In this document: in pieces, positions 1 through 64,000 of the stretch | How positions within the stretch are numbered: the stretch's first letter is position 1 | Layout of the letters: each line of letters opens with the position of its first letter | Source of the DNA: Clytia hemisphaerica | Lineage: Eukaryota > Cnidaria > Hydrozoa > Leptothecata > Clytiidae | Reading direction: 5' to 3' | Length of the DNA stretch: 64,000 nt | Assembly (NCBI GenBank): GCA_902728285.1 | Contig: CACVBU010000048.1 | Span: forward strand, 154,690-218,689 | Program-made: the position numbers and the translations under genes | Notes under the pieces: model-generated | The model's input: only the letters and a program-made list of their open reading frames with translations | The model's database searches: none | Told to the model about the DNA's origin: nothing

Positions 1-950
1 TAAGAAACCTATACTTCTCTTAACTTCAACAAACTTATACTCTCTTCACTCTCACCACATATCTTCACTTAACTAACTACTTAACAATGCTTATACAAAC
101 TTATACTCTCTTTAATCCAACAGACCATTTATTCAACAACCAAGAGCAGGCAAAAAAACGAGACCAAAAACAACCAAATGAAGATATTATATCACAATTG
201 ACAAGATGCCACAGGAGAACACCCCAACGAACAAACGAATCACCCATTCATGACACCGAACGTTTATCAAGACAATACACATACCATACCTTAAGGGTCC
301 TGCATCACGACCGACAACTATCGAATTTAGAGCAACATGTTGAGAATAAAAAAACTCCGGAAGGGCTGATTCCAACCGTCAATTCAACTTTACCTTTATC
401 TGACACAAACCGTCAAAAATGGAACCAAATACTCCAAGAAGCTGGCAGAAAGTTAAGGAACGTTATAATTGAACACCATAAAGAATCCGTAAACAAACAC
501 ACAAACGACCGGAACAGATTGAAGAACCTTCTCAGCGAAGTTGACCTTCAGAAGTGCGACACCGACGTGAGAGAACAATATAATAACCAAAGACAAAGGA
601 AGAGAAGGTCAAATGAGACAAATGGACAAAACAACCACCAGCAAAAACGGCCAAAAAACTAGAAACCCCTGTAAATATTGTATATAGTCATCATACTTCA
701 GAAAACATTATTCAAAAAAATTAAAATAAAACCAACAAAAACATCCTTACTTCACATTCACCCATAGAAACTAATAACGCTAAAAAAGAACCCGATATTG
801 TAACAAACCTATCGAAATTGAAACTAACCAACCTTGAAAGAAAGGTCCTAAATAAGGGTCTCACTTTTGTACCAACCCCAAAATTAAACGAAATAGGAAA
901 CCTAAAAATCTGTCAAAAAATTTTCACATCACAGTACTTGGAATAACTTA
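1..950 (+). mobile_element. Degraded Penelope-like retroelement, 5' part
   Basis: The frame at 725-946 contains a segment reading LERKVLNKGLTFVPTPKLN. This is the short conserved block I know from the N-terminal side of Penelope-like reverse transcriptases. A 191-residue frame precedes it on the same strand. The frame closes at 944-946 and no RT catalytic block follows, so only the 5' part survives. It is a different copy from the element at 2918-5573, whose corresponding block differs. The left edge lies outside the window. The right edge is not defined. Confidence 0.55.
87..662 (+). CDS. Basic, Asn/Gln-rich 191-aa ORF upstream of a Penelope-like fragment
   Basis: This is an open frame of 191 codons from an ATG at 87, ending in a very basic, Asn/Gln/Arg-rich tail (residues about 165-191). 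There is no signal peptide or membrane segment. The middle holds a possible amphipathic helix (residues about 105-150, rich in K, E and N). I do not recognise a named domain. It sits about 60 bp upstream of the frame carrying the Penelope-type N-terminal motif and on the same strand. It may therefore be the leading ORF or the N-terminal extension of that element. A nucleic-acid-binding role is suggested only by its charge. It could be host sequence, but its composition and position favour the element. Confidence 0.4.
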   Translation: MLIQTYTLFNPTDHLFNNQEQAKKRDQKQPNEDIISQLTRCHRRTPQRTNESPIHDTERLSRQYTYHTLRVLHHDRQLSNLEQHVENKKTPEGLIPTVNSTLPLSDTNRQKWNQILQEAGRKLRNVIIEHHKESVNKHTNDRNRLKNLLSEVDLQKCDTDVREQYNNQRQRKRRSNETNGQNNHQQKRPKN

Positions 951-2119
951 TCCCCTTCACAGAAACACTCAGATAAATAAACGAAACACCCTCCACCCTA
1001 CCACTACAACTTTACTCCACCCTGTACACTTTAAATAAAGAGAATTTAGCCTGATTCAACTTCAAACAACAAAACCTACATGAAAAACAAAGCGATTAGA
1101 AATTTAGCCAATCACCGCCGATTCAAACACAATCAAACAGAATGAACCAATGAATAAACTCACAAAAACGAAACACAATAAAACATTACATCATTGTTTT
1201 ACTCTGGCGAAATCATCAACTCAATGACTTTACGCAAAAAAGGACCTTTTCAACACGAGGACACATACAGTCAAGACCTACTAAGAAATACTTACGATTT
1301 ATCAAAGATATTAAAGATTTTACAAGACTTTAAACTCAAAACAATGGCGAGCGCAATGAATGATACCTTCAATGGTAAGAATTTACAAACCTTACTCACA
1401 AAAGTAATTTAAAGTTCCATGATCGTTTTTTCATGACCTTTCTATCATTTCTCAAAAATAAGTTATGCACCGATGGAAAATGAGTTATGCACCAATGATA
1501 TCTTAATCCACCAATGTGACATGACTGAGGCAAATTGTAACATAGTCACAAGTGGATGTACTCATTTTCACTCCATTTATTTAAAATTATTTAAAATTAT
1601 CACTCCTTAGGAAAGGCCACTGTCTCTCTCGATTAAAACATCACACAAATTTATTACTCAATACCACCTTATCAATCTTATCTAAGTTTATCTTTCCAAT
1701 CACCCTTTGATCAAATTTCCACCTTTTACAAATATAGCCACCACAAATACATAAATGAAAATAGCTTTCGGACTTTGGCAAAGTCAAAAAAACTCTCTAC
1801 ACCACACCTCACTTCACGATTTGTTTTATGGCTCACAGGAAGTACTCCGCCTAAGATGTCCTCATTGACTTCTTACCCCTTTTCCAAAATATTTCCAATT
1901 TACTTTTTTTTGACGAAAATGCTCTAAGTGCGACAAAATAGGAGATACTTGCGTAGTTATTCGTCTAGATTATAAGAACGCGCTTGGCAAAATCAGTTCT
2001 CGAAAATTTATAAATTTTTTTTGGCAATTTTGCTGTTCGTCAAGTTCCCCTTGTAGGAATGTAGTTTGAATTGGTTTGATCTCCTTTATCAAGCCTTTTT
2101 AAATATCAATGTTTAACAG
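947..2119. other. No recognised gene; decayed element sequence
   Basis: A 72-codon frame at 1194-1412 matches nothing I recognise. The rest has many stops in all frames. The first third may be further decayed Penelope-like sequence. Bases 2040-2119 look like an intron leading to the acceptor at 2118-2119. Confidence 0.4.
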
Positions 2120-2359
2120 ATTGGGAGAATAATGGAGTTCCTTAGCTTGCTAAGTTCAGTCGTACCAATAACTGAAGATGTTAGGCAATTATGTACACAC
2201 TCTATGAGGTCCGGAGGTACAACAGCAGCTATTAATAATGGAGTGTCCGAAAAAGAAATCGATGTGCACGGTCGTTGGAAATCAGAAAAGTCTAGGAATA
2301 GATATTTAAAGGATAGTTTGAAGAGAAGACTCAAAATTTCACGTTTTTTAGGAATCTAG
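2120..2359 (+). pseudogene. Tyrosine recombinase C-terminal exon (Crypton/DIRS-like), orphan
   Basis: After a good splice acceptor (AG at 2118-2119) an open frame runs to a stop at 2357-2359. It carries the catalytic C-terminal signature of a tyrosine recombinase. The H-x-x-R box is HSMRSGG, followed by TTAAINNGVSEKEI, then HGRW, and downstream a tyrosine context RNRYLKDSL. Such recombinases cut and rejoin DNA through a covalent 3'-phosphotyrosine link and mobilise Crypton and DIRS-class elements. The family normally has about 300 residues, and only the last 80 or so are present. No reverse transcriptase lies nearby, which favours a Crypton-type or domesticated copy over a DIRS remnant. The upstream exons were not found. 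Terminal repeats were not seen. Confidence 0.7.
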
Positions 2360-2917
2360 ACTTATTGTTATGTGAAGTAGAATCCTTTGCTCTTTGTAGT
2401 CTCAGTGCTGAAAGACCCTAACACCAAATAAAAAGAAGATACTGTGTCTTTTCTCCTTTGGGCATGGGAGTTTAAGGGTTTTTAGTTGGGGAGTTACTAT
2501 GGTCACAGAGTTAGGGGAGAAGCGTATTTTCGCGCAGTCGAAGATAGAGCGAAAATTAGTTTCTCCACGACCTCGCTCTTAAATAGTAGGGTGTATGGGC
2601 GGTCGGGTATTCGAGAGATCTCGGGTCAAGGGCTCTGGACATTAACCTTGCTTACATAAATCTTGTTTCTTTTCATGTGATGTATCAACGATAAACGAAG
2701 ACAACGAGCCAGGAAATGAATTCAAAAAATGAACAGACATCAAACGAGACGTACCCACTATTCGGTTTACAATGGTCACCATACTACCCTGAGCATTCTG
2801 AACTTACGAAACGACGTGATACGATAATATACTCGAACTCGGACATTGTTATCTTATATTAACACCGAACGCAGTCGAAAGAATAAACGAGATATATTAA
2901 AACAAATAAACATTGAA
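2360..2917. other. No gene seen
   Basis: Intergenic sequence between the recombinase exon and the Penelope-like element. There are no open frames of note and no repeat structure that I could identify. Confidence 0.5.
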
Positions 2918-3297
2918 ATGAAAAATCAAAATTTATTTCACTACATAAAAATAGAAGCTTTTCGGCTTACGCCATCATCAGTATACAAGAATGGTAAAAA
3001 ATCACAAATTTGTATCTAAAATGTTGAAAAAATTGCCTAATTATCTACAAATAAAAAAGTCATTAATAAGCGCTTGATAAAAAATTCGTTAAAAAACATA
3101 ATGGGTAATAAAATTTTATTTTTATTTTATTCCGTGGAGTAAATCAAGTGATGCCATTTCTAAAAAGTTGTAATTGTTTTGTTTCTATTTGGTTGTTTAA
3201 TGATGGTCCCATAGTAGCAATAAATGAGGCTTCCAGAAATTTCCTTTCCTTATAGTTAATTGGAGCTTTTAAAATGCATCTCCATTGGAAATGGTGG
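2918..3297 (-). repeat. Left inverted arm of the Penelope-like element
   Basis: Reverse complement of 5194-5573. Landmarks match base for base over long stretches, for example GAAGCTTTTCGGCTTACGCC on this side and its complement near 5520-5540. The arm carries an antisense copy of the endonuclease C-terminal codons. The upstream end of the sense reading frame (from about 3260) lies inside the arm. Confidence 0.9.
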
Positions 3298-5347
3298 AAA
3301 TCGAAAACGAAATGACCAATCTTTCCAACGTCTTGAATCTTTTGTTACCAAAAACAAGAAACTACGCATCTTAAAAGAATTATCAACCGTGAGAAAACCT
3401 AATCAACCTACAAGTTTTGTACCTGTCGTCAACTTGTCTGATATTGCTCTTACCCAAACGGAACGCGACCAGCTGAGCCTTGGACTAGATTACAGTTTTG
3501 TAGACAAAAATAAACATATTAAAAAGACACTCGCGGCTAACCTTGAATGCGTATCCGACCAAGTTACTCCCAAAATTGAACCAGAAAAACGTGAAGACTT
3601 CCACGAGTTCCTACGTGCGTATACAGATATCTTCACCAAAAACGTTTATAAAACACGTGATGATACATATCATAATCTTAAAAACTTAATCAATAACCGT
3701 GATGTTGTTGTTGTACCGGGGGATAAAGATTCCTGTGTTGTAATAATGCGAAGAGATGACTACAATAAAAAACTTCAGAAAATGATCGATGATGGTATCA
3801 AAAATAACAAATACGAACCTACCACTGATGAAACTCTACATGATCTGAAACTTTTCCGTGATTTTATTTATCGTAACTTCCAGAAACACAAAGACTATCA
3901 AAAAATGTTTCCTACTTCTGGTCAACCAGCTCGTTTGTATGGAACAGCGAAAACCCATAAATTTGAATCAATCGAAGATATTGACATGGAAAACTTAAAG
4001 TTCAGACCAATCATTGCCCAAACTGGCACATAAACGTATGGTGCAGCCCAAGTGATTGCAGAATATCTCAAACCACTTTGCAGTGAAAATTCGTATATTA
4101 TCAGAAACACTCAAGATTTTCCATCTATCCTTAAAGAACAAGAAACCCTTTCACCTAACGAAGAATACGTATCGTATGACGTTGAATCGCTATTCACGAA
4201 CATTCCAGTTAAAGATACCATTACATACATCCTTGACGAAATTTACCTACGAGATAAATTACCACAGATAGGAAAGAGATTCATCGTCGAACGACTCTTA
4301 CTTAAACTGACAACAGAAAGTACCTTTATTTTTAACTCTAAATTTTACAAACAAATTGATGGTTGTACCATGGGAGGTCCGTTATCCGTAATCCTGGCAG
4401 ATATATACATGACCAAGATAGAAAACGAAATTGTCCGACCCCTCAACCCATCTTTCTACTACCGTTATGTCGATGATATAATAACCAAACGAAAGAAAAA
4501 TCGTCGTGACAATCTCTTCAAAAAACTAAATTCTAAGAAATCAAAACTGAAATTTACTTGTGAGATTGACCACACTAAATTTCTCGACACCACAATGATC
4601 AAACAAGACGACAATAGTTATGAGACATCTGTTCACCGTAAAGAAACCAAAGTTCCTACACATTGGTCTTCTAAAGTACCTAAAAAGTATAAACGAAATG
4701 CCATTCGTAGTGATCTAAGTCGTGCTTACCGAATCTCTTCCAATTTCCATAGAGAGAAAGAAATTATTCATGAGAAGTTCAAGAAAGTCGACTTTCCTGT
4801 ACCGTTTATCAACAGTGTCTTCAAACAATTTTCTGACAAGAAAAACAACTCAACAGATCCAACATCCGATAATGACCCGAAAGACACTGTCAAAATTTCG
4901 ATTCCATTCTGCGAAAACAACGAAAATGCCTCGAAAAAGTTCCTCCGAAGATTCCATCAACTCACCGATAATCGTTATCAAGTTTCTATTATTTGGAAAA
5001 CTAAGAAAGTTAAAAACTTATTCTTTTTAAAAGATAAGAATCCCCACTTGGCATGCCAAATTTATGAGGGAGTATGTTCATGCGGCCAAAATTATATCGG
5101 TGAAACAGAGAGAAATGTTACGACAAGATGGACTGAACACGAAAATGTTAATCACAATTCTGAGCCTGCAAAACATTTAAAGGAAAACCCCACCCACCAT
5201 TTCCAATGGAGATGCATTTTAAAAGCTCCAATTAACTATAAGGAAAGGAAATTTCTGGAAGCCTCATTTATTGCTACTATGGGACCATCATTAAACAACC
5301 AAATAGAAACAAAACAATTACAACTTTTTAGAAATGGCATCACTTGA
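3260..5347 (+). pseudogene. Penelope-like reverse transcriptase with GIY-YIG endonuclease, one internal stop
   Basis: This is one reading frame of about 695 codons interrupted only by TAA at 4031-4033. The surrounding residues (QTGT, stop, TYGAAQVIAEYLKPL) show that the stop replaces a Tyr codon in a conserved block. RT features follow in order: DVESLFTNIPV (about 4178-4210), the strand/turn CTMGGPLS, and the catalytic YVDD at 4466-4477. The C-terminal GIY-YIG nuclease (about 5050-5300) shows CSCGQNYIGETERN, RWTEH and a late EASFIATMGPSLN. The protein copies RNA into DNA at a nick made by its own endonuclease. No in-frame ATG is evident near the 5' end, and the frame opens with TTG at 3260 inside the left arm. 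The N terminus may therefore be truncated or start elsewhere. Confidence 0.9.
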
Positions 5348-5573
5348 TTTACTCCACGGAATAAAATAAAAATAAAATTTTATTACCCATTATGTTTTTT
5401 AACGAATTTTTTATCAATCGCTTATTAATGACTTTTTTATTTGTAGATAATTAGGCAATTTTTTCAACATTTTAGATACAAACTTGTGATTTTTTACCAT
5501 TCTTGTATACTGATGATGGCGTAAGCCGAAAAGCTTCTATTTTTATGTAGTGAAATAAATTTTGATTTTTCAT
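5194..5573 (+). repeat. Right inverted arm of the Penelope-like element
   Basis: It contains the last 50 or so codons of the GIY-YIG domain and the 3' untranslated end. Its reverse complement forms the left arm at 2918-3297. Confidence 0.9.
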
Positions 5574-7424
5574 AAACTATGGCGAATGGATTCAACAAAC
5601 ATTGAAATGTATGGACATTCCAGCGTAACGGGCATAGAGATAATCCAATGTTTAGCCTGATCGAAAAAAGCAAAAGAACCTAAAGAGAGACCCTAAATCA
5701 TACTTTTATGAAAAGAATGCAACTTTATGTAATCCCGTTGGGAGTAAGTCGCCAAAGCATTACATCGAAAACGAGACAAGTGTTGTTAACGACGTAACTT
5801 ATGAAAAGGTCTATTGAATGAGTACTCGGATAATGTTTCTGTTAATTCGCCCGTAAAATAATGGCCAAATATTTCGACGTATCATTTTTTCAAACCTTTG
5901 ATATTGGACCTTTTCTAAAAATCTTCACGTGATCAATAGATCAAAAAGGTTTTAGCCATGATTTTGTGGACAATTATTGGTCAAAAATCAAATACAAAGC
6001 CTGTCGAACTATTCTGTTAAATATTTCAAAAATTGAGTATAGAATTTAAACAAAATAGAACTCTAAGATTTAAAACTTTAAAACTGCTAACTAAGTTATG
6101 CGCATTTCCTTCGTTTTGTCTCACTTGGTCCTTGGTACTTGGTCACTTTTTCCTCTTATGTCTCGCCCGAACAATTTCCATCGCCAAATTCGGTTTTATT
6201 TTCAATGGAAGTTTTGTTGCTCACAGTTTTGCCATCCGTCCCACTTGAACAATTCACATTACCAAGATCTGTTGGTTTCTCGTTTTCATCGTTGTCGTCT
6301 TCTAGCCACTTTGGCAGGGTTGGCTTAAAGTGGACTTTGTAAACTTTCTTACGACAACTCCAAAATTAGACAATCTCCTCCACAGTTGTTAAGCTCTCTG
6401 GAATTTCTTCACTTTCGGTTTTTGAGGTCACATAGCCCTCTAAAACAACAACAACGTCACTCATTGCAATTTTAGCTCTTCTCGGGTGAGAAGAAACTGA
6501 TTATTTGCTCCAAAAGGTTCCTTTTTATAATGACCTTGGAATCTAGTTCCCAGGTCTAGAGGATCACTTGACCTTTGTACTGTAACGTGTACAACATTCA
6601 ATGGCTAGATCAGCTAAGCATATTTTAACACAAGAAAAGATTTTTTATTCATCATTGTACCAAAATGAATAAAATACAAAGAGGTATAGATCCAATCAAG
6701 TCCCAATTCGAAAATTACATTTTATTGAAGACGAACACATGCTAGAGAATACAAACTAACAAAGGAATTTTGTTTCCCAAAAATTTATCTTTTTCAAGTT
6801 TTAAGTTTAGAAATACGAACTGAAAATACAAAATTATTTCTTTTTAGAAATATTTACAAGTTTTTGCCCTAGTCAATAGTGAAGCAATCTTTCGTGTGGA
6901 ATGGAATAAAAACCCAGGATCGTTTAGAATGATTATCCATTTGGGACCATGTTTTTGTAATCCAGCTTTGAGAAAATTTTCCTCCGTGGCGGAAAACGGG
7001 ACTTTTGGGGCACGTTCTGTTCCGAAGTTTGCTGATTTGGTGAGCTAGTCGAATTATGCTGTAACTCTTGATCCTCCATAACAAAGTCCGTGATAATATC
7101 CTTCTGTGGAATTAAAGTAGAAGGCGATTTTGAGATGTTCTGTAAAGTTTCGAATCATGCACTGTTATACGCGCGTTCCGCATCCTTTGGCAAGATCTGC
7201 GTACGCGGGGCGTAAATTTGTATATGTTCGAGAAATGCTGCCGATTTGGCTCACAAAAAAACACCGAGCAAAGTAGAGTTTTCTTTATTTTATAAAATAA
7301 AAGTGTTTTTAAAATTATATCGAGTTTGACTATCCAATCAAGTGCAAGTTTTTGTGCTGTAAATTGTTTCATTTTTTCTCGCCGATCCAAATCCGATCAT
7401 ATCTAGCACTGCGGTGACAAACGT
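5574..7424. other. No recognised gene upstream of the Helitron
   Basis: Short overlapping open frames near 6033-6342 and minus-strand frames at 6869-7084 and 7112-7390 show no motif I recognise. At about 7157-7205 lies a GC-rich imperfect dyad. Part of this stretch is probably the 5' portion of the Helitron, but I cannot place its TC terminus. Confidence 0.4.
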
Positions 7425-9683
7425 GTGAGCTCCCATCCAACACTTCGATTTTTTCTTTTAAATGTTGGCCTAAGGGAAAGGGCTTTAAACCAAGGTTCAT
7501 TTATTGTTGCACAACAACTTCATGACGCACATCTTTCTGTTGAAGAGTTACGTGAAAATTTAGAGAATAATGATACTTCTGTACCAAGAAAATTGATAAG
7601 TGTTGGTGCTAAGTTTGCTAATAGTGATCCATATTGGCGAGACAGGATAATTGAACTTCACAACCTTGCTTTGTTTAGAAAGATTGGATATGGGGACCTT
7701 CCAGCCTACTTTGACACAAACTCTATGGCTGAATACCACTGGGATCCCCTTAAGCAATTGCTTGCCAAGTATGAATCTGTTGTTAAAGGGGTACCCGTCG
7801 AGACCGTCCTTGAGTGCATTAATAATGATTTTTCATACCATCGTTAATTAGTTTTGTCGAATCTCCATATTGTCACCAAATACTTTGAGAGGAGGACCCT
7901 TAATTATTACAAAACTGTCGGGAAAGAACTATTTCAAACATCTGACATGTGGATTAGATATGAGTTTGCAAAAGGTCGTGGTGAGATTCATAGTCACGCT
8001 ATTGTTTTTAGTGAATCGCACACAAAAAAAATAGAAAATGCAATGGCTCTGATTACCGATGATGGAAAAGGTAATGTAAATACATCTGATGCAGCATTTG
8101 AACTTCATAGTTTACTTCAGACTGATTTACAAAATACAGAAGATTTTCACTCTCCTAATTTTGTATCTATGCACCCTGCAGGTGGCCATGAAGAAATTGA
8201 CGAGAATGGCGAAAGGGTCTGGATCCCCAACAAATCTGAATGGCCCAAACCTGATGGAGATTATGAACCTCCAGATTATAATCCTTTGTCAGAAAAACTC
8301 TCTGACCACTCAAGCCAAGAATCCATGAGAGATTTTCATATTGCTTTGACAAATAAGGTGGGCTTGCACAAGTGTAATAATACTTGCTTAAATGTGAAGT
8401 CTGATGGTGCTAAAACAAAATATTGTCGTTTCCATTTTGGTAAGTTTGATATCGAAAATAGAACTTCAGAAGGAAAAGAAACTCATCCTTTCCATTCACT
8501 AATAACACCAGGAGAACATCCACGTTTTGAAGGCAACAGAGATCATTCTTTTCTGATATCTCATGTCAAAACACGACTGTTAACATGGTTAGCCAACTCA
8601 GACACGCAAGCCATCATTGATCAAGACTTAATGGCTCTGTTGAGATACATCACTCAGTATGCTTGCAAGGGTGCCAAATCTACAGACGATTTCATTCGTC
8701 TATATAAACATTTATTAGATGTTAATAGTGATGTTGCATCTGTAAGAAGTATTGCCCAACAATTAATTTTAAAAATTATTGGATTGATTGATATGCCAGC
8801 AGTTGCTGTTGATTTTCTGAATTGTGGGGGTCGTTTGTTTCATTGCACTCGACAGTTCAGGAGAATTGGTCTTAATGGTTTTCGTGCAATAAATTCAAAG
8901 TTTTCCGATGGGGATGCAACAAAAGAAACACCTCTAGAAAAGTTTTTGAGTGAAAAACGTCGAACACGTTATCCCAATATGACTTTGTATAATTGGGCTC
9001 AAATTTGCGTTTGCACCCCTAAGTGTGCCAAAAACCATGTTCCTGTTTTTACTGGGATTCCGACTCTTCCCATATGGCCACTAGAAGAGGATTATTGTAA
9101 GGGTCAATTAATGATTCACTCGTTGGGAACATGGGAAAATGTGAATGACCTTAAGAACGGGAAAGACTCATTTTTAGAATCATTCATGGAGTTTTTAGAA
9201 AGTGACCTATGTCCTATGATTGTGAAAGAACTTGTCAAAAAAGCAAAATCAGAGCATGACAAAAAGCTAGAAAGGGATCGTCAAAGAGCAAAAAAGAGGA
9301 AAAACCTTGATGTTGATGATAGCTCCATTGACCACGAATCTGGATCTGAAGATGAGTTTGAGAATGAAATCAGAAACGAACATGAATTTTTAAGATACTT
9401 GGCTGAAAATAGATCCCAAGATTTTGAAGATTTGAATGCTTTTAGAGATCTGCCTGATGGTGGAGAAGGTTTTGATTGGCATCAGTATGCAATTGAATCT
9501 TTTGGAGGTGGTTGACCTGATAATGCTTCAGATTGGCTAGAAAACATCTCAAAGGTGGCAGCTGCACAGCAACAGGCTCAAAATCAGAATTGTGATTTGC
9601 CACCAAATATTGATTTATTGAAGGCTAATGCTCTTCAAAGAGTAATACTAGCTATTAACATTCTTAATATTATGTCTGTTGTG
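7425..9683 (+). pseudogene. Helitron Rep (HUH nuclease) part, two in-frame stops
   Basis: One frame runs from 7425 to about 9683 with stops only at 7845-7847 and 9513-9515. The first part (7425-7844) resembles the Helitron-like N-terminal domain, with blocks such as ALNQGSFIVAQQLHDAHLS and GDLPAYFDTNSMAEYHWDPL. The rolling-circle nuclease follows. Its HUH motif is His-Ser-His at 7989-7997 (RGEIHSHAIVF) and its tyrosine motif is LLRYITQYACKG near 8637-8672. This enzyme nicks one strand and starts rolling-circle transposition. An acidic and basic linker (about 9230-9370) leads to the helicase. The opening codon at 7425 is GTG after other stops, so the true N terminus is missing. Confidence 0.85.
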
Positions 9684-9687
9684 AATA

Positions 9688-10465
9688 ATGAACATCTTAG
9701 TGCAGGGGACGGCTGGAAGTGGTAAAACATTTACAATTGTTGCCTTGACCTATTTGTCGCGAAGAATTTACAATAGAAACAATGCTGTAATGAATTTAGC
9801 ACCTACTGGAGCAGCATCTATTCTCCTACCCTTAGGACGAACTGTTCACTCAACAACAAGCATCCCAAGAGTGAAGAAAAAAGAATCCAAAACATTGCAG
9901 TTAACTGATAAGCCATTGAATAGCATATCTCTCACTGCCTTACGTGAACTAACTGGTAGCACTCTGGAAGGTAATTCTATGAAATTGATGACCTTGAATT
10001 TAGATGAAAGAGGTATGTATAGTCATCGTATGTTAGCATGGTGTAGTCAACGTTTTAAGGAGGCAATATGTGATTTTTTCAACAACTTTGGTGCAATACC
10101 AACTGTCAATTTTTTTGGAGATTTAGGGCAGCTAGGTCCAGTTGATTCTCATGATTTGCATGTTGAGCCATTATCCTCAGACGCCCCAGATAAGCTTGCC
10201 GGTTATGGAATCTATCGTACATTTTCACATTGTATTCTGTTAAATGAAACTATGCGACAAGGTCAGTTGTCTTTTTTGGAAATGTTGCTGAGAATCAGAG
10301 AGGGTAAACTCAATTTGAATGACTGGAAGACAATAAATTCAAGATATGAAGGTGAGCTTCCTGAAAGTGCCAAAGAGGGATTTAGATCAGACACATGTTT
10401 GACCGTTATGGAAACGTGGCAAGAGGTAAATGTTGAGAACCACAACAAACCAGCTGATTTGGGGA
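9688..10465 (+). pseudogene. Helitron PIF1-type helicase, frameshifted and 3'-truncated
   Basis: The frame moves by one base just before 9688 and then opens with a Walker A motif, GTAGSGKT (about 9706-9729). PTGAAS follows and then a Walker B-type block FFGDLGQLGPV (about 10110-10145) with a downstream NETMRQG. These are the signature blocks of the PIF1-like helicase that unwinds DNA during Helitron transposition. Normal Helitron helicases extend several hundred residues further, through motifs V and VI. Here the frame leaves the family near 10465. Its last codons up to a stop at 10528-10530 are translated from an inserted MITE. Confidence 0.85.
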
Positions 10466-10941
10466 TCTTTTTGTGCCATTCGAGAGAGCATGAACAACTG
10501 ATAGAGAAAAAGGTCGCAACCTATATCTGAAAATGAATATATCAGGAAATATTAGGAGATAAGGCAAAATGACGTCATCAAACAGTTACGTCATCGAAAA
10601 ATAAAAAATCGTCAATATTCACAATTTTTTGTTTTTTTGGAAAGAATACATATCCGTGAACATAAAATATCTTACGAAAAGGTTTGAAAAACCTCTCAAA
10701 ATGTTGTCAGCCAAAAATGACATTTTTTATTTTTTGCTTGTCAAAGGTTGTGGGTACGCCCGTCAGCACGACACCAAGCTGCCACAAGTAAAATCAATTT
10801 TTGCTAATAAAATTAAAAACGATTTTTTATTTTTCGATGACGTGATTGTTTGATGATGTCATTTTGCCTGATTTTCAGACATAGGTTATGACCTTTTTCT
10901 TTATCAGTTTTTCATGTTCTTTCGAATTGTACAAAAAATTT
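10465..10941. mobile_element. MITE with about 100-bp imperfect terminal inverted repeats
   Basis: The sequence starting near 10465 (CTTTTTGTGCCATTCGAG, then AACTGATAGAGAAAAAGGTC) returns in reverse complement at the other end (about 10880-10941). Inside it a second pair matches: GGCAAAATGACGTCATCAAA at about 10562 and its complement near 10855. There is no transposase. The exact ends and target duplication are uncertain. It truncates the Helitron helicase. Confidence 0.75.
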
Positions 10942-11602
10942 TCCATTTTGACGAACTTTTATTTTGGTTGCCATGTTAACCAACAAAGGTAATTTTTTTA
11001 AATCGTGTGGTTTTTTGAAATTTAATTAAAGTTTTTGTTTACGTTGTAACTCACATTCAGATGAAGTTTAGATAATTTTGTGTTACGAATTGAAACGAAT
11101 TTTCAGCGCCAATGAGTATAATTTTTGGAATCAGCTCCCAAAAAATGTCCCGAAATAACGAGCCCATAAAATCCTCTCTACCGGAACCAGAAGGAAAAAA
11201 ATAATGGAAAAGCGAACCTAAACCTGAATAAATACACGTTTTTTTATGAGGATCACTTTTATAAGAAACTTGATCCTCTGGAAAACTAAGGAACTCCAAG
11301 CTCGTTCCCAAATTAAGGTTTCCCTATAAACAACGTGTACATCAAATTAAAAATTCTGAAATGGTAAATTAAAACTGAACAAAAAATCAACGAATTTTAA
11401 CCTACTTTTAAATTTCGCCTTTTGTACGATTATTAAATAGATAAAATAAAGCCCGAGGTACAAGTCAGAATCGAATAGACGAAAAATTACCCTTAGAGAG
11501 ACGTCTGGTAAAGTTCAAAGAGAGCAAAATAATCAATACAAATCTTTTTACACTTACTAGTTAAACTAGAACAGAGATACTAGAACCTTAAGATTTCCAT
11601 AT
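10942..11602. other. No gene seen
   Basis: AT-rich sequence without open frames I can support. Confidence 0.5.
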
Positions 11603-11820
11603 ACACAAAATTATCTTTCCAACAAAATAATACTTTTAATTAACAAAAAATAAATAAAATCATTCTTTTCTATTTTAGAACAGGTAGACTTGATAGACTT
11701 GATCTACTTTAACACAAAATTATCTTTCCAACGAAATAATACTTTTAATTAACAAAAAATAAATAGAATCATTCTTTTCTATTTCAGAACAGGTGGACTT
11801 GATAGACTTGATCTACTTTA
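11603..11820 (+). repeat. Two-copy tandem duplication, 109-bp period
   Basis: ACACAAAATTATCTTTCCAA begins at 11603 and again at 11712. The two units are nearly identical through CTTGATAGACTTGATCTAC. Each unit also contains a short internal repeat of TAGACTTGAT. Confidence 0.85.
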
Positions 11821-12035
11821 GTCAAAGAGTCTGGCTCTTTCTGTTAAACTATTGACGAGAGGGGCAGATAATACCTGCAGACCCATTCTATTAAGTGACA
11901 TAATTATGAACTTTTTGTTGAAATAATGTTTGTCTTTTCATATTTGAGACATTCATTGTCCGTTTTCTTTTGGAATGTGATGTAGAGAATTTCCCCCTAG
12001 TGACACACTGCCATATTGAATAGACTTTTTACTAC

Positions 12036-12187
12036 CTAGTTAGGATGTCATGTTGAATAATTAAAATTCCAGCATCAAAACAATGATAAGCAACACGAAT
12101 GTACACTTAATAAAATAATTATGCATTAATGTGTCAATTTTTTATAATACTGGAGTTTTTAATTATTCAACATGACATCCTAACTAG
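12036..12187. mobile_element. Short foldback MITE
   Basis: CTAGTTAGGATGTCATGTTG at 12036 pairs with its complement ending in CATCCTAACTAG at 12187. The arms are about 38 bp with a loop of about 75 bp. There is no coding capacity. Confidence 0.8.
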
Positions 12188-12529
12188 CAAAAGGTCTTTA
12201 TATAATGAAAAACTCAAGCCTCACAACATGCCCACAGTAAGTTAGTTCTAAGAGGAACGAAGAAGTATGATTGATAAACTTGGTGGAGTTATCAAAACAA
12301 ATTTTTTGTCAAAAAGATTTAACAGTAAGTGAAAATACAGACCAGATATCAACGAGTCCCATGTTGCGTACACTCGTCCCAAGTTGGAGCAGTTGACGGT
12401 ATTGTTATATTGCTGGATTTAGTGGAGTTGTTGATCATATAATCGTTTGGGATAACTTGACAACCTATTGACTCAATTCCGCATATCGAATTACTCCACC
12501 CATTCGGGCCAGAAATTACCGTAAAGTGA
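12188..12529. other. No gene seen
   Basis: Spacer between two small inverted-repeat elements. Nothing recognised. Confidence 0.4.
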
Positions 12530-12726
12530 GGTAACTTGAATCAGTGGAGGGAAACTTGCATAGCCATCATCAAATGACTGACCAATCAAAGCGGCAAAAC
12601 TTCAAAACAAATGAACTCACAGCTCTACTCTACCATTTTTGTTTTGATTTAATTTTGTATTTTATTGACCAACCGAGTCATTCATTTGAGAGCTATGCAT
12701 GTTAACCTCCACTGATGCAAGTTACC
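12530..12726. mobile_element. Small MITE with about 36-bp imperfect TIRs
   Basis: GGTAACTTGAATCAGTGGAG at 12530 matches the reverse complement of the end (CTCCACTGATGCAAGTTACC, ending 12726). The TIRs continue inward to GCATAGC. The 197-bp unit has no ORF. Confidence 0.75.
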
Positions 12727-13754
12727 CGATCACACGGTACCTGCTCCGTATTATGAAAACAAAACCCTAATATTTGAGCTAATATTTTATTGAGCGATGT
12801 GCAAGAGGATTTGCAGCCTTATGACGTGCTAATTTAGGAGAATGTTAGCGTGCCAATTTCCTGCTTGCTTGTTTTACCTGCATCTATGGACTTATACTAA
12901 AATGTGGAGCAATTATTCATGCAATAGACCGTCGTCTTCGCCAAAAGGAGTATTCAACATGGAGAACGTTGCGTCCTACACAAAAGGTGTTTTTTCTATC
13001 ACTTCGATAGACTACATATTCTTTCCTACAAAAAATAGAAGATCATACCTGTGTTGTTGTAGTGAAGTGTAATGTGATGGAGATGTTCGAAAAGTATACT
13101 TTAAATCTATGTCAAGATCCCTAGCACTATAATAGTTAATTGGTGCATTCACTAACTACACAAACATAAAATACTAAGTACAACTTGAAACGAATATAAA
13201 TCTCTTTGAATACTAAAAAAAAACACCAAAAAACATATAATGATACACCACTCAACTCAAGCTCGAGCATCCTTTAAAAAAACTCTCACGAGGAATGTTT
13301 ACAAATGCTTGGTTACGTTAACTGTGCAATTTGCGGTCTCAAAACACTGGGTTTTATCTTAGCAAGTGAGTCTATTTTTTGAATCTATTAGAGAATATTC
13401 TAGAAGTTTCTACGTTTCTACACTTTCGTTTTCTAATTTTTTTTCCAAGGACGCCGCCGCCGCGAAAGGCTACCGTAATACTTTCGCTAGACGAAATTAA
13501 CAAACCATACAGGCCTTTTAATTCTACCATTACACCACTTTTGGTAATTTTTATCAGAACTTGACCCTTAGCAGCTATAAAATAAAGTATGTATAAAAGA
13601 AGAACGAAGCCCCAACTTGATGAATCTTAAAAGAGTTCAAAACAAAATGATCGCTAATCATAAATCATTCTATTAATTATCTGAAATAACAAACGAACCT
13701 TTATCCATATAAAACAAAATGTTTCCATACAAGTGAATGAAAGATGTATACTGT
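12727..13754. other. No supported gene
   Basis: Open frames at 12842-13072 and 13379-13564 show no recognisable motif and are probably chance. Confidence 0.4.
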
Positions 13755-14276
13755 CTAGGCAGGTTTAGAATCATGAAGCAAGTGAAAATCCACAAATTTG
13801 ACTTGTATCTTGGATGTGGGTACTAATACTTCTGCGCCTGTTATGAAACGCATAAACTTTCTCAATTGGGAATCATCTATAGCTCGAACAAATCCGTGCA
13901 ACCATGTTACAAATTTTCCTTCTTGTGTAGTATTTTCGGTCACGTCAATATTATTTATGACGTTTTTTTGTGTTGGGTTCAGACTCTGATACAAACAATC
14001 AATAAGCTCATCAAATTTTTTCCAGAAATTACCCATTCCTTCGGTGATGCATTTCATCCCGTAATTAGCGTTACGTACCAATGTAATTCGACATGCCTTC
14101 AATATCAGCTGGTCGATAGTGGAACTGGTTGGAATTGCAGTAAGTGAAGCATCACTTAAAATGTCGGAGATGGGCTGCGCTTCGTTTATTCGACCTTGCT
14201 TGAATTTAATAACAAATTCTGCAAACCTAAAATGTAGATATTCCATGTAAAATTTCTTCATTTCCCAATTCGTCAA
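13755..14276 (-). pseudogene. HECT-like C-lobe fragment
   Basis: A 173-residue minus-strand frame ends with LRKFMRFITGAEVLVPTSKI and then a short hydrophobic stretch. The pattern 'LRxFxRFxTGxxxLP' resembles the C-lobe entry of HECT ubiquitin ligase domains (FLRFVTG with a following Pro). In a true HECT domain about 50 further residues would carry the catalytic Cys. They are absent because the frame stops at 13755. The N-terminal part (WEMKKFYMEYLHFRFAEFVI, then a Ser/Thr-rich segment) is not diagnostic. HECT-like genes of this type are frequent as multi-copy or element-borne genes in invertebrates. The call rests on one motif. Confidence 0.4.
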
Positions 14277-14278
14277 GT

Positions 14279-14508
14279 AGAACAGCTTTTAACGCTGTTC
14301 TGCTGAGTTCGGTAGGGAAAATGCCATACTGAACAAAGCAATGTGTTATAACCTAATCTCCAAGCAGATCCTCCGCTCCACTCAAGGGACGCTGCGCTGT
14401 AAACCCTGTGGTTTCACTGGAGGATCTGCGGAGGTTGGCCACTTTTCTTTGGCGACACAGAGCCGACTATCGGGTAATCTTCCTTGAAATTTCAAGGTAG
14501 TTTACCCG
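14279..14508. other. Cluster of three DNA hairpins
   Basis: There are three inverted repeats in 230 bp. The first is AGAACAGC / GCTGTTCT (14279-14301, 7-bp loop). The second is GCAGATCCTCC / GGAGGATCTGC (14364-14429). The third is CGGGTAA / TTACCCG (14471-14508) around the perfect palindrome CCTTGAAATTTCAAGG (14482-14497). The region is more GC-rich than its surroundings and lies directly upstream of the HECT-like frame. It could be a MITE remnant, a structured transcript or a control region. Confidence 0.5.
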
Positions 14509-15241
14509 AGTCAACATCGATAGAGTTCGATACGGGCGGGGGCGGCTATGGCACCCACGCAAAAATAAATCGATAGAGGCGGCTGGTCGGTTTGATTTTT
14601 ACGAAACAAATCGTCAAATAAATACTTGCAAATAATGTGCTTTTTGAAAAAATGGCGGGAAGTACCAAATAGTTTGGAACAAGTGATTTGGAAAGATTCT
14701 GATTTGGATGTCTATCATCTTTGAGTGTTGTTCTATGTTTTCAAGTGTTTTCAATAGTGTTTATTATCTTTGTTTTTAATGATGTTTCTCAATCAGCATG
14801 TAGCTATATCTTTGACTTTGTCCTGGGTTCAGTAAAACAGAATAACAGTAAACATTACATCTGTTTCACATTTATTTTTAAGATGATAGGGAAGTATGTC
14901 TGTAATTACATGTATCATAATTTCACAGAGAAACATGAGCAGTAGAAAGTGAGAAAGCTTTGGGGAGATATGGATCAGAGCAGAGTAATAATAGGGCAAA
15001 GTTTTGATTTGGTTTATCACCAAGTTATTAATTAATTGTTTGTGAACAGTTAAAAAAAAAATAGAGTATAAAGCTTCACTTTTTAACTCAAAGGATAGGT
15101 GCAGAATAGTCTGTAAAACAAAAGTTTCTGATATTTTTATGACTCAGTTTGATTCTTTTTCAAGCTTGTTATTCATCGTACAGTACCTAAACATCAAAGT
15201 TGAAAAACTTTGATTTATTTATTTTTCATTCTAAATTTCAG
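14509..15241. other. No supported gene
   Basis: Contains only unconvincing frames (14721-14945). The end is an intron-like tract leading to the acceptor at 15240-15241. Confidence 0.4.
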
Positions 15242-15479
15242 GCAAGCCTAACAAAGACCCTGAGCATCCTGATTACATCCCTTCTATATGCAATATGCAA
15301 ACCCACTTTTTCAAACTGCCCCACAACGTCCACTCCCATGCCGCCAACTGTACACTGACAAATTAGATAGATATGAACGAAAGAGAAGAAGATCAAAAAG
15401 TACCAAAAATGAAAAGATTGATTATAATGGAGGAGTCAGCAGAAAGTTTTTTTATATTATCCGAGACATTACTTATTGA
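15242..15479 (+). pseudogene. THAP-domain C-terminal exon remnant
   Basis: After the acceptor at 15240-15241 the frame reads KPNKDPEHPDYIPSI. This matches the usual end of a THAP zinc-finger domain (P-x-x-PDYVPSI/F). Near 15288 the frame shifts and continues as a very basic stretch (DKLDRYERKRRRSKS) of the kind that follows THAP domains in transposase-type proteins. THAP domains bind specific DNA and occur as the N-terminal module of several animal transposases. The zinc-ligand part (C2CH) is on exons not found here. The HTH/DDE fragment 500 bp downstream on the same strand is its probable partner. Confidence 0.6.
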
Positions 15480-15946
15480 ACTAGACCATACGTATGCTAA
15501 AGTGAATGAATCAAACATTTATTTTGGTGTTGTAAATAATAAACCCTAGGCTGCCAGACTGAATTTGAAAAATATATTAGAAAGTACTTAAACTTGAATT
15601 GATTATGTTGAGGAAAGACAATTAAGATTTAGTTTTCCAGTCAAAATTCTAGTCTAGAAAAGTCTAGAGGAACAGGTAAGAAATGAAGTCTGAAAGTGAA
15701 ATTTAAGTTTTATGTACCATTCTCCTAACTCTTCACCTTTTAGACATACAGTTACTGAACTATTAAATTAAATTCAAAAATTTTAACCTTAACTTAAATC
15801 CCGACATGAAAGTAGCCGCCTATCTAGAGTTTTTAAAAGGTGCTCGTCTTTGGATTTGCATGATCTCTAGCAACATAGGCTACGATTCTCGCAGCGTGGA
15901 TTTCCAAACCTTACCAATCAATTTATTTTTCAATTTTTATTTTCAG

Positions 15947-16335
15947 GTTCTTTATTCAAAATACGACCCAATGGTTATGGAGTCGAATGATGATATCACC
16001 GGATATTTCACTGGGCTCCATTGGGACACTTTTGAGTATCTCTCAAAATTTATTGTTTCGTTTTTAAAACCTTGTGCAAAAAGCATTCCTCTCACAAACC
16101 AACTAGTATTATATTTAGCAAGGTGCAGGTTAAATATCCCGATAGAATTCCTAAGTCATCAATTCAATTCGTTACCAAACACAATTCCCAGAATTTTTGA
16201 TCGCAGCTCCTGACAGTGAGTTTGTCAGAAAAACCCTACCACCTGTTTTCAAGAAATATTTTCCCAGACTCACACATATCATTGATTGTTTTGAAATTTT
16301 CACAAATAGACCAAAAAAAATAGACCAAAAAAAGT
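15947..16335 (+). pseudogene. HTH plus DDE (DDE_Tnp_4-like) transposase fragment
   Basis: After an acceptor at 15945-15946 the frame reads DDITGYFTGLHWDTFEYLSK, then a helix-turn-helix-like LARCRLNIPIEFLSHQFN...IPRIFDR. This is the helix-turn-helix module found before IS5/HARBI1-type transposases. Near 16195 the frame shifts by one and continues FKKYFPRLTHIIDCFEIFTN. Here the Asp of IIDCFEIF corresponds to the first catalytic acid of the DDE_Tnp_4 family. A stop follows at about 16336 and the second Asp and Glu are missing. Together with the THAP exon upstream it represents a THAP-HTH-DDE transposon remnant. Terminal repeats were not identified. Confidence 0.65.
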
Positions 16336-16463
16336 AGCACAAGGGCTGTAATGTATTCAAACTATAGAAAACATTCAACAGTAAAATATCTAATTGCTTG
16401 TAACCCTCTTGGGTCTCTCAATTTTCATTTTTAGGCAGAAAATTAGAATTAGAAAAAAACGTC

Positions 16464-16768
16464 ATGTATCCAAAACATTTTTTTTTTAAAGAAAGTCTCT
16501 CTTTTTCTCGATCAGTACATGGTTTGGAGTTTCAGTTAAAGCAAGAGCAAGAAGAACATTTGTTTGCTTTCTTAAATATTAAAGATTGTATTGGTGTTTT
16601 GCCAACAAATTTTAGAAAGTCAATTATTTACCAAGTAGCACCAAGTGTTCACGATGACATGGCTAGAAGAACAGATGAAATGGTTGCGATTCTACAAGGA
16701 CAGGTGATGCTGATAGTTGTTTCCCCAACAAAAGCTTTGATTAACGATCAAATGGAAAGCAGTGAGAG
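16464..16768 (+). pseudogene. RecQ-like helicase, 5' exon (motifs 0-Ia)
   Basis: An ATG at 16464 opens a frame ending at a splice donor (GT at 16769). It encodes the start of a superfamily 2 helicase of RecQ type. LKQEQEEHLFAFLNIKDC is the Q-motif region, GVLPTNFRKSIIYQVAP the Walker A region, and MLIVVSPTKALINDQM motif Ia. Walker A normally reads TGxGKS. Here Asn and Arg replace two Gly positions, although Lys-Ser is kept, which suggests decay. RecQ enzymes unwind DNA 3' to 5' using ATP. The next exons lie about 9.8 kb away at 26603-27689, beyond an inserted transposon. Standalone RecQ-like genes of this kind are common in invertebrates, and some are transposon-borne. Confidence 0.75.
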
Positions 16769-17116
16769 GTAACAGTTGTTTTCAATTAGACCCATAGATA
16801 TTTTTCTTTTCATCTACTGTAGTATTTAGTCTGGTCGATTTGTTTTTTGTCATAGTGCAGTTAAGGGGGTCTGATCTCCCTATCTATTTATCTATTCAAT
16901 AAGTAATTAAAGGCAAAGTTGCCCATCCTTCTTACATAAATCCTAAATCCTCCCCTTTGTGGCCAACTTTAAAAAATGCCAATCCCCCAAGAGTTTTTTG
17001 GCTGCTTACCACTCATATAAAATACTAAATTTGCCTGAAAATAGGGAATGGGTTATAAATTGGGCAAATGGAAAGTTTGAAAATAAAAATATAGAAAAAG
17101 TAGGATTTATGTTAAC
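16769..17116. other. RecQ intron remnant, no gene seen
   Basis: A 73-codon frame at 16959-17180 is open but unrecognised and runs into a minisatellite. Confidence 0.4.
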
Positions 17117-17222
17117 CCTCCCTTCCAAGGGGTCCTCTCTTCCTGAGGGATCCCCCTTCCTAAGAGATCCTCCTTCCTAAAGGAATCCCCTCCTCCTAAG
17201 GGATCTCCTCTTCTTTTGGAAC
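17117..17222 (+). repeat. GGGATCC-containing minisatellite
   Basis: About five imperfect units of roughly 20 bp, each built around AAGGGATCCCCCTTCCT, followed by a pyrimidine-rich tract to about 17280. Confidence 0.7.
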
Positions 17223-17865
17223 ATTTTTGACCCTCCCTTCTTGAGTTTTTTGGTAGATGTTACCCCCCCCCCTTACAGCCCCTGAAGAAAGGAGGAGATT
17301 CTTGAATTGCCAGGGCTGACAATCAAATTATTTTTCATCAGGCTTGGTATAACAGCAAGGAAACTGTTCAGATGAACCTGAGGACCACGGTGATCTGGTG
17401 TTGGAAGTATGAAAAATCGGGGAAACTTTGACTCGTTTTTTTTAATAACTCGAGTTTAAATAGTCGAATGAAGATGCAAATTTGTGTATTTAGTGCAATT
17501 GATGTACGAAATAGACTAAAATCTAAAATTTTCGAAAACTATAATAAGATTTCTGGAAACATAGCACTTTCGTTTTCTCAGATCCCTTAAAATCCCTAGA
17601 AATCCCCTCTCAGATCCCGCAAATCGGAATTCACATAATTCCGACTGTAGTGGTGCTACAGACCTAAAATTTTGACTGAAGGACCAGATCATAAATACAA
17701 TAAGGATAAAACAAAAATTTTTTGTTGATTGATAAATTTTTCTACAAAAGTGAAAATTTATCGATATTTTGAATCCGATAGCAGATCGCTGTGGGACCGG
17801 AGTGACAATTTTTTTGAGGATTTTTTTTGCAAATTTTTGCAGATTTTTACATGTATACACAATTT
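17223..17865. other. No gene seen
   Basis: Includes a C-rich run near 17262-17273 and a small dyad CGGAATT / AATTCCG near 17624-17645. The minus-strand frame at 17516-17860 is not recognised. Confidence 0.4.
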
Positions 17866-17904
17866 CTTTTTCACCCCGGGTTGAATCTAAAAGTTATGCA
17901 TGAT

Positions 17905-18082
17905 TAAAGTCTGTTCACGATAAGTGTGCACTCTTTTTTCTTTTACCTATATAGTTTTTGAAGGAATTCTTCAATCTTTACATCAAGCTGATTGACGTCT
18001 AAAAACGTTGTTTTCTGCTGTTTTTTGAGGTCAATCACTTATTAACTTTGCATCATCTCAGTTGCTTTAAGTGCTTTTTCAT
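17905..18082 (+). repeat. Left TIR blocks of the 8.7-kb transposon
   Basis: Two matched blocks (17905-17980 and 18054-18082) pair with reverse complements on the right side, separated by diverged sequence. Confidence 0.8.
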
Positions 18083-18733
18083 CTTCTTCAGAATGGCGTT
18101 TTATCATCTTAGTTCAAACGAGTATAAATTTCCTTCTAGTTATATTTTCAATGAAAATTTTTTTTGGTTAGAAAGATTAAAGATAAAAATTATTAATAAT
18201 GTAAAAAAAAATCATTAGTTCATTAAATTGGCATGATTAATGACAAAAATCTAGGAAAATTGGTGCTTTTTCTATATATAGCTTCTTCCGGCTATCTAAA
18301 AATAGTCAAGTTGTATTGAAATTCGAGCATACCACCTCCAAGTGGGCCCAATCTTAAATCCATCGAGCAAATAAGAATATTAGATTCCAGGAAGATATGA
18401 CGGGTTAAAGGACACAAATGTGCGATATTTCTCCCTTCAAATGTAATTTATTGTTCCTTGAATTTTTTTTTCTTATATGGCTCGATGGTTCTAAAAAGAT
18501 CAATCTTTTAGCTATCATAATATATAAAGAAAATTTGGAAACTCCAAAAATTAGACTGCCGGAGAACCAAAAACACGAAATAATAACGCATCTTAAAAGC
18601 CAGATCGAATTCTACAGACCCTTCTGCTATCTTTTAAATTGCGAAACACGATTTGTGACGCGTTAAACAAGGCTCACTGCACAGCATGTTGCATGTCAAA
18701 AATGTGAATATAATTGAGTTGTTTAATAAGTAC

Positions 18734-18891
18734 TAGTTATCGCATGACTTCGAGTGCAATACGAGAAATATTTTACGAGTTCCGAGATTTTTCCGTAATA
18801 TTTTTCCGAGCCTTTAGGCGAGGAAAAATATCGGTAAAATCTCGGAACGAGTAAAATATTGAGTATTGCACGAGAAGTCATGTGATAACTA
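18734..18891. mobile_element. Foldback MITE, nearly full-length hairpin
   Basis: TAGTTATCGCATGACTTCGA at 18734 pairs along the whole length with the other half, which ends GTCATGTGATAACTA at 18891. The loop is about GCCTTTAGGC. The arms carry repeated CGAG motifs. No ORF. Confidence 0.85.
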
Positions 18892-18968
18892 ATTTATTGT
18901 CGACTCAAAAAAATTGTCCTCTTTTTGTTTTAAAAATTACTTCCGCCTTCTTCTGCTTCTGTGTACTT

Positions 18969-19026
18969 TCGAATGTTTTTATTCGAAAATCTAATTCGAA
19001 CGTTAAATTCGAATAAAAACATTCGA
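18969..19026. repeat. 58-bp hairpin
   Basis: TCGAATGTTTTTATTCGAA is mirrored by TTCGAATAAAAACATTCGA with a short AT-rich loop. Confidence 0.75.
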
Positions 19027-20055
19027 TATCTTCCCGCTGAAAATATTCACACAAAAACAAAATAGAGAAACATTTTTCGATCATTTTCGATCCAGAAGTT
19101 TTGTTTTGAAGAGTTGCAGATTTTTCAGAAATGTATTTGAAAGTTTCTAGATTGATAATTCAAAATGCAGATGACGTACAGTATTGTTTCGATAGAGAGG
19201 AAAGCCTCCATCATTGGATTAATCAGATTGATAACATTCAGTCTTTTTCTATGTTTTTGTTTCGATGACATGGCCATGGGAAAGAATAGCAGAGGAAAGA
19301 AAGTCCCACGATGGAAATGTATGCTTGTAATAATGGTTAAAGAACAACATTTTTTCAACAGCAAAACAATTTGGATGCTTTCTTGATTATCGTCAAGCTC
19401 TAAATGTTTCGAATTTTAGAAGAAAGATGTATGTAATGATTGGTGAGTTGAAAAGTCAATGACGTATGTTGTTGTGGAGAACGAGAATTAGGAGAGAACT
19501 TTTATAAAAATCACTCGTCATTTGGTTTAATACAAGACATTACACTTTCCTTGTTATGTTATGAGAAATTTTATTGGCAAATATTGAAGAATCTCAGTTT
19601 TTTGTCTGCATTGAAAAAAAACTGTTTGGTTATCACACGGACAAATTTGCCAAAAGTTGAAAATATTTGGGTCGTGTCAAGTAGTTTTATAATTAATTCT
19701 TTGTTCATCAGATTTGATTTTAGTGTCTTTTATGGAAGAACTCCAAAGTAAAGTTATCTGAAATATTTTGTTGCGTTTTTCCTGATTCCCAGCCAGGCCG
19801 TTTTGTTTTGATTTTTTCCCGGCTACCCATCCCCAAAGTCAACGCGCATATTTCCAGACTAAAGAAATATGAAATATCGCAAATATCTCGATGCTCTCGA
19901 CCAATCAAAACGCTGATATTTTTTTGGGTCGGCAATAAACTAATTTAAAAACTCAATCACGCATGAAACCTTGATATTTTAAAAACGAGCCAACCTCACT
20001 CATTTCATAATATTTTTTGAATCTACTTTGAACAATATCTAACCATCTTGACATC

Positions 20056-23000
20056 ATGGTTTCAAAAAATCCGTTTACTTGCGGTTTCTTTAAAGTTAAG
20101 GTTAATGAATTGATGTCAAAATGCTCGACAATTTTGGGAAAAAATGTAAGCGATAATAGAGCGAAAAGTTGTGTTTATACAGAACATTGTAAAGAAATTA
20201 AGGAGTTTTTTAAGGATGGACGCTTTACTTTTGACGAAACAAGTTATAGAAAAATCGGTCCCGTTATGTCACAGATATTTAAATCTTTGGGGCACAATTC
20301 CCCAGAAAAGAGACAAAGAATTTTGCAAACTTTTAATCAAGAGTCATGGGAAAAATTGTCAAACGAAGAAAAGAAAAGACATTCAGTCATTGATTGTAAG
20401 GGATGTCTCGGAAACAGAAACTTCAAGCATGGTTTATCTCTGTTTCCAATATCAAACTTTTATAAAACGAAGGCAATAAAGCATGGATTAATTCGAAAAC
20501 CTTTACAAAACATTTCAAATATTTGCGAAAAGCAAAAAGAGATGAAAATAAAGAGAGATCTTGTGAGGAAGATAGAGAAAGAAAAAGAGAATACAGCTGT
20601 TGCTAGGTGAGTGTTTAATGTTTTTTTCTGTTTTAAGTGTTTCTCTTAGCTATAAGCATCTTTTTGGGTAGGTAAAAAGCCGGGGGAACGAACTTATTTT
20701 CGTTTCCCGATGAATTCACTAGCTTGAGCATGATATCTTCGATTTGAGTTCATGAATGAAGTAAGAAATAAAATGATACCAAAGATTTCTCCAATTCTTT
20801 ACCTCTTTTCAAATCTATCATCTATTCGGTTACATTTTAAGAATTTCTTATACAATAATTATTGCGCAACAATTCTCTTTAAACCAAAACAAAAATGAGA
20901 AACTTTATTTTACTGGGGGAAAGTTATAGGGGAGGGGGTGAACAATTGTAGTATTTGTAGTATTAATAAACCCATCAACTTCCAATCTTTAGGACCTACT
21001 CAAGTGATACCTCTAAAAACAAGCGAAAATATTTACGTAAAAAGGAATCTTTCGAGACAAGAGAAGAAACCGTAGCTAGAACGGAAGAGCTAAATGCAAA
21101 AATTGTAGCTGGAAAAATAAAGGGCATTAACCATGGGAACATACACAATTACGATTGGAAATGGAAAGAGTGTTTAGAATTTTATCAAGAGCTTGAAAAA
21201 GGATCTGAAGTCAACTGGAAAGCAAGTGCAGAATCATATGGTTTAAAAGACCGCACTGGAAAACCCTTAGGAAATGGAGGTCAACTTCTTACAAAATATT
21301 TAAAGGAAAATGACATCGATCCTTCTCAATTCAAATCTGTTCGTGGAGAAGTGAAAACCATTGGGAGAAGTCGGAAAAAAAGGTTTGATTAGAAACTAAT
21401 CCCAAACTTTGATGTGACCATTCTAACCTTTTCCCCAAATTTGATATTGTTTTTAGATGAAAACAATAGAATTCAAGTATGGAATTTGAAAAGGAAGCAA
21501 AAATTCTTTTAGAAATCAATCAGTAATATTTAATTTCTTCTGGCGAGACAGGGGTGTATATATTTAGATGTTTTAACTGTGTATTTAGATGTTTTAAATG
21601 TGTATTTCTTGTGAAAGGTCTCAGTTTCGTGGTAATTTTTCTTTTTGGGCAACTTCTTTTTGAAACCCCTAACCGTCCAGTAAAAAGAGTACCCCATACT
21701 GTAAATATTGGTCCCGAAAACAATCCTCTTTTATGTTCCATGTTGTTCATTATTACTTTCAGAATTGACGGAGACGTTACAATGCCGTGCGAAGTCACAA
21801 ATGAAAAGCTAGATAGTCTACTCAGAGAAGATATCGCAAAGGTAATAAATTCTAATACCTTGGCCTTCATTATAAGAATGTCATTGGTTGCATAGATGTA
21901 CTTCTTCTGATGTTCATACCAAGCTGTCAACAATGCTCGAATTTTAAACAATTATTTTAACATCATCTAAATTTTAAAGTATCATAAGAAGAAAATTATA
22001 TGATAAAAGATACCAATATTTCCTTTTTCTAATATTAAGGGAAAGTACATTGCTGGAGAATTGTTGACACCGCACACGTTTGAAAAACACACAAAAATCA
22101 AAAATGGAAAATTAGTCACTGAGGACTTTTCAGTGCAAGGTAGCTATTATCTGTATATTTTTCACTAAAGGCTATAAGAGTCTGACATGGTCGAGGTCAA
22201 AAGATTCTTATTCTCGATATGGGGGTACATCTTTAACTAACAGGCTTTTAACTTATTTTTTATCTTGTTGGATGGATAAAATACTCAAAACTATCACATA
22301 AGGACTAATGGATCAAAAATATAGTCACTTTCTCTCAAAACCTAACCAAAATCCTTTATTAAAACCTTCTTCTGTATCCGCCTACAATTCATGCCATTTA
22401 TCAAAAATAACGTTTTGTAAAGACTACGTAATCTTAACTGTTTCAGGACGGTTGATAACGCTCGAACTACTACGAGAACGTCTCCTACGTAAAACAAGGC
22501 AGTATATGAGAGTTTTTGACGACGAACAATACGACACAATGGATATCAATCTTGAATACAACCGTATTGACGAAATGATCGATATCAACGACTCGAAACA
22601 CAAACAAATGGAAAAATTGAAAACCTTCCACAGAACACGACATATAACATGCTGGCACGATGGGTCTTCAATATCAAACCATGGTCATCTACTTGTTACA
22701 GTTTGCATGTTGTATGACCCTGCTATTTTTTACACGGATGAAGAATTCTATCAGTTGACAGGTAGCTAAATCTTATTTCAAAACATCTCAAATCAGCTTT
22801 AGGTAGAAAAAGGGTCCGCACAGTAAAGTAATCACATCTTTTTCCAGAAAATATCCCTAGGGCTAGTTCCCTCAAATCTACGAATTTATAAATTTACTCA
22901 ATGTGTCATTTAATATCCATGTATTTGTTTCAAAAGCAACTAGGACAAAATAAGATTTATTTGGAGTTAAAATTTTCAAAATTTCAGGTAAGAAGGAGAG

Positions 23001-25318
23001 AATCCAAACAATTATCGAGGAACCTGAGATCCATCTTTTGGCGAGATGTCCTTCCACAGACGAGCAGCTATTCTACAGTGACGCACGACTCGAGGAAGTT
23101 TGTACATTGTCAAAAGTGATCAGTCTAAACAATGGAATTGAATTTACTGATATCATGAGATTTTTCAAAGGTAGGTTAATGTAGTGAGTGCCTTTTTTTT
23201 TGAAAGAAGAAGAAATAAGCTTTGGATTTTGGAATTGATACTATCATTCTTCTCCAATATTTAGTCTAATGTCTGATTTTTCATTTAGGTGATGGTCCTG
23301 CTTGTCAAACGGAGCTTGGTCATCAAAAAGGAGGAAACTATTTCTGTTGGGTCTGCTCTATTCTTGCAAGCGACGTTCCAGATTTTTCAAAGTCATCAAA
23401 AGCAACTTACCAATCTTTCCTAGACCGAATCGAGCACGTCTTTAGTACAGAGGGCGTCAGGTGTCGAGCGAGAGATGGTAAATGCAACTATTTTGAAAAA
23501 CTTTCGAAAGCTGATTTGATCGCCGAGCTTCATGAAAGAGGTATCAAATTCTTCACAAGTGAATTGAAACCTTCTCTCGACAAAAAACTAGAACAGAATC
23601 TCCATGGAAATCATCGTCTCCCAGCGTTTCTTTTTAACCAACATCGTCGTTGCAACGATCTTTGCAATTTCAATCTCCAACATTACGAAGCCTTGCCTGT
23701 CGAACCCCTACACACTATCATGAACCACATCAAAAATCTCTACGAGGAAATTCCCTATCATTTGGAAGGCAAAGTAAAAAACGGTTTCAAGGAAGCGAAG
23801 AAAGCTTCTTTCAGAGGCAAGGAATTAAAAAAATGGCAGCGACTATCGTGAAAGTCTTGTGAATCTATGCGGAGTTCTGAAACCTGACTTTCCTTTTTAT
23901 GATCTACTTGTTACGCTTTCTGAAATTCAACAAATTTTATATTCTGATGAGTCCAAACGAACAGTCCTTTCAATTTTACGTTTTCACAATCTCACTTTTC
24001 GACATTATCTTCTGATTAAGCCACTTTTTGTCAACATGCATTTAACCAAACGCAAACTTTGTGGCCAGTACAACCATTCACTTTTAATGCATGCACCACA
24101 GCAGTACAGAATCATCAACGGTCTATCAAGCAATACAGAAAGGGAAGAGCGTCTTTTCAGTTCATTAAAGACCATCACAAACCTCACCTCGAATCATCAC
24201 GCCGATCACATAATTTTTAATTGTCTAATCCGTATGCAAGTCAAAGACCAAGAAGCCGAAAAGACTGCCAACCACCGTGAAAACAGAATCTCCAAAGCAA
24301 GTACCCTTCTTCCAAAGAAAACTGATACGTTTTTCTCCAATAAAGAACTTAAAGAATTCAGTCAAGATTTTATTGCTCATTTTAAAAGAATTTCTGACTA
24401 TTTAGCCGAAGGAAATGCATTTTGGACGGAAGTCAATGACGGTATTCAATTTTTTGACACTACAAATCATAATCTAACCACCTTAAGAAAACACAATTTT
24501 CGTAGTTCCACCATCAAAACCGAAATCGAAAGTTTAAATAGGCATTGGGGCTTCTGTCAACGAGACACATCTGAATTTATTCCTGCTGCTGATTTAATAA
24601 TTAAATCTGAAGAGTCCTCAACAACAAGTACCAATGAAACATCACCATCATCATCATCATCATCATCCAATGAAACATTAATATCAATTGACTTTGACGA
24701 TAGTTTATCATCTTCGTTAGCACAGAAATCACAAATGGAAACTATACCTACCATCAGCACACCTATTTTCCCAAAGTATAATCCGAAGAAGCGACCTTTG
24801 CCAACGCCATCAATGTCACCAATCCCCCCATCAAAAGCTAGACGATCGATTCAGATATCTTCTCCGGAGCTCATGGACATTGAACAAACCGACCTTGACG
24901 AATCCAAACAAAAAAACCAAACAAACGAAAAGAAACACAACAAAACACTTTCTAAGCTGACTGTAAAAGTTCCTGATGTGGCCAGTGATCTTACTGTTAA
25001 TTCTAACCTAAGCAAAACCACTCAACACTTGATATCTGTTTTTTCGGCGAAACCCCTCTAGTTATTGAATATGACAAAAAAAGATCATCATTGAAAGCCA
25101 GCCCAAACGATAAACACACTAAAACTTTATTTAATGAAGTTTCAGCTCGATTAGAAGTTCAAGTTAAGTCGAAATACGATTGCTTGAAAGTGGAAAAAAG
25201 AACAATTGAAAGCAAAGAAATGAAAGTATCCTTTAATACTGCAATAAAAGATCCCATCTATTTAGAAACAATAAAGAAAATCAAAGTACTAAAAGCCCTT
25301 ATTTCTACCCTATTTTAA
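20056..25318 (+). CDS. Seven-exon transposase-like protein, unnamed cnidarian-type family
   Basis: The exons are 20056-20606, 20993-21382, 21763-21841, 22040-22139, 22447-22761, 22988-23170 and 23289-25318. All six junctions are GT-AG and keep phase. The predicted protein is about 1,200 residues. Candidate catalytic acids are the Asp of CWHDGSSISNHGHLL (about residue 445), the Asp of GDGPACQTELGHQKGG (about 541, followed by YFCWVC) and a Glu in NTEREERLF (about 823). A SAP-like helix pair (LSKADLIAELHERGI) and the block LPVEPLHTIMNHIKNLYEE lie between. A Ser-rich low-complexity stretch (about 24600-24680) precedes a basic tail. I recall this architecture from cnidarian predictions without a named function; a DDE-type transposase is inference. 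Two single-base shifts break the last exon, in A7 (23827-23833) and T6 (25039-25044). The second means the frame ending at 25061 probably continues to 25318. Confidence 0.7.
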
Positions 25319-26116
25319 TATTTTAAATAATACTTTAACGTTTACTAAGTTTCTTATTTATTTTGTATATTAATAGCCAGGAAATAACAGAGAAAGAGGG
25401 GAAATGTTATTGATTAGATCTAAACTCCACAAATGTTTTGAATTTTTTTCGACATGAAAAGCTCCTTCAATAAATAACACTATCATTTGGATTTGATTAG
25501 GAATTTTTGTTTCGCTACTTGCATGTACTATTACATTTCATCATCTTTCATTGTCATATATATCTCCACGCACAATCACGTACAGAATATTTTACCAAAT
25601 AATTTTTTTTTAAATGGATATTTTTGAAAATAGAAAAAAAATTCTTGTTTTTATAAAAAGTTATACCAAAAATTTGGATTATTTCCAACAAAAACTCAAG
25701 TGAATGATTTCTACTTTTTTTCTGTTTTGTTGTCTTGTTACACAATCGGGTTTTTCCCAATAATCTTTTCATGGGGAATTCCCATCTCTATCTAATAAAA
25801 AGGCGCTCTTTTTAGTTACACTAAATCGGCGCGCGCGCCATTTTTAATAACTTTATCTTGTCAATCAACGAACCGTGACTTCTATGGAAGCCTTTTTTAA
25901 ACACAGTATAAGACTTGTTTAACAAGGTAAAAAAAAATCAGTAAACAGATTAATGAGGTGTCTCTAAAAAAGATTACTTTCGCATTGCTGTTAATATTTC
26001 AAAGACCTGTTTATTACATGTTTTTGAGCAAAATATACGTTTAGTAAGCAAAATTGGTTTAGAGAGATGTCAACTTTGTTCAAGTTTTAAAACCACTCAA
26101 CCATGATAAAAAGATA
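25319..26116. other. Transposon 3' non-coding region
   Basis: AT-rich with no supported exon. A GGCGCGCGCGCC palindrome stands at about 25827-25838. Confidence 0.45.
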
Positions 26117-26437
26117 GAGAAAAAAGCACTTAAAAAAACTGAGATAACTTTATATTGAATAAATATTTTAGTGAAATTTCTTCACAGTGACAACTTCCTA
26201 AGATCAAAGAATCTCTCCAGTGAATATGAAAGTTATAGCAATTTTCTACAAGATCTTCATTTTTTTCTTCTTTATTTTCATCTTCATTTTTAGAATTATT
26301 TTAAAGATTTTTTTATTTCAAATTGTTCCACTTGCAAATATCTCTCTAACGATACCAAACTTATAAAGATTGAAGAATTCCTTCAAAAGTTATAGGTAAA
26401 AGAAAAAAGAGTACACACTTATCGTGAAGAGACTTTA
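26117..26437 (-). repeat. Right TIR blocks of the 8.7-kb transposon
   Basis: Inverted matches to the left TIR at 26117-26146 and 26364-26437. Beyond, to about 26575, are several palindromic copies of TTTTCACCCC / GGGGTGAAAA that mark the outer end. Confidence 0.8.
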
Positions 26438-26602
26438 CGTTTTCACGCTGGGGTGAAAATAAGTTAGAATTTTCACCACGGACTGAAAAAAAGGGTTTTC
26501 ACCCCGCCTTTCGCCGACGTGTATCCCAAAATGATTTTCACCCCGGGGTGAATTATTTTTCCATTTCACCCCGGCTACGTGTAACCACCGCCTAAGTTTC
26601 AA

Positions 26603-27689
26603 GAAAGAATAATTGGTATCGTTGTTGATGAAGCACATCCTGTTCCAAAATGGTAAGCAAATTGTTTTCATTTTCATGGGTTTTATTTGTGATATAGTAA
26701 TTGCAATGTTTGGTTTTAAAACTAGAATGACAAATTGAACAATCTGTTAAGAAGTGATGCTTTTATTAAAAAGTAACTTTTTTTTATGAGCTGTTGTAAT
26801 TTTGCTAAAAAAACTGTTAAAAAATTCTGCGTTTTTTTCTTTTAATTTAATTTTTAGGGGTACTTCAAGCAAATCTGAAGATGCTCCATTTCGAGAAGCA
26901 TTTCAACATCTTGATCGCTTGAGAGGATATTTTTCAACACCTTATCTCTGTCTGACGGCAACTGCAAATAAAAAAACAAGAAATGACATCACAAAGATTT
27001 TAGGACTGAAACAACCAAAAATAATAAAGGTTACACCTGAAAAGCCTAATATCAAGCTGAGAATAATCAAAGTGAAAACTGTGGAAGATGTCATGGATTC
27101 AGCTCTTTTATGTGACCTTGTTGACCAATTGAAAACTGATCCGAAAACATGTGATAAGACTATAATTTACTGTCATTCGTATCCTGCTTGTGGTGATGTT
27201 TATTTGAAAATAAAAGGTCATTTTCCACGTGGATTTGATTTAACTTTGCTCGTTGAAATTTATCATGGAAGTACTGAGGATGAAATACAGCAAGAAATAT
27301 TGGATGATTTCTCAAATAATAACAGCTCTACACGCATAGTCATAGCTACAAATGCTCTTGGTGTTGGAGTTAACATTCGTAATATTCGTAATATCGTTCA
27401 TTGGGGTGTCCCATCAGATATCGAGGGCTATGTTCAAGAAATTGGACGTGCTGGTCGTGATGAAAAAGATAGTTCGGCAACACTATTCTATCGAGGTAAT
27501 GACTTAACACACTGTAAAGACAAAGATATGGTAACCTATATAAAAAACGAGCAGAAGGAATGTCGTCGAAAGCTTTTAATGTCATTTTTCAAAAGTGAGT
27601 ATTCAACCTCAGTAGAGAAGCATTTTTGTTGTGATGTCTGCTCTGAAATATGCAATTGTACATTGTGTTCACAAAATTTAATGGTTTGA
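26603..27689 (+). pseudogene. RecQ-like helicase, 3' exons (DEAH to motif VI)
   Basis: The first exon (about 26603-26652) encodes FQERIIGIVVDEAHPVPKW, which is helicase motif II with its usual following aromatic/Trp. Splicing to 26858 restores phase (TG plus G gives Trp). The next exon continues with CLTATANKKTRNDI (motif III), TIIYCHSYPACGDVY (motif IV), RIVIATNALGVGVNIRNI (motif V) and VQEIGRAGRDEKDS (motif VI). The C terminus is Cys-rich (CCDVCSEICNCTLC), as in the zinc-binding region of RecQ proteins, and stops at 27687-27689. The region between motif Ia (exon at 16464) and DEAH is missing. The left edge of the DEAH exon abuts the right end of the 8.7-kb transposon. Confidence 0.8.
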
Positions 27690-29174
27690 TTTTGGATAGC
27701 ACAATGTTATGAAGCTATGATGATGAAACATTATTTATTTATGATTTTCTCCTTGTATTTTCTTCGTATTTTTAATCTAGACATATTGTCAGAGTTTTTG
27801 TCAATTTTTTTTTCAGATTTTAAAATATTGTATTATGGTAAACAAGCAAACTACCGTCAAACTACTCAACCCAAGACACTTTTTTTATTTGTGAGCCTCA
27901 GCTGTTATGCTTAAATAAAAATTCAACTTAATCAAATTTTAAATTTATTCGAAATGAAGTCCACCACCCTAACCCCAGTAAGAGAGATAAATGACGATTG
28001 GAAGTAAAAATTTTAATGAGTATTTGCGATACAACTTTCTTTATATCTGGGTAAGTCAAAACAATGACATAAGACATTAACATAAGTAATCTATCATGAA
28101 ATATACATTTATCTACATTTAAAAATATGTATAACGGCTCTGAAATAAATTAACACAAGAAAAAATAAAATAATAAAATATATATTAACTGTGAAAATCT
28201 CTTGCTTAGTAAAATACCAATAACATTAAAATGCAAATTTTATGACAATAAATAACAAGAAAAATTTACAGGAACATTAAAATCCGCAGCCAAATTTTTA
28301 GAGTCGACTAAAACTAATGTGCATTTCTCAGTTGATTTTTTATTACCCCTAATAAGCTCGAAAAATAAAATGACATTGTTTTAGGAATAAAAACAACACA
28401 CACCAACACAAGTAAGAGTAACATGAATTTTAAGGTGTAAAAAACAAAATAATAGTATTGTCTACTTTTTTAAAAATATCAATAAATAGGCATACAAAAA
28501 TTATGCAAATGTTTAAATCAAGGAAGATTTTAAATGACAATCAAAAATTGCAGTCAAATTCTTAGAGTTAACTTCTATCAGCCCGAATCATTATTTTTTG
28601 GAAATAAGAAAAACTCTTTTCTTGAAATTAAAACAACACCGACAAAAGAGCAACTTAAGTTGGTAAGAAATAAGAAAATACTAATATCAAGAAGTCTTAA
28701 CTTTTTTAAATCTCAATATATAAAAAGGATATTTTCTAAATAAAATAACTAAAAGATTTTAATAAAAGATTTGTCATTATCACGTTTAAATGAAGATATT
28801 TAAAACCAAAAGCTTCAATTCACTTTTTTGAAAATATTTCTTCCCATTGAAAGCTAAATTTTCGAAAAGAAAAATCTCCTAATTTGTAACTTATAGAATC
28901 TATATCTTCTATGAATCGCCTTGGTATTGTACTATCGAGCACTCTAAATAGTTTATTGATTGTTAATTTGTAACTTATATCAACATTATACTCTGATTTC
29001 TTGCACATGAAAATTTGTACATAAAAAAATCATAAATTCACTGAATGTAAAATATCATAATTAAGGTCTAAACAAGTGCTAAAAAAAGTACAAAAAATAA
29101 TTAAAACAAAAAATAAAAAATTCACAATAACCTTTACCATATAAATAGCAGAAAAACATGGACATTAATGCTCC
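27690..29174. other. AT-rich spacer without a supported gene
   Basis: Separates the plus-strand RecQ fragment and the 3' end of the minus-strand DUF6589-like gene. Short frames at 27717-27914 and 28534-28743 have no motif. Confidence 0.5.
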
Positions 29175-29929
29175 CTAATTATCGGCCGTTTTGAAATTGC
29201 ATAAAGAGTCATTTTGTACATCCCAGTCTCGTACATGTCCCTTGATCCAAGGAACCATTGTTTCTAAATTCTTGAACCTGTTTTGTTGAAGCTTTTTGAA
29301 TTGGGTCGTAAGCGTTTTATTAGGCTCACTCGAGAAATTGTTGTTGTCTCCGAACTCTTTTAATACCGATTCGAACATTTCATTTTTGTGCGTGTTTGAG
29401 TGGTGTCCAGACGATTGTAAGACATCTACATTCTGGAGCATCGAATCACAAATTTCTCTGATGCCTTGGTATGCTTTCGAAATCTTGTAAACATTGGCAT
29501 CAGAAATGTTTTGCATACCTTGAGACTTGATCATTTCTTTCATGAACCTATTGATATGTTCTAGCCTTAGGTCTCTTGAAATGTTCATTCCTACACCTCC
29601 ATTTCTGTTAAAAAATCTATTCCATATCAATTGGTGAGCCATCTTTGGTGTCAACAAAGCAAGTCTGCATGCCTTCAATCGTAAAAGACTATAGCTATAC
29701 TTTCTATTACCCATCATCCTGAAGAGCAACTGAAACATTTCGTACACGTTCATAAGGCGGTTCCCATCTCCTTCTCGAACTGCATCATCTGCATTTAAAA
29801 GACATAACCCCCAAGTCATCAATGAGCAGCTATACTTTAGCAAAGAATCGTCTTTACTTTCTTTGTTTGCTTTTTGATTTTCAGCAGGAATAGATTCCAC
29901 CCCGATGGGTGTTTCAGCTGTTGGAGTCT

Positions 29930-30780
29930 GGTGTGGTGTTGTAAAATCAGGCGGTGGTGATGCAACACATGGTCTTTGTGATGTTGTAGTACAAGATTTT
30001 TGAGGTGTTGTAAAATTAGATTTCTGTGGAGTTACAAGACGATATTGTGGTGTTGTTGCAAGGTGAGCTTGTTGTGGTGTTTGAAGACGACTTGGTTGTA
30101 CTTGTACTGCCGAGCAAGATGTTGGTGGAGTTGTGAGGTGAGCCTGTTTTGGTGTTAAAAAGTGGAGTTGTCTTGGTGTTGGAAGGCTCGGTTGTTGTGT
30201 AGTTGAAGGACGAGATTGTTGTGGCTTTGGAAGGTGCAGTTTTCCTGGTGTTGGAAGGCGTGGTTGTTGTGGAGTTGAAAGGTGGCACCGTTGTTGTAGT
30301 GTTGCGAGTTGAGGTTGTTGTTGTGTTGAAAGGCGGGGTTTTCCTGGTGTTAGAAAGCGCGGTTTTTGTGGAGTTGGAAGGCGTGGTTGTGGTGTTGGAA
30401 AGCGCGATTTTTGTGGTGTTGAAAGGTGCGATTTTCTTTACGTTGAAAGGCACGGTTGTTGCGGTGTTGGAAGACGAGATTGTTGTGCTGGCCTTGTAAG
30501 GTGCAGTTTTCCTGGTGTTGGAAAGCGTGGTTGTTGTTGAGTTGAAAGGTGGCACCGTTGTTGTAGTGTTGTGAGTTGAGGTTGTTGTTGTGTTAAAAGG
30601 CGGGGTTGTCCTGGTGTTAGAAAGCGCGGTTTTTGTGGAGTTAGAAGTTGTGGTTGTGGTGTTGGAAGGCGCGATTCTTTTGGTGTTGAAAGGTGCGATG
30701 TTCTTTGCGTTGAAAGGCACGGTTGTTGCGGTGTTGGCTGACAATGAGGTCGCTGTGGTGTTACGAAACAATATGGTTCT
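29930..30780 (-). repeat. Thr-Pro-Gln-rich coding repeat in the DUF6589-like last exon
   Basis: On the minus strand this encodes repeated TPQ(Q/K)PRL-type units. At 30240-30750 a longer unit of about 255 bp is duplicated in tandem (30240-30495 and 30496-30750). The premature TAA lies in the copy nearer the 3' end of the gene, where the other copy has CAA. Confidence 0.8.
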
Positions 30781-33700
30781 CGAGTTGCAAGGCTAGGTAA
30801 TTTTAGTACTGATGTTGCTTTGGGCTTTTGTTGGTTTACAGCTATGTTAGTGATAATGATGGGTGTGGGAGATTTTTTGGATTTTACAGCCTTGTCCAGA
30901 ATTATTTTCATGTTGGTAAATTTTCCACGTGTATTTGTTATGATATTAGGGTTTGAAGACTTCTGTCTGTTGTTTGTATCATCGGGACTGCGAAATAAGA
31001 CACGCGAGTTTGTTAAAACATTTACGTTTGCGTATCGTATACGTGCATTTGCAACAAGGTTTTGGTTGAGAGGTTCTTTGGATATGATCTGAGCTGAATT
31101 TACTGGAACGCTTTTGTCAGTTGATTCATTTTGTGCTTGGTTTATAGTTTCATCATTTTCGTCAACATCTCCTTCCTTCTTAATTGAGCCTATCAATGTT
31201 CTATAATGAAAATTGAAATAATGCTATGTATTGCAAATTTAACCAATGTCTATCTACACAATTTTTTTATGGGAAACCTTAATTTTTGGCTCAGGGCTAG
31301 AATTGCTAAGGATTGTTAAGATTTCAGCCTAAAAATTGCCACGCAACCCCCAAAGTTTTGACTTTTTACCTCACGTTATACACAAAATAAGTTAGCTAAC
31401 AAAGTGTCTTTTTTAGACATTTTGATGCCAAATTATGCAAAAAATACCTGATTTTCAGCTAACACTCAGTTACAGGGATTTGGTTGCTATACCAAATTGC
31501 TTAATTTTTTGGCCATTTTCAGGGCTGGAGCCTTAGCAATTTGGTTGCATAAAGACAAAAATGTGTAATTCACCTTTATTTAGTGTGCAAATTTATCTCC
31601 TAAAGGCTCAAGAGATGTTTGTTAAATCTTTGAATATTATTTTCACCTGTAAAATTTCCTTGTATATAAAAAGAAAGGAAATATTACAAGCTTACCTGAA
31701 ATGTGGTATTACGTATGTTTCCAACATCATCGAGATTCGACCATTGAGCCAACGTTTCTTGGCATTAGCATCTTGTATGTGCTCAGGTATACAATCATCA
31801 TTCACACTTTCCATGTTTTCTTGCTTCATGAAAGCACTTACAACCAGAGCTTCTAGCTGCATTATAAAAAATTCTTTTATTTGCTCATATCGTTGTTTGA
31901 TGTCGCCAAGTGCTTTAGGATTACCAGATCGAACTGTGTTACACTTGTAAGTACCCTTGTCCATACTGGATAGATGCATTTTGATCACCGACTGAAATAA
32001 AAATTTAATGGTATGTGTTATTGAGAGCAATAGTAAATATCATGATAATATCTCCTGCTCTAAGTACTCTTTTTTCTGAATCTGTGGAAAATTATTTTCA
32101 TTGCAGAATAGTTCCCTAATTGACAAGCAAAACTTTGAAAAATAGTTCTGTTTCTTACATCATAAGCAGTCCTAATACAATGCCAATCTTCAAATTTGGC
32201 AAACAAGGCTTCAAGTCTCTGTTCCTTTGTTCTGCCATTAAGTATTGCCTTCAAAATGTTTCTTGCTCTTTCCTCAGTCACCTGATAATAGATAAAAAAT
32301 TTATAAAGTGGCGTTGATTGTTGTTTGCTTAAAGGATAGGTCCAACAAAAGTTTCTCAAACATTTTGTCCATCCAACTAAGATTGTTATTTTGAATATAA
32401 GCCTTTGTATTCACATTCGCATTTACCTGATCACCACCAAGAAAGATAATCTTTTTATTTCCTTTTGTATTTTGGCCATAATTCTTGAATAGGAATTTCA
32501 AAATTTCTAACATATCTTCATTTTTGTTTTCGTTCAATGTTAGTACACCAAGTGGAACCTTAAATAGAACAGACAATAAAAATTTATCACTTAAAAAAAT
32601 ATTTTACCCTGATTTTCGCTTAAAGACAATTACTCAATACAAAGAAATCTAAAATTTCTTTATTAACTGAAATTTGAAAAGTGGAGTTATGCCTAATAAC
32701 TCTATGATAGTTGAATAAATTTGAATGAAAAACGATGAAAGGGAAAAATTTTTAACCTCTTCAGATTTTTCAGCCCTTATTTCTGAGTAAAGGTGTTTGA
32801 TATGATGATTGACCGAAATACTTTTAAGTTTGCTGATTCTTTTGATCAAAATTCTGGCACAAAGGATGACGAAATTCTTTGTGAGGTTTGGAATCACTGT
32901 TGCTTCTGTCGGGAAGAACTCGTTTACTTCCACCTTCAAAAATAAGATAAAAATCTAAAACTTGGTACTAATGAGAAAAACCTTAATCGACTAATACTAT
33001 CCAATTTGAAATGATTTGAAGCAAAAAAAAGCTTAAGATGTCTGTTAAAAACCCCAAAAATAAATGGTGAAAAGTAAATCAAAAACTTTTGAAATATTTT
33101 GTCACACCAATTAAAAGTGTTGGCTTTGAATTTTTATAACAGTAAATTTACTTACATCCTTTAAGTAACGCTGATGGAAGTCACTTAGATGATCACCAGA
33201 TACTGGATCAAGGATCGCAATCATGTTAACCCAATGGTAAGTAAATGTCTTTTTTTTGTTTGTTTGGTGCTTGACACCTATGTTCAAGTCCAAGTTGTCA
33301 ATAATCAGTTGGAATGTCTTAAGCTGGAAAAAAATTATTTTGTTCATAACTAGTGCATTAGTCTTTAAATATATGAATTTTCTATATATGAGGTAGACTA
33401 ATCAGCCATTTTTTATTTTTTAAATCCATTTCTGAAGATATAAGTTAGAAATCAAACATACCAATTCAATCCATTTCAAAAGTCTTGCATCGTGATTGAT
33501 TCCTTGATCGTATAATTTCTCTCTGATTGTTTTCGGACAACTTGTTAAGCCAATATGATTCAACATTGAAAGACCCTAGAAAAATGTTGATGGATAAAAT
33601 TTTCAGTTAAAATATCATCACTGCATTCAAAATTTGAAATTAAAAATGAATTTAAACTCTATATTAAAAGAAAACCATGAATCAAACACAACGTTTATTG

Positions 33701-34975
33701 TTTAAAGTAAGTATGACAGTTTGAAATATGAATCAGTTTCATTTAATAAGTTAATTTAAATCCTGTAATTCTAATGTGTTGGGTGGTAAATAATTATTTT
33801 GAGGTTACAAATTACACAAATAAAAAGAATCAATTTCAAATTGATTGAAAAAAGCTTACATTTTCACTTATTCCACATTTTCGGACTACAAGTCCAAGTT
33901 TATGTGCAAAGGCACTAAGATGTTTATTTTCAAGATGAACCAATGTTGCTAACAGAATGATTGTTGCTTTTTCATTAGATTTAAAAACTTTGGTTAGAAG
34001 TTGGAACATTACTGGCATTCGACTGCTGAATTCAAATTTAAGTTTATCTATATTTAATGTTCGAATGTGCTCTGGGGAGATGTCTCGAAGAACACTGGGC
34101 TTTTTCAATCCACACAAATCATTGATCTCCTTTTGGAATTTCAAAACAACAAAGTTTATTATTTCACTGAATAACTTCTCTGAGTCGCAGATTGCTTTTG
34201 CAGCCAACTTGATTAGATAATTGGCAAGATGTTTTGCAATTTTGGCGTGGTCTTTTTTCAACGTTCTTTGCACAATTTTTTGACTTTCATTTGTTTCAAT
34301 GATAACCTAAAAATAGAGAACCAATGATGTAAATTTTATCACTTCAAAACACAGTTGGTCTTTAATAGATATCAAGTCAATAACAAATAAATAGTCCTGT
34401 CCATCATATACAATAAAGAAATAAATAAATACCATATTTAAGATAAATCTGATTAAATCAGATGATTTTGAATGAATTCTAATTTATGCAAGATCCTTAT
34501 GATCAAATTTATACCTGGTAACTGGTAGATAAATTATATGTGAAAACATTTGAAAATATAATATAATGACAAAATTACTTTTGCTTGGTTATAAGCTATT
34601 GTTCTTCCAGTTGACGTTATCTTTGTCTTCAAAACATCTATATTCTATAATAAAATTACATTTTATTTTCATATTTTTTATTTCAAAAATTCCTCTGAAG
34701 CTCGCACAATACTTTTAGTGGTTGGAAATTTTTAAATGATTGAAATTATTTTCAATCAAATCAAATCTTAAAATCATTTCAAAGAAATATTTATGGACAT
34801 GGCAAAAAGGGAACAAAGGACCCCATTTTAGGAGAGAATATTTGAGAGAATACTTTACCTCCTTCTCTGCTATTGGTATGTGGGTGTTTGATTTTCCTTG
34901 AGAAATGATGGATGTTGCTTGCGGAGTTACTGTTGTTGTGATTTGTATCCTTTGAGGAATTTTAGATGCTCTTGG

Positions 34976-35210
34976 AGAGGTTTGATTTAATTGAGAGGTG
35001 GTTTGATTTCGCTGAGGCGTGGTTTGATTTTGTCGAGGAGTGGTTTGATTTTGTCGAGGAGTGGTTTGATTTCGTTGAGGGGTGGTTTGATCTTGTCGAG
35101 GCGTGGTTTGATTTCGTTGAGGGGTGGTTTGATTTTGTTGAGGGGTGGTTTGACTTCCTCGAGGGGTGGCGGTTTGATTTTGTTGAGGCGTGATTTGATT
35201 TCTTCGAGGA
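34976..35210 (-). repeat. 21-bp coding minisatellite (NQTTPQR heptads) in exon 1
   Basis: About eleven units of 21 bp (plus-strand form GTGGTTTGATTTCGTTGAGG, one unit 24 bp). Each encodes a seven-residue Asn-Gln-Thr-Thr-Pro-Gln/Arg repeat in the first exon of the DUF6589-like gene. Confidence 0.85.
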
Positions 35211-35395
35211 GTTGTGCATGTAAAATTTATTTTCTTTCTTGATGAGGGTTGATTGCCAGGTGTTAAGGTTAGCAGATTATTTGATGACGACATCCTTTTA
35301 GTTTTTACTTTTTCATTAAAATATTTTGATTTTGTTTCCAATAATTGTCTATTCATCATTTCCTGTTCTTTCAACTTTGCATCAACATTTTTCAA

Positions 35396-36196
35396 TTTAA
35401 CATTTCATACAAAATCTCATCTTTTTAAATTCAGGACATTCAGTGCATCATTATGTAAAATATTGTCAATAAAATCTTGATTTGAAGATACAGTCTCATA
35501 GTTTCTTATTTTTTATCTTGGAAACTAACACCACAAAATATACAATTTTCCCTACATAATTTCAACTTGATCTCAGAAATTCCTATTTCAATGATTTTTC
35601 TTTTAGGTGTTGCCATTGATACAATACCTCTTGCCTTGGGTTTTTCTGCTCTTGCATGCTGTCTCCACTACGTGTTTTTGTAGTTTTTGCTCCATATGGA
35701 GTCGAGAAAAATCTTTTTTCCAAAGTTACTTTCACTTTCTTCCTCAAAATGACAACATTAGAGCTCATCATTTTCGTCCAATCAATTTACCGATTTTACT
35801 CACGTTATATTGTTTTTACGCACCAGGCTTCCACGCAGATTTGCAAAGATTGGCTGATAAAAGTATTCAGATCATCATATGCCGTAGCAATGGTGATCTG
35901 TTATGAGATTAGTTATAACCCTGCTCAGTAACTCCAGATCTGTTTCAACGCTTGGTACTTTTTGACTGAAGCCAATCATTTTTGAAAAGGCCTTAGCCAT
36001 CTTTCGTCACCCCGTCACCCTCTCCAGACTCACCGATAAATCTAAATGGACATTTATTTAAGTATGGTTGTTTGTTCTCTTTTAGTATATCTCTGAGATT
36101 TGTTCATATGCAGTATCACTGTTTATATCGAAGTTGATAAAACTAGTTTGATTTCTTATGAGATTTGTTGGATATCGGACGACTTGACTTCTGTTT
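35396..36196. other. Upstream region of the DUF6589-like gene
   Basis: A minus-strand frame at 35583-35771 (62 codons, basic, ending before a possible donor) could be a 5' exon, but its join to 35395 is not in phase without stops. Otherwise nothing is recognised. Confidence 0.35.
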
Positions 36197-36199
36197 GAA

Positions 36200-37321
36200 T
36201 GCAATCTTCGTTATGCTTCCAAAGTTGCCCATATTCTGGAAGGTCGTGACGTTGCCAAAAGGATCAAAGCCTCATGCAAATTATGTCGTTATCTGGAAAA
36301 GCAACGTGTCAAAGTTGCCATGGGAAAGACACCAAACTGCTGCTTGACTATCGATCCAGCTTTCTACAATACACAAAGCGACTTAGCTGGTCCGTTTCTG
36401 GCATTCGATACCCACAACAAACGTAAATCGATCAAGATCTGGCTAACCATCTTCTGCTGTTCAACAACATCTACAATTTCCATCAAAATCATGGATGATT
36501 ACAGTACGCCAGCCTTTCTCATGTCATTTACACGTTTTTCGTGTGATAATGGTTATCCAAAGAATATGTACGTGGATCAAGGTAGCCAAATAATCAAAGG
36601 ATGTGCTGACACCAAGATCAATTTCAGGGATCTCCAGTCACGTCTACTCATCGATGTCAATGTAAATTTTGAAGTCTGCCCTGTAGGTGGACACAACTTA
36701 AATGGAAAGGTGGAGAGAAAAATCCGTGAAGTGGAAGCATCAATCAATAAATGCCTATCAAACCAGAAATTATCAGTTATTCAATGGTAAACAATATCGT
36801 CCGAGATTGCCAATTCAGTCAATGACCTACCACTAGCACTTCATGGAGTAGTTGCAGACTTTGAAACAATGGACTTAATAACACCCAATCGCTTAAAACT
36901 TGGCAGAAATAACGACCGCAGTCCCGCTGGTCCCTTCGCGATAGAAAAACGCTTCTCAAAGATTATGGAATTCAATCAACAAATCTATGATGCTTGGTTT
37001 GACCAATGGTTAATCAATCACGTCCCCAAAATCGTTCAGCCAAAGTGGTTCGTTCAAGACAGAGATATGATGGTTGGTGACATTGTATTGTTTCTACAAA
37101 AAGAATCGGTTTTATCATCCACATACCACTACGGAATGGTCAAAGAATTGTTCCCTGGTCGTGACTTAAAGATTCGAAAGGTGAATTTAGTCTACAAAAA
37201 TCAATACGAGAAAACCTTTCGAGAAACCATGCGTGCAGTTCGTGAGTTGATTGTCATACACCAAGTGGATGAAATTGACTTAATGGATGAATTGAACGAT
37301 ATGTACAAAAATTCCAAGTAA
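36200..37321 (+). pseudogene. BEL/Pao integrase and C-terminal pol domain
   Basis: The frame shows the zinc-binding tail ASCKLCRYLEKQRV, then an integrase core. Its three acids are in DLAGPFLAFD, MYVDQGSQIIKG and GHNLNGKVERKIRE. After a stop at 36788-36790 the same frame resumes (IANSVNDLPLALHG) and ends with the C-terminal pol domain typical of BEL/Pao (DUF5641-like). Its markers are WFVQDRDMMVGDIVLFLQ and TMRAVRELIVIHQVDE. Integrase inserts the cDNA copy into the host genome. Protease, RT and RNase H are missing, so this copy depends on nothing and encodes nothing functional. Confidence 0.85.
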
Positions 37322-37353
37322 TTCACCTGACTTTTGAATCTGCCTGGGGGCAG

Positions 37354-37684
37354 TGTAAAGTGAACATTAATGACTTCAAAAGTCATTGAAATTAGTCATT
37401 AAAGACGTCATAATGAGCCGTCACTTGACTCATCTTTTTAGATTAATTATTTTTCATTATTCATTTTTACGATCCATAGGGAATTCTCCTAGCTCATTTC
37501 CACTCGCGTTTCAACTTTGTTTTCATGATTCAATGACAAACCTTCTATGAGAAGGGTGAGTGAAATTTTGCAAGAGTCAATTTTTGACACGATTTTTATC
37601 TGTTTGAATGTTAGCAGGATTCGCCAAGGCGTATGTTTGTAACGATCTTTTTCGAATACATTCAAACTAGAAATTGAAAATACA
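37354..37684 (+). repeat. Candidate BEL/Pao 3' LTR
   Basis: It starts TG right after a purine-rich tract and ends CA, about 331 bp. The boundary is inferred because no partner LTR exists in the window. Confidence 0.5.
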
Positions 37685-37693
37685 ATCTAGTTT

Positions 37694-38687
37694 AAAAATT
37701 GAAATTTGAAATCTATAAAATTTGATGAAAATTTTGACTAAATTGAATTTGAAGTGGCACACTGAAATGACGCTTGAAAAATGCTGAAAATCGTTAGAAA
37801 TGGGGACTGAAAATGTGCATACATTTGGTCTGTAAGACTATATTGAGAACTATGAATCTAAGAAAAGCCTGGAATGTATGCACAGAGGAACACCAGAAGT
37901 AGAAAAAATATGAAAATTTGATTTGAAAAAATATAATATAAAAATTTCTCACCAGATTGCTCAAGTGAAAGCCCCTGCTTGAGCAGAAGAATAGAATTGT
38001 AAAAATATCCAAAATGTAGTTGCTTGAGTGATGAAGTAAAAAAATCGTGTCAAAAAATTGACTCTCATCCATGATTTTGATGAAAATTGTAGATGTTGTT
38101 GAACAGCAGAAGATGGTTAGCCAGATCTTGATCGATTTACGTTTGTTGTGGGTATCGAATGCCAGAAACGGACCAGCTAAGTCGCATTGTAAAAATTGAA
38201 ATTTGAAATCTATAAAATTTGATGAAAATTTTGACTAAATTGAATTTGAAGTGGCACACTGAAATGACGCTTGAAAAATGCTGAAAATCGTTAGAAATGG
38301 GGACTGAAAATGTGCATACATTTGGTCTGTAAGACTATATTGAGAACTATGAATCTAAGAAAAGCCTGGAATGTATGCACAGAGGAACACCAGAAGTAGA
38401 AAAAATATGAAATTTGATTTGAAAAAATATAATATAAAAAATTTCTCACCAGATTGCTCAAGTGAAAGCCCCTGCTTGAGCAGAAGAATAGAATTGTAAA
38501 AATATCCAAAATGTAGTTGCTTGAGTGATGAAGTAAAAAAATCGTGTCAAAAAATTGACTCTCATCCATGATTTTGATGAAAATTGTAGATGTTGTTGAA
38601 CAGCAGAAGATGGTTAGCCAGATCTTGATCGATTTACGTTTGTTGTGGGTATCGAATGCCAGAAACGGACCAGCTAAGTCGCATTGT
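37694..38687. repeat. 497-bp tandem duplication
   Basis: AAAAATTGAAATTTGAAATC starts at 37694 and 38191. The two units run in parallel to GTCGCATTGT at 38190 and 38687 with only scattered single-base differences. Each contains the inverted end of the minus-strand BEL integrase fragment. Confidence 0.9.
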
Positions 38688-38689
38688 GT

Positions 38690-40140
38690 ATTGTAGAAAT
38701 TTGGAGCGATAGTCAAGCAGCAGTTTGGTGTCTTCTCCATGGCAACTTTGACACGTTGCTTTTCCAGATAACGACATAATTTGCACGAGGCTTTGATCCT
38801 TTTGGCAACGTCACGACCTTCCAGAATATGGGCAACTTTGGAAGCATAACGAAGATTGCATTCAATGCCAGAATGTCTTGGTGTCTTGTCATGCCAATGG
38901 ATTTCATGTAAGATCGCATAGGCCAGTGGGGAATTTTTGTCCACGATTGGTACACAGAAACTGTTGTTTGTAAATCCTTCATCACACGAGTCATAGGGGT
39001 TGTGATATTGACTTCATCATCCGGTAGGATTATTCCTATGTATTTCAGTATTCCATCTTGTTCTGTGGATAAATGCTTGTACTTCTGTGGATTGACGAAT
39101 TTTTTGACTTCATTTGTTGCTTTTCGCCAGTAATAAGATTCAGCCTGTTGAAGCTCTTCTTCTGTGAGACGAGTATCTTCAGGGTCACGTGGTGTTGTTT
39201 TACTTTTACTTCCTTCTTTTTCTTTCCTTTTGAGCACTGAATGTTTAAGGCTCTTCACATATTTGATCACATAAGCAAAGATTCTCACGACACTGCGAAA
39301 GCGGAACTTGTTGGGATCCAGTAAGTAGCTTGAGAATTTGTATCTCTCTTTAACTTCAATAGGTAAAGATCGATTTTGATATGAGAGGTAGACTTCTTGA
39401 TGATTTGATTCATAGGTTGTCTCCTTCTTCATGTGGTTTAAATCAACTGAGTCGAGGATGATTTGACTAACGCTTTTTGTTGGGAATTCATCAGTGTTTA
39501 ATGGCATCCACTCTTGACCGTTGATCCATTCAGAACCACTGTCGATGTCTTCAAGTTGTGCACCTTTCCTTGTTGCGACATAAGCCAGCATGCATTTGGT
39601 ATTTATGTAGCGCCATTCTTCAGGTGAGGTGAAACGTTTGATTTCTGAGATTCGATTTCGAACGAATGGCTTGAGTATCAGTTCATCATTGCTTATCCAA
39701 TGTAGAACAATGGTGCTGTCAGTCAGTTTGACGGAGTTTTCATGTTTTGACTTTGACTTGGAGTGCACGCTTGACAACAGTACCAGTGTGGGCATTTAGA
39801 AAAGCTGCAGCAAGTTCGGCACGAGGTTGAGTTGTTGGTGATATGACTCTTGATCTTGAGAAAATTAGTTGAGATGAATACGTTCCATTGGTGCGTTGGA
39901 TTCTTGCATATATGGCGATGGCTGCCATTTGTTTGCTTGCATCTCCAAAATCGACTGTGGTGATGTTTAGATTGGCTGCATCTGGTGGAACAATAGTCCT
40001 TGAGTACTTAATATTTTTGATCGCCTGCATCATCTGGAAATTATCTTCCCAGATTACACGTAAGTTGTCAGGTATAACATCGTCCCAGCCCAAACCACGC
40101 TCAATGAGATTGTGAAGATCCAACTTGAATGATGCGACGG
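38690..40140 (-). pseudogene. BEL/Pao pol remnant (RNase H to integrase N-terminus), minus strand
   Basis: On the minus strand the fragment begins at about 40130 with LRVIWEDNFQMMQAIKN and a RNase H-like block (ITTVDFGDASKQMAAIAIYA, later RAELAAAFLNAHTG). It continues through STIVLHWISNDELILKPFV and a connecting region to the integrase zinc finger (ASCKLCRYLEKQRVKV). Frameshifts occur near 39770 and 38940. The integrase core stops shortly after its first Asp block and passes into unrelated sequence in the tandem duplication. It is clearly homologous to the plus-strand copy at 36.2-37.3 kb but extends further 5'. RT and gag are absent. Confidence 0.8.
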
Positions 40141-42778
40141 GTAGGTGACTTGATGACTAGACGATTTGATAGTTTGACGTCATCACAAAATTTCCACCTG
40201 TCAAAAAAAACAACAGAAATGCTTCATTTACAAAAACGTCTCTCGCAGTCAAACCGAACCAGTAAAGATATTCTAATTCTGTTTAAAAGATTGTGAAAGA
40301 TAAAAGGTTGTTCTTTAACATAATTGCCGGTTTTATATTTTCAATTAAAATTTCTCGTTAAAATCTATGCTGAAAGTGAGTAAAATTTTCAAAATTTAAT
40401 GACGTCATAAAATTATGACGTTTTCATTTCAAATTTTTTTGGTAATTTCATTTTTTGTCACATTGACAAGACCTCACACCTGTCAAAATTTGAATTCGAT
40501 TGGATATGTAGTTCAGAAGATATCACCATTTTAAAATTTTAGCTTGTTTTTATGTCATCTTCCACAACAAAGTCATAAAACCTGATCTAGGAGACCTATG
40601 ACCCTAAAAATTTCCACAAGTACTCCTAATAAGATTTTGTTAAAAGTTAGAAATTTTCAGATCGTTTCAAAGATTTTTCTCCGAATGCTTTAATGTTACA
40701 TTTTCACAAACAATGTACCAATAAACTTGACTTGACCAAGATAGCTAATGCTTTTGTTCGATCGGATGACAGACAAAATATAACTATTTTTTGTTTTCTT
40801 GCGTTTTCAGGCAACAACCATTACTAAAGTATCGAGTGAAAAACGTCTGAAAATTGGCTTTCTTGATAATTTATGGCAGAGTGCCATGATAAGTTGATTT
40901 TTTCAAAATGTAAAGAATACTTGATTAGTCTTGAATGAAAATTTGAAAGTCCTTTCCTAACTTAAATTCCAAAATTTGACCATTTCAGTGAAATTTCAAT
41001 ATCAAATTTTTAATTTTAATATCTCAGCAACCAGAAAATAAGTCTATATCAAAATATATAAAAAATATATCATTTCTCGAAGAAACTATGTCTTCTGCCT
41101 CAGACTAAAAACAGCCTGTTTTTCCCCGCTCGATTTCAGCCGATTTATGTACCAATCCACGAAAATGATTTTCCAGTGATTAAAGTTCTTCCGTCTCCGA
41201 CGGATTTCCGTCTCACAGAAATTTTTGTCAAAGTTTTCCGTCTCAGTTAGAAATGGTTATTTAGCAAGAAATAGTGATTTTATTCTCTAGAACAATTCTA
41301 TCAGAAAGATATCTCGTATTAAAACTGCCCTCATCAAAATAGAGTATACTTAAAGTATACTTAGAAAATACATAAAATATACTTAACAAGTATAGATGAA
41401 GTTGGTAAAAAGTATACTTTAAGTATAAAGAAACTTTATCTATACTTATTAAGTATACTTAAAGTACACTGTAAAATAAAATGTCTTTAAAAAAGAAGAA
41501 TACTTAATGTATACTGCAAACTAAGAGCTTCATATACCAATACCCTTACAACCTAAACATAAGTTACAGTAATACAGCTCTATCAGAGAGCTTTTATCAA
41601 ACCATGAATCAACAAGTATAATAATGCCAGTAATTTTCAATGATAAAAAGCATATAATTTTTAACCATTTTTAATAACAACAAATGAAACAAAGGAACTA
41701 ATTTCTGTGTTATATTATAAACTCAAAATATTACCTGTCAGCCACACATGCCTTTTCCAACCATACCACACAACAATTAGATACAAGTTAGCTTGATAAA
41801 TGTACGCATGCAATTGCAAGTGTGAAGTTATGTTTTATATTGATTTAACTATTTATTTCACTCTGTAAAAGAAAAAAAACTTATACATGAGAGTTTGAAA
41901 TGTAAAGGTTTTATAAGAACGAAAATTTCACACGACCCTCTTTTTATAAGAACAATCTGAGGTCCTGTTATTTCAAAGATGGACGAGTCAGTTCTAACTA
42001 AATTTGATTTGATAATTATAAGGTATCTTACAAAAAAGAATACAGTACAAAGTAGAAGTATATGAAACAATCACATGTATTGGTAAAAATTATATCCCTG
42101 TTGAACAAAGAAGTAGCAGATATAAAATAAGAACAAATTTGTCTAGACCTTAGGTCTTGATCAAAATTTTAAAAGATATGAAAATACTATTGAATAAATT
42201 TTCTCATTGTTTGAAAGGAAAAAGGCTATACAGTATATACATATATATACTTTACAAAGTTTCATGTTTGCTCTTTCAATTCAATAGTTTATGACGAATA
42301 AATGACAAGGATTTTTACTATCTTTGAGAAAAAAGGGATATCAAATTTGAAGTACATTTTAAGGACTGTAGAAAATGTCCGAGTTCACTTTAACCATCTC
42401 TCGAAGAGTAAAAAAGCTTGAGGGATTTTCAAATGTTTTGACCATAAAAAGAAAAGAAATACAGTTGATGTTCTTTAATTCGATTTTCATCGAATATGGG
42501 GGCGTATTGAAGAGTGGGATAGTCTCTCTAATTCGATAAACACAAGGTAAATATCGAATTAAAGGGAAAGGAAAATATAAGCTAAAATCAATTGGTTTGA
42601 ATATGACAAATATCGAAGGTCCATTGCTGAAAGCTTCTTAGGGAGAAAATTCCATATTTGCCTTTTTTTCTTAATTTCTGTTGTTTTTTCTTCATAACTT
42701 TTGAATGGATAAAGCAAAATCAAAGTTTGATATACCACACAATTTAAGCTAACATTTTCCTTCCAAGCAATGGAAAAT
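40141..42778. other. No supported gene; AT-rich with AAGTATACTT repeats
   Basis: A cluster of the palindrome AAGTATACTT and variants lies at about 41340-41480. Another near-palindrome, AATGACGTCATAAAATTATG, is near 40397. No exon is supported. Confidence 0.45.
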
Positions 42779-45493
42779 TTATTTAGTGGATGTGTCTTTG
42801 GAGAACTCCAACTTCTTCTTTGATTTTGTCTGTGTCAAGAGTGATGACAGTTTTTTTCTTAGCAAATTCTTTTCGGCAGCATCAGAAAATTGTCCTGGAT
42901 ACATACGTCTAATATAATCTAGAGAAAATAAAAACATTCTAATGCTAGATGATTTAACAAAACTCCATTCAAAAGAGTCAACCAGACTTTATTTCTGAAT
43001 AGCCAACAAAGTTTCTCTGAGAAAATATTGTCTATTAAAATAGTTCCCTGGGGGCTCAAACCTACCCTATAATAACCAAATCAAGAAATTTTGACAATAA
43101 CTCCCATAAATTAAAGTAAACAATCATTTTTCTCATTTCATCTGATTTATTGAAAATTGTTGTAACAAGGAGAAATGTATGTATTGCCCAAAACATTAAT
43201 TGATTTTAATGAGAAATTTAAAAGTTTTGAAGGCGTTATTACAATAAAATCTTTAGAACTGCTTATAATCATAAACCCCCCTGCAGGCAATTTCAAAATT
43301 TTCAAACTCCTAAATTTAGGGAGGGGGAGGAAACTATGTATTTATTGAGGAGAAAGCTCTACATAATAAATAATTCCCGCACCCAAAATAGACAAATCTT
43401 ACCAAGAATACCGTCCAGGAGTGTAGGGTTAACCATGTTTTTGCCGTTTGCTCCTTGTAAATTCATTTCCAACTGTTGTCTTTTTGTATAAAAAACATCA
43501 ATCAAAAAAGTTTCTGCAGCTGTTCCAGAGGTCCTCCCATTGAGGGCACGCAATTCACTCTGGGTGATTCAACTCAACCATATATTGAAGAGAAAAAAGA
43601 ATAAATATACTGGATATAAAAGTTTTAAACAAACTGAAGAAAATATGTGAGTTTTCACTATTCAACTATTCCTCTCTTCTGATACGTGATGATGGGAGAA
43701 CACAATGGTGGGATAATCTCTTCAAACATATCCAAGAGTAAGTTTGTGATCCAAGCAACAATAAACTTTCACTATGACTCTCACTGAGTTGATAAAATCA
43801 ATAAAGGGTTCCATAAAGTTTTGTGTACTTTAAAAGTCACATTGAAAATTCTTTTAAATTAATTATTCCTGAAGAGATATAATTCTTTAAAGTGTTTGTT
43901 AACAATTCCAATCTAAAAAGTTTTATTTTGTTTTATCAATTTCCAAATAATTGGAAAATTTAAAAATCCAATAAATATTTTCATGGACCAATAAAATAAA
44001 ATTTCTTCCAGGCAATCAATCCTCGGAAAGGCAAACTACATTTTTAAAAGGCAGTGTTAAAGATTCCAAACTGATATGAATAAAATTCACATTTTTTTGT
44101 CTCAATCAAGCTGAGATTACCTTTTTTCTGCAGCTAACTTTCTTGGAAGTACTCCAGATACAGGTTTCTCCACATCTATAAAAATATGGTGTGAATTGGT
44201 GTTAAAAAAATAACCTTTTTTTTTTTGGTCTAATGTCTTTGTAAGAAGACTATGAGAATAGAATAAACTAGCTGTGTACGCAGTGTCGTACACTGAAAAT
44301 AACTTTTTCAGACCCTCTTAACACAAAAATGAGTTCCCTTAAAGTAGAAATTTGAGAGTGTAAAGAAATATTCGAAAATTTAATCACGCAAAAAGAAACG
44401 CAGGAAGGTAAAAAAAGTTAAGAACAACAAATGAAAATATAAATTTCCAGGGAAAAGTTTAGAACTTTTCATGTCATTCAAATTCAAATTCCCACCATTT
44501 ATGTTTTGAAAAAAAAGAGAATAATTTGCTATTTAAAAAAAGAAGACATTTTAACATCAAAACGAAGTGACGTTATCATTTGAAAATGAAGGTGCGCACA
44601 GACAGACAGAGCCCTAGATATTAAAATATTATAGACTTACCAATGAAGTAACCATCTTGTATCACTTTCTTGAGCCTATCGATTTCTTCTTCGTATTCAT
44701 TCATTTTCAATTTCATCTCACTCATTGTTTCATTCTTGACAGCACATCCATGACAAGATTTTCTGTAATAGGCTGTTTTAACTGGGCCTTTTGGATTGGT
44801 TCTAGTAGAACTACAAGATGATTGAAAATTGGTTCTGGTAGGGGTGGTTCGCTCACATGGATTATTCAAAAATTTTGTACGTGGAACTTTACCTCTTTTG
44901 GTAGGATAACCTTTAGCGTTCACGCCTGGAGAAGTGGCGATGGTATTGTCATTCCTTTGTAAAACCTCCCTGGTATTGTTCATTAATTGATGTTCATATA
45001 TCTCTGAGCCAGATAATGAAGCATCACCAGCATCGTCATCAACATCACCAACAGGGAAAAAAGGAGAGGAGCCTGCTGTGTTTTCCAATTCTTGCATGAA
45101 GCGGTTCTCTTTCTCTTGGATCTGTCTCAGTCTTTCTTCTTCTTTTAACTTATCCTTGGCCTTCTCCTCTTGTGTTTTCACTCTTTTTTTTGAGTTTGAC
45201 AGAGTTTCAGGTTCTGTAGACAGAGACTTTTTCGCTTTTGAAATGTTCGTCGGTGTTGTTTTTTTTTTTTCAAAATTTGTTTTTGTAGTTTGCTTTAAAA
45301 CTGAATTAGGTTCTGTTGACTTCTGAGAGATTTTCCTTTTGGAAATGTTTGTTGGTGTTGTCTTATTATTTTCTACACCATCATCAAAAGCTTCGCCAAA
45401 GTTTTTTGGTTTTTTCTGCCTCTTTTGTTTCCCATCAGGCAAGGAGAACGCATTTGCTGGAGGACTCAATATGCCAAACGTCTTTTGTGCCAT
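42779..45493 (-). CDS. BEN-domain-like protein, four exons, intact
   Basis: The exons are 45493-44641, 44175-44121, 43557-43403 and 42918-42779. All three introns are GT-AG and the phases join exactly, giving 400 residues with no stop. The N-terminal half is Lys/Ser/Thr-rich and low complexity. Residues about 105-135 form a charged coiled coil (EEKAKDKLKEEERLRQIQEK), followed by an acidic patch and, near residue 265, a second coiled coil (MKLKMNEYEEEIDRLKKVI). The C-terminal part (SGTAAETFLIDVFYTKRQQL, then NPTLLDGILGDYIRRMYPGQ) fits the BEN fold, a small helical DNA- or protein-binding domain of chromatin regulators. BEN is inferred from pattern, not a strict motif. The clean frame suggests a working host gene. 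ATG 45493 lies 11 bp inside the exon, so upstream exons may extend the protein. Confidence 0.6.
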
Positions 45494-46260
45494 TGCTTTG
45501 GTATCTAAAATGTAGGAAAATTCAATACTTTAAACTCAAATATCTAGATGCATATCTAAGTACCGTAAGGTTACCTTAATGTTGTTAACTCTGGGGCTGG
45601 CCTTAAAAAATTGTTTGTTTGTCGTCACCCGGCCAACCCTATTCCAAACCTGACGACCCAAAAAATTTCATTCCTAACTGGGAAAAGAAAATTTAATTGT
45701 GTTCGATAAAATGAAACAGACAGAAACTCAAACTCGCTTCATAAATCAATAAAATAATTTTTTCTCTGAACGACCGACCCTCTTCCTTCAACCGATTGGC
45801 TGTTCATACGAATTGTAATTCCTTACGCCTAAATTTCCTATTCTTTTAGGCCAAAATCACACAAATAACCTTTGTCATTTTTGGCTCTAAAATATGGGTT
45901 GGTCAGTTGGCAATAAAAATGTCAGAAAAATACACAACTGGCCATGGCCATTGGTCAGGCGGCAAGAATCATCCAGCGCGCAGTCTGCAGTTTGTTTATT
46001 GCTACATGTGAAGCAGCAGAATTCCTTATGCATGCGCTCTTAAATACAAAAAATCTTTGAAAAAGTGCAAGAGAAATCATTTTAAACGGCCAATGGTTAT
46101 TTTTACATTTTTCTACTCTGTGCCATTTTAGGAGGAAACTTATGAACGAAATTTCATATTTCATGGATTATCCCTTTAAGAAAGATTTCGTCTACCAAAC
46201 TTGAAAATTCAAAGTGAATCTATATAGGTAAAAGCTTAAAAAGATTATCCTTATATTTAC

Positions 46261-46416
46261 CATGACCCTGTGAACTTTTCCTTGCCAGAGTTCATTACCA
46301 TGCTGGTGAGAAACGTTACAATCCTTCTCTAATCCATTCGGTGCAATAAGTTTATTCTCAGCAATCATGCTAACTCTCTCATCATTCCATATGATTACAA
46401 CGTGCCTATACTTCAT
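46261..46416 (-). CDS. Possible upstream exon of the BEN-like gene
   Basis: A 52-codon minus-strand frame with its own ATG at 46416 ends at a donor (GTAAAT, 46260-46255). It reads VIIWNDERVSMIAENKLI and later NELWQGKVHRVM, a pattern like the Trp-containing N-terminal segment often preceding BEN domains. Joining it to the acceptor at 45505-45506 does not give the frame used by the downstream exons. Either an exon is missing or it is not part of that transcript. Confidence 0.35.
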
Positions 46417-46977
46417 ATTTTAATAAGAAATTTGAGTCAAATTGAGAAGATAAAAATACAGCGGTTCTCTTTTCCCTCTTGCTCGTGAAGCTGCGAAAGA
46501 AAATTATGGATGGAAACAAAGTGGAAAGGATAAGAATGTCCATAAATAAAATAGAGACCGATAATTCCAAAGAGTTTAGCCCTAATGTTTTTATTATTTC
46601 CCGGTCTGTAGTTTATTCGACTTTTACAATGCATAATAAAAAGTAAAGACTATTTTAGTGTTATTTAGGATAGTCTTTAAGTGCACATAGAAAAATATTT
46701 AATAAATTTGTCAGCAAAAATTTACTGTTTAATTAACTATTGCTTTAAAATTTGAATAAAACTTAAAATAAATGAATATTTTTTGGTCTTTGTTTTATAC
46801 GTTTTTCAAATTTGTATGGATCGGATCGGTGATATTTAATTGCTAAAATGGTATCCTTTGCTACACGTAATTTTTTTCCGAATTTTAACCAGACTACTTA
46901 TCTTATAGACTCTTATAGGTGTGGAAAGACTTTTGCCGTTTGTTATACTTTACACTTAGTTATACTTTTTGAAGGAA
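46417..46977. other. Intergenic, possible bidirectional promoter region
   Basis: Lies between divergently oriented exons (minus-strand 46416, plus-strand 46978). No specific promoter motif was identified. Confidence 0.3.
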
Positions 46978-47256
46978 TGGATGATTCAAATGATGTTGGT
47001 GATACTGGTAATAGTGATAAAACTACCAGAAAGCGCGGTCCTTATCTGCAATACTTCCATTCAAATTCTGATAATAATAAGATTCCACGACGTACTATTG
47101 GAAAAATAAAGAAAATGAAAACCATGTTGCTCGTTCTCAACATCAACAAGATACACCCATGCAAGTACCACCAGGAACTGACGATGATGATAGCCATGAT
47201 GTTGCTGTAGTTGATAGAGTAGATTATAATCTGCTGGACAATGAAGAAATTTATGA
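46978..47256 (+). pseudogene. First exon of a hAT/ZNF862-like gene remnant
   Basis: An ATG at 46978 starts MDDSNDVGDTG...KRGPYLQYFHSNSDNNK. KRGPY with a following aromatic is the opening I associate with cnidarian ZNF862/hAT-like proteins. Near 47097 the frame shifts, then continues as a Gln/Asp-rich stretch (VPPGTDDDDSHDVAVVDRV) to DNEEIYE. A strong donor, GTAAGTAAGT, follows at about 47255. Exons with the body of the same protein type appear at 50711-51106 and 51250-51970 on the same strand. A non-LTR fragment and a MITE separate them. Confidence 0.45.
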
Positions 47257-47258
47257 GT

Positions 47259-48560
47259 AAGTAAGTAAGTATTTATTTGCCTTTTTAACACATCTGAAAA
47301 TGATACAAGAGGCGGAATCAACAAAATAAAAAGGAAGGAGACCGCCTTATAGCTAAGCTAATCAAAAAAAGATGCGACCACCTAAGTGCCGAAAAATTTG
47401 AAGCAATAAAAAATTAGAATAAATTTTTGCTTTCTTGGTTGGGGAGGGGGTGTGCTCAGTATTCCCCAATACAGTGAGTGAAGGCAAGAGATTTAATGAA
47501 ATCACAATCAGATGAGCTCAAGGTTATATCAGGGTATGATCGCTGTAAACAATTCCATTGTGTTATGCAGGTCTTAGTAAATGATTTGTTACCAAAAGTT
47601 ATAGTGTTAAAGGAAGGAACAAAAAGAAGTTTCAATTTTGCTCCCCTGGTACCTTTATTATCATCACCATCAGCATCAAGCTGAATGAAGTTAAAAAATT
47701 GCAGGAGATCGAAAGTTAATCTGTTGTTCAAGAATTTGTGAACAAAAAGAAATATTAAGGCATCTGACAAGGTCGAAGATTTTGAGAATTTTAAGATCTG
47801 ATAAAAGTGGAGAAGAAGGGCATTGAGAGTTATTAAAGGTCATGAGACGTAAGGCTTTCTTTTGAAGAATAAAGATAGGTTTTGATTTAGTATTATCAGT
47901 GAGACCCCATAGTTGGCAACCATATTGTAAATGAGAATGGAAAAGAGCATGATTGTGTTTATGAATAGGGCGCCGTATCAGTTTTTTACTTTCTGGCGCA
48001 CAACAAGATTCGCGGGAGGACTATTTTCCTCAATTGCCTTCAGAGGTTTATCGTGCACGTAAGAAAAATATGAACAGCTGTTATCAGGTTAGGTTTGGAG
48101 GGATCTGAAGTCACGATTGACTCTGTTGCATAAAGATAGAAGATCAGGATTAAAATGCAAGAGGTGAGTATCATCAGCAAAATGGGAAGTTTCACTTGAA
48201 AAAATGGCATTGTGGAGATCGTTAATGTAAATTAGAAATAAAAAGGGTCCCAAAACAGAGCCTTGCGGAACCCTATGAGGAATTATTTTAATAGAGGACT
48301 CAGTAGAGGAGTTGGAAACAAACTGAGATCTATTAGAAAGATACGATCTAAACCATTCATTAGCCTTGCCTCTGATACCATAGTGATTTAATTTTGAAAT
48401 TATAATAGAGTGATCAACGGTATCAAAAGCCTTTTGCAAATCAACAAACACACCACATGCAAAGTTACCATCATCAAGATAATTCCGAATACGTTCAACA
48501 ATGTTAAGCAAAGTGTGAACCCGACTTCTCTGTCCATGTAGTTTTGCGAAGTAAAAGATT
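47259..48560 (-). mobile_element. CR1/Jockey-type non-LTR retrotransposon, 5'-truncated and internally deleted
   Basis: On the minus strand the RT core (48511-48089) shows GVFVDLQKAFDTVDHSIIIS, VPQGSVLGPFLFLIYINDLH and the catalytic FADDTHLL. A separate 3' block (about 47965-47456) reads FHSHLQYGCQLWG in one frame and KFLNNRL...NTITFGNKSF...WNCL in another. This matches the C-terminal part of such ORF2 proteins. Roughly 100 or more codons between the blocks are missing. The 3' end runs into (ACTT)n on the minus strand at 47259, a microsatellite tail as seen in CR1-like elements. A frameshift lies near 48500. Confidence 0.75.
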
Positions 48561-48718
48561 TATTAGGAGATAAATATTGTAGGATTGACAGAGTAGCTGA
48601 GTAGTTTTTTTTTAACCTCGAAATATTTTTTTTCCTAGTCGTGGTAGGAAATTTAGATGAAAATCCATACTTTCGCCAAAAGCGTCGGAATTCCACTATT
48701 TTTAATTCAATTCATATA

Positions 48719-49196
48719 CAGTCGACGCTCGTTATCTCGAACTCCCAAGGGACCGAAAGAAAAGTTCGAGATAGCGAATGTTCGAAATAGCAGGTTGTTC
48801 GAGATAACGAGTATGAACCTTGAAATGTTCGAGATAACGAAAGTGTCACCTAAGATCAACTTTATAGGTCGTTGAAAACGAAAACAGTTGTGAAAATTAA
48901 CGAGAAATAATGATATTATATAACTGCACTGGTATCAACCCTCTGTTTGCATTATAATTTGAATTGAAAATGTAAACTATTTTTTTTTAACAATAAAAAT
49001 TATTTGAAAAGTTCGAGATAACGAGTGGAATTTAGCCTACAATGTGCCTCAAGGGACCGAGAAAAAAGTACGACATAGTGAAAGTTCGAGTTAACGAGTG
49101 TTCGTGATAGCGGACTTTCTTTAGCCTACATTTGCTACCAGAATTCCGAAGAAAAACTTTGACATAGTGAAAGTTCGAAATAGCGAGCGTCGACTG
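48719..49196. mobile_element. TA-flanked MITE, pogo/mariner type
   Basis: The ends are CAGTCGACGCTCGTTATCTC and its near-complement ATAGCGAGCGTCGACTG, each bordered by TA (48717-48718 and 49197-49198). CAGT ends with TA duplication are usual for Tc1/mariner/pogo elements. The interior repeats GTTCGAGATAACGAG several times. There is no transposase ORF. Confidence 0.85.
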
Positions 49197-50710
49197 TACA
49201 TTTTCTCTCGCCTTGAAAATTTAATTACGAGCAAAAAATTCTGGAACGGCCGAAAGTACTGGATCTGAGGGAGTAAATCATTCGAGTCGAGGCAATTTTT
49301 CGATAAAATAATCAAAAACTTCACGAATAAATTAAAAAAAAAATTGTTTTTTAATAAATCATGAAATAAATCACGATCAAAATCAGAAAAATCAAAAAAT
49401 CTCGTACACCTTTTTTTCGAGTGATTTACCCCTCGACTGGATCGATTATTTGCTAAAGTTTTTCTTCGGAATTCTGGTAGCAAATGTAGGCTAAAGAAAG
49501 TCCGCAAAAGACGGGATGAGTTATTTCTGAAAAAAAAACAGGGTTTGTGACGATTTAAAACCTCGTACGCAACCTCCCTGCAGTCAAGACGTAACAAAAC
49601 AAGAAAGTCTTACCCCAAGTGACATTGCCAAATTTTGTGCTTTAACTTGAGCTGGTTGAACCTCTATCTCCACTGCCCCATATAACATTTTGAACGTTTT
49701 CATCTTGATTTTACCGAAAATTCGCAGACCTTCAATTTCACGGAGAACATAAGTTTATTTGAACTAATAAACTTTCACACAAACGAACACAAAAAAACAT
49801 TTTTAGCACGTGACCGTAACTAATACAATGAAAGCATTGTTCTTATTTAATTGTTGGATTTCTAACTCTTTGTGTTCGATTATTTTTACTGCAGCTTCGA
49901 AAAATATTCAATACTAGTCGCGGTGCAAAATTGTTAGACATGACGTAAGTGATATTTTTGGGTGTCGCGTGTATTTATAACCTTTTTAACCGGACCTCCG
50001 ACTGTAACATCTGATCCGTTGATCGCACATGTAGTTTTCATAACCGCTGACCGCACCATTTATTTGAAGTTTGAACAACAATTTGACGTCACAAATTTTT
50101 GATATGCTTCTTTTGAATTTTTTTCTATGTATAGTAATTTCGAAAATAACTCACAATAATGTCAATATAGCCTATTTAGTAAGTGAACAAAAAAGTAAAA
50201 TCAACACAGTTTGTTTTTTACGATATTTCGTTCTATTTTCAGAACTTCATCAGGTATCTATTTAGTATATGGCCTATTGTTAAAACTTATTTTGTGCACA
50301 TACAAAGAGTCCGAGGAGAAATTTTATTCGCTACTCTGAAAGTTTAATTGAACTGATTGTGGACTGATAGACAGTCGATCTCTTTCAGTGTATTGTTTCT
50401 TCTTATTTGTGTCAGGATGTGTGGTACAGCAGCCGACGGCCCTTACCAGACTATTACCAGACTAACAACTTTCGCTCATCTTTGATAAAAAAAAGAGACA
50501 ATAATACAATTGGATGCTCATATATTAGGTTAACTTACTTTTCGATTATTTTTTGATTACACAACCAATTCCAAACAAAATGCTTTTTTCTCAAAAGATT
50601 ATTATCTAAAGAATAAATTCATTTTTATGTTTGCATACAATTGTTTCAGGACTTTAACTTTCAAAACTTACGAAACATGCAATATTCATTTTTGTTAATG
50701 TCATGATTGT
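49197..50710. other. No supported gene
   Basis: At 49455-49505 lies a perfect inverted copy of 49110-49160 in the MITE. The minus-strand frame 49121-49597 overlaps this repeat and is not recognised. Confidence 0.45.
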
Positions 50711-51106
50711 ATGATATATTTATCTTGTAGCTTGTTCATCAAACGATCAAATCTATTCAATCAATTGTTAAAGAAGAGAAAAGGCTTTGCACTCCTTACA
50801 TTTCTCGATAAGGGGGCTTTCAGACCAGTATCATATGCCACTCAACGATTTACCAGCTCATCCTGCAAACAATGTGTTAAAATTTTCAAATCTTATGGTG
50901 GTTATATTCAAGCTTTTGAGCACGTACACCCCAATAGATGTGACGGTGAAGAATATCAGTTTCAGAGAAAAGGAGCAGATTATGTATTTGATATGTTACT
51001 CCTATTGGACACTTTAAAACCATTGGTTGATGTTATGCTACAGCTGCAATCCTTGGATAATCCTATCCGGAAACTTAAAAAGTTGTTCCCTGAATTGATT
51101 GATTGA
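50711..51106 (+). pseudogene. hAT/ZNF862-like protein, internal exon
   Basis: The frame contains SYATQRFTSSSCKQCVKIFK, YGGYIQAFEHVHPNRCDGEE and LLLLDTLKPLVDVMLQLQSL. The order 'RFTSS...K.YKSY...AF...HPNR' followed by 'DxLxPVVDLMxxxQxL' is what I recall from ZNF862-like hAT-derived proteins in cnidarians. It starts after a candidate intron and ends with a stop at 51104-51106 where the family would go on. Next pieces follow at 51250-51970. Function in this family is unknown; descent from hAT transposases is the usual view. Confidence 0.5.
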
Positions 51107-51249
51107 TTGAAAGAAGCAGGTATGGTTTCATTTCTAATAAATGATCTATCGGTCATTCATGAATGTATCTGTCGTCAATTCCATATAATCATTTGCAATT
51201 TCGAGGTTTTGAACATATTAAAGTAATGGATTTATCTTTTTAAAAAGAG

Positions 51250-51970
51250 CAAGAGATAAGGACGCTCTACCCAAACTCACAAAACACGAAAAGATGTTAA
51301 AGATGGTGGAAAAAATTCAATTGAGTAACTATTGAAAGGATGGTTACCAAAAAAAATGCAGACGGAACTTCCACGTGGAAATCACGAAACAAGACTGACA
51401 TCCGTAAAGAACATTCAGCGTATGTATTTTACTTGTTATATTATTGATTTACTTTAAATGATAGGCGTAAGTGTCTTAGTCGTAGTCTTCAGTGATTATA
51501 ACTTATATTTACATGAAATATGTCATTTGCCAACCTTTAGGTTTGATGTTTTGTCACATTTTTCTATGCTGCAAGAAAATTCCAAAAAGGTTAAAATTCT
51601 CTGTCTAATGCTAGTATGTAAATAATTTTTTTACGAATTTTGAAGCATATGCATTTGTTTAATTAATGAAGCATATGCATTATTCTTTTCTATTCTTTAG
51701 ACTTGTGAAAGAACTTATCGAATCCTTAGAGAAATGAATAAAGCCAGAAATCGAGATAGACCACATCGAAAAACTAGCAGTTCTTGATGCCGCCGCTGAA
51801 TTGGTAAAATTGTCATATGGTATATTAGAGAGGTGCAAGATTGTATTTGAACGAGAGGAGTGGGAAATTGAAAGTTACGGTGTCAAAGACATTGAGAAAC
51901 AAATGAAAAGCATTTCAAAGGCCGATCACATTTCAGACTCAAGCTTAAACTTTGATAGTCGAATGAGGTA
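51250..51970 (+). pseudogene. hAT/ZNF862-like protein, decayed 3' exons
   Basis: The first piece (51250-51420) reads DALPKLTKHEKMLKMVEKIQ with a stop after LSNY. The second (about 51702-51970) reads LVKELIESLE, a stop, then IEKLAVLDAAAELVKLSYG and YGVKDIEKQMKSISKADHIS up to a donor near 51970. These blocks occur in this order in the same ZNF862-like family as the exon at 50711. Each piece carries a nonsense codon, so the gene is dead. Confidence 0.45.
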
Positions 51971-53640
51971 AAAAGATTCACTTAGATTTCAAAATCTGTT
52001 ATAATCTGTTTCATTAGCTTGGGTTGTAGAAAAATTGATATTAGCCATCTCATAGCAAATTAAACAAAAAACTTTATTCTAGAGGAAAAAATATTTTATT
52101 TTGAATTATCTCCCTTTGGGGAGGTGATTGATTAATTTTGGCTTTTGGCTTTTAGTTGTCTAGGGCTTTCAAACACATTTTTTGGCTTTCCTAAAAACAA
52201 AACATTTTTGAGATGGTAATTAAAATGTAATTGTTAAAATCTGAAAGAGAGTGGCTCAAGTAAAGACTGATGATAGGTTGTAATTCTTATCAGTCATATC
52301 AGGTCTTATCAGGTACATGGGAAATATCAAAAAGGCGATATGTGAAGCGATTTGTGAAAGCACAACCTAAATAAAATCAGTCATATGATTAATACATGAT
52401 TAATTGTATCGATTTCTTGTTGATCAAATGTTGTCAACAGAATGTTGGGCAACATCATTCAACGAATTGAAAGGATCATCATCATCATCATCATCAGCAG
52501 GATAGTAATGTCAGTGCGCGTTTGCAATTCCATCTGGGATACCTTTGCCTTTACCAAATTTTAGATCAATTAATTCCATTGAAACTTTTGGTTCTTTCTC
52601 CAAGAGCCAAAAAACTTTTTTGTTATCATATTGACTGGTTGGAGAATCTGATATACCGTTAGGTGATTTATTCCTAATTCAATGTACATTTGAAAGATCG
52701 GCTTCAGGCTGGCCAAGATGGCAACAGCTTTATGGTCGGTGGCATCTGATTGGACAGCGTGGGAAAACTCACCTCATTTTGACCAGACATGCACTGGATG
52801 AATGGATATCTGACCCTGATAATAATGAAGGAGATTTTTCCTCATGTGCCTGGCGAACCTCGGAAATTTCATACCACTCAACCTGCATCAGTTCGTGAAT
52901 TGCTTTTGAATTGTTTGCGAAATGTAAATGGATTGTCTTTGGAAACGTATTTGAACTTCCTTTGAAAAAAATTTGAATTGTGCAATCCAAATACAATCCA
53001 GGTTCGTAGGGCCGAGTTAATACACGGGGGATGGTCAAAATAATCCAGGGAGCAGGGGTGGATACGGGGTATGTGAACGTGGTGTATTCACATACTCAAT
53101 TTTCTCGAGATTCGAAAACATAAAACACTAAAATTGTTTTCTTACAAAGAAACATCTGTTGGTACATTTCAACTTCTGTGTGAGAGAAACTCTCCATCGT
53201 ATTAAGTTCTCTGAAGGAGTTGCATTCATCTTGTTATCAAATCTTAATGGTGGAGATTAATTTGGCAGAATTTCGTGAGGATAATTACATAGTTTTGCAT
53301 ACTTTTCACGAATTTTCATTCCTTCAGACTGTGTGAAACCCCTTTTTCATACCCTTCACACCATTGCGATTTTCGTGTAAACAAATCACGAAGTTTTCTC
53401 TTTTTCTGAGTCTGTGCTCTTATAAGTAGAGGGAATCAAAGATATTATATACATGTGTGGCATGTAGCGATAGGATAGAGTATTCCTTCAATAATTCGGA
53501 TTCATATTGGAAAATCGGGTTAAACCGGAATTTTCACACAGTGATAAAAATTCCTGTATCCGTCCCTGGGGAATTAAATTTTCAAATTAATTATACGGGG
53601 GCCCTTATATGCAAGGGAATCAGAAAGTTTATCCGTGTAG
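51971..53640. other. No supported gene; (ATC)n microsatellite
   Basis: An (ATC)7-type microsatellite is at 52475-52496. Frames at 52769-53038 (minus) and 53457-53681 (plus) are not recognised. Confidence 0.45.
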
Positions 53641-54237
53641 TTAACCTAGCCTGGGAATCCAAGCTCGTAATCTTAGAATAAAAACATAAATACCTAACCT
53701 CACAAAGTTCTAAGATTATAGAGCTTGGTGCAGGTAGATTAGTCTGACACAGAATGTTATAGACAGTCTGACAAAGAATGTTATAGACAGTCTGTGTGTG
53801 AAACCTTGTTGACGGACTTTCTGAACTTTGGAAACCCAGGCAAACACACATAAACAACTTAAAACTCTTCCACAAGCTCTAAATACTTTTAAAACTACTA
53901 AAAACCATACCAAAATATCAGCCACATGTATTTAAACTCCCAGCCAAAAGCCGTTTTGTTTCTAAATGAATCTATGTTTTCATTTTCATTTGTTTTCCTT
54001 TATTTTGCAGAATCAGCTTTTTCCATAAATTATGAACGCGCATCGAAATTATCAAAATGTGCGCAAAAGTACTGCTAAGCAATACGCCGAAAGCTGGCCA
54101 ATCAGGCCGAACCTGCATTGTAGGGAAAAATCTCCCTGCAGGCGAGTTACCTGCACCAAGCGTTAAACAAGCAGCAAAAATATCATAAACTAGACTGTGA
54201 ACAAAGTATAACGCTTGGATTCCCAGGCTATACTTAA
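53641..54237. mobile_element. TTAA-flanked MITE (piggyBac/Kolobok-like)
   Basis: TTAA at 53641 and 54234-54237 border inverted ends sharing TAGCCTGGGAATCCAAGC. TTAA target duplication fits piggyBac or Kolobok classes. Inside, a 24-bp unit (GTCTGACAAAGAATGTTATA plus GACA) is repeated from 53742. The minus-strand open frame at 53972-54532 crosses its border and is not a gene I support. Confidence 0.7.
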
Positions 54238-54420
54238 CCCTGTAATGTATTGTAAAATTAAGGCTGTTTAGTGCAAAATGAAAGATTTTCCTTATGAAAT
54301 TTAGATCTTTTTCAAACACAATATAATCTGGCCGAAATACAATAAAACAGGGGTGAACGTAGAAAAGAATTCCGCGTAAACTTTCTTGGTACCGTTGGAA
54401 GCGGAATTTTATGTAAATTA

Positions 54421-54848
54421 TCATACTCAGAGCCTCATGATGAGGCCCTTGGGGAAAACCTTTGGTAAAATCAAGCCTGAAGTATACTTCTTTGCCCCAA
54501 AATACATACGTTTTTAAGCAGTGTGTGGTCATTCAGCTACACTAAAAACCTATCAAAGCTATTAAAGGTCTTTGAAAGTCAGCGCTATCCCCATGTGCTT
54601 TCGCCCAGGGGCTTTCGCCTTGCACTTGACCCATTTCATATCATGGATGACACTGTTTAATTGATTGTGGTTTCCAGAAATGTTTGTTGGGAAACCCCCC
54701 CCAGATTTTTGAGACAGGGGTATATACATTGAGTGTTTTAAAAGGCACATACCACTGCAAAGAAAGCATTTTTCAAGGCATTTTATAGCGAAAATGGGTC
54801 CTTAATGTTTTCTTCCATCAATTTTTCAACGTGAGGCTCTGAGTATGT
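54421..54848. mobile_element. Inverted-repeat element (MITE candidate)
   Basis: CATACTCAGAGCCTCATG near 54423 returns as CACGTTGA-side complement GTGAGGCTCTGAGTATG near 54829-54846. The internal sequence has no ORF of note. Ends and target duplication are not resolved. Confidence 0.55.
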
Positions 54849-55846
54849 TAAACCTCATAAAATTTTGCTGGTCAAGCAGTGTTAACTTATTTCAAAGTAG
54901 CTGTACCGCAGCACTATCCGGATTTTTGCGATTTTGGCGCGTTTGATTGTTAAAGCGAACCTTTGGATTGTAAGGCAGTTCTACGGTATACAACAACAGT
55001 TAGTAAACAGTCTAAAACATTTGAAAAATATATATTATGAAAATTGTTTTACTATTCCAATTACTCAAACCCTTATATCTTTAGTTGTTGTGACTTTATT
55101 TTATTCAAATTGAATGCGCTAAGTTTTACTAGATATACTTGAATTCACAGGACCATCGTAATGCGCTACAAAAAAGTTTCACTCTTTGAACTTAATTTTC
55201 TCGAGCACTATGTATATACTCTAAAAGAGTAAACTTTATTGCACTTAAATTTTGATGGGTCAATTATTAAAATTTGGTTCACTGGATCAAAAGTTATGTT
55301 CAAATGAATGAAAACTTACTTTCAAAAAGTGCTCAAAAACAGTCTATCAAATTAAATAGAAGCATATTTCATGAATACATCGGTTTCTTTGTTCCACTGA
55401 TAAAAAGTGAAAATTAACAGTCAAAAAGAGAGGTTGAATCTGATTGAATTTCAATTTCGAAAAAACAATCTGAAATTTCATAAAAATACATCAAGTATAC
55501 ATACATACCATACATATTTTTTGGAATGGTTTGCCCTTTTGAGATCTTCCCTAATTTCAAATACCTTATTGCAATAAGGTGCAATTGCACGGAATGGAAA
55601 AATTTTGTTTCAATAAAACCCCCCTTAACTTCAACCAGCCGCGACGTTAAAATAAAAAGTAAGTCATTTGTGTTAATTCCATGTCGTGTTAATTTCGAGG
55701 CCGTTAAATACTTGGCTACTTATTTTCATGTACTAAGGTATGTGGGCTTTGAGATTTTGCGTTTCCTCTGAAATGGTTAGATACAACAAACTAAAGTTAT
55801 GTACAAGTGTTTTTAGGTTCCAGATACAAGTGTTATGTGAAGTCTT
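54849..55846. other. No supported gene
   Basis: AT-rich. An 81-codon frame at 55526-55771 is not recognised. Confidence 0.45.
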
Positions 55847-56085
55847 CATAACAAACAGAATTGACAATTATCCCCAATGTTAACGTTTCCTTGGCAAACA
55901 ACTTGTCATTCTTATCTTCAGTACGTTCTTCATAAGGTACATTTGCAACAGCTATGTATCGTGCTTGAAATTCCTTGCTACAATGTACAATTGAAGGTGG
56001 TAGTATTTTATCTTTAAATAATTTCTTATTTTGATTCACCCAGGTTTGCACTTTGTTGATACTGACTTCAGGAGATACATTTAGC
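55847..56085 (-). CDS. Terminal exon of an unrecognised gene
   Basis: After an acceptor-like TTTTTAG on the minus strand (near 56086) the frame reads ELNVSPEVSINKVQTWVNQN, then IVHCSKEFQARYIAVANVP and LTLGIIVNSVCYEDF, and stops at 55847-55849. Composition and codon pattern look coding: regular spacing of hydrophobic residues and a balanced mix. I do not recognise the family. No other exon on this strand was found upstream within 500 bp, where the left end of a DIRS element begins. It may be a truncated host gene or an element exon. Confidence 0.35.
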
Positions 56086-56760
56086 TCTAAAAAGTTAAAA
56101 GACGAGTAAACTTTTAAAGTAAATATGTCAAATAATGTTAAAAACTTGCTCATATAAATGCATACACTACACTGATACCTTTAAATCTGGTTTTAGATGA
56201 AAAAAGTCTTGAAAATAGTTTTTATTTTCAAAATTTTGGATAACAAAACACAAAAAGTGCAAATTCAAAGAAAATGTTTGAAGTTATTTTGGCATTAACT
56301 TTTTCAAAGCACTGTCACGGTTTTCAAAAGCTAACTTAATTGTCTAAATTTGTCAATGTATCTAAGATTGCTTAAGAAATAAAAAATAAACCTGCTGGAG
56401 AAACGGTCATTTATAAAAAAAGTAGTTTATTTTACAAAAACTTGGCTCGATACGAGGTGAATTATGAGCATTATAATAAGCATAGGCTATTCCTGGATGC
56501 TTCGAAAGTTTAAGCATATTCGAGCCTGACTAAGGGGCAGACACTTGCTTATAAAAAATGTATTTTCAATTTTATATCAGAAAATCTTGCAAGATTTATG
56601 GTGCGACCATGGCTCCGAAAGACGGCCTTAAAAGGCCGCGTCGGGCCAGGCTCTTCCTTCTCGTGAACTCTCAAGAAAGGAAGACGCACAAGAAGCACAG
56701 AAGAGGAACTTAAAATCTTTGTTAAAAATCTCATTTAAATTAAGGAATATCTGAACAATA

Positions 56761-57390
56761 ATGAGTGATATGGAAGAAGAAGCACCACAAAACGACGAAC
56801 AACAAGTGGCTACACATGAAGACGCTCCAAGGGAATTGGCAACGTTTGTGAATGAGAGATGCAGTACATACTCGTCTGAGAAGGACCTTGAAGAGTTCTT
56901 AAGGAAACCATGTCCAACAAACATCCACAAACCAAACAAGCAAGACCCTTTCACGAGGATGCTTCTTGACAAGAAAAACTATTCCAAAGTTTTAAGTAAG
57001 GATGAAGAAACAATTGAACAAAAATGAACAAAATTCACGAAAAACTGTTCCAAGTGCTTGGACCACTCTCTGCTGCGTGGTTTGAGATGCAAAAGGGTCC
57101 GAAACAGACCCAGACAGAGCTTGTATTAGAACAACTGAACAATGCTCTTGTCCTAAATGGACAAACAATCAACAAAGTATCTTATGAGCGACGTCTGGCT
57201 ATCTTGGGCACGTTAAGTGACTTTAAAAGTGCCAAACGTCAGCTGAGAGACCACGCTGATGAATTGCAGAATGAGAAGAAGTAAACGTCCACACCACGGA
57301 TCAGGACACCGACCGATGCCCTTTCAAGGAGGCTCCTCGTATGGCTCACGACAACTACAAGGAGCAAGCAACTAGACCAGAGGTAAGCTC
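56761..57390 (+). pseudogene. DIRS gag-like ORF, one frameshift
   Basis: ATG at 56761 opens an acidic N-terminal segment (MEEEAPQNDEQQ) leading to DPFTRMLLDKKNYSKVL. Near 57024 the frame changes in an A-rich stretch and continues IHEKLFQVLGPLSAAWFEMQ, then YERRLAILGTLSDFKSAKRQ. This is the helical block I know from DIRS gag proteins. A Gly/Pro/Arg-rich tail (SGHRPMPFQGGSSYGSRQ) follows in the other frame to about 57380. The protein would package element RNA. Confidence 0.7.
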
Positions 57391-57514
57391 GATAAAATTT
57401 TAAATTCTTGTAGCTCAGGGAAATCAGTGGGATCTTCAATGTCTAAAAAAAGTACACCCAATCCTAAGGAGGCTGTTTCCAGAACAAAAATTAAAGGCTT
57501 CTTCAAACGTAGGA

Positions 57515-58520
57515 ATGTTGAGGTTCTTTCTACAGAATTGGCAAAAACCAACCACAGACCCTGTCATTCTAGAGATCGTAGAAGGGTTGAAACTTCCAAT
57601 AAAAGGCAGGCCCTGGCAAACAAGGGAACCCAAAGAAATAACAATGTCACTGCTGGAGAAGGAAGTATTAGACAAAGAGATAGAATCAATGCTAAAGAAG
57701 GGAGTTCTGAGGGAGGTAGAACCTTCAAGGGACCAGTTTCTGTCAACGATATTTGTCAGAGCCAAAATGGAGGAGAACAAATTTCCACTTCAATATGGAG
57801 GGGATGAAAAATGTAGTCGACCTATTGAACCCAGGTGACTATATGATAAAGATAGATCTAAAAGATGCGTATTGGCATGTGCCAATACACCCTACTTCGC
57901 AAAAGTATCTGAGGTTCCGATGGAGGAATGTACTTTATCAGATGTCAGTACTAGCTTTCGGAGTGGGACCAGGTCCCAGAATCTTAACAAAGCTTTTGAT
58001 AGTCCCCCTAACCACATTGAGAAAGTTAATGGTACACATAATAGCCTATCTAGACGATTTTCTTATAATTGGGAGGACCAAAGAAGAAGTAATTCAGGCA
58101 AGAGACTTGACTCTTTTTCTTCTCATGCAACTGGGTTTAACAATAAACTGGGAAAAGTCGGTACTGAAACCAACTCAGGAAGTAGAGTTTTTTGGTATGA
58201 TGATAAACAGTCTATCAATGGAGGTCTGGCTGCCAATAGAAAAGATAGAGAAATTGTTGAACATTTGCAAAAACAACCTGTCCCAGGGGAGAATAACTCT
58301 AAGGGAGCTGGCCAGTCTAATAGGGAAATTGTACTCGACCCAACCAGCGATCACAATGGCCCCCCTGCAAGTGAGGGCATTACAACAAGACCTGATAAGG
58401 GCTCAAAAGAACCAAATGAACTACGGTCAAACCATTCAATTGACTTTAGACTCAAAGAAGGAACTAGAATGGTGGATCAACAACCTAACACTATCAAAGG
58501 GCTGGGAAACCCAGATATGA
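57515..58520 (+). pseudogene. DIRS reverse transcriptase
   Basis: The N-terminal part (57515-57780) includes RFFLQNWQKPTTDPVILEIV and ESMLKKGVLREVE. The frame shifts near 57790 and the RT core follows in the frame of 57753-58520. Its blocks are MIKIDLKDAYWHVPIHPTSQ, LRFRW, LAFGVGPGPRILTKLL and the catalytic YLDD at 58047-58058, then a thumb-like LGLTINWEKSVLKPTQ. DKDAYWHVPIH-type fingers and a 'FG...GPRIFTKLL' block are characteristic of DIRS/PAT RTs rather than LTR retrotransposons. At about 58500 the frame shifts again into RNase H. Confidence 0.85.
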
Positions 58521-59220
58521 TAATTTACTCCGATGCATCATCCGACCAGGGCTGGGGCACACCTAGACGGAGGTCCATCAACAGGGGGCTCTTAGACCAA
58601 GAAGGACAAGAGCGATTATCATATAAACAAGTTAGAACTGATGGCAGCAGAACTAGCAATAAAGACATCTGTCAGATTACAAACACCAAAACTATTTCAC
58701 CTGTATATGGAAAACATGACAGCCCTCTATTACCTAGTCAGAAAAGACCAAGAGCCCTCAGTTGACAGCCATATCCAAGAGAATTTGGGATTTTCTATTG
58801 CTAAATGGGATCATGATTACTGCATCCTGGATCCCTTCAAAGAAAAATGTGATAGCAGACTGGAGGTCACGCCAGAAACCAAATTCCAGCGAATGGAATC
58901 TGGACTCAACAGTTTTTCAGAAAATTACATCAGTCTGGGGCCTTCCAGAAATGGACTGTTTTGCCTCAAGAACAATGAGAAAACTTCCCATGTACATGTC
59001 ACTGAATCCAGACCCAGACTGTGTGGCAACAAATGCACTGTACCAAAACTGGGGAAAGTTTCCATACCTATTCCCCCCATTTTGTCTGATAGGAAGGGTA
59101 TTAAAAATCTTAAAACTACAAGCGATACCAAAAGCAATCCTGATAGCTCCACTTTGGCCAGGTCAAACATGGTTCTCAACCCTCCAATGGTATTACCCAA
59201 AAGACACAATCTATTGCTGA
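58505..59220 (+). pseudogene. DIRS RNase H and downstream region
   Basis: RNase H begins with PDMIIYSDASSDQGWG (catalytic Asp in SDAS, about 58512-58560). It continues after a frameshift as LMAAELAIKTSVRLQTPKLF (Glu of MAAE) and YMENMTALYYLVRK. After another shift near 58765 the text reads ASWIPSKKNVIADWRSR. Here the final Asp-equivalent block is followed by DIRS-typical PEMDCFASRTMRKLP and FPYLFPPFCLIGRVL. The region removes the RNA strand during cDNA synthesis. Three frameshifts in 700 bp show decay. Confidence 0.8.
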
Positions 59221-59483
59221 ATCACACGAAAGAACCGCACCCTCTTATCAAAAACAAAACACTGAACCTAGCGGCTTTTCTTATATCCGGAAACAGCATG
59301 AGGACAGAGGTATATCTGAAAGAGCTTCAGAAATCATGCTACAGGCGAGACGAAGTAGTACATCAAAGGCTTACTCAACACCTACACAGAGACACGTGGA
59401 TCCCACTAATTTCCCTAGAAACATGATCCTGGACTTTCTTACAGACCTATACCATAAGGGTTTAGAATACAGGGACAATTAAT

Positions 59484-59819
59484 GTGTATAGGTCAGCACT
59501 ATCTGCCAACCATAACCACATTCAGGGTGTACCAGTAGGTCAACTGAAAGAAGTCTGTGAACTAATGTTAGGCATAGAAAATCTTATGCCTCCTCAACCA
59601 AAATATTCAGTGATTTGGGAGGTAGACTCAGTTCTAAATTGTCTTAAAAATTTAGGTGAAAGTAACGAGTGTTTGTCTAATAAAGACCTTTCATTAAAAA
59701 CAGTCATGGTTTTAGCTCTAGCAAAGATCAAGAGGTGTTCAGAACTTCACATTCTCGATACCAGATACATGGCAGTAGGAGAAAAAATAATTTTCAAAAT
59801 GGCAGAAAAACTTTAGAAA
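59484..59819 (+). pseudogene. DIRS tyrosine recombinase, N-terminal part
   Basis: The frame reads MYRSALSANHNHIQGVPVGQ, then PPQPKYSVIWEVDSVLNCLK and LSLKTVMVLALAKIKRCSEL. These are the N-terminal and core-entry blocks of DIRS recombinases (YRSAISxxH...GxPVG; PRYxxxWDVxxVLxxL; the Arg of KRxSEL is the first catalytic residue). The frame stops at 59814-59816, shortly before foreign sequence. The remaining catalytic part is about 2.1 kb downstream at 61977-62257. Confidence 0.75.
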
Positions 59820-59849
59820 AAAGCGATCTATACCTCCACCAGTGGAATA

Positions 59850-60105
59850 TAAGCGAGCTTAAGCAGCGGCGGCGGTGGCGTTCGTGGGTGGTCTTCGAGG
59901 GAAAAAATAATCACTGCGCATGCTCAGAACAGGGGAAACCCCTTGCGAAAGCTGTTCCACGAAATCTTGAGACCTCAATTCTCTGAAATGAAGTTCTCTT
60001 GAAAACGTGCAGAAATTCAAACAAAATGGCTGAACAATTTTCTTAGAGTTTCTGTAGCAGCAGCTGAACAAAAACAAAAAAGAAAGTTAGTATACATTCT
60101 CATCA
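59850..60105. other. GC-rich insert between recombinase part and TA element
   Basis: Contains GGCGGCGGTGGCG and a TGCGCATGC palindrome region. It does not fit DIRS coding sequence and no motif is recognised. Confidence 0.4.
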
Positions 60106-61376
60106 TACAGTATATGGCCCCCAAAACGCAGACGGCCCCCAAAACGGAGGTTTTCATTAAAAAGAAGATTCTGACTTGCAGATTTATCAGAATTAAACGA
60201 TTTTTGTTTATTTTGAAAGAATGATGGTTATACTTAAAAATGAGCATGTTTTTGCTGGTTTGAGACAGATTCTAAATAACATATTTGCGTCTAAAGGAAA
60301 TATTTTAACACCAAAATTAGATAAAAATTGGATATAACTCACTCTAGCTCCTTGGATATTGAAAATAAGTTATGAAAACGGGGTATAGGAAACTTTCTAC
60401 ACCTAATGCCGTTCAGAAAATGCAAATACATCTGTGACTTTAGAGGCTGGGTAGAAGATACAGCATTTTGAAGGTCAACCAGTATTTTGGAGCCCTAGAA
60501 TCAGCATTGACAAAACCGAAAATTCTAAATTTGAGAAAAAGCAAAAAATCTTGGAATTCTATTCCTATCAACTTGAGTTAATAGTTTATAACAAAAAATT
60601 AACATTATATATAAAATTTTTCGCTGAATCAGCAAAAACGGCAAATTCTGTCAATTTTTTGCAAAATATAGGAGAAAAATATCTTTAAAGCTTAATATTT
60701 TCAGTTTCAGTTAAGCTTTTACTCTAAAATTTTCACAGCCTATTCCATACATGAATGGAACTATTTTCAAAAGAGATTTGTTTTCAAAAACTTGATTAAA
60801 ACGTTGTTAAATCAAAATTGTCATTTTGAAAATTTCTAAATTTTCAGTTTGGACTTTGCAATATCGAAAATCTTGAAATATTTCATAAAAATCATAAATT
60901 TTACATCCATCGGGTCGTAAATTTAAGGGAAAACACAAATATGTTCATAGTTTTTCCCCCTTTCACCACTGGGCTTAATAATTTGATTTTAACTACACCT
61001 CCGTTTTGGGGGCCCCAAACCTGCATTTTGACAACCAGGGGTATACTGTAAAAATTTTATCAAATAAATTTATGCCCAAAACCCTCTAAATCATATTTCA
61101 AAACTATGGTCAAAATTTTGTATTCATATCTTAAAGATATCTCGAGAAATCGCTAAAATTTCAAACCTCCGTTTTGGGGGCCATTAGAAAAAAGCTACCT
61201 ATCTTTAAGCGATTGAAAAATATTGTTGAAATTGAAAATTTTGAAAAAGAACTTCCAGGAAATAAAGTAGAGATGTTAAAGGTTTTCATGCAGCAAAAAT
61301 TTTTGTAAAATCTCTTTTCCTCTAGATTTGAGAGAAATTTTAAATTTGATCGCCGTTTTGGGGGCCACATACTGTA
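60106..61376. mobile_element. TA-flanked non-autonomous element with repeated terminal motifs
   Basis: TA / CAGTATATGGCCCCCAAAAC at 60106 and GTTTTGGGGGCCACATACTG / TA at 61376 form inverted ends. The motif GGCCCCCAAAACGGAGG recurs at 60134-60150, and its complement at 60998-61014 and 61166-61182. The interior is AT-rich without a transposase ORF. CAGT ends and TA flanks suggest a Tc1/mariner-related source. Confidence 0.85.
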
Positions 61377-61556
61377 ACTTGTATTTAATAATTTCTGATT
61401 CTTTTCAGTTGCCTTACTCATTTCATTCATCTCTTTTCTTGTTTTTTGTTTTGTTTTGCCCTTTTTGAAACGAGAGAACTGAGGATCAAAACAAACCAAA
61501 ATCAGCTTGGTCCCAAAAACAACTTTTTTTTTATTTTGGTGTCTTTTATTCTTAGT

Positions 61557-61976
61557 TCTCCCATGATCTGGACTCACCAACACAAGGAAATTCTGGTACG
61601 AGAAATATATACATATGAACCTTATAATCACAAGAGTGGCACCACACAACGAGGTGAGTCGTGGAAGTTGAGTGCAGAGACTTTAAATACTTCAGATGAC
61701 ACAAAGTTTACAGTTAATCACCGTGCTGTACGAGAACGATATTTATTGATAGAAAAAAATTTCAAGCGCAAAAAAGCAGATGATGAAAAAGCAACTGGAA
61801 TAGCTGCAGAAGAACCAACTGAATTTGAGGTTGCAATGGAAGACATTGTATCAAAATTCGAAGAAATTGAGCTTTTAACACTAAAAGAACGTGGACAGAA
61901 TAATCAGGCAGCAGAAAAAGAACGCGAAACTGCATACCTAGATAGAAATAAACCTTGGAGGGACGTTAATAAGGCC
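61557..61976 (+). pseudogene. Myb/SANT-like DNA-binding domain exon inside the DIRS recombinase
   Basis: After an acceptor-like TTCTTAG the frame reads MIWTHQHKEILVREIYTYEP, ERG-type block QRGESWKLSAETLN, TKFTVNHRAVRERYLLIEKN and KKADDEKATGIAAEEPTEFE. The spacing (W-x9-REI; G-x-W-x3-A; F-x-V-x2-R-x-VRERY; E-x-A-SGI) matches the Myb/SANT-like domain proteins abundant in cnidarians. It then runs, with no stop, into recombinase sequence (FPSYINPHKPITPSTI at about 61987). The combined open frame 61446-62159 is thus a chimera. It could be an accident of insertion or a captured exon. The exact joint, about 61965-61985, is uncertain. Confidence 0.6.
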
Positions 61977-62257
61977 ACAAGAGTTTTTCCCAGCTACATA
62001 AACCCACATAAACCAATAACTCCAAGTACAATAGGGAATTGGCTTAAGACAGTGCTGGCGAATACTGGTGTGGACGTCTCAAAGTTAACTGCACACTCAG
62101 CCAGGTCAGCTTCATCAACTAAAGCAAAACAATGGGAGCCTCCGTGGCTAAAATTATGAGTTGTGGGAACTGGAAAAACAAGTCTGTATGGGAAACATTT
62201 TATAATAAACCAACAGAGGAAAGTTTAGACTCGGGATTAATACTTAATACAAGGCTT
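61977..62257 (+). pseudogene. DIRS tyrosine recombinase, C-terminal catalytic part
   Basis: YINPHKPITPSTIGNWLKTV leads to the H-x-x-R box LTAHSARSASSTKAK (His-Ser-Ala-Arg at 62094-62105). A one-base shift near 62131 is needed to go on as ASVAKIMSCGNWKNKSVWET, with Trp of GNW as the late active-site position. The following FYNK supplies the nucleophilic Tyr near 62200. The stop is near 62257, just before the right terminus. The enzyme joins circular element DNA to the host. The middle 80 or so residues are missing, replaced by the Myb/SANT-like segment. Confidence 0.8.
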
Positions 62258-62356
62258 TGAACAAGGAAGAGCCTGGCCCGACGCTGCCTTTTAAGGCCGT
62301 CTCTCGGAGCCATGTTCGCACCATAAAATCTTGCAATATTTTCTGATATAAAATTT

Positions 62357-62809
62357 GAGAATTTTATAAGCGAAGCGCCGCGTGAAATGAAGTTCAGATT
62401 TTATATTAGAAAATCTAAGAGAATTTATGCTGCCAACCCAACCCAACCCAACTATAATGATACATTCTAATCTTCATTTCTCTCATAATGAATTTTCAGG
62501 ATGGAACAGAGGTAGAGGAAGATAACTCACTCGGCGACGTTACTCGAACAAACTGCTGAAATCGCATTGTACTTCATCATTGTCTGAAAATATAAACTTA
62601 CTCGAGTACAATCGTACTTTTACATGTTGTCTGTTTACTGTCTACTTTAACCCTTCCAAATTCTAAAACAGTTTGCTATACAAATTTCACGGACAGAATC
62701 GGTTTGTGCTGGTCAGGCCTTTTTCGGAGTCATGTTCGCACCATAAATTCTCTTAGATTTTCTAATATAAAATCTGAACTTCATTTCACGCGGCACTTAT
62801 AAAATTCTC
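62357..62809. repeat. Large palindrome overlapping the DIRS right end
   Basis: 62357-62429 (GAGAATTTTATAAGC ... GAGAATTTATG) is mirrored by 62742-62809. Just before the second arm, 62717-62775 repeats the DIRS terminal motif (CGGAGTCATGTTCGCACCAT) in direct orientation relative to 62296-62356. It may be the internal complementary region of DIRS or the end of a second copy. Confidence 0.7.
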
Positions 62810-62876
62810 GAATTTCATGTTGAACTCCCTCAACCCAGAGACCACCTCAGTATTTTTGTTATCGCACTTTTTTACA

Positions 62877-62978
62877 GATCCTTCGAACATTCAAGCTGAA
62901 CGAAAATGAGAGAAGCAAGTGTCGAATTGCGGATGCACTATCCATATATATTCGACGACACAGAGAAAGTGCCAAAGC
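62877..62978 (+). CDS. Possible small exon, unrecognised
   Basis: Bounded by TTTTTTACAG and a GTTATT donor, the frame reads ILRTFKLNENERSKCRIADA and then LSIYIRRHRESAKA. It is basic and helical in character and looks coding, but I cannot name a family and no partner exon was found. Confidence 0.25.
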
Positions 62979-64000
62979 CAGGTTATTTTTCATTTTCGTT
63001 TTCGCTGGTAAGGATTGAGCTCTCAAAATGGCCAAAGGATTAGGTGACTTGCTTTCGTCGCCGGTGGGGAAAAGATTCTATAATTTCAGCCATACTGGGA
63101 CTTAACTTTGATTTCATCCCTATTTGAAATTCCGTATTTAAAACAATTCCCACTGGATTAATTAAGCTTGGAACAATATAATTTCCATCCCCATTGGGAT
63201 TTCATTTGAAATCTTTGTCCCTTCTGTGGACAAAGGTTCTACCTGGGCTTTGAGACATGGGTGTTTATGTTTTCTATTGTTTCTTTATACACGCTTTTTT
63301 TATAAGAATTGTGCCGAGTTAATATATTCTTTTGTTGTCGCTTCAAGAGATTTGTATAACCAGCATGGTGTGACGAAATCCGGCGTGTAATGAGCATCTA
63401 CTGCTATTACGAACGCACGAACACAACGAGCCCAAACCGAACACAGACACCATCACCATCACTTGCTACATCAAAATGAAAAAAAATACAAGACCCTCAT
63501 CGACTGCAACATCATTATTCGCTATCCCTACGGCTGCCAGGTGCCAAAAAGCAGATTTTTGGGAAAATTTTGATAGCAAGAATTATCAACCACTGAATTT
63601 ACAAGACGGCAACCTGGTAGCCCTAGCATACTGAAAACTTGATTTTGCGTGGCTAGGAGGACCTGTCGTATACGACAATCATGAAGAATATGTTTGGCTG
63701 AGATACTTTTTATATGTCGACAAAGAGAAAGGCCTGTTGAAGAAACGAAAGAATGGTACCACCCATAACTCGGCTGTTTTCATATTACAAAAAGTCAGCA
63801 TAGGGAAGATAGATAATGGTCATTACGAGGCTGAAGATCTTTTTTTTTTGGCGGTTTGGGTTTGGCGGTTGGACGCGGAAGATGGCGGATGGCTCTGATT
63901 TACGGAACAAATAAATCAAGAATTATCTTCCCGAAAGTGGAAATTTTGGTAATTTAAAGTTCATATTTTGGTTTCGTGAGAAATTTGATGTTCGCAGTTA
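62979..64000. other. No gene recognised
   Basis: Includes a G-rich stretch at about 63850-63900 (GGCGG repeats and GATGGCGGATGG) that looks like a promoter-proximal or 5' UTR region, but no start or exon can be supported before the window ends. Confidence 0.35.

Follow-up and report, generated by a model that had tools for sequence, protein, structure and literature searches.

The CMCT clade of DNA transposons includes EnSpm/CACTA, Mirage, Chapaev and Transib/RAG1. To the extent that the account of Kojima 2025 is drawn on here, its features comprise an RNase H-like fold with a DDE triad, C(2)C and H(3-4)H motifs in the transposase, target site duplications of 2-5 bp and termini that are 5'-CA..TG-3' "in most cases", not all (PMC12730594). 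In RAG1, residue numbers give a distance of 19 from D to C and of 20 from H to E (PMC4914335). Among the animal CACTA/TRC elements, 2-bp target duplications have been published (PMC1636069; PMC4298943).

The window analysed here, a stretch of 64,000 nt from Clytia hemisphaerica (contig CACVBU010000048.1, positions 154,690-218,689, forward strand), contains an intron-bearing gene flanked by inverted repeats. The best explanation, to which we assign a probability of roughly 0.78, is an autonomous cut-and-paste DNA transposon, ~6.8 kb in size and 8.1 kb in this decayed copy, which belongs to a divergent lineage of CMCT type and is nested in an older repeat.

The transposon measures 8,087 bp (18057..26143, +), as defined by empty sites, by the copy L009 elsewhere in the genome and by genome matches that start at 18057; when its left 200 bp are compared with the genome, 10 of 12 matches (the window counted) start exactly at this position. 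The left terminal inverted repeat (TIR), CTCAGTTGCTTTAAGTGCTTTTT (18057..18079, +), is identical at 21 of 23 positions to the right end (26121..26143, +), giving an imperfect TIR of 23 bp and termini CTCAGTT...AACTGAG. The element is flanked by a duplicated AT (18055..18056 and 26144..26145), present as a single AT at empty sites. The comparison of genome copies that the initial annotation had proposed yields CTC...GAG ends and a target duplication of 2 bp in all four copies for which both ends were recovered (AT, AA, TT, TT), one of which is a distant relative. All four have CT..AG termini, and their TIRs start with CTCAG, CTCAT or CTCG. L009 has the same ends as the window element and is 97.9% and 98.7% identical to it in two long pieces, with the match confined to the element limits. 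TIR finding in 20 loci, performed without prior ends, recovered the true ends for L009 only; the ends of L010 and L015 were picked by their likeness to known ends, and no pair of ends was located in the remaining 17 of the 20 loci. An insert of ~1.2 kb (18730..19933), possibly flanked by a 5-bp AATAA duplication, is absent from L009, and because it sits inside the window element this is 8.1 kb long instead of ~6.8 kb.

As initially annotated, seven exons join in phase, via six GT-AG introns, all on the + strand. Exon 1 (20056..20606) provides the start ATG and an N-terminal domain with DCKGC, and exon 2 (20993..21382) is basic and may be a DNA-binding region. Exons 3 (21763..21841) and 4 (22040..22139) are followed by exon 5 (22447..22761), which includes CWHDGSS and D445 (22659-22661), and by exon 6 (22988..23170), which includes LARCPS. 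The last exon (23289..25318) encodes D541 (23291-23293), C559/C562 (23345-23356), H803/H808 (24075-24092), E827 (24147-24149), the C-terminus and the stop. It is uninterrupted in L009 and carries two frameshifts in the window copy, near 23,830 and 25,050, so that the description "nearly intact" is generous. This one spliced gene would encode a transposase of ~1,215 residues, in line with the size of about 1,200 given before; the window supplied residues 1-540, and L009, where the last exon is open, the other 675 aa. The motifs quoted at the time, GDGPACQ...YFCWVC and NTEREERLF among them, are present. A SAP-like helical segment (23483..23590, +) lies in the insertion between D541 and E827, where the family consensus matches PF09124 above the cut-off (4e-6 within 675 aa, 3.5e-8 as a 56-aa piece); none of 12 members matches PF09124 individually.

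More than 100 related coding matches (106 counted) are found in the same genome, many of them with long open frames; the copies are dispersed and a number have stops. We aligned the window with 20 loci, a selection among the 106 matches (21 rows; gaps and X excluded from each count). D445 is kept in 17/17 rows and D541 in 16/16 exon-7 pieces (15 covering loci and the window), which bears out the invariance expected of both; apparent losses of D541 in L020 and L025 are translated splice-donor bases. The glutamate placed near 823 corresponds to E824, E826 and E827, each kept in 20 of 21 rows and hence conserved, if not fully invariant. C559 and C562 are retained in 16 of 17 rows, and H803 and H808 in 18 of 21. 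Individual deviations include a shorter spacing of the histidines in L028, E827D in L017 and the lack of the histidines in L026. The lineage L025-L027 has lost H803 and H808 (3/3), and L025, its sole locus aligned there, also lacks C559 and C562, yet keeps D541. In the uncorrected ORF sequences of 12 members of A1, several of which are pieces that do not span the region, D.PA-x14-C..C occurs in 6/12 and H(4)H-E in 8/12. Because D464, H681 and H686 are equally conserved in the alignment, it is by their spacing that the presumed catalytic and zinc residues were picked out.

Together these residues form the signature D...D-x-P-A...C(2)C...H(4)H...E, which, judged by its sequence, is of the type of the CMCT clade. 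The distances from D to C (18) and from H to E (19) compare with 19 and 20 in the host EnSpm protein L050. The ordered joint motif, a regular expression written after both proteins had been seen, occurred in 0/20,000 shuffles of either. D445, D541 and E827 would be the three residues that bind metal in an RNase H-like core, and the transposase would cut the element out at its CTC...GAG ends and join it across a 2-nt stagger. The initial identification of an intron-containing transposon with a putative DDE-type transposase is well supported by the conserved acids, the zinc motifs near RAG1 spacing, the precise ends and the 2-bp duplications. AlphaFold2 models of two window pieces, run in single-sequence mode on a core split by introns and frameshifts, reached pLDDT values of 39 and 38 and were not used. 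With respect to the clade features as far as the published account describes them (PMC12730594), the C(2)C and H(4)H pairs are present at the frequencies given above and the duplication, 2 bp in the four copies and at empty sites, falls within 2-5 bp, whereas the termini are CT..AG instead of 5'-CA..TG-3'.

Could the element be an ordinary EnSpm/CACTA member of the animal TRC type, catalogued under that name in Repbase? The 2-bp duplications that animal TRC elements also make (PMC1636069; PMC4298943), within the 2-3 bp expected of EnSpm/CACTA, are compatible with this, as is the signature common to the family and L050, in which D-x-P-A follows the second D, C(2)C comes next and H(3-4)H stands ~20 residues before E. 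On the other hand, the Transposase_21 profile (PF02992) finds 118 matches in the host genome and recognizes L050 at 1.8e-9, but none of the 12 members nor the consensus at a limit of E 10. The TIRs of the family start with CTC and not with CACTA, CAC or CCC, and the family has the SAP-like segment and no significant alignment to host EnSpm: hhalign against two EnSpm ORFs (L049, L050) gave nothing, and when four blocks were scored position-specifically on L050, 358 of 400 shuffles reached an equal or higher value. We consider this assignment unlikely, albeit one to be taken seriously.

Less credible still is a DDE superfamily unrelated to CMCT, in which the zinc signature is alike by chance or convergence. 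Its strength lies in the homology searches, which detected no sequence homology to EnSpm or to PDB chains. In Pfam, no transposase family was significant for the joined protein, the exon pieces, the 12 aligned members or the consensus sequences, with HMMER filters that discard most matches above E 0.1; this agrees in part with the remark in the initial annotation that no named superfamily was recognized. We took as chance the match of the joined protein to PTSIIA_gutA (0.046), those of one member each to four Pfam families (best 0.039) and those of the consensus to weaker families and to SPOB_ab (3e-4) and TBPIP_C (0.006), the last two below the respective cut-offs. A profile search of PDB chains, among which RAG1 is present, gave no significant match; LINE-1 ORF1p, the sole match (E 0.08), was likewise regarded as chance. 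No relative was confirmed in viral and prokaryote contigs. Against an unrelated origin stand the motif order and near-identical spacing, absent from all shuffles, and the fact that one lineage has lost its zinc residues together. Motif signature and duplication length instead appear to put the element near the CMCT clade.

The transposon has inserted into a copy of a quite different, older repeat that spans ~17794-26574 and has many copies in the genome, most of those fetched being without the gene. The left part of this repeat (17794..18056, +), the insertion target, matches 19/19 fetched copies, of which 18 begin at 17789-17797 and one at 17834; the right part (26144..26574, +) was defined by empty-site comparison. 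In 17 of the 19 copies, 13 of them exactly, the arms meet at a single AT and the gene is absent, and because the site is unoccupied there the element limits are 18057-26143. The long inverted repeats that the initial annotation saw around the gene do exist (17905-17951 and 26391-26437 are 96% complementary over 47 bp), within its left TIR (17905-17980 here) and right TIR, but the empty sites show them to be a property of the older repeat and not of the gene. A single 8.7-kb transposon (17866..26560) bounded by long outer TIRs (17866-17980/26364-26560) would account for these complementary arms flanking the gene, but it is refuted by the empty sites and is at odds with the gene copies L009, L010 and L015, which have other flanks and CTC ends. 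Copies lacking the outer TIRs, named beforehand as evidence against the initial reading, were thus found (L009), and the transposon interpretation survives with other ends. Nor do we give any real credence to the idea that the family consists of host genes that came to lie between repeats and encodes no transposase: introns and long open frames in many members would suit it, but four sites with precise ends, TIRs and duplications of 2 bp, empty sites and dispersed copies, a number with stops, would not. Nesting of this kind can mislead, as the most conspicuous inverted repeats flanking a transposase may not be its own.

This large protein family, multicopy and lacking a name in Pfam, is now tied to a mobile element with exact ends and a target duplication, so that it can be entered in catalogues and non-autonomous derivatives of it can be identified. 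Repbase or Dfam may have a name for it already; the comparisons made here covered Pfam, PDB and host EnSpm sequences. The chances seem evenly divided that it represents an undescribed CMCT-type DDE lineage, possibly a superfamily, characterized by CTC...GAG ends, 2-bp duplications, a SAP-like segment in a RAG1-type zinc-closed insertion domain, and one multicopy lineage that has given up the zinc site while keeping the visible catalytic acids.

Pfam includes a Plavaka transposase profile, which is absent among the Pfam matches of the family. Other CMCT lineages (Plavaka, Lanisha and ESTA) have the motif signature in common with it and are set apart by their published descriptions: Plavaka has 2-3 bp duplications and ends TGT..ACA or CATCA..TGATG, and ESTA has TA duplications (PMC12730594). 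Dada resembles the family in its large DDE transposase with introns and differs, as far as its description is used here, in duplications of 6-7 bp instead of 2 bp, a DxxH motif, small-RNA-gene targets and, in Dada-U6 and Dada-U1, sub-terminal instead of terminal inverted repeats (PMC3706591). Sly1-1 of Neurospora, a fungal element, was assigned to CMC by a partly similar route, in which a library search was combined with the spacing of DDE, C(2)C and H(3)H (PMC4592977). The mode of action of the Clytia element is probably like that of the CMCT clade, and descent with it is probable, in a lineage far from the members compared. Transib duplicates 5 bp of target, in contrast to the 2 bp found here, and no PDB chain was matched; like Transib and RAG1, the family has a single C(2)C and a single H(4)H, both lying between the second acid and E at nearly equal spacing. 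If structure confirms a RAG1-like zinc layout, it would be a distant branch added to the clade that gave rise to antibody gene recombination.

The initial annotation described an ~8.7-kb transposon in which long inverted repeats (17866-26560) belong to the transposase-like gene. Such repeats are present, but they are the arms of another, older repeat, as revealed by its empty sites. With an empty site defined by at most 3 mismatches in 22 bases, the flanks of the gene-bearing segment directly abut, with a single AT or a variant of it between them, in 17 of the 19 outer-repeat places fetched (the window not among them), and the site is exact in 13 of the 19; this rules out the outer inverted repeats as ends of the element. 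In the window, AT is found on both sides of the gene-bearing segment. Together with the single AT of the empty sites, this places the transposon at 18057-26143, where it entered the older repeat (~17794-26574) and duplicated 2 bp of it. The outer repeat (window 17794-18056 and 26144-26574) has long inverted arms. A 201-bp query from its left arm gave at least 68 matches, a lower bound with 40 of 1,362 candidates scored, in the assembly holding the window (417 Mb, 951 contigs), from which our genome counts are taken. At one locus (L030), copies of the outer repeat apparently lie next to one another. From its size and spliced genes, the assembly was treated as eukaryotic.

Independent copies show that the element has transposed as a single unit whose ends are fixed, with duplication of 2 bp. 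In the closest copy, L009, two segments of 6.2 kb and 0.7 kb are 98.7% and 97.9% identical to the window, respectively; the resemblance is confined to the element limits and the flanks are unrelated. Copies about 98.7% alike point to fairly recent movement. A second copy (L010) is 68-81% identical to L009 in DNA pieces, and a distant relative (L015) shows 30-61% identity by protein piece, with 53% over the longest C-terminal piece; both have ends similar to those of the element, picked by likeness to the known ends. In all four copies with both ends, the flanking dinucleotides are identical on the two sides (AT, AA, TT and TT) and the flanking three bases are not. These target dinucleotides consist of A/T throughout, in a sample too small to claim a preference. 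TIR identity over 23 bases in four copies is 21, 21, 16 and 18. A 200-bp query from the left end identified 12 places, 10 of which start exactly at 18057 (window counted), and a right-end query of the same length identified 5, 2 of them full length. One left-end copy (L051) tracks window 18057-18570 and then diverges; seen from this end only, it is consistent with an internally deleted derivative. The window copy holds a nested insert of ~1.2 kb (18730-19933), missing from L009, with inner inverted repeats and a possible 5-bp AATAA duplication.

The seven exons annotated initially (20056-20606, 20993-21382, 21763-21841, 22040-22139, 22447-22761, 22988-23170 and from 23289 onward) indeed join in phase, and all six introns are GT-AG. 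The model is further supported by tblastn pieces of divergent relatives, which tend to end at the same residues (~184, 315, 341, 374, 479 and 540). The last exon of the window copy contains two frameshifts, near 23,830 and 25,050, and the putative catalytic core is interrupted here by introns and frameshifts. In L009 the last exon is open to its end (675 aa counted from the GDGPA motif), giving a full protein of about 1,215 residues; exon 5 of this copy matches in two frames, and L009 appears damaged outside the last exon.

The C-terminal part of the protein has at least 106 genome matches. Across the 21 rows of a query-anchored alignment (the window and 20 loci), the two aspartates highlighted initially are invariant: D445 in 17/17 readable rows and D541 in 16/16 exon-7 pieces. 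The glutamate expected near 823 falls in a block (E824, E826, E827; each 20/21) that is nearly, but not strictly, invariant. C559 and C562 are found in 16/17 rows, H803 and H808 in 18/21, and F830 and K834 in 21/21. As D464 (17/17), H681 (18/19) and H686 (19/19) are equally conserved, conservation alone does not single out catalytic residues, and E827 and H803/H808 were chosen as candidate catalytic and zinc residues by spacing. In one lineage (L025-L027), H803 and H808 are gone from all three fetched copies, in which E827 persists; L025, the sole one aligned in the relevant exon, has also lost C559 and C562 and kept D541 along with E827. This paired loss, a single observation from one lineage, is as expected if the Cys and His pairs contribute to one shared zinc site. 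The lineage may be dead, or perhaps functions without the zinc site. It is multicopy, with near-identical, stop-free matches on contigs C802 and C628. Elsewhere, five related coding matches ~3.83 kb apart on one strand (G000:C928:3187553-3203196) suggest a tandem array carrying a piece of the transposase-like gene.

The proposed SAP-like helix pair is recovered in the family consensus and in none of the single members. Consensus residues 605-640 match PF09124 (endonuclease VII dimerisation) above its cut-off (4e-6 within 675 aa, 3.5e-8 as a 56-aa piece), and the SAP profile scores below its own (0.0044). Since 0/12 individual members reached PF09124, this segment is tentative.

Just past the outer repeat lies an ORF with a Helicase_C domain (26790-27689, +; 1.2e-17), RecQ-like by eye. 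A domain scan of ten ORFs in the window gave three with reverse transcriptase domains and one PIF1-like helicase (4034-5347 +, 9685-10530 +, 48089-48559 - and 57720-58520 +), making the window dense in likely mobile elements.

We propose that a putative DDE transposase with a zinc-closed insertion would cut at the CTC...GAG ends, and would join the excised element to target DNA cut with a 2-nt stagger. In the literature searched, no description was recognised as this transposon family; the odds that it is already catalogued somewhere are about even.

Several results count against placement of the element in the CMCT clade (EnSpm/CACTA, Mirage, Chapaev, Transib/RAG1). No Pfam transposase family matched up to E 10 (most hits above 0.1 are removed by HMMER's own filtering), hhalign gave no match to the ORFs of two host EnSpm loci (L049 and L050), and the four-block score against L050 lay under the shuffle mean (358/400 shuffles equal or higher). 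A PDB profile search with the last exon only, hence without D445, returned only LINE-1 ORF1p (0.08). The ends of the element are CT..AG, and it is not assigned to EnSpm itself. As sequence similarity is not measurable, the grounds for probable membership of the CMCT clade are the order and spacing of the motifs and the length of the duplication. DeMarco et al. (PMC1636069) and PMC4298943 report 2-bp duplications in animal CACTA elements, and PMC4592977 describes the assignment of Sly1-1 to CMC through a library search and motif spacing. A regular expression for the ordered motif set, composed after both proteins were known, fits the element protein and L050, and 0/20,000 shuffles of each. L050 matches PF02992 (Transposase_21) at 1.8e-9, and D239 and E498 are its inferred catalytic residues. 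Its spacings are 19 (D239-C258) and 20 (H478-E498); those of the element are nearly the same, 18 (D541-C559) and 19 (H808-E827). In mouse RAG1, for which PMC4914335 lists the acids D600, D708 and E962 and the zinc ligands C727, C730, H937 and H942, the corresponding distances are 19 from D to C and 20 from H to E, each one residue longer than in the element.
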